Assembly (NCBI RefSeq): GCF_010671565.1
Contig: NZ_JAABOQ010000008.1
Span: forward strand, 62,001 to 126,000
Source: Spongiivirga citrea
Lineage (GTDB): Bacteria > Bacteroidota > Bacteroidia > Flavobacteriales > Flavobacteriaceae
Direction: 5' to 3'
DNA length: 64,000 nt
The notes under the pieces were generated by a model. It had not been told where the DNA came from. It was given only the letters and a program-made list of their open reading frames with translations, and searched no databases. Below are positions 1 through 64,000 of the stretch, in pieces (position 1 is the first letter of the stretch; each line of letters starts with the position of its first letter). Made by a program: the position numbers and the translations under genes.

Positions 1-1
1 T

Positions 2-88
2 TTTATCCTAAGAGTTGGTGATATGCAGTATAATGCAAGTATCGCTAATCAGCTAAGTAAATTAAAAAGAGAATTTAGTATAAGTTAA
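2..88 (+). CDS. atpH: ATP synthase F1 subunit delta, 3' end only
   Basis: Only the last 28 codons are inside the window; the gene begins upstream. The visible tail, rich in Asn-Ala-Ser-Ile-Ala-Asn and Lys-Leu-Lys-Arg-Glu-Phe, is the usual C-terminus of flavobacterial F1 delta, which joins the catalytic head to the peripheral stalk of the ATP synthase. It is followed 44 bp later by atpA, the normal order (atpH-atpA-atpG) for this group. The call depends on the short tail plus this gene order. Confidence 0.85.
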
Positions 89-132
89 AAATCTTAGAAA
101 GGGCAACCGGACTAAGTTATATATCAATAAAA

Positions 133-1710
133 ATGGCAGAAGTTAAACCAGCTGAAGTATCAGCGATCTTAAAGAAACAACTATCAGGTTTTGAAGCAAG
201 CGCTTCTTTAGATGAAGTTGGAACAGTATTAACTGTAGGTGATGGTATTGTACGTGCTTACGGATTAGCCAACGCTCAATACGGAGAATTAGTTGAATTC
301 GACGGAGGAGCTGAAGGAATCGTACTTAACTTGGAAGAAGATAATGTAGGTATCGTATTACTAGGTCGATCTGTTGGAGTAAAAGAAGGATCTACTGTAA
401 AACGTACTGCTCGTATCGCATCTGTAAATGTAGGTGAAGGTATTGTAGGACGTGTAGTAAATACTTTAGGAAACCCAATTGATGGAAAAGGACCTATCGC
501 TGGTGAAACCTTTGAGATGCCGCTTGAGCGTAAAGCACCTGGTGTAATCTACAGAGAACCGGTAACAGAGCCATTACAAACAGGAATTAAAGCAATTGAT
601 GCGATGATTCCGGTTGGTAGAGGACAACGTGAGTTAGTAATTGGTGACCGTCAAACTGGTAAAACAACTGTTTGTATTGATGCGATCTTAAATCAAAAAG
701 AATTTTACGATGCAGGTGAGCCTGTATATTGTATATATGTTGCCGTTGGACAAAAAGCTTCAACTGTAGCAAACATTGCTAAAACGTTAGAAGAAAAAGG
801 CGCATTGGCATACACAACAATAGTTGCTGCAAATGCATCAGATCCTGCTGCAATGCAAGTATATGCACCAATGACTGGAGCATCTATTGGTGAGTATTTT
901 AGAGATACTGGTAGACCAGCGTTGATTGTATTTGATGATTTATCAAAACAGGCTGTTGCATATCGTGAGGTATCATTATTATTAAGAAGACCACCGGGAC
1001 GTGAAGCTTACCCAGGTGACGTTTTCTATCTTCACTCAAGATTATTAGAGCGTTCCGCAAAGATCATTAATAACGATGCTATTGCTAAAGAAATGAACGA
1101 TCTTCCTGATTCGTTAAAACCGATGGTAAAAGGTGGTGGTTCATTAACTGCATTGCCAATTATTGAAACACAAGCAGGTGACGTATCGGCATATATCCCA
1201 ACAAACGTAATTTCGATTACCGATGGACAAATCTTCTTAGATGGAGACTTATTTAACTCTGGTGTACGTCCAGCGATTAACGTAGGTATTTCGGTATCTC
1301 GTGTTGGTGGTAACGCGCAGATTAAATCAATGAAAAAGACTTCAGGTACATTAAAGCTAGATCAAGCACAGTTCCGTGAATTAGAAGCATTCGCTAAGTT
1401 CGGTTCTGACCTTGATGCAGCAACGTTGAATGTAATTGAAAAAGGTAAGCGTAATGTTGAGATCTTAAAGCAAGCTCAAAACGATCCGTTTACGGTAGAA
1501 GATCAGGTGGCAATTATTTACGCAGGTTCTAAGAACTTGCTTAAAGATGTTCCTGTAGATAAAGTGAAAGAATTTGAAAGAGATTTTATCGAATTCTTAA
1601 ATGCAAAGCATAGAGGAGTTCTTGACACGCTTAAAGCAGGTAAACTTACAGATGAAGTTACCGATACGCTTACAGCAGTGTGTAAAGATCTTTCAGCTAA
1701 ATTTAATTAA
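133..1710 (+). CDS. atpA: ATP synthase F1 subunit alpha
   Basis: Non-catalytic nucleotide-binding subunit of the F1 head, which alternates with beta in the hexamer that couples proton (or sodium) flow to ATP synthesis at the inner membrane. At 525 residues it has normal length. The Walker A motif GDRQTGKT is at residues 171-178, the Walker B region (ALIVFDD) lies near 270, and the alpha/beta signature with the arginine finger (GISVSRVGG) is near 390. The ATG start follows an A-rich leader, as is common in Bacteroidota, which rarely use strong Shine-Dalgarno sites. The operon is interrupted directly after this gene by a four-helix-bundle gene before atpG resumes. Confidence 0.99.
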
Positions 1711-1724
1711 GAATTTTTAGTTTG

Positions 1725-1752
1725 GAGTTCAGAGTTATGAGTTCAGAGTTTA
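1725..1752 (+). repeat. Four GAGTTnn heptads, left flank of the inserted 4HB gene
   Basis: Four tandem 7-bp units (GAGTTCA, GAGTTAT, GAGTTCA, GAGTTTA) sit between the atpA stop codon and the four-helix-bundle gene. The same heptad in the opposite orientation follows that gene (2092-2126), so the gene is bracketed by inverted heptad arrays. Confidence 0.8.
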
Positions 1753-1764
1753 ATTTTTTACTGA

Positions 1765-2100
1765 ATGAATAACGAAGATGGTCCAATAAGAAAGAAGAGT
1801 TTCGAGTTTGCTTGTAGAGTAGTTGAGTTTTGTGATGAGTTAAAGGCCGATAAAGATTATGAATTGGCATCACAATTACTAAGAAGCGGAACAAGCATTG
1901 GAGCAAATACTAGAGAAGCACAACGCGGAGTTAGTATTAAGGATTTTAAGAATAAGTTTGGTATTGCACTAAAGGAGGCTGATGAAACCATGTATTGGTT
2001 AGAAATTTTGGAAGCTACTGGAAGGAAAGTACCTGAAAATATGAAAAATGAATGTGAAGAGTTGATAAAAATTCTTGTCAAGATAATCAAGAACTCTTAA
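1765..2100 (+). CDS. Four-helix-bundle protein (S23/IVS-encoded family) inserted between atpA and atpG
   Basis: A 111-residue, mostly helical protein of the four-helix-bundle family first described from intervening sequences in 23S rRNA genes (S23/IVP, TIGR02436-like) and related to the Avd accessory protein of diversity-generating retroelements. Family hallmarks are SxQLLRSGTSIGAN near residues 36-52 and KEADETMYWLE near 70-80. The biological role of free-standing copies is not established. Context is odd: it lies inside the ATP synthase operon, co-directional, and is flanked by inverted heptad repeats (1725-1752 and 2092-2126). This looks like a small element or passenger that arrived by transfer and is now cotranscribed with atp genes. 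ATG 1765 is the first start after the left repeats. Confidence 0.9.
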   Translation: MNNEDGPIRKKSFEFACRVVEFCDELKADKDYELASQLLRSGTSIGANTREAQRGVSIKDFKNKFGIALKEADETMYWLEILEATGRKVPENMKNECEELIKILVKIIKNS

Positions 2101-2126
2101 CTCAACACTCATAACTCATAACTCAT
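2092..2126 (-). repeat. Five inverted GAGTTnn heptads, right flank of the 4HB gene
   Basis: Read on the minus strand these are five tandem GAGTTnn-type units (top-strand units AACTCTT, AACTCAA, CACTCAT, AACTCAT, AACTCAT, then a partial sixth). They overlap the last codons and stop of the four-helix-bundle gene and run almost to the atpG start. Together with the left array they form a long imperfect inverted repeat around the gene. Confidence 0.8.
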
Positions 2127-2137
2127 AACTTGAGAGA

Positions 2138-2998
2138 ATGGCGAACTTAAAGGAAATAAGAAACAGAATATCATCAGTATCATCAACGATGCAGATTACC
2201 AGTGCCATGAAAATGGTATCGGCAGCAAAGCTGAAAAAGGCGCAGGATGCAATTACCGCAATGCGCCCATATGCTGATAAATTAACTGAGTTATTACAGA
2301 GCCTTAGCGCTACACTTGATGCTGATAGCGGCAGTAAATTTGCTGAGCAACGCGAGGTGAACAAAGTGTTATTAGTTGCTATTTCTTCTAATAGAGGATT
2401 ATGTGGTGCGTTCAATTCGAACATCATTAAGCAAACAAGCTCTCTTATGAAAGAGACTTATGCTGGTAAAGATGTTTCTGTACTTGCTATAGGTAAAAAA
2501 ACAAATGATTTCTTCGAAAAAACAGGACAAGTAATTGCTAATAAAAGTGATGTTTATGATCAGCTTACTTTTGACAATGTAGCAAGTATTGCCGAAATGA
2601 TCATGGAGAAGTTTAACGAAGGCGAATTTGATAAAGTAGTATTGATTTACAATCAGTTTAAAAATGCTGCTACTCAGATTGTACAGTCAGAGCAGTTTTT
2701 ACCGATCGTTCCTATGTCGAGAGAAACTACTTCGAATGCCGATTATATCTTCGAGCCGTCAAAAGCAGAAATCGTTGAACAGCTGATTCCAAAGTCGTTA
2801 AAAACGCAATTATACAAAGCCGTTCGTGATTCATTTGCGTCTGAACACGGTGCGCGTATGACAGCAATGCACAAGGCAACAGATAATGCGACTGAATTAA
2901 GAGATCAGTTAAAACTTACATACAACAAAGCACGTCAGGCGGCTATTACAAACGAGATTTTAGAAATCGTTGGTGGAGCCGAGGCGCTGAACGGGTAA
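2138..2998 (+). CDS. atpG: ATP synthase F1 subunit gamma
   Basis: Central rotor shaft of F1, which transmits rotation from the c-ring to the catalytic hexamer. The 286 residues match the usual length. The N-terminal helix (LKEIRNRISSVSSTMQITSAMKMVSA, about residues 4-29) and the C-terminal helix (ASEHGARMTAMHKATDNA, around 230-250) that form the shaft coiled coil are both clear. It is the last gene of the atp operon here, 37 bp after the inserted four-helix-bundle gene and followed by a strong terminator. Expression must therefore read through the inserted gene and its repeats. Confidence 0.99.
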   Translation: MANLKEIRNRISSVSSTMQITSAMKMVSAAKLKKAQDAITAMRPYADKLTELLQSLSATLDADSGSKFAEQREVNKVLLVAISSNRGLCGAFNSNIIKQTSSLMKETYAGKDVSVLAIGKKTNDFFEKTGQVIANKSDVYDQLTFDNVASIAEMIMEKFNEGEFDKVVLIYNQFKNAATQIVQSEQFLPIVPMSRETTSNADYIFEPSKAEIVEQLIPKSLKTQLYKAVRDSFASEHGARMTAMHKATDNATELRDQLKLTYNKARQAAITNEILEIVGGAEALNG

Positions 2999-3025
2999 GT
3001 AAGACACAAAATATATTAGTACATT

Positions 3026-3057
3026 AGAGGCTCTTAACTTAGAGCCTCTTTTTTTTT
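3026..3057 (+). terminator. Intrinsic terminator of the atp operon
   Basis: A perfect 9-bp stem (AGAGGCTCT / AGAGCCTCT) with a 6-nt loop is followed by a run of T residues. It lies 28 bp after the atpG stop. Confidence 0.93.
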
Positions 3058-3095
3058 GGCATCAATTTTGAACTTTACTTTATAAATTAGGGATT

Positions 3096-3620
3096 ATGAA
3101 GATCGCAGCTATCATTACAAAATCAATAGGAATATTCGCTATACTTTTTAGTGCATCACAATGTGGAGGATATAAATTAGAAAAATCGGCACCGATGACA
3201 ATGGATGTTTCATGCCAACAATATATGGGCGGGCAACCTGGTTCTAGCGGACTCAATATCTATTTTGTATTACCAGATAAGTCGGTAAAGAATGTAACTC
3301 TTGATAGTGTTTATTTTAGAGGGCGTTTAGCGAAGCTGGAGTATCAGGATATGACAAAGTATAAAAGCACAAATAATCAATATATAGCTAGCTTTCCTCA
3401 GATTAAAAAGCCAGATATTATCTCAAGTGCAAATCCGGCAGATGAAGTTGGTAATAAGCCTCCTAAGGCGATGTCAAAAATCCCATTTGAATTAGAGAAA
3501 GATCAATGTGTTGTTAGCTACCAACAGGATGGTAAGACTAAATACTTCAAGATTGATAACATCAAGGAAAAGGAGATGTTGATTTACCCATCTAGCAAAC
3601 CACAACGGGATAAATTATAG
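3096..3620 (+). CDS. Hypothetical secreted or lipoprotein-like protein
   Basis: 174 residues, not recognised as a named family. The N-terminus has a hydrophobic signal segment ending ASQCGG near residue 23; this resembles a lipobox, but Gln at -1 is atypical, so a lipid anchor is possible rather than sure. The remainder is polar, with Lys/Pro-rich stretches and two further cysteines (in VSCQQY and DQCVVSY) that could pair in the periplasm. It stands alone between the atp terminator and the convergent dipeptidase operon, so the neighbours give no functional hint. Confidence 0.7.
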   Translation: MKIAAIITKSIGIFAILFSASQCGGYKLEKSAPMTMDVSCQQYMGGQPGSSGLNIYFVLPDKSVKNVTLDSVYFRGRLAKLEYQDMTKYKSTNNQYIASFPQIKKPDIISSANPADEVGNKPPKAMSKIPFELEKDQCVVSYQQDGKTKYFKIDNIKEKEMLIYPSSKPQRDKL

Positions 3621-3750
3621 TTTGCAATGGCAGTCCGCGGCTTGTTGTTTTTGTTGAATTCTAAATGAGTTGTTCAGTGATCAAGCCAAAAATGGTGTTT
3701 AAGTGATCTTTTGTGCTTCTTTGAGCATCTTAGTGTAACAGCCCGCAGAC

Positions 3751-4815
3751 TTAACTCCAAACCCGCTCCAAAAACCTAATAAAATTTTTAGACATTATGT
3801 TTTCAATGTCATCATGAGCGTAGCCCTTTTTTTCAAGCATTTTAGGCACTTTTTGAAGATCGGCAATGGTATCAAGATCTTTAGGACACTGTTCCTTGCC
3901 AAAGGCACCATCTAAATCAGTACCAATACCAACATGAAGACTGTTTCCTGAAAGTTGGCAAATATGATCAATATTGTCGATCATTTGATCTAGGGTAACA
4001 TTCATGTCTTCTGGGGTTGATTCTCCCCGAATCCAATTCGGAACCATCATCCAAGCATCCAAGGCGATACCGATAACGGCATCTCTTCGTATAAGTTCCT
4101 TTATTTGATCGTCGGCATATTGTCGGTTATGATTTACAAAAGCCCTACAATTGTTATGACTTGCCCAAACGGGACCATTGTACACATCCATTGTTTCCCA
4201 AAAACTCTGATCGCATAAATGCGTAGCATCCAGTATCAAATTAAGGGCTTCTATTTTTTTTAAAAGCGCCTTTCCTTTTATACCAATAGGCCCTACTGAA
4301 TCGGTACCGTAAGCATAAGTACCGGGGCCATAATGTGCCGGGCCAATTGCTCTTAGTCCTTGTTCAAAAGACCGTTCTAAATGATCGATAGTCACGATGG
4401 AGTCGGCACCTTCTAAACTTAAAATATAGCCGATCGGAGTCGAGTCAGTTGGCGATTCCCATAATTTTAAATGGGCTTGCAGTTCAGTATAATTGGTGAT
4501 TTTTACCATTTGGCCGACACGCTCCATTTCTTCATACCAAGCAAGCTGCCCCTGAGTTTGCGCCCAAGCTTGATTTGGAGAATTCCACCCGGGAAGCTCA
4601 CTATTCTTTTTCACATATCTCGCTATTTGAGTAGCGACGCAAAGTCCGATATTTCCTTTCCGCATTGCAGGTAACGAAACAGTATTATTAGCCCGATCTG
4701 GTTTATCAGTCATCCCTTTCTCGCTAGCTCTAATGTCGGCAACGGGCCATGTCAAATCCCGATTCCATTCTAAGGCATTCATTGCCAAATCTAAATGTGC
4801 GTCGAATATGAACAT
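3751..4815 (-). CDS. Membrane dipeptidase-type peptidase (M19, renal dipeptidase family)
   Basis: Zinc dipeptidase of peptidase family M19, members of which cleave dipeptides, often those with a D-residue in the second position. Expected metal ligands are all visible: HLD at residues 7-9, Glu in LSLEGAD (135), His in DATHLCD (199) and His in ASHNNCRAF (220), followed by a late GTDLDG segment. No signal peptide is seen, so a cytoplasmic enzyme is likely. It is the last gene of a four-gene minus-strand operon, 2 bp after the D-threonine aldolase-like gene. That arrangement suggests it releases D-amino acids from imported or salvaged dipeptides. Substrate is inferred. Confidence 0.93.
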   Translation of the reverse strand: MFIFDAHLDLAMNALEWNRDLTWPVADIRASEKGMTDKPDRANNTVSLPAMRKGNIGLCVATQIARYVKKNSELPGWNSPNQAWAQTQGQLAWYEEMERVGQMVKITNYTELQAHLKLWESPTDSTPIGYILSLEGADSIVTIDHLERSFEQGLRAIGPAHYGPGTYAYGTDSVGPIGIKGKALLKKIEALNLILDATHLCDQSFWETMDVYNGPVWASHNNCRAFVNHNRQYADDQIKELIRRDAVIGIALDAWMMVPNWIRGESTPEDMNVTLDQMIDNIDHICQLSGNSLHVGIGTDLDGAFGKEQCPKDLDTIADLQKVPKMLEKKGYAHDDIENIMSKNFIRFLERVWS

Positions 4816-4817
4816 AG

Positions 4818-5921
4818 CTAAATGTTGATTTTATGATCTCGAGCGGCAACCTTCCAAGAGCCAATTATTTTATTCTTTTCTACTACTTTAACTGAAGGAT
4901 ACTTAGCCACTGTCGGACAAATATGAATGGGTAATGCATAAGCGACATCTCCAATTTGAATTGAATTTTCTTTATGCTCAACAATCAAATGTTCTTCGCT
5001 TTGACTAAGCTGTTTTCCGTTTACTTCCGTAAGAAATTCAACTCGGGGAAATGGCATTTCTGATGCCACTGACTTGTGACCTAGGTCAAAACAGACGTTT
5101 TGTGCTGTTGGCATACTTATCACTCTGGTAAATAATACTGCTGCGGGTAAAAAAGACAAATCTTTGTATTTAGCATAACCAGCATCCCATAAAAGTGTAG
5201 TTCCAGGCGAGGTTTCTACATCTTCTCGTTTACAGTGAATGGAAAATGTAGGTGAGCCGCCAAGCACAATGTCACAATTGCTAATACCGGCCGATTTCAA
5301 ATTATTTCTAAAGGAATCAACAGCCTCAAAACCCTGATTACAGCGTTTCGTACGTGCTTCAATAGCGATATCGCGAATATGACCGTCGTACACATGAAGA
5401 CCTTTTACTTGAATATTCTCATCATCCTGCATTGCTAAAAATAACCGCTTAGCCTCATTTCCAATGGCAATTCCAGTTCGGTTCATACCATTGTTTATAT
5501 CAATATATAGATGGAGAATAAATCGTTCTTTTCGAGCAAGACTGGAAAGTTTTTGAAATGTTAGTTCATTATCGACTAAGGTTGAAAATTGGGTGCCAGG
5601 ATATTTTTTTATTAATTGAATAAAACGCGCCATTTGTGCACCGACCGGTTGCATAGCCAATAAGACATCCTTGGCTTTACACATTCCCAAAAGCTCGGCT
5701 TCTGCAATGGTGGCGCATTTAAACTTGTAGACGCCAGCTTCTTGTTGTAGCTGAATAATTTCGGCAATTTTATGTGTTTTTATATGGGGCCGAAGTGAAT
5801 CAACACCGCCCGCCATGGCAATCATTAATGCAATATTACTTTGAATTCTTTCAGGATATACCAGCAATGAAGGGGATACCAAATCATCGGTGTCATTAAC
5901 AAGATACCAGTCAGGCTTCAT
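4818..5921 (-). CDS. D-threonine aldolase / D-serine dehydratase-like PLP enzyme (D-TA family)
   Basis: Fold-type III PLP enzyme (alanine racemase-like N-domain plus DSD-type C-domain) that acts on D-beta-hydroxy amino acids: aldol cleavage of D-threonine to glycine and acetaldehyde, or dehydration of D-serine. The PLP lysine motif RPHIKTHK spans residues 44-51, and the C-terminal metal-binding HxC motif (HICP, H333 and C335) typical of D-serine dehydratase/D-TA enzymes is intact. At 367 residues its length is normal. It sits between ridA and the M19 dipeptidase with gaps of 11 and 2 bp. Whether D-Thr or D-Ser is preferred cannot be told from sequence. Confidence 0.93.
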   Translation of the reverse strand: MKPDWYLVNDTDDLVSPSLLVYPERIQSNIALMIAMAGGVDSLRPHIKTHKIAEIIQLQQEAGVYKFKCATIAEAELLGMCKAKDVLLAMQPVGAQMARFIQLIKKYPGTQFSTLVDNELTFQKLSSLARKERFILHLYIDINNGMNRTGIAIGNEAKRLFLAMQDDENIQVKGLHVYDGHIRDIAIEARTKRCNQGFEAVDSFRNNLKSAGISNCDIVLGGSPTFSIHCKREDVETSPGTTLLWDAGYAKYKDLSFLPAAVLFTRVISMPTAQNVCFDLGHKSVASEMPFPRVEFLTEVNGKQLSQSEEHLIVEHKENSIQIGDVAYALPIHICPTVAKYPSVKVVEKNKIIGSWKVAARDHKINI

Positions 5922-5932
5922 TATTAGTTTGT

Positions 5933-6397
5933 TTAGTGGAGTTGAAAAACTGCTTCAATTTCTACGGGAATACCATCGGGTAGCATCATGCCAACAGCGC
6001 TCCTCACGCCAATCCCATTTTCTTGACCAAAAATATCGGCCATCAGCTCGCTAAAACCATTTATCACTAAAGGGTGTCTTACAAAATCTGGCGTGCAATT
6101 CACCATACCCATAGTTTTGACGATTCGCTTTATGTTATCGATATCTCCAAAATGTGTTTGAATGGAAGATAGCATTGCAAGGCCTACTTGTCGCGCAGCA
6201 ACGGCCCCTTGTTCAATATCAGTATCAAATCCGACTCTTCCCTGCATCAAAGTACCATCTTGATTAACGGGGCCATGTCCTGAGATGTATAAAAGACCGT
6301 CAACGACTAGCAATGGTTTGTACACTCCTGCTGGACTTGGTGCAGGCGGAAGTACAAGTCCTAATTCTTTAATTCGTTCTGAGGGTTTTGCACTCAT
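5933..6397 (-). CDS. RidA family protein (Rid/YjgF/YER057c/UK114)
   Basis: RidA-type enamine/imine deaminase. Family members hydrolyse reactive 2-aminoacrylate-type intermediates released by PLP enzymes. The signature RSAVGMMLPDGIPVEIEA is at residues 132-149 and includes the conserved Arg132. At 154 residues it belongs to the slightly longer subfamily with an N-terminal extension. It lies directly upstream of the D-TA/D-serine dehydratase-like gene in the same operon. This fits a role in quenching the aminoacrylate that dehydration of D-serine would release. The pairing is inference; the family call is firm. Confidence 0.93.
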   Translation of the reverse strand: MSAKPSERIKELGLVLPPAPSPAGVYKPLLVVDGLLYISGHGPVNQDGTLMQGRVGFDTDIEQGAVAARQVGLAMLSSIQTHFGDIDNIKRIVKTMGMVNCTPDFVRHPLVINGFSELMADIFGQENGIGVRSAVGMMLPDGIPVEIEAVFQLH

Positions 6398-6415
6398 AGG
6401 TTGAAAATTAGATTA

Positions 6416-7729
6416 TCAAATAAAAAGATCAAGAACTAAAACACCGATTAATCCCATTGTGCCAACAATAGTTTCCATAATCGTCCAACTTCTAAAAGTT
6501 TGTTTTATACTCAGTCCAAAGTATTCTTTAAACATCCAAAACCCGGAATCGTTTACATGAGAAAACATTAGACTACCTGCGCCTATTGCAAGTACCATTA
6601 ATTCAGGATTTACATTTTCTGGCGAAACAATAGAAGCTACAATTCCAGCTGCTGTTAATCCAGCAATAGTTGCTGAGCCTACACAAACTCGAATTAAGGT
6701 CGCAATAAGCCAACCTAAAAATAATGGTGATAAACCAGTATTCATCAATAATTCGCCAATATAAGTATCGGCACCCGTATCATCTAATACTTGTTTTAAT
6801 GCACCTGCACCTGATATAATTAATAAAATCATGGCAATACTTGCAACACCTTGTGTTAATGATGTCGAGATTTCTTTCATTTTTTTCCCTCTAGCGATTC
6901 CCAAAGTAAAAATGGCAATCATAACAGCAAGAAACATCGCTACAGCCGGATCACCTAAAAATAATATAAATGGCAAGCTAGCAGAATCTTCAGGGACTAA
7001 TAAAACTAACAAGGCTGAAAGGCCAATTAGAAGTACTGGTGACAGAGCTGTTAAAATGCATGTTAGCGTGCTCGGTATTTGGCTTTCGTCAATAGGTTCT
7101 ACGTTGTAAAATTCTTCTAATGGCGAAGCTTTAATATGTTTCAATGTTCTTGAAAATAAGCCGGCTACGATAATGGCCGGAATAGCAATACAAATTCCGT
7201 ATAAAATGGTTTTTCCAATATCAGCATCAAAAGTGCCTGCAATGGCCGTTGGAGCAGGATGCGGAGGCAAAAATCCATGTGTGACAGATAAGGAAGCAAG
7301 CATAGGCACGCCAACATATAATAAAGGCAAACCAGAAGCAGCGGCAACCGTAAAAACAATCGGGATAAGTATAACGAAGCCAACGGAATAGAACATTGGA
7401 ATACCAACTATAAAGCCAGTAATCATTACTGCCCATTGAATATTTTTAATACCGAACTGCTCAATAAGTTTTGAAGTGATTTTTTGAGCTGCTCCGCTAT
7501 CAGCAACCAGTTTTCCTAGCATGGCGCCCAGTCCTAGAATAAGTGTGAGGAAGCTAAGTGTTTTGCCAATGCCTGTTTGTATAGAGTTGATGATTTCATT
7601 CAATTCAATACCACCAAAAATGCCTATAAAAAAACAGACAATGATAAACGCAAGAAAGGCATTAAGTTTGAATTTGGCCGTTAGTAACAACAGGATACCA
7701 ATCCCTAGAACCACTATTAAAAGTATCAT
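6416..7729 (-). CDS. GntP-family permease (gluconate / D-serine type)
   Basis: 437-residue inner-membrane transporter with about 12 predicted hydrophobic segments. It resembles the Gnt/GntP group of proton symporters; motifs such as HGFLPPHPAPTAIAG and the late SATIAGLTAAGI and HVNDSGFWMFKEYFG are characteristic. The family includes gluconate permeases and the D-serine transporter DsdX. Being the first gene of an operon with RidA, a D-TA/D-serine dehydratase-like enzyme and a dipeptidase, with no gluconate kinase nearby, it is more likely a D-serine/D-threonine importer than a gluconate one. Family call strong, substrate inferred. Confidence 0.92.
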   Translation of the reverse strand: MILLIVVLGIGILLLLTAKFKLNAFLAFIIVCFFIGIFGGIELNEIINSIQTGIGKTLSFLTLILGLGAMLGKLVADSGAAQKITSKLIEQFGIKNIQWAVMITGFIVGIPMFYSVGFVILIPIVFTVAAASGLPLLYVGVPMLASLSVTHGFLPPHPAPTAIAGTFDADIGKTILYGICIAIPAIIVAGLFSRTLKHIKASPLEEFYNVEPIDESQIPSTLTCILTALSPVLLIGLSALLVLLVPEDSASLPFILFLGDPAVAMFLAVMIAIFTLGIARGKKMKEISTSLTQGVASIAMILLIISGAGALKQVLDDTGADTYIGELLMNTGLSPLFLGWLIATLIRVCVGSATIAGLTAAGIVASIVSPENVNPELMVLAIGAGSLMFSHVNDSGFWMFKEYFGLSIKQTFRSWTIMETIVGTMGLIGVLVLDLFI

Positions 7730-7958
7730 ATAGGCAATAAATGTTTGGTTAGTTTGACCATATGTAAACTCGATTAATTTGTAAAATCAAAGCGAATTGC
7801 ACTGGTTTACTTTTTAAATAAAGTGATAAGATATCAATTTATACACACCTAAAAATATAGAAGAAACGGAATAAATGGTATGTGCTTTGAAAGTTTTTTA
7901 CACCTAAAGTTCCTTTTGTACTAGCAAGTGATAGTATTGTATTGTTATTGAAGTCAAT

Positions 7959-8309
7959 TTAACTATCCCGCTTTACCAGTGCGTAATAATCATTCTCTAA
8001 GGGCAGATATCCTTGATCGTAGCAGAAATAATAAATCGTACCTTTTTTAGTAGTGTATATACTTGTAAAGTAGTTAAAATCGAAACCCTTACCAATCAGT
8101 TTGGTTTTTGTGGTTTTGGTTTTTCCGTCGGGATTTAGCTCCTCAAGAATGCGCCAGTTTTTGCGAAGTCGGTTATTGACGTTTCTTATCAGGTTTTTAC
8201 TGTCTTTATTAATCTTATTATTGTGGGCATTGCGACAGTAGTCGCTGCAGAATTTCTTGTCAATTCTGCCAATAATCTTATTACTACATTCAGGACAGGT
8301 TTTTTCCAT
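7959..8309 (-). CDS. Small zinc-ribbon protein of unknown function
   Basis: With a start at the internal ATG (8309) the product is about 116 residues and begins just 1 bp after the stop of the upstream gene; the longer frame would overlap that gene. The N-terminus holds CPECSNKI and FCSDYCRNAHNN, a CxxC...CxxxC treble-clef/zinc-ribbon resembling those in DUF2116/FCS-like proteins. The rest is basic, with a KxKLIGKGFDFNYFTSIY segment that recurs, from memory, in small flavobacterial zinc-ribbon proteins. It ends a tight minus-strand gene run. Nucleic-acid binding is plausible but not shown. Confidence 0.8.
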   Translation of the reverse strand: MEKTCPECSNKIIGRIDKKFCSDYCRNAHNNKINKDSKNLIRNVNNRLRKNWRILEELNPDGKTKTTKTKLIGKGFDFNYFTSIYTTKKGTIYYFCYDQGYLPLENDYYALVKRDS

Positions 8310-8310
8310 A

Positions 8311-8811
8311 CTATTTAAAACGCTTGTATTCAAATGCTACTTCTTCGGCTTTGCCATCCTCATTGCTTACCATCACATATACATTAATGGCATTTTCATC
8401 TACCTTTTCAAAAGTCAATCCTTCAAAGTAAACGCTATTTTCATCCATTTTCACCAATTTAAAATCGACTGTTTTGTCTTTGACCTCCCAGCCTTTTAAA
8501 TCGCCATGAAAGTGTTTTAACTGCAAGATAAGTGTTTCACCTTTTTGCTGAATATGACCTATCTCATAAAAGGAAATAGCATTGTCATTCACCAACTTAA
8601 AACTAAACATCATGCTGTTACCTAATGGAGGACTCCAAATCTCTTCAGCAATACCACCGAAAACTTCACATCTCCAATGCCCAGTAATCCATGAAACCTC
8701 ATTTAAAGTTGCTTTAGGAGATACCTCACCTTCTTTAAGTTGAAGTGTTTTTTGAGCGTTGCAGCTTATCCCAATCAGGAAAAGCAATGTAATGCATAGT
8801 GTCTTTTTCAT
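8311..8811 (-). CDS. DUF6265 family exported protein
   Basis: 166 residues with an N-terminal signal segment ending IGISCNAQ, which can be read as a lipobox (GISC). The mature part has the DUF6265 pattern: WITGHWRCE ... EEIWSPPLGNSMMFSF, a beta-barrel-like fold often found as a stand-alone exported protein. The function of DUF6265 is unknown. Its start overlaps the stop of the GNAT gene by 4 bp, so the two are translationally coupled. Confidence 0.85.
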   Translation of the reverse strand: MKKTLCITLLFLIGISCNAQKTLQLKEGEVSPKATLNEVSWITGHWRCEVFGGIAEEIWSPPLGNSMMFSFKLVNDNAISFYEIGHIQQKGETLILQLKHFHGDLKGWEVKDKTVDFKLVKMDENSVYFEGLTFEKVDENAINVYVMVSNEDGKAEEVAFEYKRFK

Positions 8812-9347
8812 GATTTGTAGTTGTTTTTTATTTGGTACCAGGCCAAGGGGATATTCTCTTCTTCGTACATAAAATCTTGAACGTGGACCAATCCAATTTT
8901 TTCCAAGGCTTTTCTAGAAGCTTTATGCTCTAATTCTGCCATACCATATATTGCGCTGTATTTCATGGTTTCAAATCCGTATGCTACAGCGGCTTTTCCA
9001 GATTCGGTGGCGTAGCCCTTGCCCCAGTACTTCGGAATAAAACGATAGCCGACATCTATAAAATTTCTATGGCCATTCATTTTGTTTTCAAAATTCATTT
9101 TTAGGCCCGACCAACCGATAAAATCACCCGTTTCTTTCTCGATTGCAGCCCAACGGCCTATGCCGTATGTTGCATATTGTTCTCTGGTTTTGTCAATATA
9201 TTTTTGCGCATCCAGCTTATCCTTAATGGGACTTTTTCCTAGAAAGTGATGCACAACAGGATCAGAATCAAGCACAAACATTCCTTCGAGATCATCATCG
9301 GTGAGTTCACGAAGAATAAGCCGATCTGTTTCCACCAAAACCTTCAT
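8808..9347 (-). CDS. GNAT family N-acetyltransferase (RimJ/RimL type)
   Basis: 179-residue acetyl-CoA-dependent N-acetyltransferase. The start LVETDRLILRELTDDDL is the standard RimJ/RimL-type beginning. The acetyl-CoA loop is visible as PKYWGKGYATESGKA (about residues 104-118), and the late HKASRKALEKIGL helix (around 140-155) is also typical. The acceptor could be a protein N-terminus or a small molecule. It overlaps the downstream DUF6265 gene by 4 bp and lies 44 bp after the DUF2306 gene. Confidence 0.92.
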   Translation of the reverse strand: MKVLVETDRLILRELTDDDLEGMFVLDSDPVVHHFLGKSPIKDKLDAQKYIDKTREQYATYGIGRWAAIEKETGDFIGWSGLKMNFENKMNGHRNFIDVGYRFIPKYWGKGYATESGKAAVAYGFETMKYSAIYGMAELEHKASRKALEKIGLVHVQDFMYEEENIPLAWYQIKNNYKS

Positions 9348-9391
9348 ACCTTCTAAATTACAGTATTTTGAATAAATCTCAACTTTACAGT

Positions 9392-9778
9392 TTATCCAAA
9401 CAACACCTGATGCAAATACCGACCAGGGACTAAAGTGAATCCACCAGCAATAATAATTGCTCCAAAATAGAGCAGTATCATCTTTCGTTTATGCTTTTTT
9501 ACATTTCCTTTTCTAATAGCAGTATAAGCAGTAGGAACGGTGTAAAGGGTTAAAAAACTAAAACTGTGTATCCATCCAAAATGATTGAATATTTGTGGAC
9601 CCACTTCAGCGGGCATGAATAAGGTAATAACCGCAGTGATAAGCATAAGTATCATATAAACTCGACCAAAATAACGGTGAATTGAGGTTCGTTTTTTAAT
9701 GATTAGTAATAAGCCGCCAATGAGTACACAAGGTAGTACGGTAACTAAATGAGCGTACATTAAATGTTCGTAACTCAT
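9392..9778 (-). CDS. DUF2306 family membrane protein
   Basis: 128 residues with four hydrophobic segments and the family's pattern of His residues: HLMYAHLVT, KRTSIHRYFGRVYM, FGWIHSFSFLTLY and the KKHKRKM loop. The recurring histidines at membrane boundaries recall haem- or metal-binding four-helix membrane proteins, but no biochemical role is established. The start overlaps the stop of the upstream membrane-protein gene by 4 bp (ATGA), which indicates an operon. Confidence 0.85.
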   Translation of the reverse strand: MSYEHLMYAHLVTVLPCVLIGGLLLIIKKRTSIHRYFGRVYMILMLITAVITLFMPAEVGPQIFNHFGWIHSFSFLTLYTVPTAYTAIRKGNVKKHKRKMILLYFGAIIIAGGFTLVPGRYLHQVLFG

Positions 9779-10383
9779 AGTTTTATAGCCGGTGTTGGAT
9801 CGTTTTCTTTAATTCGTTTTCTACACTTTTTTCCTATGTCATAAGTGTTTTTTATTCCCGCCATATCGATTACATCGGGAACAAATTTGTCGGGACCGTT
9901 ATCTCGACTTTTTGTTTTTCCAGTTCGAAGTTCAAATTCTAGATTTCCATAGATGCCTTTACCGTCTATTTTAATATTGCCAGAAAACTGTTCCCAGTCT
10001 TTTATTTCTGCTTTACCCTTTCTGAATTTGATAAACCGAGTTGGTGTACCGACAAAAAAAGCGCCTTTTTGAAAAAACATCATAATGGTCCAAACAAGAA
10101 GCCCTATACCAACAATTACAAATAGACTGATTATTAAGGCAGGCATTACATCAAAGAAATCACTGAAACTAATGTCGTTGGAAGATTGTTTGTTGAATAA
10201 CTTTTTAAGTAAGGGGCCGAAAAATGCGACAACAAAAATGCTTATAAATCCATTCCAGAATAATGAAAAAAAAAGTAAACTGATTGCTTTTTTTCTAGGA
10301 TGGTTACGGCGGCTCTTGGTAATAAAATCAGTTTCTTCGTTATCAATAATGGTGCGAAGTTCTTTTGGTATTTGATTGGTCAT
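9775..10383 (-). CDS. Hypothetical membrane protein with two transmembrane segments
   Basis: 202 residues, family not recognised. There is a basic N-terminal region (KSRRNHPRKKAIS), one hydrophobic helix near residues 32-58, a second near 88-112, and a polar C-terminal domain that appears mostly beta (FRKGKAEIKDWEQFSGNIKI), ending in a basic stretch. It shares 4-bp overlaps with the genes on both sides, so the three membrane genes 10943-9392 are almost certainly one coupled unit. No catalytic motif is visible. Confidence 0.75.
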   Translation of the reverse strand: MTNQIPKELRTIIDNEETDFITKSRRNHPRKKAISLLFFSLFWNGFISIFVVAFFGPLLKKLFNKQSSNDISFSDFFDVMPALIISLFVIVGIGLLVWTIMMFFQKGAFFVGTPTRFIKFRKGKAEIKDWEQFSGNIKIDGKGIYGNLEFELRTGKTKSRDNGPDKFVPDVIDMAGIKNTYDIGKKCRKRIKENDPTPAIKL

Positions 10384-10943
10384 TTAGTTAGTTTTTTCGA
10401 TTTGCCCATCCAAAATGCGAATAGGATGGCGCAGAGAATAAAAGTACCTAAAACTAAATAATGAAGCCAATATGGTTCTGCACCTTCAAAATCACCTTTT
10501 ATTCTAGCCACATAGGTCATACTCATTACTAATGTAACATAGTAAAAGTAGACAAGTTGAAATGGGATTTTAAGCGCGTGTAGTTTAAACGGCGCCACCA
10601 CAATCATGAAATAGGCCAGTGCCCCACCAGCCAATTTTGCCGGCACTAATGGAATGTCATTTAAGTACACATTATTCGCCAAAAATCCAAAATGAATAAT
10701 ATGTAGCACGGCAAAAAGTGTAAGGCTATTTCTTAACGAGTTATTTTCTTTTAATGGCTTAGGAAATGCCGATGCATATTGATAAAAGCAATATAAAAAC
10801 AGAGCAGCAGATAATCGTCCAGAATACCGAGCGGCGTAGCGGAAGGTTTCTTCTAGTTCTGTGTGGAGGAGGTAGCAGGCTAGTAGTATCAGCAGTTCGG
10901 CTAGTATGCCAAGGAGTAGGAGTTTTTGGAAAGTCAGTTTCAT
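10380..10943 (-). CDS. Hypothetical multi-pass membrane protein
   Basis: 187 residues with about six hydrophobic helices (starting near residues 9, 42, 72, 104, 133 and 160). Histidines lie in or near the membrane (VLHIIHFGF near 79-87), and there is an RYAARYSGRLSAALF segment. The shape is reminiscent of ferric-reductase-like or MsrQ-like membrane domains, but the match is too weak for a call. It is the first gene of a minus-strand run reaching to 7959, and 190 bp separate it from the divergent ssb gene. Confidence 0.75.
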   Translation of the reverse strand: MKLTFQKLLLLGILAELLILLACYLLHTELEETFRYAARYSGRLSAALFLYCFYQYASAFPKPLKENNSLRNSLTLFAVLHIIHFGFLANNVYLNDIPLVPAKLAGGALAYFMIVVAPFKLHALKIPFQLVYFYYVTLVMSMTYVARIKGDFEGAEPYWLHYLVLGTFILCAILFAFWMGKSKKLTK

Positions 10944-10990
10944 TATTTGGTTATATAGTTGCCCACAATATAGGTGAATTAATCAATTTT

Positions 10991-11040
10991 AAACGACTAC
11001 AAACGTTTACAAACAACTATAAACGAAAACAAACACTTCC
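10991..11040 (+). repeat. Five phased decamers (AAACRnnnAY) upstream of ssb
   Basis: Five consecutive 10-bp units all begin AAAC: AAACGACTAC, AAACGTTTAC, AAACAACTAT, AAACGAAAAC, AAACACTTCC. The 10-bp period places each unit on the same face of the helix. The array is about 100 bp before the ssb start, in the divergent region between ssb and the membrane-protein operon. It could be a protein-binding array, for example for autoregulation, or an intrinsically bent segment; neither is shown. Confidence 0.7.
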
Positions 11041-11133
11041 TAACCGAATGTTTTTTGAAGACCGTCTAATCTTTGCAGTGTCGATTGATAGTCAGTCGAT
11101 AGTATTAACTGTTTAACACAAAAAACAATAATT

Positions 11134-11466
11134 ATGAACGCACTTAGAAACAAAGTACAGTTGATTGGAAGATTAGGGCAAGACCCAGAAATCGTAATCT
11201 TTAATGATGGTAACAAAATGGCTAAATTCTCCATGGCCACAGATGATAGTTACAAAGATAAAGATGGTCAAAAAGTAGAACGAGCCTATTGGCATAATGT
11301 AGTCGTAAGAGGTGGACTCGTTAATGTAGTCGAAAACTATGTAAGCAAAGGCAAAGAAATCGCCATTGAAGGAAAATTGACCAACCGCTCATGGGAAGAT
11401 AAAGAAGGAAACAAACGCTACACCACAGAGATTTTGTGTAATGAACTATTGTTGATTAGCAAATAG
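11134..11466 (+). CDS. ssb: Single-stranded DNA-binding protein, short form
   Basis: OB-fold SSB that coats single-stranded DNA in replication, repair or uptake. The N-terminus MNALRNKVQLIGRLGQDPEI and the core VERAYWHNVVV ... YVSKGKEIAIEGKLTNRSWEDKEG are diagnostic. At 110 residues it stops straight after the OB fold and lacks the Gly/Pro/Asp linker and the acidic DDDLPF-like tail by which canonical SSB recruits partner proteins. It is therefore probably a paralogue, with the housekeeping copy elsewhere. It is followed, after a repeat-filled gap, by recQ on the same strand; a joint DNA-repair role is only suggestive. Confidence 0.95.
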   Translation: MNALRNKVQLIGRLGQDPEIVIFNDGNKMAKFSMATDDSYKDKDGQKVERAYWHNVVVRGGLVNVVENYVSKGKEIAIEGKLTNRSWEDKEGNKRYTTEILCNELLLISK

Positions 11467-11475
11467 GATTTTTAG

Positions 11476-11621
11476 AGGCAAGAATCTAGAATCAAGAGTC
11501 AAGACCATATAGTTAGTCCCCTCTCCTTGAGGAGAGGGCTAGGGTGAGGTGTCAAGCGACTTTTACCTTACTAAAGAAAAAGTCTTGCCTCCTGATTCTA
11601 GCAGTCTCGCTTTAGCGAGAC
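11476..11621. repeat. Compound intergenic repeat with three inverted repeats
   Basis: The 231-bp gap between ssb and recQ holds nested palindromes. Outer arms are AGGCAAGA (11476-11483) and TCTTGCCT (11583-11590). Inside is a hairpin CCCTCTCC-TTGA-GGAGAGGG (11519-11538) followed by CTAGGGTGAGG, a type of GC-rich intergenic repeat seen in many bacteria. Beside it lies GTCTCGCT-TT-AGCGAGAC (11604-11621). The block is much more G+C-rich and symmetric than its surroundings and codes for nothing. Confidence 0.75.
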
Positions 11622-11697
11622 GATCCTGTCTCTTTTCTCCAAATCAAACTTATTAACCATTTAACCAAAATTCAATAGTAACCCATACATTTACCTC

Positions 11698-13803
11698 ATG
11701 GCATCTAGCGAACTACTTTTATCACTTTTAAAAAACCATTTTGGCTATGATTCATTTCGACCGAATCAGCTAGCCATCATTAACGATTTGCTAGATGGGA
11801 GTGATGTTGTGACTATTATGCCAACTGGAGGTGGAAAATCACTTTGTTTTCAGCTTCCTGCCTTGGCAAAAAATGGAACTGCTATTGTCATTTCGCCTTT
11901 GATTGCTTTAATGAAAGATCAGGTAGATGCACTTCGAGCAAATGGGATTTCGGCTAGCTATTTTAATAGTTCGCAGCCACCAGAATTACAGCAAGAGACT
12001 CTAGACGATTTTACAAATGGGAATTTAAAATTACTATATGTTGCGCCTGAAAGTTTGCCACTGCTAGACAATGCGCTTTCTGGAATTGATATTAGTTTAA
12101 TAGCGATTGACGAAGCACATTGTATCTCGTCTTGGGGCCATGATTTTAGACCAGCCTATGTGCAACTTGGCTATCTTAAAAAGCGATTTCCAGCGGTTCC
12201 CGTAATCGCACTTACGGCAACTGCCGACAAAGCTACCCAGCAAGATATTGCAACACTATTGAATATTCCAAAAGCAAAATTTCATGTGTCCTCATTTGAC
12301 CGCGAGAATTTGTACCTAGAAGTTCGACCAGGAAATAATCGGATTAATCAGATCTTAAATTTTCTTGAAGAGCATCCCGATGAAAGTGGAATTATCTATT
12401 GCTTAAGTCGAAAGAGTACGGAGAAGATAGCGGAAAAAATTAAAAGCTCAGGATATGATGCCGCTGCCTATCATGCAGGCATGTCGTCTCAGGAGCGATC
12501 TAAAATTCAGGAAGAATTTATAAACGACCGCACTCCAATTATTGTGGCTACCATCGCATTCGGAATGGGAATTGACAAGAGTAACGTTCGTTGGGTTATT
12601 CATTATAATTTACCAAAAAACATTGAAGGTTACTATCAAGAAATTGGTCGTAGTGGCCGGGATGGAATAACTGCTAACACCTTACTTTTTTATAGTTATG
12701 CTGATATCATCCAGCTAAGACAATTCATAGCCAATGTCGATAATGCTGAGGTACAACATGCCAAGTTAGATCGCATGCAACAATTTGCTGAAGCGCTTAG
12801 TTGTCGTCGCAGAGTCCTGCTTAATTATTTTGGAGAACACTATACAGAGAATTGTGGAAATTGTGATATCTGCAAAACACCACCGACCTATTTTGATGGC
12901 ACCATTCTGGCGCAAAAAGTCTGTTCCGCAATTACCAGAATGAAAGAACAAGAAGGGGTGGGATTGGTGATTGATGTTTTGCGAGGCGCAAAAAATGCGC
13001 AAGTATATGACAAAAACTATCAGCATTTAAAAACCTATGGTTCCGCAAGTGATGTGTCCTGGAAAGATTTACAGCAATATATTATTCAACTTGTGAATCA
13101 AGGAGTTCTAGAAATTAATTTTAGAGAGCATAGTCGATTAATGCTTACACCGTTGGCGAAAAGTATTTTGTTTGATGGTAAGAAGGTAAGCTTGGCAAGT
13201 ATTCAAGTCAAACAAGAAAAATTAGAAAAAGAACGTAAAAAGACCACCAAAAAAAGTGGGCTATTCGAGCAATTACGAATATTACGATACGAATTGGCTC
13301 AAGAAGCCAATGTGCCAGCTTATGTTGTGTTTAGTGATGCAACTTTAAAGGAACTCGAAGAAAAAAAGCCGACTACCGAGCAAGAATTCGAAAAAATCCA
13401 AGGAGTGGGTCAGGCGAAAATGGAAAAATACGCTGCTACCTTTATTAGTGAAATAAAGAAATATACGGCATCTAAAAAAACAAAGGTGCTGACTCACTTA
13501 AAAACCTGGACACTTTATAACGAAGGTTTAACCGTGGGTGAAATATGCGAACACCGAGAGTTGGCTGAGAACACAATTTACAGTCATCTTTTGAAAATTT
13601 ATGACGAAGGAGAAAAGTCACTGAATTTATTAGACTTTGTTTCTCAAGATGAGGTCGCACAAATCAATAAAGCAAAAAATGAGCTTATGGATGCCGAAGG
13701 CCTAAAACCATACTTCGAATATTTTAAGGAAAAAATGCCTTATTGGAAACTAAAAATGGGCTTGTTTCTTATTGAAAAGGAAGGTGCAGTAGTACAAAAA
13801 TAG
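11698..13803 (+). CDS. recQ: ATP-dependent DNA helicase RecQ
   Basis: 3'-5' DNA helicase of superfamily 2 acting in recombination and stalled-fork repair. Walker A TGGGKS is at residues 43-48, DEAH at 138-141, and the aromatic-rich loop HCISSWGHDFRP follows. The helicase C domain has the IGRSGRDG motif near 315. The RQC zinc site is visible as CRRRVLLNYFGE...CGNCDIC (near 365-390). After the winged helix comes an HRDC domain (around 520-590) and a C-terminal helix-turn-helix extension (LTVGEICEHRELAENTIYSHL). At 701 residues it has the long form usual in Bacteroidota. Confidence 0.98.
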   Translation: MASSELLLSLLKNHFGYDSFRPNQLAIINDLLDGSDVVTIMPTGGGKSLCFQLPALAKNGTAIVISPLIALMKDQVDALRANGISASYFNSSQPPELQQETLDDFTNGNLKLLYVAPESLPLLDNALSGIDISLIAIDEAHCISSWGHDFRPAYVQLGYLKKRFPAVPVIALTATADKATQQDIATLLNIPKAKFHVSSFDRENLYLEVRPGNNRINQILNFLEEHPDESGIIYCLSRKSTEKIAEKIKSSGYDAAAYHAGMSSQERSKIQEEFINDRTPIIVATIAFGMGIDKSNVRWVIHYNLPKNIEGYYQEIGRSGRDGITANTLLFYSYADIIQLRQFIANVDNAEVQHAKLDRMQQFAEALSCRRRVLLNYFGEHYTENCGNCDICKTPPTYFDGTILAQKVCSAITRMKEQEGVGLVIDVLRGAKNAQVYDKNYQHLKTYGSASDVSWKDLQQYIIQLVNQGVLEINFREHSRLMLTPLAKSILFDGKKVSLASIQVKQEKLEKERKKTTKKSGLFEQLRILRYELAQEANVPAYVVFSDATLKELEEKKPTTEQEFEKIQGVGQAKMEKYAATFISEIKKYTASKKTKVLTHLKTWTLYNEGLTVGEICEHRELAENTIYSHLLKIYDEGEKSLNLLDFVSQDEVAQINKAKNELMDAEGLKPYFEYFKEKMPYWKLKMGLFLIEKEGAVVQK

Positions 13804-13841
13804 TCTAATTTTTAGCATGTCTGGTCGAGCGCAATCGAGAC

Positions 13842-14294
13842 CTACCTATATAAATAAAAATACAAAACAATCTTCCCTTTAAAGTCCATTACTCCCATTA
13901 AGGTATCATCATCTACTTTTCTAAAATGATCGATAATGGGTAGGTGATTGTAGATCATTGCAGTCGATACTTTTTCTCTAAATGCAAGATGCCGAACGCG
14001 CGCTCTTCCAATAATTGGCATACTAAAATTGAGTCCCAAAAAGCAATATCGTAACGCTTTGACCTTATTTTCTGAGATGTAGTTCTTCCCAATCCATTTA
14101 ATAATTCCATAGTCCTTCAGAGCCCAATCAATAAGTCGACCGGTTTTAAAAAAACCACCTTTCCAAGACCCAAGTATTTCGTCAATGTTTAGTGGATCTA
14201 GCTCGGAGAAAACTTCAGCTAATTCACTAAAAGCAATTACATCTTGAGAATTGGTAAGTTGGTGAAATTTAGCGGTAGCTTCCTGATTAGTCAT
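13842..14294 (-). CDS. DUF4334 / GXWXG domain protein
   Basis: 150 residues matching the two-part DUF4334 pattern: an N-terminal GXWXG motif (DEILGSWKGGFFKTG, near residues 38-53) and the C-terminal PIIDHFRKVDDDTLMGVMDFKG (near 117-138). These proteins are thought to be small ligand-binding beta folds related to lipocalin-like domains; no enzyme activity is established. It is single and divergent from the rrf2 operon. A perfect inverted repeat (14312-14337) lies 18 bp before its start and may be an operator. Confidence 0.88.
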   Translation of the reverse strand: MTNQEATAKFHQLTNSQDVIAFSELAEVFSELDPLNIDEILGSWKGGFFKTGRLIDWALKDYGIIKWIGKNYISENKVKALRYCFLGLNFSMPIIGRARVRHLAFREKVSTAMIYNHLPIIDHFRKVDDDTLMGVMDFKGKIVLYFYLYR

Positions 14295-14311
14295 GCGTAA
14301 ATATACGTATA

Positions 14312-14337
14312 GACAGAAAACCTAACGCATTTCTGTC
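14312..14337. promoter_or_regulatory. Inverted repeat between the DUF4334 gene and rrf2
   Basis: Perfect 8-bp arms GACAGAAA and TTTCTGTC with a 10-nt spacer, 18 bp upstream of the DUF4334 start codon on the minus strand. There is no following T-run, so it looks like a protein-binding site rather than a terminator. The binding protein is unknown. Confidence 0.5.
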
Positions 14338-14389
14338 CATCATGCAGGCATAAAAAAGGTGTTGGCCGTGTTAGTAATAAATTTAATTC

Positions 14390-14427
14390 GGATATTTTTG
14401 TCCGAAATAAAATAAGACGTATTTTTG
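14390..14427 (+). promoter_or_regulatory. rrf2 promoter with operator overlapping the -33 element
   Basis: The operator-like palindrome GGATATTTTTGTCC (14390-14403, extended by TTC/GAA outside) contains TTTG at 14397-14400. Exactly 19 nt later comes TATTTTTG (14420-14427), an ideal Bacteroidota -7 element (TAnnTTTG). A bound regulator would therefore block the -33 contact. The same 14-mer in reverse complement, with one change, lies before the haemoglobin gene at 14903, so both are probable Rrf2/NsrR-like sites. Confidence 0.75.
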
Positions 14428-14448
14428 TACCATCAGAAAAAGAGAAAG

Positions 14449-14883
14449 ATGTTTTCAAAAACCTGCGAATACGGAATTAAGGCAACCTTATTTATTGCGA
14501 AAAAAGCGCAACAGGAAGAGCGGGTGAGTTTAAATGATATTGCCAATGCTATTAATTCGCCTGTAGCGTTTACCGCCAAAATTTTGCAGGCACTTGTTAA
14601 GGAAAATATTATAGATTCTACCAAAGGACCAAAAGGAGGTTTTAAAATAGATAAAGATCGTTTAGCTAAGATTACACTTAAACAAATTGTAACTGCTTTA
14701 GATGGCGATCAGCTGTTTACCGGCTGTGCATTGGGTCTAGAAAAATGCAATGCAAGCGCTCCCTGTCCTATGCACGAGAAGTTCGTGGTTATTCGGGATC
14801 AAATTAATGAGACCCTCGGATCATCTAATTTACTAGATGTTGCACTCGGACTTAATCAGGGAATTACTTTTTTAAAGCGATAA
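14449..14883 (+). CDS. Rrf2 family regulator, probable Fe-S nitric oxide sensor (NsrR-like)
   Basis: 144 residues starting at the second ATG, which gives the standard Rrf2 N-terminus MFSKTCEYGIKATLFIA; the longer frame lacks homology-like sequence and overlaps the promoter. The winged helix spans about residues 1-80. Three cysteines (C93, C100, C106 in TGCALGLEKC and APCPMH) match the Fe-S ligands of NsrR/IscR-type regulators. It heads an operon with truncated haemoglobin, cupin and lipoprotein genes. Matching palindromes occur at its promoter (14390) and before the haemoglobin gene (14903), supporting autoregulated repression lifted by NO. The NO signal is inferred from the haemoglobin neighbour and cysteine pattern. 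Confidence 0.92.
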   Translation: MFSKTCEYGIKATLFIAKKAQQEERVSLNDIANAINSPVAFTAKILQALVKENIIDSTKGPKGGFKIDKDRLAKITLKQIVTALDGDQLFTGCALGLEKCNASAPCPMHEKFVVIRDQINETLGSSNLLDVALGLNQGITFLKR

Positions 14884-14902
14884 AAAAATTTAGAATAATA
14901 AA

Positions 14903-14916
14903 GGATAAAAATATCC
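14903..14916. promoter_or_regulatory. Second Rrf2-type operator, before truncated haemoglobin
   Basis: GGATAAAAATATCC, with arms GGATA/TATCC, lies in the 42-bp gap between rrf2 and the haemoglobin start, 9 bp before the ATG. It equals the reverse complement of the 14390 site except for one base. This indicates direct internal control of the downstream genes. Confidence 0.7.
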
Positions 14917-14925
14917 TAAATAAAA

Positions 14926-15291
14926 ATGAAAGATATACAGGATATAGATGACATTGAGTTAATGGTTAACACCTTCTATGCTGTGGTAAGAGAAGATGAG
15001 GTTTTAGGTCCGATTTTTAACAATGTAATTAAGGACAATTGGCCATTACATCTCGACAAGATGATTCGTTTTTGGCAAACAATCCTTCTTCAGGAATATA
15101 CCTATAAGGGTTCTCCTTTTCATCCGCATAGAAAACTGCCAATTCAAAAACAACATTTCGATCGTTGGTTGAATCATTTCAATAACTGTATTGACAAAAA
15201 TTTTAAGGGCACCAAAGCTGATGAAGCAAAAATGCGAGCAAAAAAAATGGCTCAAATGTTTCAATACAAACTAGCAAGTAATAGTCTTTAA
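14926..15291 (+). CDS. Group III truncated haemoglobin
   Basis: 121-residue 2-on-2 globin of group III, a family linked to NO handling in bacteria. The globin helices are seen as LMVNTFYAVVREDEVLGPIF (B/C region), DKMIRFWQTILL (E region start) and GSPFHPHRKLPIQKQHFDRWL, where His77 in KQHFDRW is the probable proximal haem ligand. Cytoplasmic, with no signal. It follows the Rrf2 gene and an operator, and the cupin gene starts 2 bp after its stop. The function would be NO dioxygenation or oxygen/NO sensing; which one cannot be decided here. Confidence 0.93.
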   Translation: MKDIQDIDDIELMVNTFYAVVREDEVLGPIFNNVIKDNWPLHLDKMIRFWQTILLQEYTYKGSPFHPHRKLPIQKQHFDRWLNHFNNCIDKNFKGTKADEAKMRAKKMAQMFQYKLASNSL

Positions 15292-15293
15292 TT

Positions 15294-15635
15294 ATGAAAA
15301 TAGCATCCTTAACAGACGATATTAGTTTTGGCGATACTAAGCCTGCCATAACCGTTCTATTCGAAACACCAACTTCTAAAGAAATACGAATTGTATTTAA
15401 GAAAGGGCAATTAATGAAAGAGCATAAAACACCATTTCCAATTGTTGTTGAATTGTATAGCGGCCGTATCGATTTTGGTGTAAACGGAAAAAAGCATCAA
15501 TTGGTAGCAGGAAATCTTATTGCATTAGAGGGAGGTGTGCCGCACGATCTTGTTGCAATTGAAGATAGTATTGTGCGATTATCACTTTCCATTAAAGATA
15601 AAGTAGAGCGAGTAAAACAAGTCAAAACCTCTTAA
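15294..15635 (+). CDS. Small cupin domain protein
   Basis: 113-residue single-domain cupin. Motif 1 can be read in KKGQLMKEHKTPFPIVVELYSGRIDF (residues 38-63, His47 a likely metal ligand) and motif 2 in AGNLIALEGGVPHDLVA (His near 82). Only two histidines are well placed, so metal binding may be weak. It begins 2 bp after the haemoglobin stop and is surely cotranscribed. Small cupins of this type recur next to haem and NO-defence genes in Bacteroidota, as far as I recall; no reaction can be assigned. Confidence 0.87.
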   Translation: MKIASLTDDISFGDTKPAITVLFETPTSKEIRIVFKKGQLMKEHKTPFPIVVELYSGRIDFGVNGKKHQLVAGNLIALEGGVPHDLVAIEDSIVRLSLSIKDKVERVKQVKTS

Positions 15636-15646
15636 ATAAATAGAAC

Positions 15647-16081
15647 ATGAAAAGAAAAATAAACATCGTATTCTCATTTTTCTTGTTGAGTTTTTTAATA
15701 AGCAGTTGTGATAAAAAAGAAAAAGATAAAACAACCACAGATGAGGTCTCGTATGAGAATAGCCTAACACTTAATAATGGAGAAAAGTGGTTGGCAAATA
15801 AAGAAACAACTGTCGGCATGGAAAATATGGCGAAACTAGTTGCTGGTGTTATTCCTGGTGAAACTGATGCAAAAGCCTTGGCTGAAAGCTTAGAAATGGA
15901 GTTTAAGCTTATCGTTTCAAAATGCACCATGACTGGTGAGCCTCATGATCAACTTCATTATTACATCCTCCCGTTGAAGGATAAAATTGATGCTCTAAAA
16001 AGTTCTGACGAGAGCGAGAAGAAAGCGATGTTAGAGGATATCACTTCACATATAAAAATGTATAAAACCTATTTTAAATAG
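15647..16081 (+). CDS. Hypothetical lipoprotein of the Rrf2/haemoglobin operon
   Basis: 144 residues with a signal segment and lipobox-like LISSC (Cys near residue 21), followed by a Lys/Asp/Thr linker, so probably anchored in the outer or inner membrane facing the periplasm. The mature domain is helical; its notable segment is SKCTMTGEPHDQLHYYILPLKDKI (about residues 90-113), with one Cys and two His that could bind haem or metal. It follows the cupin gene by 11 bp, and the operon's terminator comes 42 bp after its stop. Not recognised as a named family; a role in NO or redox stress is inferred from context only. Confidence 0.8.
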   Translation: MKRKINIVFSFFLLSFLISSCDKKEKDKTTTDEVSYENSLTLNNGEKWLANKETTVGMENMAKLVAGVIPGETDAKALAESLEMEFKLIVSKCTMTGEPHDQLHYYILPLKDKIDALKSSDESEKKAMLEDITSHIKMYKTYFK

Positions 16082-16123
16082 TGTAATTCTGACTTTATTA
16101 TAATTGCTGTTTGACATAAGCTT

Positions 16124-16154
16124 AAAAGCTTGCCCATAATCGGCAAGCTTTTTC
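16124..16154 (+). terminator. Terminator of the rrf2-haemoglobin operon
   Basis: An 11-bp stem AAAAGCTTGCC / GGCAAGCTTTT with a 7-nt loop and further T residues. It ends 12 bp before the chosen AraC start, which argues against the longer AraC open frame beginning inside this hairpin. Confidence 0.9.
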
Positions 16155-16165
16155 TATTTTTAGAC

Positions 16166-17347
16166 ATGCTTTTCACCTTTCCGAATTTTAATTTATACAG
16201 CACACCCCTATTAATACTTGTATCACAGGGTTTGCTGTTTAGTTTTTTATTGTTTAGAAGGTATTATCAGCAACGTTATTTAGCCGATCTTTTCTTAGCC
16301 TGTATTTTATTAATCACCTGTTATCATCGTACCACGTATACTATTGGGTTCATGGATTGGTACGATACCTTTCGAAATACAAAGATCAATTATTGGTTAG
16401 CGCCTTTGCAACTCATATTTGCTCCTTGTCTTTATTTTTATGTGCGGTCGGTGACTAATGCTAGTTTTAAACTTACTAAAAAGCATATTTGGCATTTTAT
16501 ACCAGGCATTGTTTTTCTCATTTACCGCTACGGTGTTTTTATTTATGATGCACAGCAACCAGGATTCGCTGACACTCAAAATGGAGTGCTATTTGAAGGA
16601 TTTCATTTTAAGTACATCAACCCAATATATTTTGTGGTCTCTAATTTTCAATTGCTACTGTATTTTGCTTTTAGCTTCCAGTTGTATTTTACCTATCGAA
16701 AACAAATTCAGCATTATTTTTCGAATACCTATAAGTTGGAACTGAACTGGCTCCGAAATTTTCTTGTCGTGTATGCATTTTTGTTTCTCTATGGTGTTAC
16801 ACAAGATCTTATTGATAGTAGTATTTTTAATCTGACCTGGACACAAGAGTGGTGGTATCATTTCGTTTCTGCCATTGTGATTATTTATGTGGGAATAAAA
16901 GGGTATTTTACGAAGACTGAGATACTCGCGAAATTAGATATGAAAGAAGTGAACGTTGGCACTTCTAAAATTAGTTTCGAATCAGTTGCTGCACCAATAC
17001 CTGTTGAGGTAGAACAAGATAAAAAGCAGCTCATCAAGTTTATGGATGAGAACAAACCCTTTTTAAATCCAGAAATCAACCTTATTGAACTTGCATCGAA
17101 ACTTGATATGAATAGAGCTCAACTTTCTGAGACTATTAATCTAGGGTTTGGTAAAAACTTCAATGATTTTATTAATGAATACCGCGTAAATGCTGTCAAA
17201 AAAATGCTTCAGGAAGGTAAACAGCAGCAATTATCATTATTAGGCATTGCACTGGAATGCGGATTCAATAGTAAAGCCACCTTTAATAGGGTTTTTAAAA
17301 AACTAACAAATACTTCACCGACAGAGTTTGTAAAAAGTTTGAATTAA
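16166..17347 (+). CDS. Membrane-anchored AraC family transcription regulator
   Basis: 393 residues from the ATG just after the terminator. The N-terminal half has about seven hydrophobic helices (LYSTPLLILVSQGLLFSFLLF, DLFLACILLITCY, HFIPGIVFLIYRYG and others). The C-terminal 100 residues are an AraC-type double helix-turn-helix (NRAQLSETINLGFGKNFNDFINEYRV ... GIALECGFNSKATFNRVFKKLTNTSPTEF). Such sensor-in-membrane AraC proteins are common in flavobacteria and are thought to respond to envelope or extracellular signals. A 21-bp direct repeat at 17406-17437, 60 bp after its stop and ahead of the next genes, is a good candidate target. Confidence 0.93.
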   Translation: MLFTFPNFNLYSTPLLILVSQGLLFSFLLFRRYYQQRYLADLFLACILLITCYHRTTYTIGFMDWYDTFRNTKINYWLAPLQLIFAPCLYFYVRSVTNASFKLTKKHIWHFIPGIVFLIYRYGVFIYDAQQPGFADTQNGVLFEGFHFKYINPIYFVVSNFQLLLYFAFSFQLYFTYRKQIQHYFSNTYKLELNWLRNFLVVYAFLFLYGVTQDLIDSSIFNLTWTQEWWYHFVSAIVIIYVGIKGYFTKTEILAKLDMKEVNVGTSKISFESVAAPIPVEVEQDKKQLIKFMDENKPFLNPEINLIELASKLDMNRAQLSETINLGFGKNFNDFINEYRVNAVKKMLQEGKQQQLSLLGIALECGFNSKATFNRVFKKLTNTSPTEFVKSLN

Positions 17348-17405
17348 ATCAAACTCACGTTACACCAGTCTAATATCTCGCGTCTCCTATCTCAAATCTA
17401 TAAAG

Positions 17406-17437
17406 TTGAGACGACTCAAATCGTATTTGAGACGACT
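17406..17437 (+). promoter_or_regulatory. 21-bp-spaced direct repeats upstream of doxX-like gene (possible AraC sites)
   Basis: TTGAGACGACT occurs at 17406-17416 and again at 17427-17437, spaced exactly 21 bp (two helical turns), the arrangement typical of AraC-family binding sites. The gap between them also forms a perfect palindrome CTCAAAT-CGT-ATTTGAG (17415-17431). The site is about 73 bp before the DoxX-like start codon. Binding by the AraC protein encoded just upstream is inferred. Confidence 0.6.
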
Positions 17438-17509
17438 TAATACGCTTTGAAGCGTGCACCTTGTTGTTGTTTGGCAATTTTGTCTTGTCGAATCAAAACA
17501 ACTATCAAG

Positions 17510-18034
17510 ATGAAAAAGTTATTCTTAAAACTAATTACACCTGTAACACAAAAACATTGGTCTGCCGATCTACTTTTTGCTGCAATACGCTTTATATGTG
17601 GAATGTTGCTTGCACTAAGTTTTGGAGCTGATAAATTTGGAATGCCTTGGACTCCTGAAAGTCAAAATTTAAACCTATTTGAAGTTTCTGCTTGGTTTCC
17701 TGAAGATGTTGCGTCCTATGGAGGAATCTTTGCAATTGCCCCAGTATTTTTTGCTTGGATGGGCGCTTTCAGCGAAGCAGTAGGGGGACTTTTTCTTGCA
17801 TTCGGACTTAAAACCAGAATCGCGTCATTCTTAATTATGTGTACTATGTTGGTTGCTATTTTCCTTCAAAAATGGGGGCAAGGCACTTGGGGCATGCTAC
17901 CGGCAATGGGATTTTTATGGGTATCTGTTTACAATCTGTTTTTAGGTTCAGGTCGGTTTGGTTTCGATTATCTCATTAGCAAATCTCTAAAAGGGGATAT
18001 TGAAATGAAAACTCCAGTATCACAATTAATCTAA
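17510..18034 (+). CDS. DoxX family membrane protein
   Basis: 174 residues from the second in-frame start; the upstream extension is Cys-rich and non-hydrophobic and precedes the normal MKKLFLKLITP beginning. Four hydrophobic helices (LLFAAIRFICGMLLALSFGADKFG, FAIAPVFFAWMGAFSEAVGGLFLAFGL, TRIASFLIMCTMLVAIFL, GMLPAMGFLWVSVYNLFLG) follow the DoxX/quinol-oxidase-like pattern, including the conserved SEAVGG and GLKTR segment. DoxX proteins are linked to redox or thiosulfate metabolism and to sulphur/oxidative stress complexes, but this member's function is open. It likely starts the AraC-controlled group. Confidence 0.88.
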   Translation: MKKLFLKLITPVTQKHWSADLLFAAIRFICGMLLALSFGADKFGMPWTPESQNLNLFEVSAWFPEDVASYGGIFAIAPVFFAWMGAFSEAVGGLFLAFGLKTRIASFLIMCTMLVAIFLQKWGQGTWGMLPAMGFLWVSVYNLFLGSGRFGFDYLISKSLKGDIEMKTPVSQLI

Positions 18035-18057
18035 CATCAATTTTAAAACCATTTATT

Positions 18058-18543
18058 ATGAAAACTACTATTCAATTTTTAGCTATTCTATTTACTACTA
18101 TTTGTTTTTCGCAAAGCTCAGTAAGTACTTCTGATTTTGAAATTTTAAACAACACTAATTGGAAAGGACAATTAATGTATGTGAATTACGGAGATGGAAA
18201 GGAAGTCGTACTTCCTACAACCCTGAAAATCGAAGTAAAAGGGAACAAGGTTGTTTTTGCTACAGGCTTTTCTTCTGAGCCAGAGGCAAATTCAAAGGAG
18301 ACTATAAAGATTAAAAAGAATGGGATGCTATTTGGCAATGAAAAAGTAACGGCAAGAGCTATAGCGGATGATGGAACAATAACAATTACAACGGAGTACA
18401 CTGGAAAAGATGCGAATAGGCCTGCTACTATGTTTAAAAGCTATGTATTTAATGCAAAAACAGTGACTATTACAAAAGAAGTATTGTTCGATGGAGAATC
18501 AGAACGATTTGTGCGCAATAGGTACAGCTATACTAGAATATAA
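18058..18543 (+). CDS. Hypothetical exported protein
   Basis: 161 residues with a classical signal peptide (MKTTIQFLAILFTTICFSQS, cleavage after about residue 19). The mature part is beta-rich (LKIEVKGNKVVFATGF, ARAIADDGTITITTEYTG, KTVTITKEVLFDGES), probably a small beta-barrel or lipocalin-like fold. No named family recognised. It follows the DoxX gene by 23 bp and is presumably in the same transcript. Confidence 0.75.
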   Translation: MKTTIQFLAILFTTICFSQSSVSTSDFEILNNTNWKGQLMYVNYGDGKEVVLPTTLKIEVKGNKVVFATGFSSEPEANSKETIKIKKNGMLFGNEKVTARAIADDGTITITTEYTGKDANRPATMFKSYVFNAKTVTITKEVLFDGESERFVRNRYSYTRI

Positions 18544-18580
18544 GTATTAAAAAAAAGAGCAATTAATAGTATTGACCAAA

Positions 18581-19150
18581 ATGAAAACTTTTTCAAAAAT
18601 CATATCAAAATTTAAAGCAATAAACACGAACTTTTTTGTCGGTGGTACAGCCTTAGTAGTAAGTATTTGTGCATTGTTTATCTCAATTCAAGAAGTGCGT
18701 ATTATGCGTATTCAGCAAAGAGCTAGTATGTATCCTTATTTAACTGTTAGCAAGGTTTATAATGGAGAAGGCTTCGGGATCACTTTAAAAAATAGTGGTA
18801 ACGGATTAGCTAAAATAAACTCCTATCGCGTGTATGCCAACGGGACTTATTTTAATAATTGGGAAGAGTTACTCAAAACCTTAGCGCCTGATGCAACTGG
18901 TATTGATTACAGCATTATAAGAACTGCCGGAAATATTAGAAATGAAATGATCACACCAAACGAAAAAGTAAACCTCATTTTTTTACAATGGACTCTAGAA
19001 ACCAGAGAGCTCGAAAAGCAATTTTCGGACTTAGAAGTGAAACTGTGCTATTCGTCATTGCTTGATGAACATTGGATTATCGAAAAATACATTCCTATTG
19101 AGTTGGATAGTCCTTGTAATGCAGATAGTACTACGGAGTTTGGTCTATAG
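18581..19150 (+). CDS. Hypothetical single-pass membrane protein
   Basis: 189 residues from the ATG at 18581; a TTG three codons upstream opens the longest frame but has no special support. An N-terminal transmembrane helix (FFVGGTALVVSICALFISI, about residues 18-36) is followed by a coiled stretch and an extracytoplasmic beta-rich domain (MYPYLTVSKVYNGEGFGITLKNSGNGLAKINSYRVY). This architecture recurs in bacterial proteins that are often annotated only as hypothetical. It sits between two exported-protein genes, 37 bp after the first. Confidence 0.72.
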   Translation: MKTFSKIISKFKAINTNFFVGGTALVVSICALFISIQEVRIMRIQQRASMYPYLTVSKVYNGEGFGITLKNSGNGLAKINSYRVYANGTYFNNWEELLKTLAPDATGIDYSIIRTAGNIRNEMITPNEKVNLIFLQWTLETRELEKQFSDLEVKLCYSSLLDEHWIIEKYIPIELDSPCNADSTTEFGL

Positions 19151-19176
19151 AAATAGAATAATAAAAAACATAAAAA

Positions 19177-19572
19177 ATGAAAATAAAAAATATAGTACTA
19201 CTAGCAGTGATAGCATCTTTTTTTAGCAGCTGTGTGCAAGAAGTGCACCAAAAGACAGTCACTTTTAAAGTGGATGTAAATGGAATTGAAAACCTAAACC
19301 AAGTTGGTTTACGAGGGCAAATGACAGACCCTTCATGGCAAGTTACAGTACCAATGACTGATGAGGATAAGGATGGTATTTATGAAGTGACGCTATCGGA
19401 GAAAACAGCAGTAAACAGTTTTGAGTTCAAGTTTGTAAAAAACGATGGCGATTATGAACTGCGTGGTCAGGACAATAGAAGAATTCAGTTGGAATACAAA
19501 CCGCAAACGATCTTGTACGAAGCAGTTTTTAATAATCCCGGAGGCAAACAAACAGTTTTAGAAGGTAAATAA
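19177..19572 (+). CDS. Small lipoprotein with a CBM20/E-set-like domain
   Basis: 131 residues. The signal peptide ends in the lipobox-like FFSSC (Cys near 19). The mature domain reads TVTFKVDVNGIENLNQVGLRGQ ... VPMTDEDKDGIYEVTLSEKTAVNSFEFKFVKNDGDYELRG, resembling starch-binding CBM20 or AMPK-type glycogen-binding E-set domains, in which the YEV and FEFKF strands are typical. Carbohydrate binding is possible, but the key aromatic residues are not obvious. It precedes the GIN-domain gene by 24 bp. Confidence 0.75.
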   Translation: MKIKNIVLLAVIASFFSSCVQEVHQKTVTFKVDVNGIENLNQVGLRGQMTDPSWQVTVPMTDEDKDGIYEVTLSEKTAVNSFEFKFVKNDGDYELRGQDNRRIQLEYKPQTILYEAVFNNPGGKQTVLEGK

Positions 19573-19596
19573 TCAATCAATATAAAATCAAAGAAA

Positions 19597-20484
19597 ATGA
19601 GAAAACAACTAATAGTAATTGCATGCATGTTGATAGGAGTAATTACAAATGCGCAGATAAAGGGAAACAAAACCATTGAAACCAGAACAATTGATATTGC
19701 AGGATTAACCAATCTTGAAATGGAATTGTATGCAAAGGTAGAAATCGATCAAAATGGGAAGGAAGAAATGACTATTACGGCAGACAGTAATTTGCTGGAT
19801 CTTATCGATACTGAAATAGTAGATGGTAAAATGATTCTTGCACAAACAGAATGGATTCAACCCTCTGCTGATGTTATTGTCAAGATTGGAATGCCTAATT
19901 TAAAACGAGTTCAGGTAGGTGTACATGAAACGGTAATCATCAATAACTTAACGAATAATGGTGCAAGTCTAACTGCTTTGATAGGTGGAATTACCGTTAA
20001 TGGTATAGTAAATAGTGTGGGAATTGGTGCTGAAAATGGCATTATTGATGCCAGCAGATTAGAAGCTAAGGAGGTGTTTTTGAATATTTGGGGTCGAGGT
20101 AAAGCAACGGTTAATGTTACTGAAGTTTTAGACAATACCTTGAGCGCTGATGCTAGATTGGTTTTGGTGAATCAACCTAAAAAAATAAAAGGGAATAGTG
20201 CTAAAAAAGCCATTTCTAATGCTGATCCTAAGAAAAACGCCGCCATCAAATATATTAGTGTAAAGATCAAAAACAATTCTCTAAGAAGAAATCACTTTGT
20301 GGTAGTTGGACCAAAGCCTGATGGGAATACGTTTAGTTATGGTTTCCCGATGATGCCTGGTGCTACTAAAAAAGAGCGTTGGACAACTGGGACCAAGGTT
20401 TATAAAAAGAACAAAATAGGAAGAAAGCTTTTGGTCACCTTAGCAGCTACAGATGAAGACATGGTAGTCAAGCTTTTTGAGTAA
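19597..20484 (+). CDS. Exported GIN domain (DUF2807) protein
   Basis: 295 residues. Signal peptide about 1-19 (VITNAQ cleavage region), then a right-handed beta-helix-like GIN/DUF2807 head domain (about 35-180): NLEMELYAKVEIDQ ... ADSNLLDLIDTEIVDGKMIL ... VIVKIGMPNLKRVQVGVHETVII, the familiar repeating-strand pattern. An added C-terminal module of about 100 residues (KYISVKIKNNSLRRNHFVVVGPKPDGNTFSYGFPM) is not part of the usual domain. Surface or periplasmic function unknown. It is the last gene of the AraC-adjacent exported-protein group and converges with the PAP2 gene. Confidence 0.85.
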   Translation: MRKQLIVIACMLIGVITNAQIKGNKTIETRTIDIAGLTNLEMELYAKVEIDQNGKEEMTITADSNLLDLIDTEIVDGKMILAQTEWIQPSADVIVKIGMPNLKRVQVGVHETVIINNLTNNGASLTALIGGITVNGIVNSVGIGAENGIIDASRLEAKEVFLNIWGRGKATVNVTEVLDNTLSADARLVLVNQPKKIKGNSAKKAISNADPKKNAAIKYISVKIKNNSLRRNHFVVVGPKPDGNTFSYGFPMMPGATKKERWTTGTKVYKKNKIGRKLLVTLAATDEDMVVKLFE

Positions 20485-20494
20485 TTCCTTGCGG

Positions 20495-21328
20495 TTAAAA
20501 AGTAATATTCACACCAACCTGATTAAGTCCAAAACTTAAATTCCAGCTTAGTTTTTTGGTGTCGTTATTGTATTTTTCATCGTACTTACGATCAAGATAT
20601 TGGTCTACCGCTTCTACGATAAAAATACTCATAACTGCACTAGTCGCTATATCGGTTAACCAATGTTGCTCGTTTAAAAGTCTTGATAATCCAGGGATGG
20701 AACCTAAGGTTATAAAACCAGCTTTTACCCAAGGGTTTTCAAACTGTTTGGCTGCCGCGTAAGCTATGGTAAGTCCCATGACGAGATGACCGGAAGGAAA
20801 CGATCGCAAACCGGATTCACCTCCAAAAGGTTGAAAATAGTTTTTGCCAAGCTCAGTTGTTGGTCGCGCTCGACCTACCAATGATTTAGTTAATTGCTGT
20901 AAAAATCCCGCGGCTGTGGCTGAGCTCATCATCAATACCCCCGTGCGTCTTAATTTTTCATTTTTGGTAAACAAGCCTACCAAATAGACACTACCAGTAA
21001 ATGCATAGTTGTTTTGAGGATTTCCGAAGTACCAACCAAATTCGCGAACGGGTTTTGGAACATCTTCCTCAAGATCTGCGAAAAAGGTTCTGGCTTCATC
21101 ATCAATTAAATATAAGGCTCCAACACCTCCTGCGAATAGACCAAAGTTTCTAAATTGAGAGCCTTTCCAATACAGTGGTCTACTATATGCGTAACCTACA
21201 CCACCAAAAACATTACCCATATCATAGGTAAAGGTTTGCCAGCCGTTACGCTCGTTAACTACGAAAGAATCATTTTGAGAATAAGCAAATGAGCTAATCA
21301 GAATGGTAATAAGTAAGAACTTTTTCAT
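20495..21328 (-). CDS. PAP2-superfamily phosphatase, exported
   Basis: 277 residues from the ATG at 21328, which gives a normal signal peptide (MKKFLLITILISSFAYSQ). The longer open frame starts inside the deacetylase gene and is discarded. Phosphatidic acid phosphatase type 2 motifs are complete: K-x6-RP (KSLVGRARP), PSGH (FPSGHL) and SR-x5-H-x3-D (LSRLLNEQHWLTD). It probably dephosphorylates lipid phosphates such as undecaprenyl diphosphate or a lipid A group in the periplasm; substrate unknown. The preceding deacetylase gene ends 7 bp upstream, so the two may be cotranscribed. Confidence 0.93.
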   Translation of the reverse strand: MKKFLLITILISSFAYSQNDSFVVNERNGWQTFTYDMGNVFGGVGYAYSRPLYWKGSQFRNFGLFAGGVGALYLIDDEARTFFADLEEDVPKPVREFGWYFGNPQNNYAFTGSVYLVGLFTKNEKLRRTGVLMMSSATAAGFLQQLTKSLVGRARPTTELGKNYFQPFGGESGLRSFPSGHLVMGLTIAYAAAKQFENPWVKAGFITLGSIPGLSRLLNEQHWLTDIATSAVMSIFIVEAVDQYLDRKYDEKYNNDTKKLSWNLSFGLNQVGVNITF

Positions 21329-21335
21329 AAGCAGG

Positions 21336-22238
21336 TCAAAAATACAATTCTTGTGCGAGACGAAATGTGTTAGCGTGTGCTTCGATAATGGTTTTGATTG
21401 TTGGCGAATATCCACCACCCATACTACATTGAACGGGTAAGTTGTTTTTAATGCATTGTTCGAAAACAAAGCGATCACGTTCTTTACAGCCTTCAATACT
21501 CATTCCTAGAGTACCCAATTTATCTGAATCCAAAATATCGACTCCACAAAGATAAAATATAAAATCAGGCTTTTGTTCTTTAATGAGTTGAGGTAATGTT
21601 TCTTTTAGAATGGTCAAATAGGTGTTATCATTAGTTCCTTTTTGTAGGGGAATATCTAAATCACTTTTTTCCTTTTTAAAGGGATAATTAGAAGTGCCAT
21701 GCATAGAGAAAGTAAATACTGAAGGGTCATCCTGAAATATCTCAGCCGTACCATTGCCTTGATGGACATCGAGATCGACAATTAAAATTTTTTCAGCTAA
21801 ACCACGGTCTTGTAAATACCTTGCCGCAATAGCTTGGTCATTTAACAAACAAAATGCTTCACCGCGATCAGTATATGCATGATGGGTGCCACCAGCAATG
21901 TTCATTGCAATCCCATTTTGTAATGCGTATTCGCAACCTTTTATGGTGCCATCTACAATAATGACTTCTCTTCTAACTAACTCTTCGGAAAGTGGGAATC
22001 CGATTTTGCGAGCGGCTTTTTTGGCTAGAGTCAGTTCTTTTAGTTCATTATAATAGGTGATGTCATGTACTCTTAATATGTAATTGTCGCTAGGTATTTT
22101 GGGCTCGAAGAAATTACCCTCATCGCAAGTACCCTCATGCAATAGTTGCTTTGGCAGCAAATCATATTTAATCATCGGAAAGCGATGACCTGTCGGAAGC
22201 GGATGTTTGTAAATGGGGTGGAAAGCTATTTTGAGCAT
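21336..22238 (-). CDS. Histone deacetylase-like amidohydrolase (class IV / HDAC11-like)
   Basis: About 300 residues from the inner ATG, giving the usual MLKIAFHPIYKHPLPTGHRFPM start. Zinc amidohydrolase of the arginase/deacetylase fold. Visible: GGTHHAYTDRGEAFC (catalytic His pair), LIVDLDVHQGNGTAEIF (Asp and His zinc ligands) and the late CGVDILDSDKLG zinc aspartate plus GGGYS. The sequence around the active site is closer to HDAC11-type than to acetoin-utilisation AcuC proteins. In bacteria these remove acyl groups from small molecules or proteins; the substrate is unknown. Followed by the PAP2 gene on the same strand. Confidence 0.92.
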   Translation of the reverse strand: MLKIAFHPIYKHPLPTGHRFPMIKYDLLPKQLLHEGTCDEGNFFEPKIPSDNYILRVHDITYYNELKELTLAKKAARKIGFPLSEELVRREVIIVDGTIKGCEYALQNGIAMNIAGGTHHAYTDRGEAFCLLNDQAIAARYLQDRGLAEKILIVDLDVHQGNGTAEIFQDDPSVFTFSMHGTSNYPFKKEKSDLDIPLQKGTNDNTYLTILKETLPQLIKEQKPDFIFYLCGVDILDSDKLGTLGMSIEGCKERDRFVFEQCIKNNLPVQCSMGGGYSPTIKTIIEAHANTFRLAQELYF

Positions 22239-22643
22239 GTACGATAATAAGATCACGCAAAAATAAGAATAACAACAGACTGCCGGATTGATAAGACTGG
22301 AGTGTTAAGTAGATTGTTTTTGGAAATAATACTTCATTAACGTCATATTAAATGGCTAAACAACTCTTAATAAGTCATTAATCCCCAGTTTTTTACCCAA
22401 TTCTCATAGGTGGTATTGTCATTCATCGATCTTCCTTTTCTTAAAAGCATCATTTTTTGTGGAATATCGCTGTGTTAATTGGCAAAGCTATATAGTCGAT
22501 AAAAATGACGAGCAGGAGAAATATGCTTTATAAACTTATTTATCAACAACTTAGTTCTTGTATTTAGAAAATGTTAAATAATTGCAAAACTTTGGAAACT
22601 TTTATCGTACATAAAGTTTCCTTGCCTATTTTTGCTGTCCAAT
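22239..22643. other. Divergent intergenic region, 405 bp
   Basis: Lies between the deacetylase gene (minus) and the TetR gene (plus). It holds the TetR-type palindrome at 22594-22621 and a TAnnTTTG-like element at 22627-22634. On the minus strand there is also a 28-codon open frame (22453-22367) with no recognisable similarity. Otherwise A+T-rich with nothing else seen. Confidence 0.6.
22594..22634 (+). promoter_or_regulatory. TetR operator palindrome and -7 element upstream of the efflux operon
   Basis: Perfect 9-bp arms GGAAACTTT (22594-22602) and AAAGTTTCC (22613-22621), centre-to-centre spacing right for a TetR-type dimer pair. Directly downstream is TATTTTTG (22627-22634), a good -7 element, 9 bp before the regulator's ATG. 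The palindrome covers the region where a -33 element would lie, fitting autorepression of the tetR-tolC-mfp-rnd operon. Confidence 0.75.
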
Positions 22644-23246
22644 ATGAAAAACAAAATACTTCATAAAGCCACAGAACTATTTTTGGACATCGGTTTCAAA
22701 AGTGTCACCATGGATGATCTTGCTGAGGAAATGGGGATTTCAAAAAAGACGATCTACACCCATTACGAGAACAAGACCAAATTAGTGGAGGCAAGTACTT
22801 TTCATCTTTTTGACAAAATATGTACTGGTATCGATGCTATTTGCGAAAGCACGCCAAACCCGATTGAGGAGCTTTATCATATAAAGCGTTTTGTAATGCT
22901 TCATTTAAAAAATGAAAAATCATCACCACAATATCAACTTAAAAAGTACTACCCGAAAATTTATACCAATCTAAGTTGGAAACAGTTTGAAGTAATGCAC
23001 GAAAGCGTGTCTGAGAATTTACAACGAGGCATGGACCAAGGAATTTTTAGAAAAGACCTCGATGTCGACTTTGTTTCCCGCATGTATTTTAATGGGATGT
23101 CAGGTATAAAAGATGATCAATTATTTCCGAAAGAAAAATACGCTGCTGATAATCTTATGGAGAGTTATTTAGAATATCACTTAAGGGCAATAGTAACCGA
23201 AAAAGGACTAGAAACATTAAACCATTTCATACAATCAAATCGCTAA
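22644..23246 (+). CDS. TetR/AcrR family transcriptional regulator
   Basis: 200 residues from the ATG (a TTG four codons earlier opens the longest frame). The N-terminal TetR helix-turn-helix is plain: ATELFLDIGFKSVTMDDLAEEMGISKKTIYTHYENKTKLVEAS (about residues 9-50). The C-terminal ligand domain is divergent, as usual. It is the first gene of a plus-strand operon encoding a tripartite efflux pump (gap to tolC 5 bp). A 28-bp palindrome just upstream is its likely operator, so it probably represses its own operon until a pump substrate binds. Confidence 0.95.
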   Translation: MKNKILHKATELFLDIGFKSVTMDDLAEEMGISKKTIYTHYENKTKLVEASTFHLFDKICTGIDAICESTPNPIEELYHIKRFVMLHLKNEKSSPQYQLKKYYPKIYTNLSWKQFEVMHESVSENLQRGMDQGIFRKDLDVDFVSRMYFNGMSGIKDDQLFPKEKYAADNLMESYLEYHLRAIVTEKGLETLNHFIQSNR

Positions 23247-23251
23247 CAGTA

Positions 23252-24667
23252 ATGATACAGAAATTTGTATTACTAACCGCCGCATTATTTTGTAGTGTAA
23301 GCTTGTTTGCTCAAGAAAAGGAGTACACCTTTTCATTAGATGAAGCAATCGCATTTGCGCTAGAAAATAATTACACAGCCATTAACGCCAATAGAGATAT
23401 TGAGGCTGCAAAAAAACAAAAATGGGAAACCACCGCAACTGGATTACCCCAAGTAAGTGCTAGTATTGAATATCAAAACTTCCTTAAACAGCCAGTTTCT
23501 TTATTGCCGGCTTCAGCTTTCGATCCGTTAGCTAGCTTAAGAGATATTGAAGAATACTATAATCTCGATGCTCTACAAATACAGCAGTTTCCAGATCCAC
23601 CAGAAGGGTTTATCCCAGTTGTTTTTGGAACAAAACAAGCGGTAAATGCAAATATAAATGTGAATCAATTAATTTTTGATGGATCCTATATAGTAGCACT
23701 TCAAGCTGCAAAAGCGTTTACCCAATACTCTCAAAATTTTAAAGACAAAACAGATCTTGAGGTTCGTAAGTCGGTTATAAATGCTTACGGCAATGTGTTG
23801 CTGTCTAAGGAGAATATTGCAATACTTAAAAAGAATAAGGACGCACTTCAAAAAAACTTAGACGAAACAACGATTACTTTTCAAAATGGACTCGCAGAAG
23901 AGGAGAGTGTTGAGCAACTTAAAATTACAATGGCTAATGTAGAAAGCGGGCTAAAAAACGCTGAACGCCTTTTAATAATTACAGAACAGCTATTAAATAT
24001 TACACTGGGAATTCCAGTTGAGGCTAATGTTACTTTAACGGAAGAACTAGATAAGTTGGTCGTACAGAATATCGAACCTACTTTATTAGCGAATGAGCTA
24101 ACATTGACCGATAACGTTGATTTCAGAATTGCCGAAAATCTCACTACACAACGTCAGCTAGAGTTTAAGAACGAAAAGGCAAAAGCACTTCCTTCACTTT
24201 CGGGGTTTTTAAATGCCGGTTACAATGGTAACAGCGATAGTTTTACATTTTTAGATAGTGACCAACGCTGGTTTGGGTCAGCTTTAGTCGGGGCAAGATT
24301 GAATATTCCGATTTTTAGCTCCTTAGGAAGAAGTGCCAGAACGCAGCGAGCTAAAATTGCATTTGAGCAAGCCAAAACACAGCTTACGGAGACGGAGCAA
24401 CGTTTAAAGCTACAGACAGAACAAGCAAAAAGCAATTACAGTTTTGCCATTGAACAATATGAAACTTCAAAGGAAAATTTGAATTTGGCGGAACGTATTG
24501 AAAATAAGAATCAAACAAAATTTACCGAAGGTATTGCCAGTAGTTTTGAACTGCGCCAAGCTCAAACACAGCTGTACTCTGCCCAACAAGAATATTTAAA
24601 TGCCATGATCACTGTGATTAATAATAAGGCAGAATTAGAAACAATATTAAATACTATCACCAAATAA
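23252..24667 (+). CDS. TolC family outer-membrane efflux protein
   Basis: 471 residues with a signal peptide (about 1-20). Outer-membrane channel that completes a tripartite pump. Two OEP repeats with long amphipathic helices are seen (SLDEAIAFALENNYTAINANRDIEAAKKQ near the N-terminus; EQYETSKENLNLAERIENKNQTKFTEGIASSFELRQAQTQLYSAQQEYLNAM near the C-terminus). The latter carries the typical G-x-x-S-x-x-E-L-x-x-A-Q/E pattern. It begins 5 bp after the TetR gene and is followed by the adaptor gene 11 bp later. Confidence 0.96.
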   Translation: MIQKFVLLTAALFCSVSLFAQEKEYTFSLDEAIAFALENNYTAINANRDIEAAKKQKWETTATGLPQVSASIEYQNFLKQPVSLLPASAFDPLASLRDIEEYYNLDALQIQQFPDPPEGFIPVVFGTKQAVNANINVNQLIFDGSYIVALQAAKAFTQYSQNFKDKTDLEVRKSVINAYGNVLLSKENIAILKKNKDALQKNLDETTITFQNGLAEEESVEQLKITMANVESGLKNAERLLIITEQLLNITLGIPVEANVTLTEELDKLVVQNIEPTLLANELTLTDNVDFRIAENLTTQRQLEFKNEKAKALPSLSGFLNAGYNGNSDSFTFLDSDQRWFGSALVGARLNIPIFSSLGRSARTQRAKIAFEQAKTQLTETEQRLKLQTEQAKSNYSFAIEQYETSKENLNLAERIENKNQTKFTEGIASSFELRQAQTQLYSAQQEYLNAMITVINNKAELETILNTITK

Positions 24668-24678
24668 TCAATCAAAAA

Positions 24679-25860
24679 ATGAAACAGACATTAACATACT
24701 TCGCGATCGCAATAATGCTTACGGCATGTGGTTCAAAGTCAGGAGCATCAGGTGATGTTGACGTAGCAACTACCATCGAAAATGGTGACTTGGCAGCTAT
24801 GAAAGCTCTAAAAGAAAGTTTATCTGCAGAACAAGCTGTTATAGAAGACAAAATTAAATTGCTCGAAGATGAAATTAGCGCTAAAGACACCACCAAAAAA
24901 CTACCCTTGGTAACGGTATTCAAAGCCAAAGACACAGTGTTTATTCACTTTTTAGAGTTGCAGGGAAGTGTTGCTACCAAGCAAAATGTAGTCATCTATC
25001 CTGAAATGGCGGGTACTTTACAACGTGTTTATGTAAAAGAAGGACAAAGGGTTCGTAAAGGACAATTACTTGCGTCTATTGATGACGGAGGTATGGGTCA
25101 ACAAGTAGCACAGCTGCAAGTACAAGCAACTTTAGCAAAAACAACTTTCGAGCGCCAAAAAAGATTATGGGATCAAAATATCGGATCAGAAATTCAATAT
25201 TTACAGGCGAAGACCAACTACGAGGCAACTCAAAATGCCGTAAATCAGGCAAAAAGCCAATTGGCAAAATCGACTATTAACGCTCCCTTTTCAGGTGTGA
25301 TCGATGAAGTGATCACCGACCAAGGCACTGTAGTTGCCCCTGGACAATCAATGGTATTTAGATTGGTCAACCTAAGCGATATGTATATTGGTGCCGATGT
25401 GCCTGAGACATACATTACAAGCATTAAAAAAGGAAAAAAGGTCGAGGTTGATTTCCCGGTATTGGGAAAAAGTGTTGATGCCAAGATTCGTCAGTCCAGT
25501 AATTTTATTAATCCTGCTAATAGGACTTTTAATGTAGAAATTGCCGTACCAAATAAGGAGGGCGATATTAAACCAAACTTAACGGCAAGGCTTCGTATTA
25601 ATGATTACACTAACGAAAAGGCAATATTGATTCCACAGAGCATTATATCGGAAAATGCTAATGGTGACCAGTACGTATATGTCGTAAAAAATAGAGCAAA
25701 CAATAATGAGGCAACGGCGTCACAAAGAATTATTGTAACTGGTAAAACTCAAGGAGGAATTATTGAAGTCTTAGAAGGTCTTTCTTCTGGAGATGAGATC
25801 ATTGAAGAAGGAGCCCGTAGCGTGAAAGATGGGCAGGGAGTCAAAGTAATGAACGAATAA
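24679..25860 (+). CDS. RND efflux periplasmic adaptor subunit, lipoprotein
   Basis: 393-residue membrane fusion protein linking the RND pump to TolC. Signal peptide with lipobox LTACG (Cys near 16). An unusual N-terminal coiled coil (DLAAMKALKESLSAEQAVIEDKIKLLEDEISAKD, about residues 34-70) precedes the lipoyl half (VVIYPEMAGTLQRVYVKEGQRVRKGQLLASID), the hairpin, the second lipoyl half (INAPFSGVIDEVITDQGTVVAPGQ) and the beta-barrel. Flavobacterial adaptors often carry such an N-terminal coiled coil. Gap to the pump gene is 10 bp. Confidence 0.95.
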   Translation: MKQTLTYFAIAIMLTACGSKSGASGDVDVATTIENGDLAAMKALKESLSAEQAVIEDKIKLLEDEISAKDTTKKLPLVTVFKAKDTVFIHFLELQGSVATKQNVVIYPEMAGTLQRVYVKEGQRVRKGQLLASIDDGGMGQQVAQLQVQATLAKTTFERQKRLWDQNIGSEIQYLQAKTNYEATQNAVNQAKSQLAKSTINAPFSGVIDEVITDQGTVVAPGQSMVFRLVNLSDMYIGADVPETYITSIKKGKKVEVDFPVLGKSVDAKIRQSSNFINPANRTFNVEIAVPNKEGDIKPNLTARLRINDYTNEKAILIPQSIISENANGDQYVYVVKNRANNNEATASQRIIVTGKTQGGIIEVLEGLSSGDEIIEEGARSVKDGQGVKVMNE

Positions 25861-25870
25861 ACCAACAGCC

Positions 25871-28800
25871 ATGCAAGACAAGAAAAAGAAAGTAGATAAG
25901 GAGTTTAAATTGTCATCGTGGGCTATTAATAATAAAACCACGATCTATGTATTGATGATTTTGATTCTCTTTTTAGGAGGACAGGCTTATTTTAATATGC
26001 CGCGAGAAAATTTCCCGGAGATTAAGGAAACCAAAATTTATATCAGTTCACTATATCCAGGTAATACTGCTGAGGATGTTGAAAAACTCATTACTGATCC
26101 GTTAGAAGACCGATTAAAAAACTTGAGTAATGTGGTGGAGACAACTTCAAATTCTCAAGAGGATTATTCTATGATTATTGTGGAGTTTGACGAGAATATT
26201 ACGGTAGATCAAGCAAAGCAAAAAGTAAAAGATGAGGTCGATCAAGAAACTTCGGGAGAGGACTGGCCAACGTTTAATAATGCCAAGGTTGAGCCCAATA
26301 TTTTTGAGTTAAGCATGTCAGAAGAGATGCCTATTGTCAATATTAATATTTCAGGTGATTATCCTGTTGATAAGCTAAAAGAGTTCGGAGAATACTTACA
26401 AGATGAAATTGAAGATCTTGAGGAAATAAAAAAGGTTGACATCCGTGGGGCACAGGAAAAAGAAGTAGAAGTTGCGGTTGACGTTTATAAAATGATGGCT
26501 GCTCAAATAAGCTTTAATGACATTATTGGAGCTATTCAAAATGGGAATACAACCTTATCAGCAGGTAACCTAATTGCCAGTGGGCAACGACGTACTATGC
26601 GAATTTTAGGAGAAATTCAAGATCCTGCTGAACTGAATAATTTTGTTATAAAATCAGAAAATGATAAGCCCGTTTACCTTAAAGATGTTGCTAAAGTAAC
26701 ATTTAAAGACAAAGATAAAACTACCTATGCCCGGGAGTTTGGAGCCCCTGTCGTTATGCTCGATATTAAAAAACGCGCTGGTAAAAATGAGGTGGCAGCC
26801 GTTGAAAAGGTGCGGGATATTTTAGCGAAAACACAGGCTGATGTTTTTCCGCCAGATTTAAAATCGACTATAACCAATGATCAATCCAAAAAGACTATTG
26901 GACAGGTTGACGATTTGGTGAATAACATCATCTTTGGAATCATTCTCGTAACCACCGTTTTGATGTTCTTTTTAGGATTTAAGAACGCATTATTTGTTGG
27001 TTTTGCAATCCCTATGTCAATGTTCATGTCCTTAACCATTTTAAGTTTGGCAGGTTTTACGATGAACACTATGATTTTATTCGGATTGATTATGGGATTA
27101 GGGATGTTGGTAGACAATGGTATCGTAGTGGTCGAAAATGTCTATCGCTTAATGGATGAAGAAGGACTAAGCCGAATTGAAGCTGCTAAAAAAGGTATCG
27201 GGGAAATTGCTTTTCCTATTATTATATCAACGCTCACTACCGTTGCTGCATTTGTACCTCTGGGATTATGGCCTGGATTAATGGGGCAATTTATGATCTA
27301 TTTCCCAAAAACACTATCGGTTGTATTGGGATCGTCCCTGTTCGTTGCTATTTTCTTTAACTCGGTTTTAGTATCGCAGTTTATGAAAACTGAGGATAAA
27401 GAAATGTCCTTGAAACAGATTATTAGTATCACAGGAATTGTAGCTGGAATCGGTTTAATAATCATAATTTTCGGCGGTGAATTTAGAGCGCTTGGTACGC
27501 TTATGGTAGTCACAGCAATTTTATTGTGGGCATATCGCTTGTTTTTAAGAAAAATGGCCAATAATTTCCAGACTAAAACCTTGGTTAAGCTAGAGAATTG
27601 GTATCGCCGTCAATTAGGAAAGGCGCTAACAGGAAAAAGGCCTTATTTCTTGACTTTCGGGATTTTCACACTTTTAATAATGTCTTTTATGGCATTTGGA
27701 GGATCGGTCGCTTCGCAACGTACAAAGATCGAATTCTTCCCAGATAACAAGCCTAACCAGATTATTGTGTATATCGAATATCCTGAGGGAACTGATATCG
27801 AAAAGACCAATAAAATCACGAACGATATCGAGCGACGTGTTTATAATGTTTTAAACGATGCTGCTTATGTTGATGGTGAAGAAAATTTCTTGGTAGAAAG
27901 TGCAGTTTCTCAAGTAGGTGAGGGTGCTGGTAATCCAATGACTGATGGAGGGTCGGCTGCTGAAATGCCACATAAAGGAAAAATTACTGCTTCGATGCGT
28001 GAGTATAAATATCGTCGAGGTGCTGATAGTGAAGAACTGCGCACAAAAGTGCAGGCTGCAATATCAGGTATTTATCCTGGAGTGCTCATTTCCGTTGAAA
28101 AGGATGCGAATGGGCCGCCACAAGGTTCACCAGTAAATATTGAATTAGAAGGTAATGATTATGGCGAATTGGTGGCAATAGCCGAAAGAATGCGAAACTT
28201 CATTAATTCAAAGAACATTCCTGGTATCGATGAGTTAAAGATCGATGTGAATAAAGGGAAACCATCAATGCAAATTAATGTAGATCGTAAAAAAGCTGGA
28301 GAGCTTGGTGTAAGCACTGGACAGGTGGGCCAGCAACTACGAAATGCCATTTTTGGAGCAAAAGCGGGTATCTATAAAGAAGGCGGAGAGGATTATGATA
28401 TTTATGTCCGTTTTAATGAGGCGAATAGATATAATACTAGTGCCATATTTAATCAAAGTATTACGTTTAGAGATCAAGCTTCTGGAAAAATTAAAGCAAT
28501 ACCTATTTCTGCGGTTACCAAACGATCAAACAGCTCCGGTTTCAACACCATTAAACATAAAGATGCAAAAAGAGTAGTGACCGTGTATTCAGGCTTGGCT
28601 CCGGGCTATACAGATGCTGGTGCAATTGTTAGCCAAATTCAGGAGCAGATGGCTAATTTTACAGGCCTTCCAGAAGATGTGAAAATTGATTATACAGGTC
28701 AGATTGAAGAGCAAAATAAGGAGATGCAGTTTTTAATGGGCGCTTTCTTTTTTGGACTTTTTCTCATCTTTTTAATATTGATTTTTCAATTTAACTCAGT

Positions 28801-29395
28801 ATCAAAACCAGCAATTATAATGATCGCTATCTTTTTAAGCTTGATTGGTGTTTTTGGAGGAATTGTGATTACAGGAGCCTCATTTGTTATTTTAATGACG
28901 ATGATGGGAATTATTTCCCTGGCAGGTATTGTAGTAAACAATGGAGTGGTGCTGCTAGATTATGCTCAATTATTACTAGATCGTAAACGGATAGAATTAG
29001 AATTATCCGATGATGAGCATTTATCGATTGACGATATTCGCGTCAGCATTATCAAAGCAGGAAAGGCACGTCTGCGTCCAGTAATACTTACTGCGATAAC
29101 TACTATCTTAGGATTAATTCCTTTAGCCATAGGATTAAATATTAACTTTTTTACGCTATTTAGTGAATTCAACCCTAACATATATCTTGGTGGAGACAAC
29201 GTTATTTTCTGGGGGCCACTGGCATGGACGGTAATTTACGGATTGCTCATCGCGACCTTCCTAACCTTGATTATTGTACCCGTATTATTCTATATCGTAC
29301 ACAAAATTAAAATCCGATTTAGAAATTGGAGAGGGAAAGGTGTTGAAGAAGTAGTGCTAACTACGCCAGTGATAGAAGAGAAGTCAGCAGCCTAA
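25871..29395 (+). CDS. RND family efflux pump, inner-membrane permease
   Basis: 1174-residue RND transporter, longer than AcrB (about 1050). The start is a basic cytoplasmic tail then TM1 (TIYVLMILILFLGGQAYFNMPRENFPEI), two large porter loops, and two six-helix bundles. In TM4 the pump motif reads LVDNGIVVVEN (near residue 414), so the AcrB Asp407 equivalent is kept while Asp408 is Asn. In the TM10 region VVNNGVVLLD replaces the AcrB lysine with Asn. This reduced proton-relay set is found in many non-AcrB RND pumps, so activity is still likely. Last gene of the tetR operon, followed by a strong terminator. Substrate unknown. Confidence 0.96.
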   Translation: MQDKKKKVDKEFKLSSWAINNKTTIYVLMILILFLGGQAYFNMPRENFPEIKETKIYISSLYPGNTAEDVEKLITDPLEDRLKNLSNVVETTSNSQEDYSMIIVEFDENITVDQAKQKVKDEVDQETSGEDWPTFNNAKVEPNIFELSMSEEMPIVNINISGDYPVDKLKEFGEYLQDEIEDLEEIKKVDIRGAQEKEVEVAVDVYKMMAAQISFNDIIGAIQNGNTTLSAGNLIASGQRRTMRILGEIQDPAELNNFVIKSENDKPVYLKDVAKVTFKDKDKTTYAREFGAPVVMLDIKKRAGKNEVAAVEKVRDILAKTQADVFPPDLKSTITNDQSKKTIGQVDDLVNNIIFGIILVTTVLMFFLGFKNALFVGFAIPMSMFMSLTILSLAGFTMNTMILFGLIMGLGMLVDNGIVVVENVYRLMDEEGLSRIEAAKKGIGEIAFPIIISTLTTVAAFVPLGLWPGLMGQFMIYFPKTLSVVLGSSLFVAIFFNSVLVSQFMKTEDKEMSLKQIISITGIVAGIGLIIIIFGGEFRALGTLMVVTAILLWAYRLFLRKMANNFQTKTLVKLENWYRRQLGKALTGKRPYFLTFGIFTLLIMSFMAFGGSVASQRTKIEFFPDNKPNQIIVYIEYPEGTDIEKTNKITNDIERRVYNVLNDAAYVDGEENFLVESAVSQVGEGAGNPMTDGGSAAEMPHKGKITASMREYKYRRGADSEELRTKVQAAISGIYPGVLISVEKDANGPPQGSPVNIELEGNDYGELVAIAERMRNFINSKNIPGIDELKIDVNKGKPSMQINVDRKKAGELGVSTGQVGQQLRNAIFGAKAGIYKEGGEDYDIYVRFNEANRYNTSAIFNQSITFRDQASGKIKAIPISAVTKRSNSSGFNTIKHKDAKRVVTVYSGLAPGYTDAGAIVSQIQEQMANFTGLPEDVKIDYTGQIEEQNKEMQFLMGAFFFGLFLIFLILIFQFNSVSKPAIIMIAIFLSLIGVFGGIVITGASFVILMTMMGIISLAGIVVNNGVVLLDYAQLLLDRKRIELELSDDEHLSIDDIRVSIIKAGKARLRPVILTAITTILGLIPLAIGLNINFFTLFSEFNPNIYLGGDNVIFWGPLAWTVIYGLLIATFLTLIIVPVLFYIVHKIKIRFRNWRGKGVEEVVLTTPVIEEKSAA

Positions 29396-29420
29396 GCTGT
29401 AGTTTTAATAGATAAAAAAA

Positions 29421-29447
29421 AAGGGAAGCCAATGGCTTCCCTTTTTT
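29421..29447. terminator. Bidirectional terminator between efflux and sus operons
   Basis: A 10-bp stem AAGGGAAGCC / GGCTTCCCTT with a 3-nt loop, preceded by A residues and followed by T residues, so it can end transcription from both sides: the RND operon (plus) and the susD gene (minus, stop at 29455). Confidence 0.93.
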
Positions 29448-29454
29448 AGTAAGT

Positions 29455-30768
29455 TTATTGTACCTCAAAAGGTGGGATTGGGAATTGAGTATGTACAATA
29501 TCGCCCGCCCTATCTATTGGTAAAAAAGTAGCATTTAATCTACCATACCTTCTCAAGTCGAACATTGCATGACCTTCGGCCCAAAGAGAGTACGACCTGT
29601 TATAAAGCATCTCATCGGTCAATCCTGTTTCATCAACAGCTCCTGCATAATCGCCTAGGCCATATGCATTTCTGATAATATTGAGAGCTGATTCAGCATC
29701 CATAAGATTACCTTCTTGAATATTCGCTTCGGCATAGATCAATATTAATTCTTCATTTCTTATATGATCTATTGGAGAAGTTGCAGACTCATATAAGTCA
29801 ATTTCATGCGTACCATTTAGCCCATCTCGGGCTACAGGATCGTCTCTCAGTCTAAACTTATTTATCCTTGTATCTCCAGCTTGAATATCATTGATAAATC
29901 TGTTATGTACAACAAATTGGTCTCCACTTTGTTGAGGGGTTTTGAAAATTGGGTTTAAAAGCTCTGTTCCCCCTTGAGCATAAACCCGCTTCGGCCCAAT
30001 GCCTAAATCATTACCATCTAATGATAAAAAAGAATCATCTAATAAAGTCAAAGCCGCAGCATAGTCTTCTTGATGTATTGCTACTCTAGCTGCAACTGCT
30101 CTGTTAAATTGAGCAAAGGTTTCAGGAGTATCAAAACCATCAAAACCCGTAGAAAACTCAAACGAAAACTCAGCATTTTGTAGGGCCGTAAAACCATCAT
30201 CTAACATGGAACGAAGTGCTGTAAAGCCATCACTTTTACTTACGAAAGGGCCTAAATTATTTGGATCGGAAATATCAATTCTAACTCCATTATCCCCAAG
30301 TAAATTAAGTACGTCTAAAAGCATTAGAGCTCGATAGGTTAGTGCCACGCCACGATACCCATTTTTCTTAGTATCTGAAACAGGAGAACCTTCTAAGCCA
30401 TCCAGTATGAAATCAGCACTTTTTACAGCTTGATATCGAGCAAACAATGTTCCCGTTAATTGAGGTTCCGAACCTGTTAAGGTAACACCATCTTTTCCGA
30501 TTAAAGTTGCAGTTGTAGTAGGATCGGATGCATTAAAACTATACAATTCTCTAGCAATAGAACCGGTAGCAGTTATAAATCCTCCCAAACCGCTTCTTGC
30601 TTTAGATTCTAAACCTTGAGTTAAGAAATTTAAAGTTTGTTCCGTCGGATTGTCCGTAACACTTGAAATATTAGGTTGATTAGGATCTGCGACTTCATCC
30701 AAACTACATGCAGATAGAATCAAGACGAATGCTAACCCAACTATTTTTATAAATTTTATGTTTTTCAT
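29455..30768 (-). CDS. SusD/RagB-family outer-membrane lipoprotein
   Basis: 437 residues; signal peptide with lipobox LSACS (Cys near 21). Surface lipoprotein that forms the lid over a SusC-type channel and captures the substrate (glycans or peptides). Visible are helical TPR-like segments (YRGVALTYRALMLLDVLNLLG; VAARVAIHQEDYAAALTLLDDSF) and the late EELILIYAEANIQEGNLMDAESALNIIRNAYGL, a SusD hallmark, then a C-terminal SLWAEGHAMFDLRRYGRL. It follows susC by 12 bp. No glycanase or regulator is nearby, so the substrate cannot be guessed. Confidence 0.95.
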   Translation of the reverse strand: MKNIKFIKIVGLAFVLILSACSLDEVADPNQPNISSVTDNPTEQTLNFLTQGLESKARSGLGGFITATGSIARELYSFNASDPTTTATLIGKDGVTLTGSEPQLTGTLFARYQAVKSADFILDGLEGSPVSDTKKNGYRGVALTYRALMLLDVLNLLGDNGVRIDISDPNNLGPFVSKSDGFTALRSMLDDGFTALQNAEFSFEFSTGFDGFDTPETFAQFNRAVAARVAIHQEDYAAALTLLDDSFLSLDGNDLGIGPKRVYAQGGTELLNPIFKTPQQSGDQFVVHNRFINDIQAGDTRINKFRLRDDPVARDGLNGTHEIDLYESATSPIDHIRNEELILIYAEANIQEGNLMDAESALNIIRNAYGLGDYAGAVDETGLTDEMLYNRSYSLWAEGHAMFDLRRYGRLNATFLPIDRAGDIVHTQFPIPPFEVQ

Positions 30769-30780
30769 GATCTCTTTTTT

Positions 30781-33711
30781 TTAAAATGTAAATCCTATAT
30801 GAAAGTAAACCTGCTTTGCACTTGGGAAAGGCGAAACCTCTATACCCTGCGATAATCCAGATGGACCAAAGGCCGAAGTTTCTGGATCGTAGCTACTATA
30901 ATCCGTAATGGTAATTAAATTTTTACCAGAAACACCAACACGAACTCGCTCAAACCAATCTAACTCAGTTGGAAGCGTATAAAATAAACCAACCTCTCTA
31001 AGACGAACATAAGTACCATCTTCAATGTACCCAGCGGCTCCAAAAGTTCCGAACCTCGGGTTTGCGATAACATCAGGATCATCAAGATCTGGCGTTACTC
31101 CACCAAAATCAGACAATAACTTTGTAAGATTGAGCACATCTCCGCCTTTCTTCCAATGCCATAAGAAGGTAAGATCAAAATCTTTAAACAAACTTATTTG
31201 ATTAAACCAGCTCATTTCAAAATCAGGAGCTGCATCACCAATTATGGTAGGAACCCCTCCAATGTTAGCCGCTAGAGATGTAGCGGTTTCTCCTTCGCGA
31301 ATAAAGGAACTACCAAATGTAAGACTAAAACCTTCTCCTGAAGGCTGAAACTCACCTACTCCTAAACTTTCAACTTCTGCTTCATTTTTCCACCAGTTTA
31401 AAGTAGTGTTCCAATTGATATTAGAATTACTTATTGGATTTGCATTTAAAGCGATTTCGAATCCTGTGTTACTTAGATCAAAGTCATTTCTAATTTCGTT
31501 TGCAAAACCGGAGGACAGTGGAATAGAGGAGAAAGGATAAATTAAATTTTTCACATCACGCTTGTAACCTGTAAGCTCCAGTCCAATTTTCCCATTTAAG
31601 AAAGAAAAGTCAATACCATATTCAATTTCTTGCGATATTTCTGGTTCCAAATTTGCATCTCCTAATTGGGCCGATTGATTATTCTGACCAACAGTTGGTA
31701 GCCCAAGTCCTGGAACTCCACCTATTGATGTAGGTCCTAGCGGTGTAAATAGGGATCCAAAACGTGCGCTGCTTCCTGTTTCGCCATATGCAACACGCAG
31801 TTTAAGCAAGTTAACATCCTCTACATTCCAGAAATCAAAATTTGCGACATTTATCGCGAGAGAAGCTCTTGGGAATGCAAAGAACTTGTTAGGGTCTCCG
31901 TTCAAGTTTGATTTATCGAATCGTACCCCAGCTGTTGCAATAATTTTATCATCCCAATTAGCTGTACTTTGGGCAATAATTCCAAACTCTTCTTCTTCCG
32001 TAAGTCTTTGAAAAACTGCAAAAGAGTTTCCTTGAGCTAAATTTGTTTGTTGCGGAAACAGCTCCGTTGTTTGATTGATTATCGCGTCACTTTCAAAATT
32101 TAAATAAGATATACCGAATTGGCCATTGATACTTATTTTATTGTTTGTTGTGAAATCTAAAACCGCGAACGCATTATAATTCAACTGTAAAGAATTAGTA
32201 TTTCCCGCACTCACAAAACCATTTTGATTAGCACGTTGTGTTTGTTGAAATTCTGGAATGTAAACAAAGGTCTTTGCCTGAAAGTAGTCTAAACCTCCAT
32301 TAGCAGTGAACTTTAATCTAAAATTCTCATTCGTAATGGCTTTATATTCAAAATTAGCTCCTTGGATATAGCGATTAATCTCTTCTTCATTATCAATTAA
32401 ATCTCTATTTAATATAATATTGGTTGCTGCAAATCGCCCATCAGGATAAACTCCATTTTCATCAGGAAATAAATCTTCCCAGTCAGCAGTAACTAATGCA
32501 AGATTATAACCAACACTAAACCCTCCATTATTTTCATTTCCAACAGGTCCTCTTTCAGCAGTACTGTTCACATAGTTAGAAGAAAAACCAACTTTTAATT
32601 TGTCATTAAATCTATGATCCAAATTAAGTCTTAATGAATTTCTTCCATATCCTGTGCGCTTCATAATTCCATCTTCATCTCTTTTACTTGCATTGAAATA
32701 GAACTTGGTCTTCTCATTTCCGCCAGAAATGGAAAATCGACTTTCCGTGATAAGTCCTGTTTCTCCATAAAGCTCTTCTTCATAATTAAAGATTCTTCCA
32801 GCATCTCTCGCGGCTTCGAAAATTGGGACTTCTGCCGCACCGAAAGTAGAAGCTACAGTAGTGGAAGTAAATTGTCTTCTTCCTGCATAATTTTGAATTG
32901 TATTAAATCCAACATCTTGATCAAATTTCACTACTGTCTTACCAGCCTTACCTCTTTTTGTAGTTATTATTACAACACCAGCATTTGCTCTAGTTCCGTA
33001 AATCGCAGCAGCTGAGGCACCTTTAAGAACTTCAATACTCTCAATATCCTCTGGATTAATATCTGAAACTCTGTTAGACCCTCCTTCTTCTCTACCAGCA
33101 TTTGCTCCAGAAGCAACAGAAGATCCGTTTGTTAACTGAACATTACTTATATAAACACCATCAACAATAAATAAGGGTTGATTATTCCCAGATAAAGAAG
33201 AAATACCTCTTAATCTCATTGCAGTTTGCCCTCCTGGGGCACCACCGGCGGAATTAATATTTACCCCTGTTAATTTTCCATACAATGCACCATCTAAGGT
33301 TGAGCCTGTGGTGGTCCCTGTAAGTGACTCACTACTTATGGTTGAAATGTTATTTGCTAAATTCGATCGTTTAATACTAGTTGCAAGTCCAGTAACAACG
33401 ACTTCATCTAAATTCGTGACATCCGCTTTCATTTGAACAGTTGATGCATCCGATGCGAGAACTTCAATGGTCGAATATCCGATGTAGGAAAAAACTAAGG
33501 TAGCATCAGCTGAAGCTTCAACAGAGAAATTACCATCAAAATCAGTTAAGGCTCCTGTGGTAGTACCCTTGACTAATACAGTAACCCCGAAGAGCGGTTC
33601 TCCAGAAGAGGCGTCTGTGACCTTTCCGGTAATTGTTTGCTGTGCAAAAACCCAAATGGGTAAAAAAGCAAATACAGCAAGCACAGCTTTTTTAAATAAA
33701 ACATGTTTCAT
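30781..33711 (-). CDS. SusC/RagA-family TonB-linked outer-membrane protein
   Basis: 976-residue TonB-dependent transporter of the SusC type. Signal peptide (about 1-23), then a carboxypeptidase-like regulatory domain (ITGKVTDASSGEPLFGVTVLVKGTTTGALTDFDGNFSV), the plug (LRGISSLSGNNQPLFIVDGVYI ... DIESIEVLKGASAAAIYGTRANAGVVIITTKRG), and a large beta-barrel ending in a Phe (YFHIGFTF). It works with the SusD lipoprotein encoded next. The pair takes up oligosaccharides or peptides, energised by TonB. No polysaccharide utilisation enzymes are in the neighbouring 20 kb on this strand. Confidence 0.97.
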   Translation of the reverse strand: MKHVLFKKAVLAVFAFLPIWVFAQQTITGKVTDASSGEPLFGVTVLVKGTTTGALTDFDGNFSVEASADATLVFSYIGYSTIEVLASDASTVQMKADVTNLDEVVVTGLATSIKRSNLANNISTISSESLTGTTTGSTLDGALYGKLTGVNINSAGGAPGGQTAMRLRGISSLSGNNQPLFIVDGVYISNVQLTNGSSVASGANAGREEGGSNRVSDINPEDIESIEVLKGASAAAIYGTRANAGVVIITTKRGKAGKTVVKFDQDVGFNTIQNYAGRRQFTSTTVASTFGAAEVPIFEAARDAGRIFNYEEELYGETGLITESRFSISGGNEKTKFYFNASKRDEDGIMKRTGYGRNSLRLNLDHRFNDKLKVGFSSNYVNSTAERGPVGNENNGGFSVGYNLALVTADWEDLFPDENGVYPDGRFAATNIILNRDLIDNEEEINRYIQGANFEYKAITNENFRLKFTANGGLDYFQAKTFVYIPEFQQTQRANQNGFVSAGNTNSLQLNYNAFAVLDFTTNNKISINGQFGISYLNFESDAIINQTTELFPQQTNLAQGNSFAVFQRLTEEEEFGIIAQSTANWDDKIIATAGVRFDKSNLNGDPNKFFAFPRASLAINVANFDFWNVEDVNLLKLRVAYGETGSSARFGSLFTPLGPTSIGGVPGLGLPTVGQNNQSAQLGDANLEPEISQEIEYGIDFSFLNGKIGLELTGYKRDVKNLIYPFSSIPLSSGFANEIRNDFDLSNTGFEIALNANPISNSNINWNTTLNWWKNEAEVESLGVGEFQPSGEGFSLTFGSSFIREGETATSLAANIGGVPTIIGDAAPDFEMSWFNQISLFKDFDLTFLWHWKKGGDVLNLTKLLSDFGGVTPDLDDPDVIANPRFGTFGAAGYIEDGTYVRLREVGLFYTLPTELDWFERVRVGVSGKNLITITDYSSYDPETSAFGPSGLSQGIEVSPFPSAKQVYFHIGFTF

Positions 33712-33869
33712 AATTATTGGTTTTAAGATTGTTTGTTAACAAATTAGTAATTATTTCAACGGATAACTACGTTTTTCGCAACAAATATGTTCTAAACAGC
33801 AATTTTTAACAATAAATGAATCTCATGTGATTTCTTAGGAAGAAATTCTTGGTGTAATTCACAATCGCT

Positions 33870-33903
33870 TTTGGGCATTAAGAAATATAACTTCTTAAAT
33901 TTG
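33870..33903 (+). promoter_or_regulatory. Candidate aspS promoter
   Basis: TAAATTTG at 33896-33903 is a full TAnnTTTG -7 match 20 bp before the aspS ATG. A TTTG at 33870-33873 is a possible -33 element, but the 22-nt spacer is longer than the usual 19-21. Confidence 0.5.
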
Positions 33904-33923
33904 CAGCCAGTAAAAAACTAGGC

Positions 33924-35672
33924 ATGTATAGAAGTCATAACTGCGGCGAATTAAGAATTGCAGATGTTGGAAAAGAAGTTACACTTTCAGGTTGGGTGCA
34001 ACGTATTAAAAATAGAGGTGTTTTAAACTGGGTTGTTGTTCGTGATCGATATGGAACAACACAATTGGTATTTGATGAAGAACGTTCTGCTTCGGATTTA
34101 CTCGAGCAGTCTAAAACCTTAGGTCGTGAGTTCGTCATACAAGCCGAAGGAAAAGTGATCGAACGTGAATCGAAAACAAAAAGTATGGCTACTGGCGATA
34201 TCGAGATCTTGGTTACTAAACTAACGGTGCTTAACGCCGCCGAAACGCCGCCTTTTACCATTGAAGATGAGACTGATGGTGGCGATGATATCCGTATGAA
34301 GTATCGATATTTAGATATTCGTCGTAATCCGGTAAAAAATAGCTTGATCTTTCGTCATAAAGTGGCGATGGAAGTGCGCAAATATCTTTCTAACCAAGAT
34401 TTTATCGAGGTTGAAACACCCTATTTAATTAAATCTACTCCAGAAGGCGCGCGTGACTTTGTGGTGCCAAGCCGCATGAATGAAGGGCAGTTTTATGCGC
34501 TTCCTCAATCACCACAAACTTTTAAGCAGTTGCTTATGGTAGGTGGCATGGATAAATACTTTCAAATTGTAAAGTGTTTTCGTGATGAGGATTTAAGAGC
34601 TGACCGTCAACCCGAATTCACACAAATTGATTGTGAAATGGCATTTGTTGAGCAAGAAGATATCTTGAATACGTTTGAGGGCTTAACCCGTCATTTGTTA
34701 AAGGAGGTAAATGGTGTTGAAGTTGACAAGTTTCCAAGAGTGCTCTATGATGATGCCATGCGTTTATATGGCAATGATAAGCCCGATATTCGTTTTGGGA
34801 TGGAATTTGGTGAGTTGAATAAAGTAGCACAACATAAAGAATTCAATGTTTTTAATAAGGCAGAATTAGTTGTTGGTATTGCAGTTCCCGGAGCGAATAC
34901 ATTTACCAGAAAAGAGATTGATAAATTGATCGATTGGGTAAGGCGACCGCAGGTAGGCGCTTTAGGAATGGTTTACGTTCGTTGTAACGAAGATGGTACA
35001 TTTAAGTCATCTGTAGATAAGTTTTATGATCAGGATGATCTTGCAAAATGGGCCGAAAAAACAGGAGCAAAAGCTGGAGATTTAATCTGTGTATTATCAG
35101 GTAAAAAGGATAAAACTAGGGCACAATTAAGTGCTTTAAGAATGGAATTAGCCGAGCGCCTAGGTCTTCGTAAACCAGATGAATTTGCACCACTATGGGT
35201 TATCGATTTCCCATTGTTAGAATGGGATGAAGAATCAGAACGTTACCATGCAATGCATCATCCGTTTACCTCTCCAAAACCTGGTCAGTTAGCATTATTG
35301 GCTACAAATCCTGGAGATGTCAAGGCAAACGCTTATGATTTAGTGTTGAATGGAAATGAGATTGGTGGAGGATCGATTAGAATTCACGATAAAGAAACGC
35401 AAGCATTAATGTTCGATTATCTTGGATTCACGCCTGAAGAAGCGAAGGCGCAATTCGGATTTTTAATGGATGCTTTTCAATACGGAGCACCACCGCATGG
35501 CGGACTTGCTTTCGGTTTAGACAGACTGGTTGCTATTTTAGGTGGACAAGAAACGATTCGTGATTTTATTGCTTTTCCTAAAAATAATTCAGGACGAGAT
35601 GTTATGATTGATGCACCGGCAACAATTGATAATGAGCAGTTAAAGGAATTAAATTTAAAACTCGATTTGTAA
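33924..35672 (+). CDS. aspS: Aspartate--tRNA ligase
   Basis: Class II aminoacyl-tRNA synthetase charging tRNA-Asp; 582 residues, the bacterial length. N-terminal OB anticodon-binding domain ([22 protein letters not shown], about residues 18-40). Motif 1 region [18 protein letters not shown], motif 2 [18 protein letters not shown], an inserted bacterial GAD domain (about 290-410), and motif 3 [14 protein letters not shown] near 535. A probable promoter lies just upstream and a clear terminator just after. Monocistronic. Confidence 0.99.
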
Positions 35673-35697
35673 AACATATAAATCTATTTTTAAAATA

Positions 35698-35736
35698 AAA
35701 GACCTATAAGTAGTGCCAAGCTTATAGGTCTTTTTT
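35698..35736 (+). terminator. aspS terminator
   Basis: A 10-bp stem GACCTATAAG / CTTATAGGTC (extended by AAA/TTT) with a 10-nt loop and a T-run, 25 bp after the aspS stop. Confidence 0.92.
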
Positions 35737-35767
35737 AGTACTTTTAAGTGTTGCCAGCTAACTGTTT

Positions 35768-37546
35768 ATGAAACAAAATTACTACTTCAAGAAATTTTTA
35801 ATTTGGAAGTATAAGAACATCTCTGCGAAAACCTTCATTTTAATTCTCAGTGCTATGGTTGGTTTATTGGCGGGACTAGCAGCGGTATTTATCAAAAACA
35901 TTACCTATGCTATTGAAGCGACACTTGAAGAGGGAATTGTTTTTTCTAAAAACCAGCTCTACTTTATTCTTCCAGTAATAGGTTTGTTTCTAGTGTTTTT
36001 GTTAGTCAAATTCGTTATCAAAAAACCAATTGAGCATGCCATACCGTCCATTTTGTATTCATTGTCAAAAAGGAATGGCTTTATAAATAGTACTAAAATA
36101 TATTATCCACTTATCACGGCACCATTAACTGTTGGTTTTGGTGGGTCGGTCGGACTACTGGGACCAGCTGTTGCCTCAGGCGCAGCACTGAGTTCGACTT
36201 TAGGACGATTATTCCATTTAAAAGGAAAAACCAAAATGTTATTGATTGCCTGTGCATCCGCTGGGGCGATTTCTTCTATTTTCCAGTCGCCAATTGCAGC
36301 TATTATTTTTGCAGTTGAAGTGTTTAGTTTGGACCTTACTTTTGCTTCACTTTTACCTTTGTTACTTGCATCAATTTCATCGATCATAACTTCTTATTTT
36401 TTTCTTGGCGATACGGTGCTATTTGATTTTTTAGTTGCAGATCGATTTGAAATTAAAGACACCTTGTTCTATGTATTACTTGGTGTGGCTACTGCATTTG
36501 CCTCGATTTATTTTACCAAAATGTATTTCGGAATCATGCAGTTTTTTCAACGTTTTAAAAGTCCGATTAAAAAATTACTAGTGGGGGGGCTAGCGATTGG
36601 GGGCATGCTCTATTTTATACCTCCGCTATATGGTGAAGGTTTTGGGTTTATTAATAGTTTATTAGAAGGCGATCATTTAAAGGCATTAGGTGAAACTCCG
36701 TTTGATAATTATAAAGAAAATATCTGGGTAGTAATTGCTTTACTGTTTGGGATAACCATTTTTAAAGCCGTTGCTATGACTACTACTTTCGCTGCAGGAG
36801 GTGCGGGCGGTATTTTTATTCCGACTTTGGTGATGGGCAGCGCACTAGGCAATGTAGTAGCCAAGATAATCAACAATTTGGGTCTAGGTTTTAATGTATC
36901 TGAAGCGAATTTCACTTTGATTGGCATGGCTGGGTTGGTCGCAGGAGTGTTACATGCACCCTTGACTTCAATATTCCTAATTGCGGAAATTACAGGCGGT
37001 TATCAGTTGTTCGTTCCACTCATGATTACAGTTGCAATCTCATTCATAATTACAAAAAATGCATTGGAACATACGATTTACACAAGAGAGCTTGCAGAAC
37101 AAGGAGCACTTTTAACGCATGATAAAGACCAAACGGTATTGACTTTAATGAATTTGAAAAGTGTCATTGAAGATAACTTTATTAGCCTACATCCGGAAAT
37201 GAAATTGAGAGAAATGCTTCATAATGGCGTGGCTAAGTCCGCAAGAAATTTATTTCCAGTAGTTGATGAAGACGGCTATTTAGAAGGAATCGTCTTGCTT
37301 GATGATATTCGCGAGTTTATGTTTGATACTAGTTTATATGATACTACTTTTGTTAAAGAGGTGATGCAAAATCCGCCTGCCCTTATCCACCAAGGCAAAG
37401 ATTCTATGAAAGAAGTAATGCGAAAATTTCAGGATAGTGGAGCATGGAATTTGCCGGTCGTAAAGGATAATCTCTATGTCGGTTTTGTCTCAAAATCGAA
37501 ATTATTGACGGCCTACAGACGAAAACTGATTGATTTTACTGGATGA
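35768..37546 (+). CDS. ClC family chloride channel with CBS domains, gating glutamate missing
   Basis: 592 residues: ClC membrane domain (about 20-435) then two CBS domains (about 450-592). Family motifs are GGSVGLLGP (residues 125-133) and GGIFIPT. In typical ClC proteins the first motif is GxVGxEGP, where the Glu is the external gate and proton site; here that position is Leu131 (CTG, 36158-36160). The internal proton glutamate is also absent: AVEVF at 182-186 has Val where exchangers have the second Glu. Both changes point to a passive, ungated anion channel rather than a Cl-/H+ exchanger. The hypothetical membrane gene downstream overlaps by 4 bp. Confidence 0.94.
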   Translation: MKQNYYFKKFLIWKYKNISAKTFILILSAMVGLLAGLAAVFIKNITYAIEATLEEGIVFSKNQLYFILPVIGLFLVFLLVKFVIKKPIEHAIPSILYSLSKRNGFINSTKIYYPLITAPLTVGFGGSVGLLGPAVASGAALSSTLGRLFHLKGKTKMLLIACASAGAISSIFQSPIAAIIFAVEVFSLDLTFASLLPLLLASISSIITSYFFLGDTVLFDFLVADRFEIKDTLFYVLLGVATAFASIYFTKMYFGIMQFFQRFKSPIKKLLVGGLAIGGMLYFIPPLYGEGFGFINSLLEGDHLKALGETPFDNYKENIWVVIALLFGITIFKAVAMTTTFAAGGAGGIFIPTLVMGSALGNVVAKIINNLGLGFNVSEANFTLIGMAGLVAGVLHAPLTSIFLIAEITGGYQLFVPLMITVAISFIITKNALEHTIYTRELAEQGALLTHDKDQTVLTLMNLKSVIEDNFISLHPEMKLREMLHNGVAKSARNLFPVVDEDGYLEGIVLLDDIREFMFDTSLYDTTFVKEVMQNPPALIHQGKDSMKEVMRKFQDSGAWNLPVVKDNLYVGFVSKSKLLTAYRRKLIDFTG

Positions 37547-37794
37547 TGAAGCATATATTACGTTTTTTACTGATTGTTATTATAATAGGAGTTGCAGTTG
37601 GATATTACTTTAAAAACTCAGGAGATTCTCCAACTGGGGATAAGATAATAGGGATAAGCATTTTGGCACTTTCGTTTATTTTAATGCCACTTTTTATCTA
37701 TCACCGATATAAGAATAAGGATTTAAGCGGCTACTCAATTCTTCCTAAGAATGATGATGAAAATGATGAAGAGGATAGGAGTAAATTGAATTGA
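37543..37794 (+). CDS. Small two-helix membrane protein
   Basis: 83 residues: hydrophobic helix LLIVIIIGVAVGYYF (about 8-22), a short polar loop, a second helix IIGISILALSFILMPLFIYH (about 36-55), and a charged, acidic cytoplasmic tail (DDENDEEDRSK). The start overlaps the ClC stop by 4 bp, so it is translationally coupled to the channel and could be a small accessory subunit. Flavobacterial genomes carry many such small proteins; no function is known. Confidence 0.75.
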   Translation: MMKHILRFLLIVIIIGVAVGYYFKNSGDSPTGDKIIGISILALSFILMPLFIYHRYKNKDLSGYSILPKNDDENDEEDRSKLN

Positions 37795-37839
37795 AGCAAA
37801 ACCGTGTATCTTGATTCTTAAAGCACAGTGATCTCGTTT

Positions 37840-38289
37840 CTAGTTAAGGTTCCGCTTCTCAATAAAAAAGCGTTTCATTAAATCAGAGCATTCTTTTTCC
37901 AAAATTCCACTTTTGATTTTTGTTTTGGGGTGTAAAGTAGTTCCCATAGACCCACAACCTCTTTTTTCATCGGTTGCACCGTAGATGATTTCTGAAATTT
38001 GACTCCAATATAAAGCGCCACCACACATTTGGCAAGGTTCTAATGTGACATACAATTTGCAACCTGTAAGATATTTTCCGCCTAAAAAATTAGCAGCAGC
38101 AGTAATAGCTTGCATTTCAGCATGGGCGGTAACATCGTTTAAGGTTTCGGTAAGGTTATGACCTCTTGCTATAATGCGATCTTCAATTACTACAATTGCA
38201 CCCACTGGCACTTCACCTTTTTCAAAAGCAGCTTCAGCTTCTTGTAAGGCTTTTTTCATGAAATAGGTATCGTCAAAAGGAGTCATCAT
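37840..38289 (-). CDS. tadA: Nucleoside deaminase, probably tRNA adenosine(34) deaminase
   Basis: 149-residue zinc deaminase of the cytidine deaminase superfamily. Zinc motif HAEMQAI (His and catalytic Glu) at about residues 56-62 and PCQMCGGALYWSQI at about 87-100. The pattern fits TadA, which makes inosine 34 in tRNA-Arg(ACG); guanine deaminases are close relatives, so substrate is likely rather than certain. An initial Met-Met pair leaves the exact start open by one codon. Divergent from dxs with only about 45 bp between the starts. Confidence 0.88.
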   Translation of the reverse strand: MMTPFDDTYFMKKALQEAEAAFEKGEVPVGAIVVIEDRIIARGHNLTETLNDVTAHAEMQAITAAANFLGGKYLTGCKLYVTLEPCQMCGGALYWSQISEIIYGATDEKRGCGSMGTTLHPKTKIKSGILEKECSDLMKRFFIEKRNLN

Positions 38290-38334
38290 ATGCTGTAAAA
38301 ATACAATTTCAAGATGTACCTTTATCGTCTGATT

Positions 38335-40104
38335 ATGTCATTGTTAAAAAATATCAACTCACCACTTGATCTTCGTTCTTTAAATGAGAATGATTTGCCA
38401 CAATTGGCACAAGAACTCCGCGATTTTATAATCGAAGTGGTTTCGACTAAAGAAGGCCATTTAGGGGCTAGCCTTGGGGTGGTTGAACTCACAATCGCTT
38501 TGCATTATGTATTTAATACGCCAAATGATCAGCTTATTTGGGATGTAGGTCATCAGGCATACGGCCATAAAATATTAACCGGACGTAAGGAAATCTTCGA
38601 ATCTAACAGAAGGTTGAATGGCATTAGCGGATTCCCTAAAAGAGCGGAAAGTGAATATGATGCATTTGGAGTAGGACACTCTTCTACATCGATCTCTGCC
38701 GCTCTAGGTATGGCAATTGCGTCTAACTTAAAAGGAGAAATAGAAAAACAACATATAGCAGTCATTGGTGATGCTTCTATTGCTAGTGGGATGGCTTTTG
38801 AAGGCTTGAACCATGCTGGAGTTACGGACGCTAATTTGTTGGTGATATTAAATGACAATGCGATAGGAATTGATCCAAGCGTAGGCGCTTTAAAACAATA
38901 TTTAACCAATGTAAAAAAAGGGGGCGCTAGAGAAGAAAACATTTTCGAAGCGCTCAATTTTGAGTACTCAGGCCCGATTGATGGCCATGATCTTAGTGCA
39001 GTTATAGCGGAATTAAATAGGCTTAAAGATATTAAAGGGCCGAAGTTTTTGCATGTCATTACTACTAAGGGAAAAGGCTTGCAAAAAGCTGAGGAAAACC
39101 AGGTGCAATACCACGCTCCTGGAAAATTTGACAAAACTACCGGTGAATTAAAGCCAAGAATCTTGAATGGCGATGAGTCGCCAAAATATCAAGATGTTTT
39201 TGGACATACGATTGTCGAGCTGGCCGAGAAAAATGAAAAAATCATAGGAATTACGCCGGCAATGCCAACAGGTAGTTCATTAAAATATATGATGGAAGCA
39301 ATGCCCGATCGAGCAATTGATGTTGGTATTGCGGAACAACATGCGGTAACGCTGGCGGCTGGAATGGTAACACAAGGGATGGTCGTTTTTTGCAATATAT
39401 ATTCCACCTTTTTACAGCGCGCTTATGATCAAGTAATTCACGACGTTGCTTTACAGAATTTACCTGTGATTTTCTGTTTAGATCGTGCTGGACTAGTAGG
39501 ACAGGACGGAGCAACGCATCATGGGGTTTTTGATATTGCCTATTTAAGATGTATCCCCAATCTTATCATATTCGAACCGATGAATGAAAGTGAACTGCGC
39601 AATATCATGTACACGGCGCAATTGGGATTAGATAATCCCATTGCGATTCGATATCCTCGAGGGCGCGGAATGCTTACCAATTGGAAAACTTCTTTTGAAA
39701 AAATAGATATTGGAACTGCTAGAAAACTAAATGATGGCCATAAAGTAGCTGTTTTATCATTGGGACATATCGGCAATTCAATTGCTAAACTAACAGAAGA
39801 CAAAAACCTACACAATGCTATAGCGCATTACAGTATGCGTTTTGTGAAACCGCTAGATGAGAAGATGCTACACCATATTTTTTCAAACTATAAATATGTA
39901 GTAACGATAGAAAATGGATCAAAAATTGGCGGTTTCGGGTCTGCTGTAATTGAATTTGCATCGGAACATCAATATAAAAATGATATTAAAGTGTTCGGAG
40001 TTCCAGATGAGTTTATTGAACATGGCAGTGTTTCAGAACTTCAGCAAATTGCTAGAATCGATATGGAAAGTGTTAAAAAACACATTCAAAAAATAATGGA
40101 GTAA
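38335..40104 (+). CDS. dxs: 1-deoxy-D-xylulose-5-phosphate synthase
   Basis: First enzyme of the MEP isoprenoid pathway: joins pyruvate and glyceraldehyde-3-phosphate with thiamine diphosphate. 589 residues from the ATG at 38335 (MSLLKNINSPLDLRSLN); the earlier ATG adds seven odd residues and overlaps the tadA promoter region. Visible: EGHLGASLGVVELTIALHYVF, WDVGHQAYGHKILTGR, the ThDP motif GDASIASGMAFEGLNH...NDN, and later VGIAEQHAVTLAAG and LDRAGLVGQDGATHHG. Length is slightly short compared with the 620-640 of E. coli type, normal for Bacteroidota. Confidence 0.98.
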   Translation: MSLLKNINSPLDLRSLNENDLPQLAQELRDFIIEVVSTKEGHLGASLGVVELTIALHYVFNTPNDQLIWDVGHQAYGHKILTGRKEIFESNRRLNGISGFPKRAESEYDAFGVGHSSTSISAALGMAIASNLKGEIEKQHIAVIGDASIASGMAFEGLNHAGVTDANLLVILNDNAIGIDPSVGALKQYLTNVKKGGAREENIFEALNFEYSGPIDGHDLSAVIAELNRLKDIKGPKFLHVITTKGKGLQKAEENQVQYHAPGKFDKTTGELKPRILNGDESPKYQDVFGHTIVELAEKNEKIIGITPAMPTGSSLKYMMEAMPDRAIDVGIAEQHAVTLAAGMVTQGMVVFCNIYSTFLQRAYDQVIHDVALQNLPVIFCLDRAGLVGQDGATHHGVFDIAYLRCIPNLIIFEPMNESELRNIMYTAQLGLDNPIAIRYPRGRGMLTNWKTSFEKIDIGTARKLNDGHKVAVLSLGHIGNSIAKLTEDKNLHNAIAHYSMRFVKPLDEKMLHHIFSNYKYVVTIENGSKIGGFGSAVIEFASEHQYKNDIKVFGVPDEFIEHGSVSELQQIARIDMESVKKHIQKIME

Positions 40105-40159
40105 GCTTCTTCGTTGTTGTCAATCATATGTATTTTTGAAGCTTTATTAGTCTAAATCT

Positions 40160-41197
40160 ATGCACAAGGCATCTTTTCTTCTTGTTTTTATGCTCCTAAG
40201 TGGTCTTAGTTATGCACAACGAGGCTACCAAAATCCAATTCCGGAGATTGAAACTGAAGGTGTTGTAAAATTCAAACCCGACTTAGGAATTCTACCTATT
40301 GATGAGCGATGGTTGAGATTTAGTGTGGCTTTAGATACTATTTGGTGGACAAAAAAAAACAATTTTGGAATTGATCTTAGTCAAGCATCATTTGTGAATT
40401 GGAATGCTGGAGGTAATAATGCGATAGCTGGCCTTGTAAAGGGTCTATTTGTAAGAAGTTATTTGCGCAAGCAGGTTAGCTGGGACAATGAAATAGAAGC
40501 TCGATATGGACTGAGCAAACAGCAGGATATCGAGGTTAGAAAAACGGAAGATCTCGTGCGGCTTAAGAGTACTTTTGGGTATCGAAAGGATAGCATTTCT
40601 AGTTGGTATTATTCGGTTAAACTAGATTTTAGAACACAATTTACGGATGGGTTTAAGTATCCCGATACATCGACGCCCATTTCTCGTTTTATGGCTCCAG
40701 GCTATTTGTTTCTTGGTATTGGTGCGGAGTATGCCCCAAAGGATAAGAAGTTTAAATTATTCCTATCGCCTTTAACCCAAAAATCAACTTTTGTTTTAGA
40801 TCAAGACTTGGCGGATGCTGGATCTTTTGGAGTGGATGAAGCGGTTTTAGATGGTGATGGAAACGTACTTATTCCTGGAAAAAATTCTAGGAACGAATTA
40901 GGAATTCTTATTACCCATAATTGGGAGTTTCCCATTTATAAGAACATGAATTTTAAAACGAACAGCACCTTTTATAGCGACTATCTTAATAAATTTGGCA
41001 ATATCGACGTCGACTGGGAAATGCTAATTACTTTTAAAGTAAATGAATATGTTAATGCCTCAATAGGCACGCAGTTATTGTATGATGACGATGTGAAATT
41101 TAGAGATGACCTTGATGGTGATGGCACTCTAGAAACCTTAGGCCCTCGAGTACAATTTAGGCAAGTGCTGGGAGTTGGTTTTAATTACAATTTTTGA
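40160..41197 (+). CDS. Exported DUF3078 family protein
   Basis: 345 residues with a signal peptide (about 1-19, ending SYAQ). The mature protein is beta-rich with the DUF3078 pattern: WWTKKNNFGIDLSQASFVNWNAGGNNAIAGLVKG near residues 61-94 and the late HNWEFPIYKNMNFKTNSTFYSDYLNKFGNIDVDWEM. It ends in a Phe (GVGFNYNF) as outer-membrane beta-barrels do, so a small outer-membrane barrel is likely. Function unknown; Bacteroidota-specific family. It follows dxs by 55 bp on the same strand. Confidence 0.9.
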   Translation: MHKASFLLVFMLLSGLSYAQRGYQNPIPEIETEGVVKFKPDLGILPIDERWLRFSVALDTIWWTKKNNFGIDLSQASFVNWNAGGNNAIAGLVKGLFVRSYLRKQVSWDNEIEARYGLSKQQDIEVRKTEDLVRLKSTFGYRKDSISSWYYSVKLDFRTQFTDGFKYPDTSTPISRFMAPGYLFLGIGAEYAPKDKKFKLFLSPLTQKSTFVLDQDLADAGSFGVDEAVLDGDGNVLIPGKNSRNELGILITHNWEFPIYKNMNFKTNSTFYSDYLNKFGNIDVDWEMLITFKVNEYVNASIGTQLLYDDDVKFRDDLDGDGTLETLGPRVQFRQVLGVGFNYNF

Positions 41198-41268
41198 TTG
41201 TTTGTAACATAAAGTTCCACTAAGAAGTACCAAGAAAAAAGTTTCAACTAAAAGTACTGTGAACTAAA

Positions 41269-41736
41269 CTACCAGCTTTGTCCACTTAACTTAAGCGCCC
41301 CTTTTAGAATATCTTTTCTACTAATTTGGCCAACCATTTTTCCATCTTGCATTACAGGGAAACGTCTTCTTTTAGAATCGTAAAAAAGACGTGCGATGTC
41401 AAAAATATTCTGATCCCATTCAATCGTTTGTACATTTTTGTACATATATTTTTCAACTGTTTGATCACCCATTGGCATATTAAAATACCGGCTCTCTGAT
41501 ACTTGCTTCATACAATCACCCTCTGATATCATGCCAACTAGTTTACCAGTATTGTCAACTACAGGGCCTCCTGAAATGCGTTTTTTTATTAAGACTTCCA
41601 TGACTTCTAAAACCGAATGATCTGGTTTGAAAAGAATAAGATCTTTAACTTTCGTCATATAATCTGATACAAGAATAGGAGCATCATATTCCTTTTTCTG
41701 CTCGGCTTGTGCGCCTCTAAAACTTTTAATCCCCAT
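41269..41736 (-). CDS. CBS domain protein
   Basis: 155 residues made of a tandem CBS pair: VSDYMTKVKDLILFKPDHSVLEVMEVLIKKRISGGPVVDNTGKLVGMISEGD (about 23-75) and VEKYMYKNVQTIEWDQNIFDIARLFYDSKRRRFPVMQDGKMVGQISRKDIL (about 94-145). CBS pairs bind adenosine nucleotides and act as energy sensors for a partner, which cannot be identified here. It stands alone, convergent with the DUF3078 gene. Confidence 0.94.
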   Translation of the reverse strand: MGIKSFRGAQAEQKKEYDAPILVSDYMTKVKDLILFKPDHSVLEVMEVLIKKRISGGPVVDNTGKLVGMISEGDCMKQVSESRYFNMPMGDQTVEKYMYKNVQTIEWDQNIFDIARLFYDSKRRRFPVMQDGKMVGQISRKDILKGALKLSGQSW

Positions 41737-41850
41737 AGCTTTTAGTTTTGTAGTTGGTCGTTGATATTACAATGAAATTCAAGCGACACAATCGCCAATT
41801 GAATTTTCATAAGTTAATAAAGATAAGTCGTTTAGTTGAAAATAACAATC

Positions 41851-41997
41851 TTAATTACAACCACAGTCATCGCTACAACCACCTTTTTTGTGATTTTTAC
41901 GAACACCTATACCCTTTGGAAAGAATTTATGCACTAAGAAGATAACCGCTCCTAAGAAGGTGAAAATAACCAGTATAGTTTGTAAATCGATCTTCAT
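41851..41997 (-). CDS. FeoB-associated Cys-rich membrane peptide
   Basis: A 48-residue frame with one N-terminal transmembrane helix (TILVIFTFLGAVIFLVHKFF, about residues 7-26), a basic linker and a C-terminal cluster GGCSDDCGCN. This matches the small FeoB-associated Cys-rich membrane proteins that sit at the end of Bacteroidota feo operons and may play the role of FeoC or an iron chaperone. It is the last gene of the minus-strand feo operon (51 bp after the preceding stop). Confidence 0.9.
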   Translation of the reverse strand: MKIDLQTILVIFTFLGAVIFLVHKFFPKGIGVRKNHKKGGCSDDCGCN

Positions 41998-42048
41998 TTT
42001 GCTAAGATACTATTAGTATTTAAGTCGAAGCTAGTTTAGCTATCCTTA

Positions 42049-42480
42049 CTATTGCTTAAAATAAATATCTACATAATCAGCAACTCCATCACAAGGATTG
42101 TCAATATCTTGTAATCGCCAGTATTTTCTTTTTCCCTTGGCTTTGAAGGTAAAAATGCCGTTTCGCCTACAAGGTTCTCCGTTGTTGATATGACTTATTT
42201 CTGTTTCAATGATTCCTGTAAAGGTTAATTCAGTCTCGCTTACAGGATTTAAAGTGCCTTCTATTTTGAGGTAGTCGCTATTTTCTTTGCTTTTTTGTTC
42301 GCCTATAATGCGATATTCATTTGCCTTTTCACTTTTGGTAATAGTAGCTTTCCCAAAGTAATCCCAAGAAATCCATTGAAGGGATAGCATGTGATTGCCT
42401 AGTAATTTTTCTTCAATATTTTGTTGAGCAAAAAGCCCGCCTGATAGAAACAAAAAGAGTATTACAACGAACTTTTTCAT
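42049..42480 (-). CDS. Hypothetical exported protein in the feo operon
   Basis: 143 residues from the ATG at 42480 (a TTG two codons earlier is ignored). Signal peptide MKKFVVILFLFLSGGLFAQ (1-19). The mature part is beta-rich with a Cys pair (GEPCRRNG and DNPCDGVADYVDIYFKQ). Such proteins turn up widely in flavobacteria without a known role. Its place between feoB (8 bp gap) and the Cys-rich peptide gene suggests either a periplasmic accessory to iron uptake or a passenger. Family not named. Confidence 0.75.
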   Translation of the reverse strand: MKKFVVILFLFLSGGLFAQQNIEEKLLGNHMLSLQWISWDYFGKATITKSEKANEYRIIGEQKSKENSDYLKIEGTLNPVSETELTFTGIIETEISHINNGEPCRRNGIFTFKAKGKRKYWRLQDIDNPCDGVADYVDIYFKQ

Positions 42481-42487
42481 AATCAAC

Positions 42488-44737
42488 TTACTTTATAAAT
42501 TGATAGGCAATTAAAGAAGCAAGATACGCAATACCGCTCATAGTAACCAATTGAAGTATTGGCCACTTCCAGCTATTGGTTTCCTTTTTAACGATAGCCA
42601 ATGTACTCATACATTGCATTGCAAATGCATAAAACAATAATAATGATATCCCTGTAGCAAATGTAAACACTTTTTTACCGGAACGAGCATGTACTTCTGA
42701 CTGCATTTTAGCGGTAATAGTATTTCCTTCTTCATCGTCACCCTCGCTACCTACACTATAAATGGTTGCCAAGGTGCCTATAAACACTTCACGAGCTGCG
42801 AATGAACTTACCAAAGCAATCCCAATTTTCCAGTCATACCCCAGTGGCTTTATTACGGGCTCAATAACTTTACCCACGGTACCCAAAGCTGAATTTTCTA
42901 GTTTTGAAGCGGCTACCGCATCATCAATAACTGCCTGTTTAAATTCAGGAGTTTTTTGTAATACAGCGGCATTAATTTCTTGAGTTGTCAGTTCTTTTTG
43001 GTCTATTTCTGCTTCTTCTTTTAAATGGTTTTTGAAACGTGTAATTTTATTTTGAAATGAAATTTCTTGAATCTCATTAAATCCGTTTTGCGAAATAGCG
43101 CTGGTAACAATCTCGTCGGCATTTTTAAAGGAATCATTAATGCCTACTGATGCCAATACCCAGAGTATAATGGAGATTGCCAGAATGATCTTACCTGCGC
43201 CGAATACGAATGACTTTGTTTTTTCAATAACATTGATCGCTACGTTTTTAAACATGGGAAGTTTATAGCTTGGCATTTCTATAACGAAATACGATCGGCT
43301 TTTAATTTTTAAAGTCCTATCTAAAATGTAAGCTGAAATAATTGCCGCTGCAAAGCCGATTAGGTAAAGCATCATCAGCGTAAGCGCTTGTGCATTTAAT
43401 CCTAGATAACGATCATCTGGAATAACGAGTGCGATGATAATTGCATAAACAGGAAGTCGAGCAGAACAGGTTGTAAACGGTGTTACTAAAATGGTAATTA
43501 ATCGCTCTTTCCAACTCTCGATATTTCTGGTTGCCATAATTGCTGGAATGGCACATGCGGTACCAGATATTAGCGGGACAACACTTTTACCACTAAGGCC
43601 AAAACGGCGCATTCCTCTATCCAGTAGAAACACAACTCGGCTCATATATCCGGATTCTTCTAACACTGAAATAAATAGAAACAAAAATGCTATTTGAGGA
43701 ATGAAAATGAAAATACCACTTAATCCAGGTATAATGCCTTCTGCAATTAGGCTAGTAAATGCACCTGCAGGCAGGCTATTCTTAGTCAATTCACTTAAAG
43801 AGGCAAAAGTTCCTTCAATCCAATCTTGCGGTACACTACTCCAATCAAAAATTGCTTGGAAAATTAGCAATAGAATGGCAAAGAAAATAAAATAACCCCA
43901 TACCTTATGAGTAAGAATTCGGTCTAATTTTATGCGCAGATCCGTTGCAGATGAAAGGTCTATTTTTTGCCCTTTTTTAAGAGCATTATTAATAAACTGA
44001 TAGCGCTTAATAGTTTCTTTTTGCTGTAGGCGCTTTAAATACGACTTCGATTTTGTTTGAAATTGCGTCGCATCGGCGATTGCTTTTCGGTCGATGTTTT
44101 TAAAATTCACATCTTGGGTAATCACCAACCATAGTTTGTATAAGGATTGGTTAGGAAATGCCTTGCGCAGACCATTAAAATAATCAGTATCAATCTCTGA
44201 AGTATTTAAACAGGGCGTTGTATCAATTCTTTTATAAGATATGATTAATTCCTTTAATTCATTAATCCCAGTATTTTTGCGAGTACTAATGAGCGCTATT
44301 TTTGTTTTGAATTCCTTTTCGAGTAGCGGAATATCCAGAGAAATTCCCTTACGTGACATCCTATCTGCCATATTTATGACAAGAATAGTCGGAATATTCA
44401 GGTCTTTTATTTGTGTGAACAGGAGTAGATTGCGCTTAAGGTTTTCCACGTCGCTTACTACGACAGCAACATCAGGATAATCTTTATCGTTTTTATTTAA
44501 TAGTAACTCGATCACTACATTTTCATCGAGTGATGAAGCGTTTAAGCTATAAGTACCTGGAAGATCTAAAATATGTGCTTTTACTCCCCGGGGAAGCTTG
44601 CAAACACCTTCTTTTTTTTCCACAGTAATACCCGGGTAGTTACCTACCTTTTGATTTAAACCTGTAAGAGCATTGAAAACAGATGTTTTTCCAGTGTTGG
44701 GATTGCCAATGAGTGCGACGTTTAGTTGTTTACTCAT
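42488..44737 (-). CDS. feoB: Ferrous iron transport protein B
   Basis: 749-residue Fe(II) transporter. N-terminal G domain with G1 GNPNTGKTS (residues 11-19), G3 DLPGTYSL (about 58-65) and G4 NMAD (about 121-124). The membrane part carries the two Gate motifs (GFAAIIS and SGTACAIPAIMATR / FTTCSARLPVYAIII), including the Cys of the conserved TTCSARLPVY segment. A long loop is inserted before the C-terminal helices (SFKNADEIVTSAISQ...QTPEFKQAV), as in other Bacteroidota FeoB. It follows feoA by 6 bp. Confidence 0.98.
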   Translation of the reverse strand: MSKQLNVALIGNPNTGKTSVFNALTGLNQKVGNYPGITVEKKEGVCKLPRGVKAHILDLPGTYSLNASSLDENVVIELLLNKNDKDYPDVAVVVSDVENLKRNLLLFTQIKDLNIPTILVINMADRMSRKGISLDIPLLEKEFKTKIALISTRKNTGINELKELIISYKRIDTTPCLNTSEIDTDYFNGLRKAFPNQSLYKLWLVITQDVNFKNIDRKAIADATQFQTKSKSYLKRLQQKETIKRYQFINNALKKGQKIDLSSATDLRIKLDRILTHKVWGYFIFFAILLLIFQAIFDWSSVPQDWIEGTFASLSELTKNSLPAGAFTSLIAEGIIPGLSGIFIFIPQIAFLFLFISVLEESGYMSRVVFLLDRGMRRFGLSGKSVVPLISGTACAIPAIMATRNIESWKERLITILVTPFTTCSARLPVYAIIIALVIPDDRYLGLNAQALTLMMLYLIGFAAAIISAYILDRTLKIKSRSYFVIEMPSYKLPMFKNVAINVIEKTKSFVFGAGKIILAISIILWVLASVGINDSFKNADEIVTSAISQNGFNEIQEISFQNKITRFKNHLKEEAEIDQKELTTQEINAAVLQKTPEFKQAVIDDAVAASKLENSALGTVGKVIEPVIKPLGYDWKIGIALVSSFAAREVFIGTLATIYSVGSEGDDEEGNTITAKMQSEVHARSGKKVFTFATGISLLLFYAFAMQCMSTLAIVKKETNSWKWPILQLVTMSGIAYLASLIAYQFIK

Positions 44738-44743
44738 CTAGGA

Positions 44744-44974
44744 TTAGGCTATTTCTTCAATTTCAATAAAGGCAGCTGTTTCTTTGCGTATGGCAAGGTG
44801 GCATCCATTAATATCTAAATACATGGGGTCGTTAAAAGGTGCTACCTGTAATAATTGAACCTCGTTGCCGGGGAGGCAACCCATTTCTAATAGTTTAAGA
44901 GGAACAAGATCAGACTCCACATTTTTAATAATTGCACGTTCTCCTCGTTCTAAATTAGCAACGGTTCTTTTCAA
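44744..44974 (-). CDS. feoA: Ferrous iron transport protein A
   Basis: 76-residue SH3-like FeoA domain protein that assists FeoB. The typical MKRTVANLERGERAIIKNVES start, the LLEMGCLPGNEVQLLQVAPFNDPMYLDINGCHLAIRKETA core and the end are all family-like. First gene of the feo operon: feoA, feoB, exported protein, Cys-rich peptide. No Fur-box call is made, since a reliable Bacteroidota Fur consensus could not be applied here. Confidence 0.95.
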   Translation of the reverse strand: MKRTVANLERGERAIIKNVESDLVPLKLLEMGCLPGNEVQLLQVAPFNDPMYLDINGCHLAIRKETAAFIEIEEIA

Positions 44975-45077
44975 TTTTTATTTAGATTGATTTTAATTAA
45001 GAGCAAAAATACGGGAAAAACTATTAATGAAAAATTAAAATTGACAGTTATCTCATCTGGTTTGTCACGGTAAAATA

Positions 45078-45647
45078 TCAGTCGAAAACGACTATTACAC
45101 TTAGTAAATAATAAATGAAATATGTAATACCAATACTTAAAATCAAACCTACTAGTAAACCTATAAATATCTGGTTATTCACTCGATTTTCTAAACATGC
45201 TTGGTCATGCTTTTTGGGATTGTAGTAAACAGGAATTTGCTTGCCAATAAGAAGCTTATTTTGTTCTTCTGTTTTTATAAAATCGGCCTGTTCAAAATAA
45301 TTGCCCTTGTATTTGCTTATGTGTTTATAGTCTTTAATAAAGAGATAATCGCTTGGAGCGGTCTGGTTAGAGGTATATGTTTTAGCGCCAACAATATATT
45401 CATAGGTCTTTACAATAATGAATCTAAAATCGCCATCAACGCCGCTTCCAAATTTTTTAAACCTAATTTCAGTAGCAATAACCTTACCGATGACCCGTTT
45501 CCAGTTTCGGCTTTTTCGCATTTGTATATAACCTACAATTCCCGAAATAAATAACCAATACGAAAAGTACAGAAATAGCAGCGTAAAAATGCAAATGAAT
45601 ATTGTTGGAATTGTTTCTAATCCCCAATTGTCAAGGTTAAATTTCAA
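45078..45647 (-). CDS. DUF3592 domain membrane protein
   Basis: 189 residues: one N-terminal transmembrane helix (IPTIFICIFTLLFLYFSYWLFISGIV), a beta-rich extracytoplasmic part resembling DUF3592 (WKRVIGKVIATEIRFKKFG ... EYIVGAKTYTSNQTAPSDY ... LLIGKQIPVYYNPKKHDQACLE, the last being the domain's hallmark) and a C-terminal helix pair. Function unknown. It lies just before the SCO gene in reading direction order (gap of 24 bp), possibly cotranscribed with it. Confidence 0.85.
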   Translation of the reverse strand: MKFNLDNWGLETIPTIFICIFTLLFLYFSYWLFISGIVGYIQMRKSRNWKRVIGKVIATEIRFKKFGSGVDGDFRFIIVKTYEYIVGAKTYTSNQTAPSDYLFIKDYKHISKYKGNYFEQADFIKTEEQNKLLIGKQIPVYYNPKKHDQACLENRVNNQIFIGLLVGLILSIGITYFIYYLLSVIVVFD

Positions 45648-45671
45648 AATGAGCTATTTAGAATGCAGTTA

Positions 45672-46346
45672 TTAATCAACATAACTTTCCTTTAAAATTT
45701 TGATGTCCTTTAGAAGTTTTTTGATTTCTTCTTCTTTCGTTCCGTCATAATAACCACGAACGCGTTTTTCTTTGTCTACTAACATAAAATTCTCAGTATG
45801 TATCATATCATAAGGTCCGCCGTCACCGTCATCTTGCACTGCCATATACGACTTTCTCGCTAGCTCATAAATCTGTTTTTTGTCACCTGTTACTAAGTTC
45901 CATTTACTACCAATAACACCTTTTTCTGTGGCATATTTATAGAGTTGTGCGACCGAATCTATTTCTGGAGTTACCGTATGAGAAAGTAGTTTGACTTCAG
46001 GGTCATTCAAAATTAATTTTTGAACATCGCCCATGTTTTTGGTCATGATTGGGCATATGCCTTGGCAAGTGGTAAAAAAGAAATCAGCCACATAAATCTT
46101 GTCTTTATAATCTTCTTGTGTAATCGTATCACCGTTTTGATTGACAAGTTTGAAGTTGGCTATTTTATGATATTTTTTTTTGTGTTGAATGCTGCTGTCA
46201 ACCAGAGATGAATCCACTCCATTGGGATTAATAATAGGAAGCTTTTCTTTTTGCTTTAAGGCATTGTAAAACAAAAAAATGATAATGATAGAGAGCATCA
46301 GAAAAACAATTCCAAAGACTTTGTATCGACTAAAAAAACTGATCAT
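45672..46346 (-). CDS. SCO family protein (copper chaperone/thioredoxin-like)
   Basis: 224 residues: N-terminal membrane anchor (FGIVFLMLSIIIIFLFYNAL, about 11-30), then a thioredoxin-like SCO domain. The copper-binding motif CQGIC is at Cys94 and Cys98 and the distal ligand is His183 in MIHTENFML. SCO proteins deliver copper to, or reduce the CuA site of, cytochrome c oxidase. No oxidase gene is adjacent. Divergent from rseP. Confidence 0.95.
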   Translation of the reverse strand: MISFFSRYKVFGIVFLMLSIIIIFLFYNALKQKEKLPIINPNGVDSSLVDSSIQHKKKYHKIANFKLVNQNGDTITQEDYKDKIYVADFFFTTCQGICPIMTKNMGDVQKLILNDPEVKLLSHTVTPEIDSVAQLYKYATEKGVIGSKWNLVTGDKKQIYELARKSYMAVQDDGDGGPYDMIHTENFMLVDKEKRVRGYYDGTKEEEIKKLLKDIKILKESYVD

Positions 46347-46509
46347 ATTCGCTGATTTCGTTCTGCAAAATTACGACCAGAATACCATAAACTTTGGAGG
46401 TTTTCATTAAAAAATTCATAAAAACAAACCGAGGCTAGAACTATCTTTTTTTACATAGCGCTAAAAACGTACTTTTACGCCCTAATTTTTACTGATACAA
46501 ATCTCCCTT

Positions 46510-47829
46510 ATGGACATTGTTGTACAGATTGCACAATTTATAGCAATCATTTCTTTATTGGTCGTTTTACATGAGTTAGGCCATTTTATTCCGGCTAAAC
46601 TATTCAAGACTAAGGTTGAGAAATTCTACTTGTTTTTTGATGTTAAGTATTCCCTTTTTAAAAAGAAGATTGGCGAAACTGTTTACGGTATTGGCTGGCT
46701 TCCGCTTGGAGGTTATGTCAAAATTGCTGGAATGATAGATGAGAGTATGGATAAAGAGCAAATGAAGTTGCCACCAAAACCATACGAATTTAGATCAAAA
46801 CCAGCTTGGCAACGATTGATTATTATGGTCGGCGGAGTCGTAGTGAATGTTTTACTCGCTTGGCTTATTTATTCAACCTTATTAATAGTAAAAGGAGATA
46901 CTTATATTCCCGTTGAAAATTTAAAGGATGGATTACAAGTTACCGCTGAAGGCCAAAAATTAGGTTTTCAGGAAGGTGATAACATTATAGCAGTAGATGG
47001 TGAAAAGATCAAACGTTTTGATGAGATCATGCTTGAGGTTATTCTTGCGGATACAGTTGAAGTAATAAGAAACGACAAAAAAGTATTTATTCCTATTACC
47101 GATGAGGCACTAGGTGAGGTGTTTACCGGATTAAAAAATCCATTTTTTGCACCGAGAGTTGAGGCTGTTATAGGTCATGTAAGAGACACCCTTAATGCTG
47201 GTGAAGCTGGATTAAAAGAAGGGGACAGAATTCTTTCAGCAAATGGGAAACCTATTCGATTTTGGAATGAGTTTGTGAGTGCAATAGAGGATACGGAAAA
47301 TGCAAACCTTAATTTAACTATTGATCGAGACGGAAGGCAAATAAACAAATCGGTTTATGTAGACAAGGGTGAAGCTATTGGTGTTGGTACAATGGCAGGA
47401 GCTGCATTATTTAAAACTGATGAATATTCATTAGGAGCAGGAATCCCCGAAGGTTTTAAAAAGACATTTCGAGAATTAAGCAAGCAAATACGTCAATTTA
47501 AAGTAATCTTCAAACCGAAAACAAAGGCATATACCCAGGTAAAAGGCCCTATTGGTATTATCGAAGTATTACCTAAGACCTGGGACTGGGGCTTTTTCTG
47601 GAGATTTACAGCCATGTTCTCAGTATGGCTAGCATTTGTAAATATCCTACCAATTCCAGCCTTAGACGGTGGGCATGTCATGTTCTTATTATACGAAATG
47701 ATTACAGGTCGTAAGCCAAGTGAGAAGGTATTAGAATATGGTCAAATTGCAGGATTTATTTTCCTAGTTGCTTTAATGGGAATCATTTTCGGAAATGATA
47801 TCTGGAATATTATTAAAAGATTCCTTTAA
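46510..47829 (+). CDS. rseP: RIP metalloprotease RseP (site-2 protease)
   Basis: 439-residue intramembrane zinc protease that cleaves anti-sigma factors or leftover signal peptides. HELGH at residues 21-25 in the first transmembrane helix is the active site; the third helix with NILPIPALDGGHV supplies the aspartate. Two PDZ domains lie between: the first around TAEGQKLGFQEGDNIIAVDGEKI (about 145-170), the second around GEAGLKEGDRILSANGKPI (about 235-255). Single gene, before tRNA-Asn. Confidence 0.97.
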   Translation: MDIVVQIAQFIAIISLLVVLHELGHFIPAKLFKTKVEKFYLFFDVKYSLFKKKIGETVYGIGWLPLGGYVKIAGMIDESMDKEQMKLPPKPYEFRSKPAWQRLIIMVGGVVVNVLLAWLIYSTLLIVKGDTYIPVENLKDGLQVTAEGQKLGFQEGDNIIAVDGEKIKRFDEIMLEVILADTVEVIRNDKKVFIPITDEALGEVFTGLKNPFFAPRVEAVIGHVRDTLNAGEAGLKEGDRILSANGKPIRFWNEFVSAIEDTENANLNLTIDRDGRQINKSVYVDKGEAIGVGTMAGAALFKTDEYSLGAGIPEGFKKTFRELSKQIRQFKVIFKPKTKAYTQVKGPIGIIEVLPKTWDWGFFWRFTAMFSVWLAFVNILPIPALDGGHVMFLLYEMITGRKPSEKVLEYGQIAGFIFLVALMGIIFGNDIWNIIKRFL

Positions 47830-47846
47830 AAAATGAATTCTTTTGT

Positions 47847-47876
47847 TTTGGAGCTTTAAAAAAACTATTATATTTG
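47847..47876 (+). promoter_or_regulatory. Bacteroidota-type promoter of tRNA-Asn
   Basis: TTTG at 47847-47850 and TATATTTG at 47869-47876 with an 18-nt spacer, matching the TTTG / TAnnTTTG consensus. It lies about 50 bp before the tRNA gene. Confidence 0.8.
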
Positions 47877-47927
47877 CACCCGCCTAAGCAAAATAGTTTG
47901 CTTGAAAAGGTATTAAAATATTGAAAT

Positions 47928-48001
47928 TCCTCCTTAGCTCAGTTGGTTAGAGCATCTGACTGTTAATCAGAGGGTCCTTGGTTCGAGCCCAAGAGGGGGA
48001 G
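47928..48001 (+). tRNA. tRNA-Asn (anticodon GTT)
   Basis: All four stems fold: acceptor TCCTCCT with AGGGGGA, D-stem GCTC/GAGC, anticodon stem TCTGA/TCAGA around loop CTGTTAA, and T-stem CTTGG/CCAAG with loop TTCGAGC. The anticodon GTT (47962-47964) reads Asn codons. Discriminator G at 48001; CCA is not encoded. Confidence 0.97.
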
Positions 48002-48004
48002 CTT

Positions 48005-48035
48005 AAAAAGCCAGTCAAAAATGACTGGCTTTTTT
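48005..48035 (+). terminator. tRNA-Asn terminator
   Basis: A stem of 8 bp or more (GCCAGTCA / TGACTGGC, flanked by A and T runs) begins 4 bp after the tRNA, followed by six T residues. Confidence 0.93.
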
Positions 48036-48356
48036 GTTAACTTTAGTTTGGTGTCTAAAACTGTCTACATGTTATATTCTCAAAAGGCTCAATTGATTCA
48101 ATAGAGGTAAAACTTTAGATTTTGATCAACGAATGGAGTTTCATGAAAATGGCAATTACATAAGTTTACCGGGCAGTAATGGTAATTGGAATTTTTGATT
48201 ACTGTCTTATTTAGTCTATCGCCTAGTTTTCGTAAATACGCTCTAAATGTAAGCTTAGTCTTAGCCCCATTTGACCCGAGAAAAGGGCAATAATAGTGCT
48301 ACCCGTCATTTAAAAATGAGCAGCACATGTCTAAATCCTTGAATTTAAAAAAACAA
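48036..48356. other. Intergenic region of 321 bp with a possible gene remnant
   Basis: After the tRNA terminator there is no complete gene before the convergent secreted-protein gene. At 48097-48198 a short plus-strand frame of 33 codons ends in a stop and reads like the tail of a lipocalin-like protein (DFDQRMEFHENGNYISLPG, GNWNF). It has no start and no upstream part, so it may be decayed debris. The rest shows no motif. Confidence 0.5.
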
Positions 48357-51221
48357 TTATTGCTTAATAATTTTCTTTCTAATACTAAAATTAGAGACAG
48401 TACCTTCTAGACGAAGAAAGTAAAGGGAACTTGCAATTTTAGCAAGATTAGATATCCGAAGCTCACCATTGCGCATAGTAATCTTATCGTCTAAAATCAC
48501 ATGTCCGAGAATATCGACAATTTTAACTTTAAATACTTCATTCTCAAGTTCTGGAGGCAGATTAATGCTAATCTCTTCGGTAAATGGATTTGGAACTATC
48601 TTGAAACCTTCTAATTCATCATTATCTGTCTCAGTGTCATCGGTTGCTTCTTCGTCATCTGTTGTTTCATCTTCATCCGGTGTTTCATCACCATCCGTTG
48701 TTTCATTATCATCTGTGTCCTGCGCATCCTGACAGAGAGCAGTGCTAGTGTAAGTGTCATTATCAGTTTCAGTACCTGATAAATCAGTAATCATAGTAAC
48801 GTTACCAGGATTATCTTGTTCAAGTGGCGGCTGAGGCGGTGCATCTGCACCAGGTATGAGGATGAGTTCAGGAAAGTTATATAAGCCCTCTTTTGAAACC
48901 CAATCTGTTCGACCGCCTGAAAGCTCAAGGTCTCTTAAATAAATCGATACTATTTTATCGCCTACTAATTGCTCATTTACAAAGGTGGTAACATCCCATT
49001 CATACCAACCTTCACCAGAGTCTAAAGTTGTGGTACTAATTTCGACACCAACTTCTGTGGGCATATTATGGTAAATTAGATCTTCTTCTACCCAAGAATC
49101 ATCTTCTATTCCTAGTGCTGTAATATTATAGTTGTCTCCTGAACCTTTTCTGTAAAGCCGAACAATGGCCTGTTCAACTTCGGAGTGCATTGACTGTTGA
49201 AGACTAAATTTTAAAAAGGTTCGCCTATCCCTAAATTGATTACTGCCCATTCTTAATTCCCCACTACCTCCAAATGGTTCATCCTCACGATCGCTTACGT
49301 ATGTGTCATCTATAGGCCTTAAACTATTAGGGTTTGGAGCTGGCCAAGAAGGCGGCAACCTAAGTGGTGGACTCTGCAAAGATTTACCGGCTACATCTAA
49401 TTGAGCCAGATAGAGGTTTGGGGGACACAGAAAATCTGGGTCTATGGTTTCATGCCAATGATCTGAAGTAATGGAAGTGGTTTCATCTGTAGTTATTCCA
49501 ACCACTACATTGTTAAGGTTTTGGTCTGGATAGGATATGTTTTTTCCTGCTTTGATATTCCAATACACCGTATTTCGTCGAGAATCTCCTCCAAAACGCG
49601 AGTCTTCTCCTAAGTCAAATTCAGTGTAAAGATTGCTCCTATCACTGCCCGATTTATGTGTAATAACACCACCAACAAGAGATTTTACTTTAGAAAACAC
49701 ATTGTTATTAGCTCCTTGATGAGTCCCAATATCATGAGCCCATTGCCCGGTAATGAGCACGTCGTGTACCAAACAATTACTAGCACCATATAGAGTTATT
49801 CCGTAATGCCCAACCATATTCATCTGGTTTTGACGCAAGGGCCTTCGCTCATATTGGTCTAGAAGAATGTTCATAGTACTAATATGATCTCCACTTACTC
49901 GAAGCCCAAGATTGGCATTCTTAACAGAGATATTGCGTATCCAACTATGCTCTGCACCAGCAAAAATACCATTCGCTCCAGTACCGCTAAAATGTCCACT
50001 ATGTTGTTCCTCCCTAAACTCAAGGGTGAAGTTCTCTATACTACGGTGAGTCCCACCATTAAAGTTGATAAATCCTGCCCCTTGAGCGTGTGTATAATCA
50101 AGCTCGGGATAAATTTCACTTAAATTATTAGGAAACTCAAGTATGGTCTCATACATGTCCTCTCCTCGAAGCACAAAATAATCCTGATCATTAACTTGAA
50201 TCCAATCTTCAATTCTATACCGGCCATTAGGTACAAAAACAGCCATATTGTTAGGACAAGCCGCAATGGCATCTCTAAAGGCTTGGGTATCATCATTAAC
50301 ACCATCACCAATTGCACCAAAATCGAGTACATTAACTCCTACTGGCCATTCTGGGATAGCATCACCTTGCATATATCCTACATTTGAAAAGTCTTGAACA
50401 AGACCATTAGGGTCCCAAAGCTCACCGCTTTCTCCCCAAATATCAGTATTTTCACAAATCTCAGAGTCATTTACTGTAGCTGTCACTCGAGCTTGGTTAT
50501 CTACCCTGCCTAAATCAAAATCATCTTGTGTGATGGAATAATCCGCTTTGTAGATCCACGCCTCGTTTTCATCTAATTCGTTGTCTCCATCTATATCACC
50601 TTCTAAGTATTTTATTTCTACATAGGGATTGGGAGCTCGAAATAGGTAGTCTTCTACAATTATATTTGTGAGGGTAACATCACCCGTATTTTTCACTGTA
50701 TAGTTATATGTGATGATTTCTCCAACACTAAGACATCCATCATCATTAGCATCCTGTAGTGTGCTTTCATTAACAAGGGCGATTTGAGGTCCAGTTAATA
50801 AAGTTGCAGAATTAGGTTTAGTTGGGTTTTTACCACTAAGATTTTCTGATACATTGACCCATCTAGACTTAATTAGCGAAAACACAGACTGTTTTCTTGC
50901 ACTAACTTCTTCTAAATTATCCAGATTTACTGTTTTAAGGTTGTTGAAGGCAATTACATTTGTAGTATCTATGTCAAGAAGAGCGAGTGAGTTTTTATCA
51001 TTGCTGACCTCTGGCATAGATATAGTTGCCTTATTTAGATCAATATCTTCAGTTTTAATGCGGGTGTAAGCAGATATTTTTTTTTCTTCCAGTTGCTCTA
51101 AAGTTTGTGCGTAGCACTTCGTCGTAAAGTCTGATTTTACGAAACTAGGAATTAAGTATAGAAAACAGAAAAGAGTACCGTGAGTTAAGCGTAAGTAAAA
51201 CATTTTAAAAGAATTGGGCAA
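48357..51221 (-). CDS. Large secreted beta-helix protein with T9SS sorting tail
   Basis: 954 residues, multi-domain. N-terminal signal region (about 1-39); a DUF11/DUF7507-like conserved-repeat domain (GEIITYNYTVKNTGDVTLTNI, about 148-255); a pectate-lyase-superfamily right-handed beta-helix (VNVLDFGAIGDGVNDDTQAF, about 295-560); a DNRLRE disaggregatase-like domain (DDTYVSDREDEPFGGSGELRMG, about 655-800); a Glu/Asp/Thr linker (about 835-870); and a type A T9SS sorting tail (KIVPNPFTEEISINLP to the C-terminus, about 872-954). It is probably a cell-surface or secreted polysaccharide-active protein, but catalytic residues could not be identified. The neighbouring LytTR/propeller pair may control it. 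Confidence 0.9.
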   Translation of the reverse strand: MPNSFKMFYLRLTHGTLFCFLYLIPSFVKSDFTTKCYAQTLEQLEEKKISAYTRIKTEDIDLNKATISMPEVSNDKNSLALLDIDTTNVIAFNNLKTVNLDNLEEVSARKQSVFSLIKSRWVNVSENLSGKNPTKPNSATLLTGPQIALVNESTLQDANDDGCLSVGEIITYNYTVKNTGDVTLTNIIVEDYLFRAPNPYVEIKYLEGDIDGDNELDENEAWIYKADYSITQDDFDLGRVDNQARVTATVNDSEICENTDIWGESGELWDPNGLVQDFSNVGYMQGDAIPEWPVGVNVLDFGAIGDGVNDDTQAFRDAIAACPNNMAVFVPNGRYRIEDWIQVNDQDYFVLRGEDMYETILEFPNNLSEIYPELDYTHAQGAGFINFNGGTHRSIENFTLEFREEQHSGHFSGTGANGIFAGAEHSWIRNISVKNANLGLRVSGDHISTMNILLDQYERRPLRQNQMNMVGHYGITLYGASNCLVHDVLITGQWAHDIGTHQGANNNVFSKVKSLVGGVITHKSGSDRSNLYTEFDLGEDSRFGGDSRRNTVYWNIKAGKNISYPDQNLNNVVVGITTDETTSITSDHWHETIDPDFLCPPNLYLAQLDVAGKSLQSPPLRLPPSWPAPNPNSLRPIDDTYVSDREDEPFGGSGELRMGSNQFRDRRTFLKFSLQQSMHSEVEQAIVRLYRKGSGDNYNITALGIEDDSWVEEDLIYHNMPTEVGVEISTTTLDSGEGWYEWDVTTFVNEQLVGDKIVSIYLRDLELSGGRTDWVSKEGLYNFPELILIPGADAPPQPPLEQDNPGNVTMITDLSGTETDNDTYTSTALCQDAQDTDDNETTDGDETPDEDETTDDEEATDDTETDNDELEGFKIVPNPFTEEISINLPPELENEVFKVKIVDILGHVILDDKITMRNGELRISNLAKIASSLYFLRLEGTVSNFSIRKKIIKQ

Positions 51222-51385
51222 TTAAATATATTAAGAATTGTACCGGGAAGATATTTAATGTTAGAAGCGAGGAATATGAACAACCAATGATCATATAGAG
51301 GAAAGAACGCTTTTTACTTCCATCTAAAAAATACTAATTAACCAAAATGAATACTTACAGGAGGTAGACTGAAAATTGTATTTTC

Positions 51386-52153
51386 TTATTTTTTTAAGTT
51401 TAAATAACGAAAAAGACCATCACGTCTTCTTGTGGCTATAGGAAAGTAACACTCATTTATTAATTTACATCTTCCTCCATCTCTTTTATCTATAGATGCC
51501 ATATGTTTTAAATTTATAATATATTTTTTATGTATTCTATAAAAGCCAAACGGTGTAAGGTCATTTTCATATTCGCCAATGTTTTTTGTTGCTACAATTT
51601 TGCTTCCATCTATTAAAAAGACTGATGTATAACGACCATCAGATTGTAGATATAAGATACTATCATATTTAATGATTTGAATATCATTGAGGGATGCAAT
51701 CGCGATGAAATTGGAGTTATTTTTGTTGACGATTATTGAGTCTAGTGATTTTTTTTGATCTTGTAGAGAATAAATCTCCTTAGAATAATTTTGATAAATT
51801 CTTTGTGTAGTTTTTATCATTTCATCGATATCTACGGGTTTTAAAATATAGTCAACGGCATGATATTTAAAAGCTTCAATAGCAAAATTATCATATGCCG
51901 AAACAATAACAATTTTTATGTTTTCATATGCTATTTCTTCTAAAAGGCTAAAACAGGTTTGATTTCCAATTTGGACATCCAAGAAAAGCACCCTAGGAGG
52001 GTTTTGGTTAATTAGTTTTTTTGCATCAGCTAAATTGAAGGCGATTCCAGTTAAATTAATAGTATCGCAATAAGTATTTATAATATGGGCCAATAATTTG
52101 GCACCTTTAGGATCATCTTCAACAATAATTGCTGATAAGGCATTTTTTAACAT
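51386..52153 (-). CDS. LytTR family response regulator
   Basis: 255 residues: a receiver domain (SAIIVEDDPKGAKLLAHII, acidic pair near 11-13; phosphorylation site Asp in PRVLFLDVQIGN, near residue 59) and a C-terminal LytTR DNA-binding domain (IQIIKYDSILYLQSDGRYTSVFLIDGSKI ... YRIHKKYIINLKHM). It is encoded directly after the propeller histidine kinase (44 bp gap) on the same strand and must be its partner. Likely target promoters include that of the secreted beta-helix protein 165 bp downstream in the same direction; this is inference. Confidence 0.95.
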   Translation of the reverse strand: MLKNALSAIIVEDDPKGAKLLAHIINTYCDTINLTGIAFNLADAKKLINQNPPRVLFLDVQIGNQTCFSLLEEIAYENIKIVIVSAYDNFAIEAFKYHAVDYILKPVDIDEMIKTTQRIYQNYSKEIYSLQDQKKSLDSIIVNKNNSNFIAIASLNDIQIIKYDSILYLQSDGRYTSVFLIDGSKIVATKNIGEYENDLTPFGFYRIHKKYIINLKHMASIDKRDGGRCKLINECYFPIATRRRDGLFRYLNLKK

Positions 52154-52197
52154 GTGCTTTTTAGTTTATCCAAGTGATTTTGGGATAGAATTGTTAC

Positions 52198-55100
52198 TTA
52201 TTCTAACGTAAATCGTAAAATAGCTTTAGTACCTTTTGGAGTGTTATCTTCATATAAATCTATTACATTATATGTAATTTGTTTTTTTTTAGAGATGGAG
52301 TTTAATATTTCTATTCGTTCTTTCATGATATCCAGGCCAAAAGAATTTCGTTTAGGATCTTTTTTAATTTTTTTCTTCATTGCGCTTTTTCTTCCAATCC
52401 CATTATCTTCAACCTCAATAATTAAGTGTTTTCCTTTTCTTAAGAACCGAATCCAAAGCTTTCGATTGTTTGTTTTTGGAGTCAATCCGTGTATAATTGC
52501 ATTTTCAACTATTGGCTGTATGATTAATGAGGGAATAAATGTTGTTTCAATATTGAGCGTTGAATCTAGAGTTATAAAGTATTCCAAATTTTGTTCTAGT
52601 CGCAAATATTCCAATTCTAGATAAGACCTTAGAAGGTCTATTTTTTCTTTCAATGAGGCATAGCTCTTTCGGTGTAGCGTCAGTGACTTTCTCACTAATT
52701 TAGAATACTTTACCATGTACTTATTGGCTTTCTTAGGATCGTCTAATAAAAGTGTACTTTGAATTGAATTTAATATATTGTATACATAATGAGGGTTCAT
52801 TTGTGCTCCCAATTCGTTGGATCGACTTTTAAGAAGCTTGTATCGTTGTTCAACATTATTTTTTCTGGAGCGGTAGAAAAGGGCAAAAGACACTAACAAC
52901 GCAGAAGATAATATTAGGACAATCCATGGATTTCTATATAATTTTTGAGTGACCCTAATCTTATATTTTAAGTAATTCGAAATAGTTCCAAATTCATTTA
53001 TCCCTCGAATCTCTAAATTATGTCGGCCAGGCGATAATCCAGCTAAATTTAACTCATCTAACTCACCAATATTTGTCCATTGTTGATTGTTACTAATTAA
53101 GCGATATTGAAATCTGGCTCCTTGTTTGCGAAGCCCTTCATTATAAGCCAATTTTAGATTAATGTAATTAAACGCTTCTGGGATATTAAATTCATCTACT
53201 TTATCAAGACCAGTAGTTTTTATTTGTGTTTCATTTAAGTTATCGAAATAATAAGAAGCTTCTACAAGCGAAATATGATTGGTATTTTTTTGCTGTAGAT
53301 GTGAAAGCGGTTTAAAGCTTACTACTCCATTGATTCCTCCAAAAAAGAGTAAACTATCCGACTCTTTATAAAATGATTTTTTATTAAATTCATTATCAGG
53401 TAGACCACCTTCTAATTTATATACTTCTTCAATCCCCTTTTCTTTGTTGAAACGCACCAGCCCATTATAAGTACTGATCCAAAGCGTATTTTGAGTTTGT
53501 AAAATTCCCGTAATATAGTTAGTTGAGGGCTCCCCAAAATCATAAAACTGATTTTTATAAGAATTGAAATTTATTTTTTGAAGTCCTTTTTTTGTTCCCA
53601 CCCAAACAATATCTTCCTCTTCATCAGGAACAATTACCGATACATTGTTATCAATAAGTGGGTAGTTAGGATCTTTGTTTTTGAAATGAATAAGCGCTCC
53701 ATTAGTAAGATTTTGTTTGTAAAGCCCTTCGTTATTAAATAAACCAATCCAAAGACTATTATTATTTTTATCCAAATAAAGGGTTTCAATATACTTGTTG
53801 TTTAAGCTCGTAGAATCGTTAATTTTATTGAGGTCATGGGTTACATTATTTTTAGTATCGTATTTGAAAAGCCCTTGATCTGTTGCCAATAAATAAGAGA
53901 TAGAGTCTTTTATGGCTATATCTGAGATTATTTTTACAGCGTTTTTGGATTCTTCAAATACAGGTAAAATTTTAAATTCGTTTTTTTCTAAATTAATTAA
54001 ATAGACATCATTTGAATAGCCATAAGCAAGAACTTCAGAATCCGATATTTTTTTGAACCCATAGAGTGCATATTGAGCAATATCTTTAACATTATTTGGT
54101 GAAGCTGTTCTAAAAACAATTTCTGAAAATACATTCTCTCCTTTTTTCAACTCGAAAAAACCTTTGTTTGTTAACATAATGACAGAGCCATCTTTTTTAC
54201 TATAAATCGATCTACAACTTACATTATTTATTAGCTGATTATCTCTAGAGCGAAACGGATAGGTTAAATAAACTTCAGACTTACGCTTAATTTTGTTGAT
54301 TTTATTGAAGCTTGCAACAGTAATTTCATTTCCATCTATAATTGGCTTATATACTTTTCCATTAAAGGAATAGTGCTCAGAGAGCATTTTTTTATTCTCA
54401 TTTAAGTACAAAAGGGAGAAGCTATTTTCAGGGTAATCATTTGATGCTGGAAAATGGATGTACCGTTTTTGTTTATCCTCTATAATATCTTTAAATATGA
54501 ATGGTGCTTGATAGTGGTGCACATTAAATTCTGGCAAATAGGTATATCTGTATTTTTTATTTTCAAATTGATACGTCCCTGTCTCATTAGTTGGAAATAG
54601 GGTACCATTTGAAGAGTAGTGATAAAAACCTATATTACTTGAATAGTTCCCTAAATGAGTAATACTATTATAGTCAAAAAGATAATAATCCCTCCCTATT
54701 CGAAATATAATGTTTCCATTATGCAGAGTTGATTCAATTTCAATTATTTTTTTGTCCTCAGAAATATTGATATACTGGCTCATATCAAATACATTCAATT
54801 CAGTTCCTTGCTTACTAATTTTGATTAATGTTTTTCCACCTATAGTAGTCCATACATTTCCTTGGAAGTCTTTTATGAAGTCTGTAAAAAATACATCTTT
54901 TTTTATTGGGTGAGAATATAGTATCGAATATAACCCAGTAGTTTTATTAAAGGTGAAAATAGTTCTTCCATTATTACAAAGTATAGTAGAAGGGTTAATT
55001 TCAATTAGGAAGATGATATTCTCTGGGCTTTCCAGTTCTATTGAATCAAACGGAAAAAACACTTTGTGGTTTCCAGCATGCTTAATAAGACCATTACTAT

Positions 55101-55284
55101 GGTCAGACCATAAAAAACCATCTGAACCTCTTATAATAGTGAAGTTTTTTAGCAATAGTCCTTCATGGTCATAAAAAGGATAACTAGATATTTGAGCTTC
55201 TTGAGAATTGACAAAAAAAGTTGTACATAGAAAGACATATACTAGCAAAAAATGAGTTGGGTAATAGGTCACAATTTTAATCAA
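52198..55284 (-). CDS. Two-component regulator propeller sensor with LytS-type histidine kinase
   Basis: 1028 residues. Signal peptide (about 1-27), then repeated two-component-regulator propeller blades (for example VWVGTKKGLQKINFN, TLWISTYNGLVRFNKEKG, SLWIGLFNNEGLYKQ), a Y_Y_Y immunoglobulin-like domain (LAGLSPGRHNLEIRGINEFG), a transmembrane helix (NPWIVLILSSALLVSFALFY), and a His_kinase domain (QMNPHYVYNILNSIQSTL) with a HATPase. Unlike classical hybrid systems (HTCS), the regulator is a separate LytTR gene. Such sensors usually detect extracellular glycans or other polymers, so its ligand may be related to the substrate of the nearby secreted protein. Confidence 0.95.
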   Translation of the reverse strand: MIKIVTYYPTHFLLVYVFLCTTFFVNSQEAQISSYPFYDHEGLLLKNFTIIRGSDGFLWSDHSNGLIKHAGNHKVFFPFDSIELESPENIIFLIEINPSTILCNNGRTIFTFNKTTGLYSILYSHPIKKDVFFTDFIKDFQGNVWTTIGGKTLIKISKQGTELNVFDMSQYINISEDKKIIEIESTLHNGNIIFRIGRDYYLFDYNSITHLGNYSSNIGFYHYSSNGTLFPTNETGTYQFENKKYRYTYLPEFNVHHYQAPFIFKDIIEDKQKRYIHFPASNDYPENSFSLLYLNENKKMLSEHYSFNGKVYKPIIDGNEITVASFNKINKIKRKSEVYLTYPFRSRDNQLINNVSCRSIYSKKDGSVIMLTNKGFFELKKGENVFSEIVFRTASPNNVKDIAQYALYGFKKISDSEVLAYGYSNDVYLINLEKNEFKILPVFEESKNAVKIISDIAIKDSISYLLATDQGLFKYDTKNNVTHDLNKINDSTSLNNKYIETLYLDKNNNSLWIGLFNNEGLYKQNLTNGALIHFKNKDPNYPLIDNNVSVIVPDEEEDIVWVGTKKGLQKINFNSYKNQFYDFGEPSTNYITGILQTQNTLWISTYNGLVRFNKEKGIEEVYKLEGGLPDNEFNKKSFYKESDSLLFFGGINGVVSFKPLSHLQQKNTNHISLVEASYYFDNLNETQIKTTGLDKVDEFNIPEAFNYINLKLAYNEGLRKQGARFQYRLISNNQQWTNIGELDELNLAGLSPGRHNLEIRGINEFGTISNYLKYKIRVTQKLYRNPWIVLILSSALLVSFALFYRSRKNNVEQRYKLLKSRSNELGAQMNPHYVYNILNSIQSTLLLDDPKKANKYMVKYSKLVRKSLTLHRKSYASLKEKIDLLRSYLELEYLRLEQNLEYFITLDSTLNIETTFIPSLIIQPIVENAIIHGLTPKTNNRKLWIRFLRKGKHLIIEVEDNGIGRKSAMKKKIKKDPKRNSFGLDIMKERIEILNSISKKKQITYNVIDLYEDNTPKGTKAILRFTLE

Positions 55285-55580
55285 TACTTGGTCATGATTT
55301 TAAGTTAATAAAATTAGTAATGAGTACGTGTTTCATTTTAAGGTTTATGGATTGGTTTTCACCAAAGTCTTGTAAATTTAATACTTAGAACTTTAGTAGT
55401 CGATAGTTGTGTGGTTTCAAAAGACATTTGATTATTACCTAGAGAGCCTAGAAGAAATTGTTAAATATCGTGAGGAATGTTTAAAACAACTCTGAGTTCA
55501 ATGTAATGAGCCTCAGTTTCAAAATGTAGCTAACTTCCATGTAATTAATGTAGTTTTGATAAATACATTAAATCAAGCTA
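55285..55580. other. Intergenic region with a short open fragment
   Basis: 296 bp between the divergent sensor kinase and FAD-dehydrogenase genes. A 28-codon frame from GTG 55409 to TGA 55495 reads VWFQKTFDYYLESLEEIVKY, helical and charged; it could be a fragment or a chance frame. No clear promoter was found. Confidence 0.4.
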
Positions 55581-57143
55581 TTGTCCACACTCGTACAAAT
55601 AAATGTCCTTCCGCATCAAGTAGAAGATGAAGATTATATTGCAGAGGCCGCATTGGCAAAAGCAAAATTACGCACCGACGAAGTTCGCGAGTGGAACATT
55701 AGAAAACGGTCTATTGACGCTAGGAAATCGCCCGTAAAAATCTCGTTACAAATTGAATTTTGGAAGCTTGGTGAAGAACGGTCAGATATACCACCGTTTG
55801 TGCCTCAGGATGTTTCTAATGCAAAAGAAGTAGCAATTATCGGTGCAGGACCATCCGGATTGTATGCTGCATTACGAGCAATAGAAGGTGGACTAAAACC
55901 TATTGTATTTGAACGCGGAAAAGATGTACGAGCAAGACGTCGCGATCTTGCAGCGATTAATAAAGATCATATTGTAAATCCCGATTCTAACTACTGTTTT
56001 GGCGAAGGAGGAGCAGGCACCTATTCCGATGGAAAACTATATACCCGTTCTAAAAAACGGGGAAATGTATTGAAGGCGCTACAGTGGTTTGTACATTTTG
56101 GTGCAGTAGAAGATATTTTGGTCAATGCGCATCCACATATTGGAACTAATAAATTGCCTAAAATTATTGTGGCAATGCGGGAGGCGATTATCGATCATGG
56201 CGGAGAAGTGCGTTTCAATACAAAGCTTACCGATCTTAAAGTGGAGGATAATGCGATCAAAGCTATTCAATTAAATAATGAAGAGTGGCTTGAGTATGAC
56301 AACGTGATTCTGGCTACTGGACATAGTGCAAGAGATATTTTTTACCTATTACATAAACGGAATATTAAAATAGAAACAAAACCCTTTGCTATTGGCGTTC
56401 GAATAGAACATCAACAAGAATTAATAGATCATATTCAATATCACGGGGATAGTGATAATTCGTATTTGCCTCCAGCTTCCTATAGTTTAGTAGAGCAAGT
56501 AGATGGTATGGGAGTATATTCTTTTTGTATGTGCCCAGGAGGGATAATTGCCCCCTGTGCAACAGCACAAGAAGAAGTAGTGACTAATGGTTGGAGTCCT
56601 TCTAAACGCGATAATCCCTATTCTAATTCAGGAATTGTTGTAAGTGTTACTCCAGAAGATCTACCTAATTATAAGGAAGGTGATCCTTTTGTGTGTCTCG
56701 ATTTCCAGAAGAAAGTAGAGCGCGATTGTTGGGAAGCGGCGGGAAAAACACAGGCAGTTCCAGCACAACGTATGAGAGATTTTATAGATGGAAGAGTATC
56801 TAAGGATTTTCCAAAAACGTCCTATCAACCGGGTATTGTGTCTGTAGATTTGAACACCGTTTTGCCACCACTTATCGCAAAAAGATTGAAAAAAGCTTTT
56901 ATGGCGTATGGCAGGAAAATGAAAGGTTACCTTACTAATGATGCCGTATTACATGCTCCAGAAAGTAGGACTTCGTCTCCCATATCAATCCCCCGTGATC
57001 CTGAAACATTAGAGCATATAGAAGTAAAAGGATTATATCCATGCGCCGAAGGTGCGGGCTATGCTGGTGGGATTATTTCTGCGGCTATCGACGGAATAAA
57101 CTGTGTTGACAAAGTGATTGAAAAAGTGAAGTCTCAGGATTAA
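55581..57143 (+). CDS. NAD(P)/FAD-dependent oxidoreductase (uncharacterised FAD dehydrogenase)
   Basis: 520 residues. Ahead of the flavin domain is a conserved N-terminal part (KAKLRTDEVREWNIRKRSIDARKSPVKISLQIEF), then the dinucleotide fold GAGPSG at 88-93, a GEGGAGTYSDGKLYTRSKKRG loop, and a C-terminal GLYPCAEGAGYAGGIISAAIDG FAD motif. The family is the widespread COG2509-like FAD dehydrogenase group with no fixed substrate. No ATG precedes the conserved region in frame; the frame is closed 9 bp upstream of a TTG, so TTG 55581 is the likely start. Followed by yfcC-like gene 61 bp later. Confidence 0.92.
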   Translation: MSTLVQINVLPHQVEDEDYIAEAALAKAKLRTDEVREWNIRKRSIDARKSPVKISLQIEFWKLGEERSDIPPFVPQDVSNAKEVAIIGAGPSGLYAALRAIEGGLKPIVFERGKDVRARRRDLAAINKDHIVNPDSNYCFGEGGAGTYSDGKLYTRSKKRGNVLKALQWFVHFGAVEDILVNAHPHIGTNKLPKIIVAMREAIIDHGGEVRFNTKLTDLKVEDNAIKAIQLNNEEWLEYDNVILATGHSARDIFYLLHKRNIKIETKPFAIGVRIEHQQELIDHIQYHGDSDNSYLPPASYSLVEQVDGMGVYSFCMCPGGIIAPCATAQEEVVTNGWSPSKRDNPYSNSGIVVSVTPEDLPNYKEGDPFVCLDFQKKVERDCWEAAGKTQAVPAQRMRDFIDGRVSKDFPKTSYQPGIVSVDLNTVLPPLIAKRLKKAFMAYGRKMKGYLTNDAVLHAPESRTSSPISIPRDPETLEHIEVKGLYPCAEGAGYAGGIISAAIDGINCVDKVIEKVKSQD

Positions 57144-57204
57144 ATCAAACGATTAATAATTATTAGGGAACAAAATATTAATTTCAGCACCATAGATTAA
57201 AACC

Positions 57205-58692
57205 ATGAAAAAATTCCCATCAGCGCAAACAATTTTATTAGTGATCTCGGCATTTGTGGCGATTCTAACTTGGCTAATTCCATCGGGAAAATACGATTCT
57301 TTGTTGTACAATGCTGACGAAAAAGTTTTCGTGATAACTGGAGTAGATACTACAGAAAAACTTCCAGCTACCCAAGAAAGCTTGGCAAAACTTGATGTAA
57401 AAATCCCTTTACAAAATTTTACTTCGGGTGCCATTTATAAACCTATTAGTATTCCTGATACCTATAAATCAGTCGATGCAGAACCTCAAGGTTTTTTTGA
57501 ATTTGTAAAAGCGCCGATAAAAGGAATTATCGAAACTGCCGATATTATTTTTTTGGTACTCATTATTGGGGGCTTGGTCGGTATTGTTGAAAAAACAGGC
57601 GCTTTTAGCGCTGGTATTTCATGGCTTTCAGAATTTTTGAAGGGTCGCGAAGCAATTTTAATTATCAGTACCACTTTTCTTATTGGTTTGGCCGGTACAA
57701 CTTTTGGTTTTGCGGAAGAGGCAATCGCTTTTTTACCCATTTTAATTCCAGTTTTCCTCGCGGCTAAGTATGATGCTATGGTGGCAATTGCTAGTGTGTT
57801 TTTAGGTTCGCAAATAGGTACAATGACATCGACAACTAATCCGTTTGCCACAATTATAGCTTCGGATGCAGCCGGAATAAAATGGACCTCTGGTCTTGAA
57901 GGGCGAATTATGATGTTTGTGATTTGTATTACAATTACGATTGTATTTCTATTGCGTTATGCTCGAAAAGTTCGCAAGGATCCTACAAAATCGGTGGTGT
58001 ATGACCAACGAGAGCAATTGCAACAACTATTCGGGACATCGAATGAAGGAAGTACATTAAAGCTAACTGGAAAACTAAGACTGATTTTGACAGTTTTCAC
58101 CTTGAGTTTTGTGGTTATGGTTATAGGAGTCTCGGCATTAGATTGGTGGTTTGTAGAAATGACATCCTTGTTTCTATTTAGTGCTATAATCGTTGCTATT
58201 ATTTATCGAATGAAGGAATCCCAATTTGTAAAGGCATTTACAAAAGGTGCTGGCGAATTGTTAGGCGTTGCATTTATTATAGGTCTCGCACGAGGTATTT
58301 CCATTCTCATGGCTGACGGTATGATTAGCGATACCATTTTATTTTATGCTAGTGACCTGACTAATGATATGGGAAAAGGGCTTTTTATTAATGTACTTTT
58401 CGGGATATACAACGTAATTGCTTTTTTCGTTTCTTCAACCTCAGGTACTGCTGTATTAACAATGCCAATTATGGCACCTTTGGCCGATACCGTCGGGATA
58501 GGCCGAGAGCATATCGTTAGTGCATATCAACTAGGGCATGGTGTTTTTAATATCATTAATCCAACAGCATTAGTATTAGCATTTTTAGGTGTTGGACAAC
58601 TGGGATATGATAAATACTTAAAATTCGTATTTCGGCTAGTTGTAATACTTGCTTTGGTGTGTATGGTTTTTTTGACTATCAGTGTTTATTAA
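57205..58692 (+). CDS. YfcC family permease
   Basis: 495 residues with about 12 hydrophobic helices. The start MKKFPSAQTILLVISAFVAILTWLIPSGKY and the core IIGGLVGIVEKTGAFSAGISWL ... LAGTTFGFAEEAIAFLPILIPVFLAAKYDAMVAIASVFLGSQIGTMTSTTNPFA and STSGTAVLTMPIMAPLADTVGI identify the YfcC family (C4-dicarboxylate/basic amino acid uptake group, DcuC/ArcD related). Members carry amino acids or dipeptide-like substrates; which one is unknown. Preceded by the FAD dehydrogenase gene, with no clear functional link. Confidence 0.93.
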   Translation: MKKFPSAQTILLVISAFVAILTWLIPSGKYDSLLYNADEKVFVITGVDTTEKLPATQESLAKLDVKIPLQNFTSGAIYKPISIPDTYKSVDAEPQGFFEFVKAPIKGIIETADIIFLVLIIGGLVGIVEKTGAFSAGISWLSEFLKGREAILIISTTFLIGLAGTTFGFAEEAIAFLPILIPVFLAAKYDAMVAIASVFLGSQIGTMTSTTNPFATIIASDAAGIKWTSGLEGRIMMFVICITITIVFLLRYARKVRKDPTKSVVYDQREQLQQLFGTSNEGSTLKLTGKLRLILTVFTLSFVVMVIGVSALDWWFVEMTSLFLFSAIIVAIIYRMKESQFVKAFTKGAGELLGVAFIIGLARGISILMADGMISDTILFYASDLTNDMGKGLFINVLFGIYNVIAFFVSSTSGTAVLTMPIMAPLADTVGIGREHIVSAYQLGHGVFNIINPTALVLAFLGVGQLGYDKYLKFVFRLVVILALVCMVFLTISVY

Positions 58693-58982
58693 GCATAATA
58701 CGATAAAATTCTTCACATATTTGTATTGCACTTCTTGCAATTATTATTCGGATTAATTGGAGAGTGGGATAAAATCTAATCACTTAAATTGATCATTTTG
58801 TTTAGCATTCAACATTATATAGCTACACAATAAGCATAAAAAAATTATTAAATAAATACACATAAACGATAAAAATAAACATTTAATCGATATATTTGCT
58901 TTATAATATACTTAAAGTAGATTTATCAATCTTAAATTCGAATATTCGTGTATTCCATTGTAGTTAAACAAAACCCCAAATT
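58693..58982. other. Intergenic region before the PAS kinase
   Basis: 290 bp, strongly A+T-rich, between the YfcC-like gene and the PAS histidine kinase. A weak hairpin (ATTGCA / TGCAAT near 58724-58740) has no T-run. No promoter matches the TTTG/TAnnTTTG pair well. Confidence 0.5.
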
Positions 58983-60497
58983 ATGAGTTTAGCAATTAAA
59001 GATACTAGAGGACCTTTTGTTGAAGGCCAAAGCGCCATGCAAAAAGCATTTAAAGATGTTGGGGGGTTAATTTTTCAATTTCAATATTTCCCCGACAAAA
59101 AGCATTCTTGTTTTCCTTTTGCTAGTGCTGGTTTAATAAGTATTCTAGATTTAACTCCCGACCAAATAAAACAAGATGCTACTCCTGTGTTTGAAAGATT
59201 GCATCCCGATGATGAAAAAACCTTTTATAAGGTCATTAAGAAATCAATGGAAACCTTAGAAAGTTGGGATTATGATTATAGGGTAGTTTTACCGAGACAA
59301 GGCCTTAAATGGTTAAGAGGACATGGTCGACCAGAAAAGCTGTCAGACGGTAGCTACTTATGGAATGGTTGTATGATGGATATTACAGATCGTAAATTAA
59401 TTGAGGTTGATCTTTATGAAAGCAAGCAAAGACTTCAGCTTGCTATGGAAAGTACTAAGGACGGATTATGGGACTGGAATGTAAAGACAGACAAAGTATT
59501 TTATTCTAATGAGTCTAAAGCCTTATTAGGTTATCAACCAGATGAGTTAAAAAATACTTCAGACGATTGGAATAGTAAAGTTCATCCAGAGGATAGAGCA
59601 TCTTACTATGATGATATGCACAATCATTTTGATGGTAAAACACCCTACTACTTTAATGAGCATAGGATTCTATGTAAAGATGGGCATTATAAATGGATTT
59701 TAGATAGAGGGAAGGTTATTGAATGGGATTCATCTGGAAATCCGCTTAGAGTTATTGGCACACATTCCGATATTAGTCTTCAAAAACAAAGGGAGCTTGA
59801 AGCACGCACAAAAATTGACATTATTGAAGATCAAAATAATAGATTAACCAATTTTGCCCATATCGTTTCACATAATTTGCGTTCACATTCCGGCAATTTT
59901 GAAATGCTTTTAGATTTAGTAGATGAAGCTGATAGTTCGGAGGAGAAATTAGAAATGGTCAATCATCTAAAAAAAGTATCAGAATCTCTTTCTGAAACAA
60001 TAGCGCATTTAAACAAAGTAGTTTCTATACAAACGAACTTGAATAAGGGGCTTGAAAAAATAAGCTTATCAAATTGTATCGTAAATACAGTCAGTGTTTT
60101 AAAAGGAGAGATCGATAAAAAAAATGCTATAATAACCAACAAAGTCTCTTCAGAGATCTTTGTTGATCATAACCCCGCCTATCTAGAAAGTATATTACTT
60201 AATCTAATTTCTAACGGATTAAAGTATAAGCACGCCGATCGAAATCCAGAAATAATACTCGAGACCATTTATGAGAATGGAAAATTGAGTCTTAAAGTTT
60301 CTGATAATGGGATTGGAATTGACCTTAAGAAGCATGGCAAAAATTTATTTGGTATGTATAAAACATTTCATGGAAATAATGATGCTAAGGGTATTGGACT
60401 ATTCATTACCAAAAATCAAATAGAAAGTTTAGGTGGTACCATAGCAGTAGAAAGTGAAGTCAACGTTGGAACGAGTTTTAAAATCACTTTCAATTAA
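58983..60497 (+). CDS. PAS-domain sensor histidine kinase
   Basis: 504 residues, no transmembrane helix, so a soluble sensor. Two PAS folds: the first about 20-145, with the PAC-like LKWLRGHGRPEKLSDGSYLWNGCMMDITDRK, and the second about 148-270 (LAMESTKDGLWDWNVKTDKVFYS ... YKWILDRGKVIEWDSSGNPLRVIGTHSDIS). The phosphoacceptor is His297 in VSHNLRSH. The HATPase has NLISNGLKY, DNGIGID and KGIGLFITK boxes. No response regulator gene is beside it, so it is an orphan kinase here. Ligand unknown. Confidence 0.95.
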   Translation: MSLAIKDTRGPFVEGQSAMQKAFKDVGGLIFQFQYFPDKKHSCFPFASAGLISILDLTPDQIKQDATPVFERLHPDDEKTFYKVIKKSMETLESWDYDYRVVLPRQGLKWLRGHGRPEKLSDGSYLWNGCMMDITDRKLIEVDLYESKQRLQLAMESTKDGLWDWNVKTDKVFYSNESKALLGYQPDELKNTSDDWNSKVHPEDRASYYDDMHNHFDGKTPYYFNEHRILCKDGHYKWILDRGKVIEWDSSGNPLRVIGTHSDISLQKQRELEARTKIDIIEDQNNRLTNFAHIVSHNLRSHSGNFEMLLDLVDEADSSEEKLEMVNHLKKVSESLSETIAHLNKVVSIQTNLNKGLEKISLSNCIVNTVSVLKGEIDKKNAIITNKVSSEIFVDHNPAYLESILLNLISNGLKYKHADRNPEIILETIYENGKLSLKVSDNGIGIDLKKHGKNLFGMYKTFHGNNDAKGIGLFITKNQIESLGGTIAVESEVNVGTSFKITFN

Positions 60498-60502
60498 AAA
60501 CT

Positions 60503-61846
60503 TTACCCAATCTCTCCATTAATCTGTTTGTATAACTGCAGCGCTCGTCCATCGGTTAAACTTGCGATATAACAACAAACATCCAATAGGTTTTTATAAG
60601 GTGAATTGCCTTCAACGTTTAAAGAAGCAGGAAGCAGTTTCAGAATAAGCTTGTCGTAATTATGGGCCTTGCCTTCACTATTATTGACGATTGCATTTAC
60701 AAAAACATCAAGTAGACTATTCAACATTTTGTAGCCTGCTACCTCTTTTTCGATGACCTCATTTGACTGGTAAATATTTTCAACACTCAATTTAATAATG
60801 TCATTTATCTGCGGTTCAAATCGACATTTATCGATTAGTGCAACATCAAAATCACCGTTTAAAATGGCATTTTCGTTGTCTAAAAAGACTCGAACGGCTT
60901 CATTAATTAACGTACTAATTGATAAAGCACGTAGGTAGCTCAATCGATCTTCTTTAAACTTTAAGGCATTGTACTTTTTTATATTGATGGTGTCTCGAAC
61001 CAAATTAATCAGATATTCTAGGGCATAACTTTCATCAACTAAACCAAGATTGATTCCATCTTCAAAATCGATGATTGTGTAACAAATATCGTCAGCAGCT
61101 TCGACCAAAAAAGTTAGAGGATGGCGACTAAAACTAATATCTTTTCCTTTTCTAGTTTGATTTAGGCCCAGCTCATTTGCTACGTCGACGAAAGCTTCTT
61201 TTTCCGATTGAAAAAAGCCAAATTTCTTATCGACAATATGCTTGGTCGGTTTTATCGGTAATGATTCTTTAGGATATTTTGTAAAAGCTCCTAAAGTGGC
61301 ATAACTCAAACGCAGCCCACCTTCTATTCCTTGCCTAGATTCAGTTAAAATCTTAAACCCATTTGCATTTCCTTCAAAGTCAATTAAGTCCTGATATTCT
61401 TTATCAGTTAATCGATTTTTAAACTGCTTCCCGTTCCCCGATTTAAAGTATTCACCAATTGCTTTTTCACCACTATGTCCAAAAGGGGGGTTCCCGATAT
61501 CATGCGATAATGCGGCAGCGGCTACAATCGCTCCAAAGTCATTAAACTGGTAGCCATGTGTTTTTTTCAATTGCGGATGACGCTCTAATAATTGCTTTCC
61601 GACGATACGACCTAATGATCGTCCGACAACCGATACTTCAAGGCTATGTGTAAGTCTAGTATGTACAAAATCAGTCTTAGATAACGGGATTACCTGTGTT
61701 TTGTCTTGAAGACTTCTAAAGGCTTGCGAAAATATAATTCGGTCATAATCTACCTCAAAACCAAGCCGGGTTTCATCTTGTTCAATTCGAAGTCTTTTGT
61801 GTGTATCGCCAAAGCGCTTAAGTGATAGGAGAGCTTCCCAATTCAT
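60503..61846 (-). CDS. dgt: Deoxyguanosinetriphosphate triphosphohydrolase
   Basis: dNTP triphosphohydrolase of the HD superfamily, hydrolysing dGTP (and related dNTPs) to nucleoside and triphosphate. 447 residues. N-terminal RLRIEQDETRLGFEVDYDRIIFSQAFRSLQDKTQV; HD motif residues are His67 in THSLE and the His-Asp pair 115-116 in SHDIGNPPFGHSGE. It ends 5 bp from the stop of the convergent PAS kinase. In some bacteria dNTPases restrict phage, but this housekeeping-type family call does not imply that. Confidence 0.95.
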   Translation of the reverse strand: MNWEALLSLKRFGDTHKRLRIEQDETRLGFEVDYDRIIFSQAFRSLQDKTQVIPLSKTDFVHTRLTHSLEVSVVGRSLGRIVGKQLLERHPQLKKTHGYQFNDFGAIVAAAALSHDIGNPPFGHSGEKAIGEYFKSGNGKQFKNRLTDKEYQDLIDFEGNANGFKILTESRQGIEGGLRLSYATLGAFTKYPKESLPIKPTKHIVDKKFGFFQSEKEAFVDVANELGLNQTRKGKDISFSRHPLTFLVEAADDICYTIIDFEDGINLGLVDESYALEYLINLVRDTINIKKYNALKFKEDRLSYLRALSISTLINEAVRVFLDNENAILNGDFDVALIDKCRFEPQINDIIKLSVENIYQSNEVIEKEVAGYKMLNSLLDVFVNAIVNNSEGKAHNYDKLILKLLPASLNVEGNSPYKNLLDVCCYIASLTDGRALQLYKQINGEIG

Positions 61847-62030
61847 AGTAACATATTGATTGGCACAAGATAGTATTTGTTGTGTTAGGAAATTGTTTCC
61901 AGATTGAAAAAAGAAGCCCGAGTTAGTAACATTTAGATAACTGTTTTATTACTGATACTTCATTTTTGGTTAACCAACGCTTTACAGTATCACGGTTTCT
62001 TTGCAGCGGTAATTATTTGTAATACTTAAT

Positions 62031-64000
62031 ATGAAAATTAAATTAATCACTCTGATGTTGTTTGTAACATCATTTGCACTTGCACAAACCGGAGGTATTG
62101 CCGGAAAGATAACAGACAAGGACATGAATAACGATCCTTTACCTTTTGCAACAGTTGTCATTAAAGGCACGACTAAAGGTGCCCAAACTGACTTTGATGG
62201 ACTTTTTACTATCGAAGGCTTGGAGCCAGGAACCTATACTGTTGTAGTTAGTTTCGTTGGGTATGAAACCTTAGAAGTACCAAATGTTGTGGTTGAAGCT
62301 GGTAAGGTAACGGAAGTTAATACCGGTATTGGATCAAGTGCAGTAAGCCTGGATGAGGTTATATTATCTGCTCCAGTTGCTAGAAAAGATTCACAAGTGG
62401 CATTGCTGTTAGAGCAGAAAAAAGCCGTTCAAATAAAAGAGAGTATTGGCGCAAAACAACTGGCAAAGGTTGGTGTTTCTGATGCTGCCTCTGCAACCAC
62501 AAAAATTTCAGGAGTTGCGTCAAGCGAAGGCTCAGGAGATGTTTTTGTACGCGGACTAGGAGATCGTTATTTGGCAACTACCTTAAACGGCTTGCCAATT
62601 CCTTCAGATGATGTCGATAAAAAGAATATCGATCTTTCATTATTTCCTACAAAGGTTATTCAAAATGTAGGTATAAGTAAAACATTTGCTGTAGAATCGT
62701 CGGCAGATCAAGCTTCAGGAAATGTTGATATTGTTTCAAGAACCTTAGCTGGTCAATCTGAATTATCAGCAAGTGTAAGTTCTGGAATAAACACCAATGT
62801 TGCGCAAAACGGTGTGTACGATAATTTTAAAGTATCTCCTAACCTGAACGATGCGAATTTTGGCTTTTACAAGCAGCAACGTCCAATATTGCAGCAAATT
62901 ACGCAGCAAAGTTGGAATACGGTTAATCAAGATAACCCGATAAACTATTCAGCCTCTGTTACTGCTGGATACAGATTGAAAGAAAAGCTTTCTTTATTAT
63001 TAACTGCATCTCATTCTCAATCTTACGAATACAGAAAAGGATTGTTCCGTCAATTTAGATCAAACTTTATTGATGATACGATTACGGATGCAACTACTTA
63101 CAATAAGAAGATTACGAACACCTTGTTAGGTGATGCAACTTATTTCATCAACGATAGAAATAAGTTAAAATATACCTTCTTCTTCATCAATAAATTGAAT
63201 GACGAGGTTTTCGAAGGAGGACGAAATGGAGAGGCCACAATTTTCGAGGAAACAAATCCAGCAGAAGGGCTTTTTCAATTCATAAGAGATCAGAATACTA
63301 AGCAAACAAACGTTGTTGTAAATCAACTTTTGGGAACACATCGTCTTAGTGAAAAAAACACATTAGAATGGGCGGGAAGTTTCAACTTTTTAGAAGCTGA
63401 TGAACCTAATCGAATCAGAAACGAAGTCAATTTCGACCCGAATGGAACATTAGTTCAATTAGGTAGAAATGGTGGATTCCAACAGCGTAAGTCAAGTCAA
63501 AAAATTGAAGATGTAGAGTACAATGCTCGTATAAAAGATATTTTCAATGTCATTGAAGAAGAAAACAACACTTTTAAAATTGAAGTTGGTGGAGCTTATA
63601 GAAATAAAGCACGTGAATTTAGCTCAGAATTCGTTGGGGTAGAAGAGACTTCTACAAATGCAATTAATCCAACATCAATAGATGATTTAGGCGCAATTTT
63701 TCAACTTCCTAACTTCCAAAACGAACTATTAGAGATCAACTTATTAGGTTTAAATGCGCGTGGTAGAAGACGAGATATTTACGATGGTGAGTTAGAGTCG
63801 AAAGCGATTTTTACTAATGTTAATGTTGGCTTTGGAAAATGGAATTTTAATGGTGGATTGCGTTGGCAAGAAGACGATATTAATGTAACATACGATATCG
63901 GAAACTTATTCCCTAGAGTTGGTGAGAGCATTCAAAACTACAATAATGTGTATCCAACGTTTAGCACTAAGTATTCATTAAATGAAAAGCATGCTTTCCG
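62031..64000 (+). CDS. TonB-dependent receptor with carboxypeptidase-like N-domain, 3' end cut off
   Basis: The 656 codons visible run off the window. Signal peptide (about 1-19: MKIKLITLMLFVTSFALAQ); a CarboxypepD_reg-like domain (GGIAGKITDKDMNNDPLPFATVVIKGTTKGAQTDFDGLFTIEGL); then a plug with FVRGLGDRYLATTLNGLPIPSDDVDKKNIDLSLFPTKVIQNVG, as in many flavobacterial receptors, followed by the first part of the beta-barrel. It is not SusC-like; no SusD partner is visible. The substrate is unknown. Confidence 0.95.
   Translation, partial: MKIKLITLMLFVTSFALAQTGGIAGKITDKDMNNDPLPFATVVIKGTTKGAQTDFDGLFTIEGLEPGTYTVVVSFVGYETLEVPNVVVEAGKVTEVNTGIGSSAVSLDEVILSAPVARKDSQVALLLEQKKAVQIKESIGAKQLAKVGVSDAASATTKISGVASSEGSGDVFVRGLGDRYLATTLNGLPIPSDDVDKKNIDLSLFPTKVIQNVGISKTFAVESSADQASGNVDIVSRTLAGQSELSASVSSGINTNVAQNGVYDNFKVSPNLNDANFGFYKQQRPILQQITQQSWNTVNQDNPINYSASVTAGYRLKEKLSLLLTASHSQSYEYRKGLFRQFRSNFIDDTITDATTYNKKITNTLLGDATYFINDRNKLKYTFFFINKLNDEVFEGGRNGEATIFEETNPAEGLFQFIRDQNTKQTNVVVNQLLGTHRLSEKNTLEWAGSFNFLEADEPNRIRNEVNFDPNGTLVQLGRNGGFQQRKSSQKIEDVEYNARIKDIFNVIEEENNTFKIEVGGAYRNKAREFSSEFVGVEETSTNAINPTSIDDLGAIFQLPNFQNELLEINLLGLNARGRRRDIYDGELESKAIFTNVNVGFGKWNFNGGLRWQEDDINVTYDIGNLFPRVGESIQNYNNVYPTFSTKYSLNEKHAF

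Follow-up and report, generated by a model that had tools for sequence, protein, structure and literature searches.

A four-helix-bundle gene between inverted heptad arms at the atpA-atpG junction of Spongiivirga citrea, and similarly armed genes in other bacteria

The window analysed is a stretch of 64,000 nucleotides from Spongiivirga citrea (NZ_JAABOQ010000008.1, positions 62,001 to 126,000), located on contig C16 of an assembly (handle G000) of 17 contigs and 4.15 Mb. A four-helix-bundle (4HB) ORF of 111 aa, at 1765-2100 on the plus strand, sits between atpA and atpG, both of which are named from a reading of their proteins. The features of the locus are as follows:

133..1710, plus strand: host gene atpA
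1711..2137, plus strand: whole element from the atpA stop to the atpG start, 427 nt (26 empty junctions measure 3-138 nt here)
1719..1752, plus strand: 5′ arm of GAGTTnn heptads, four of them at 1725-1752; G-rich strand
1765..2100, plus strand: 4HB gene (TIGR02436 / PF05635), in the hairpin loop
2092..2130, plus strand: 3′ arm of inverse heptads, AACTCnn with one CACTCAT unit; overlaps the last codons and stop of the 4HB gene
2138..2998, plus strand: host gene atpG

The first-pass annotation of this DNA described four GAGTTnn heptads to the left of the gene and five in inverse orientation to the right. The left array is as described (GAGTTCA, GAGTTAT, GAGTTCA and GAGTTTA at 1725-1752). The right array has its five units at 2092-2126 (AACTCTT, AACTCAA, CACTCAT, AACTCAT and AACTCAT), with the qualification that one of them, CACTCAT, is imperfect. 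The reported overlap of the right array with the stop codon holds, as the TAA at 2098-2100 falls within the heptads. The arms pair over 1719-1750 and 2099-2130 at 78%, the longest inverted repeat reported in 1500-2400. It had further been suggested that the arrays could fold into an RNA hairpin, and the predicted fold of 1711-2137 agrees with this, being closed by the arms (MFE -94.3, z -2.46, none of 100 shuffles being its equal). Within the 64 kb, the right array alone passes a lag-7 identity of 0.69 across 42 nt. The top-scoring tandem array of the window is an 18-base repeat of 4.3 copies at 48637-48713. The frames read from the ORF list show that, besides the 4HB ORF, the 427-nt unit contains short, overlapping frames on the antisense strand; no transposase and no RT was found among them.

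The identity of the gene is borne out by profile matches of its protein to TIGR02436 (E 2.6e-29; 101.6 bits, exceeding the cut-off of 24) and to PF05635 (E 1.9e-22; 79.9 bits, exceeding the cut-off of 33.8). The AlphaFold2 model of the protein consists of four long helices, with a mean pLDDT of 93.6. It matches two deposited structures: 2GSC, entered as a conserved hypothetical protein, and 2RLD (BT_0352), entered as a protein of unknown function, with 45-47% identity in the aligned columns. The fold match to Avd (4DWL) is weak, with an E value of 0.8. Estimates of dN/dS are 0.04-0.05 in the four closest pairs and have a median of 0.14 over 46 pairs; L137 was classed as intact in this analysis, as its stop lies outside its best BLAST piece. 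By this measure, the 4HB protein is under strong purifying selection. Among the best 30 loci opened, six of the 22 copies at the atp site carry stops and two further copies match only partly. TIGR02436 genes were present in 114 of the 148 genomes sampled from Bacteroidota.

An rRNA location was considered for the element and rejected. It lies between atpA and atpG, there is no Rfam match in positions 1-4200 of the window, and no rRNA was found near the 20 named 4HB loci that were scanned out of 80.

The flanking arms were measured by means of an arm score, defined as the best local alignment between the 200 nt before the profile match and the reverse complement of the 200 nt after it. The element of the window scores 18, compared with a maximum of 17 among 323 control genes taken from twenty 20-kb pieces of 20 genomes; four of these controls score at least 16 and none reaches 18. 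Inverted arms with a score of at least 16 surround 147 of the 200 4HB genes examined. Within the same family or order, own genome included, the count is 72 of 92 (25 of 32 in the first set and 47 of 60 in the second; Fisher p 1e-56 against the 4 of 323 controls). These 92 genes comprise three from the source genome, 29 best matches (one per genome) and 60 hand-picked matches, taken high-scoring first and with rows containing internal stops and atpA-atpG copies left out. A phylum sample of 30, which includes five genomes of the window’s own family, gives 17. The count is 58 of 78 for named loci, which come from a wide range of phyla, among them Proteobacteria, Acidobacteria, Planctomycetes, Firmicutes, Cyanobacteria, Spirochaetes, CPR and Bacteroidota; these 78 represent the best 80 of at least 577 confirmed candidates, minus L284 and L309, which are too near a contig end, and the set leans to the commonest branch of the 4HB family, with some members from Bacteroidota. 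All six cyanobacterial plasmid copies opened, out of 22 records matched, have arms with scores of 21-32.

The 147 armed elements have a median arm of 36 nt and a median span of 470 nt. The other 53 of the 200 genes score below 16 and some are without any arms (L098, L120, L237, L243); L098 and L237 are identical, which means that one unarmed element is counted twice. The gene-flank and cross-pair controls were relied on because the “outer flank” control is likely mostly coding sequence. Judged by the arm score, the armed layout surrounds most of the TIGR02436 genes sampled. It is thus a general property and not one confined to the atp operon.

The arms have a marked period. Among lags 4-11, the best period is lag 7 in 117 and lag 8 in 23 of the 147 armed elements, as opposed to lag 7 in five of 47 control arms; elements scoring below 16 were left out of this count and of the polarity and wobble counts given below. 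Flank identity at lag 7 is 0.42 and 0.40 in the two family/order sets, 0.41 in the named set and 0.34 in the phylum sample. It echoes at lags 14 and 21, most other lags having values of 0.26-0.33. The heptad word differs among elements, yet agrees across both arms of one element. In the named set, the mean arm match is 21.0 for own pairs and 9.7 for cross pairs. Words also recur: of the 32 right arms in the first set, the element’s own ranks first as a match in 12 cases and within the top three in 24. The 5′ arm is G-rich in 131 of the 147 armed elements, C-rich in 13 and equal in three; the dominant words have AGT or TAG in 84 of 145 cases and the complements ACT or CTA in nine. The cyanobacterial 4HB arms L266, L282 and L381 (Nostoc, Nodularia and Calothrix) are built of GGGTGTA-type heptads.

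Two further 4HB genes are found in the source genome, in the ffh-folD and rimM-methyltransferase gaps (names from protein reading). Their inverted period-7 arms are of the CAGTnnn and AATCCCAA type. GAGTTnn heptads had been proposed as a mark by which other 4HB genes could be found. This idea of a universal mark was rejected, as other words are used at the genome’s own other two 4HB genes; in addition, only one of its 11 GAGTTnn-triplet sites is at a 4HB gene, and one of the other 10 is a solo hairpin.

Several other arrays are worth describing. A solo GAGTTnn hairpin at L029:1474-1530 (G000:C13) has no 4HB gene and lies 5′ of a small ORF and, by eye, an rRNA-adenine-dimethylase-like ORF. A one-armed GAGTTAT array of at least 12 copies is present at L018:1501-1590 (G000:C12, about 593997-594085), and a one-armed AAGTGTT array of many copies at L360, in a rimM-methyltransferase gap. 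Neither has a 4HB gene or a visible second arm, and it is possible that both are scars or slippage expansions. Another genome, G007, holds 17 4HB matches in 3.3 Mb and has no RVT_1 match.

The first-pass annotation had proposed that relatives be searched for empty alleles, and these were readily found. The atpA-atpG junction was read in 29 relatives, of which three have a 4HB gene (two with stops) and 26 are empty, with 3-138 nt between the host genes. The empty sites are too divergent for the base-level alignment that a target-site duplication would require. The other two sites are also mostly unfilled, with a 4HB gene in three of 27 adjacent ffh-folD pairs and in two of 21 adjacent rimM-methyltransferase pairs, one more of the latter having a decayed remnant by eye. 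The long ffh-folD gap of L331 is an artefact of a short ffh alignment. At rimM-methyltransferase, the host genes overlap in eight of the 21 adjacent pairs, and four gaps of 475-1355 nt hold other sequence.

Empty junctions at atpA-atpG are not always featureless. A hairpin scoring at least 9 is present in 17 of the 26, and 9 of these 17 have period-7 arms. Heptad hairpins scoring at least 11 occur in eight of the 26 compared with seven of 166 control spacers (p 1.3e-4); all seven were counted, most of them looking A/T-rich or like terminator stems by eye. Across the family, 69 of 299 genomes have a 4HB match at E <= 1e-20, and the best 30 of these loci, when opened, lie at atpA-atpG in 22 cases (own included) and elsewhere in eight. 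At least 17 changes between presence and absence are counted on an AtpG tree whose 48 rows over-sample the carriers. From these comparisons, the 4HB gene at atpA-atpG is scattered over the family, with some copies decayed and some empty junctions keeping a solo heptad hairpin.

The history of the gene can be followed through the words of its arms. The 22 atp-site arms were assigned by eye to the groups GAGTT (14), GAATT (7) and GACTT (1), with both sides alike; the arms of L141 are weak (score 7). When left and right arms from different genomes are compared, the match is 16.0 if they belong to one word group and 9.9 if they do not. Quick trees were built for the 4HB gene and for the host genes. 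The 4HB tree places the GAATT copies in a single clade (SH-aLRT 98), whereas on the atpA+atpG tree they are polyphyletic, with seven word changes and rejection of a single clade (AU p 3e-27). Three host clades are in turn rejected on the 4HB tree (p 7.5e-5, 8.4e-4 and 3.0e-4). Since the GAATT copies are one clade on the first tree and polyphyletic on the second, gene and arms appear to travel together horizontally into the same site. On the evidence of these trees, transfer between genera has brought the two together into the same atpA-atpG junction. The earlier view of repeats and gene as a unit is therefore sustained, in that the 4HB gene has the same history as its arm word and a different one from the host genes.

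This bears directly on the simplest account, that of an ordinary vertically inherited operon gene with decorative repeats. The Mantel correlation between 4HB and AtpG distances is weakly positive (r 0.23, p 0.066) and counts in its favour. It is opposed by the two-way incongruence of the trees (the GAATT clade and the three host clades), by the presence/absence changes on the carrier-rich tree and by the empty sites, including the eight rimM-methyltransferase pairs with overlapping genes. The account is scarcely credible, and vertical inheritance at atpA-atpG is to be taken as refuted by these phylogenies unless the trees are badly misled.

Transfer seems to be mostly into the same site, because close copies in different genomes share their neighbours and those within a genome share none. 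Both neighbours are shared in 12 of the 13 closest cross-genome pairs; the exception, L173/L174 (78% identical), could be a move to a new site. The closest copies within a genome have no shared neighbours in six of six cases. The within-genome copies fetched are old, at most 63% identical, the comparison covering 11 of the 17 copies of G007 and leaving out its atpA-atpG copy. Recent bursts of transposition were rejected for the copies fetched. The mobility first proposed for the element is thus retained as horizontal transfer into the same site, and not as recent jumping within a genome, of which the fetched copies give no sign.

The last 200 bp of atpA were compared in 14 pairs with unusually similar 4HB genes, picked for high 4HB identity and mutually non-independent. 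Identity is 0.65-0.72 in 12 of the 14 pairs shown, with a median of 0.71. Long recombination tracts are not seen on the atpA side, because the atpA end is no more alike in such pairs; the start of atpG is too conserved to show them.

These findings can be set against the possibility of a useful host gene whose spread depends on DNA uptake, followed by ordinary homologous recombination at the conserved flanks of operons. Its heptad arms would then be only insulating or regulatory spacer hairpins, which also occur without the gene. Such a role would suit the purifying selection on the protein, the sharing of sites by close copies in different genomes and the solo heptad hairpins at the same junction. 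It would also suit the rarity of the gene on mobile replicons, as one query protein matched 22 of 72,556 plasmid records and 0 of 50,697 phage records; carriage by plasmid or phage was rejected on these counts. The atpA ends, which are no more alike in similar-4HB pairs, tell against it, as do the control genes and spacers, seldom armed in this manner, and the recurrence of the arms across many phyla. A host gene of this type is considered rather improbable.

The orientation of the gene and the pairing of its arms bear on whether the element acts as RNA or as DNA. Of the 117 4HB genes in the window’s phylum for which both neighbours were called, 111 are flanked by two co-directional genes, compared with 188 of 316 controls (p 1e-14). 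As judged by this gene order, the 4HB gene nearly always reads along the operon that it interrupts. The named set has little operon-sense bias (50 of 69, p 0.055). Two of the six cyanobacterial plasmid copies opened are antisense to both neighbours; one lies in a ribonucleotide reductase operon. The mismatches between arms comprise 171 of G-U type and 261 of A-C type. There is no sign that selection preserves RNA wobble pairing, as G-U mismatches are not commoner than the A-C type; an A-over-T excess on the sense strand may explain part of the missing preference.

A mechanism at the DNA level is kept in play because the wobble preference is missing and antisense copies exist. The arms would act as cruciform or ssDNA hairpins and would be kept alike by template switching between them and by heptad slippage. 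This hairpin would be the substrate of the 4HB protein, or of a Y1 transposase in trans, as in REP/RAYT. That both arms switch word together is in keeping with this mechanism, as is the correlation of Y1_Tnp count with 4HB count over 60 genomes (rho 0.48). However, genome size correlates with 4HB count as well (rho 0.54), five genomes with at least five 4HB copies are without a Y1_Tnp match, and the strong operon-sense bias in the window’s phylum is difficult to reconcile with it. A DNA hairpin is held to be rather unlikely as the basis of the element.

The first-pass annotation also hinted at a retroelement. A DGR-related element moved by an RT in trans would be in accord with the resemblance of PF05635 to Avd (PMC10053308) and with the weak fold match to 4DWL. 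Among RTs of the kind that RVT_1 detects, matches occur in 18 of 60 genomes, with a rho of 0.06 against 4HB count; 13 genomes with at least five 4HB copies have no RVT_1 match. The presence of RVT_1 does not track copy number, for which reason RT-driven mobility was rejected. The hint is not substantiated by any sign of RT dependence in the RVT_1 counts, and this origin is highly improbable.

The reading that is favoured, with slightly better than even confidence, is that of a 0.43-kb hairpin-armed cassette that is transferred with its arms and acts as an mRNA counterpart of the rRNA IVS. Upon transcription, the heptad arms would form a long duplex. RNase III, by analogy with the IVS, would cut this duplex, and processing of the operon message would make the insertion tolerable. 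The 4HB protein, which is pentameric in a relative of solved structure, may bind the heptad duplex, and this binding could favour the keeping or spreading of the element. Entry into a new genome might occur by short-tract recombination after DNA uptake, or by homing at a pre-existing hairpin. Excision by RNase III and the route of transfer are both inferred. The missing G-U preference, the antisense plasmid copies, the weak sense bias of the named set and the 53 of 200 genes scoring below 16 are points against the mRNA cassette, as are the lack of rRNA at the 20 named loci scanned, the recurrence of words among elements and the age of the within-genome copies fetched.

A wider proposal is made more tentatively, at somewhat less than even confidence. 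The armed genes could constitute a bacteria-wide class of homing-like selfish elements in mRNA operons, the heptad words of which co-evolve with the 4HB protein that recognizes them. Orphan heptamer repeats (cyanobacteria, Xanthomonas, Beggiatoaceae, Bacteroidota) would derive from such elements, as arms or scars, with the rRNA IVS as one specialised branch. In the portions of the literature consulted, TIGR02436 genes are discussed with rRNA IVS and DGRs alone, and heptamer repeats form a separate observation. Joining the two would give the 4HB family a signature, that of matching inverted heptads, by which intact elements could be separated from scars. It would also predict that RNase III processes essential operons and that the 4HB protein recognizes the arm word.

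Among known systems, REP/BIME palindromes with RAYT are small, intergenic, non-autonomous hairpins. The arms of the window differ from them in being heptad arrays that carry a gene, and some copy-rich genomes are without a Y1_Tnp match. PF05635 is common near DGRs and is related to Avd (PMC10053308). The likeness to DGR Avd lies in this related four-helix protein; the window’s unit differs in that no RT was found in it and the fold score is weak. The source genome’s two RVT_1 matches are on another contig, C10, with none beside the window’s 4HB gene.

Heptamer repeats have been described in several lineages. TAACTGA heptamers are reported from Beggiatoaceae, cyanobacteria and five Bacteroidetes (PMC4679880); the window’s word is GAGTTnn / AACTCnn, and not TAACTGA. 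Two Xanthomonas genomes have 70 and 75 inverted pairs of GGGAATC, and Nostoc has GGGGA(T/C)T heptamers (PMC4692102). Heptads are also described in Geobacter (PMC2700814). These repeats resemble the arms in being tandem heptamers, largely intergenic and present in several phyla. They differ in that the accounts given in the available parts of PMC4679880, PMC4692102 and PMC2700814 do not include a 4HB gene; the terms “four helix” and “S23” are absent from the main text of PMC4679880 and PMC4692102. In the sections of open-licence literature searched, no published link between heptamer repeats or heptad arms and 4HB genes was found. The heptanucleotide repeats published for cyanobacteria may represent arms or scars of 4HB elements.

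Genes of this family have been recorded under other headings. The 23S rRNA IVP is mentioned in the legend of a figure in a survey of rare CRISPR systems (PMC10910872). In two F. columnare strains, a 4HB gene that lies between the genes for guanylate kinase and a nicotinate-nucleotide adenylyltransferase is listed among phage elements (PMC5524665).

The 23S rRNA IVS, which is excised by RNase III, has a terminal inverted repeat that encloses an ORF in its loop (PMC4990558). The IVS of C. burnetii is 428 nt in length with an ORF under reductive evolution, and the Xanthomonas 4HB relative is a homopentamer (PMC4990558). The window’s element is unlike the IVS in that it resides in a protein operon, its arms are tandem heptads with a varying word, and its excision by RNase III is a proposal. 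The two are alike in protein family, looped ORF, length of about 0.43 kb and sporadic distribution (PMC4990558). The IVS is the natural model for the hairpin-armed cassette because the two share the protein family and the placement of the ORF, in a loop closed by a terminal inverted repeat.
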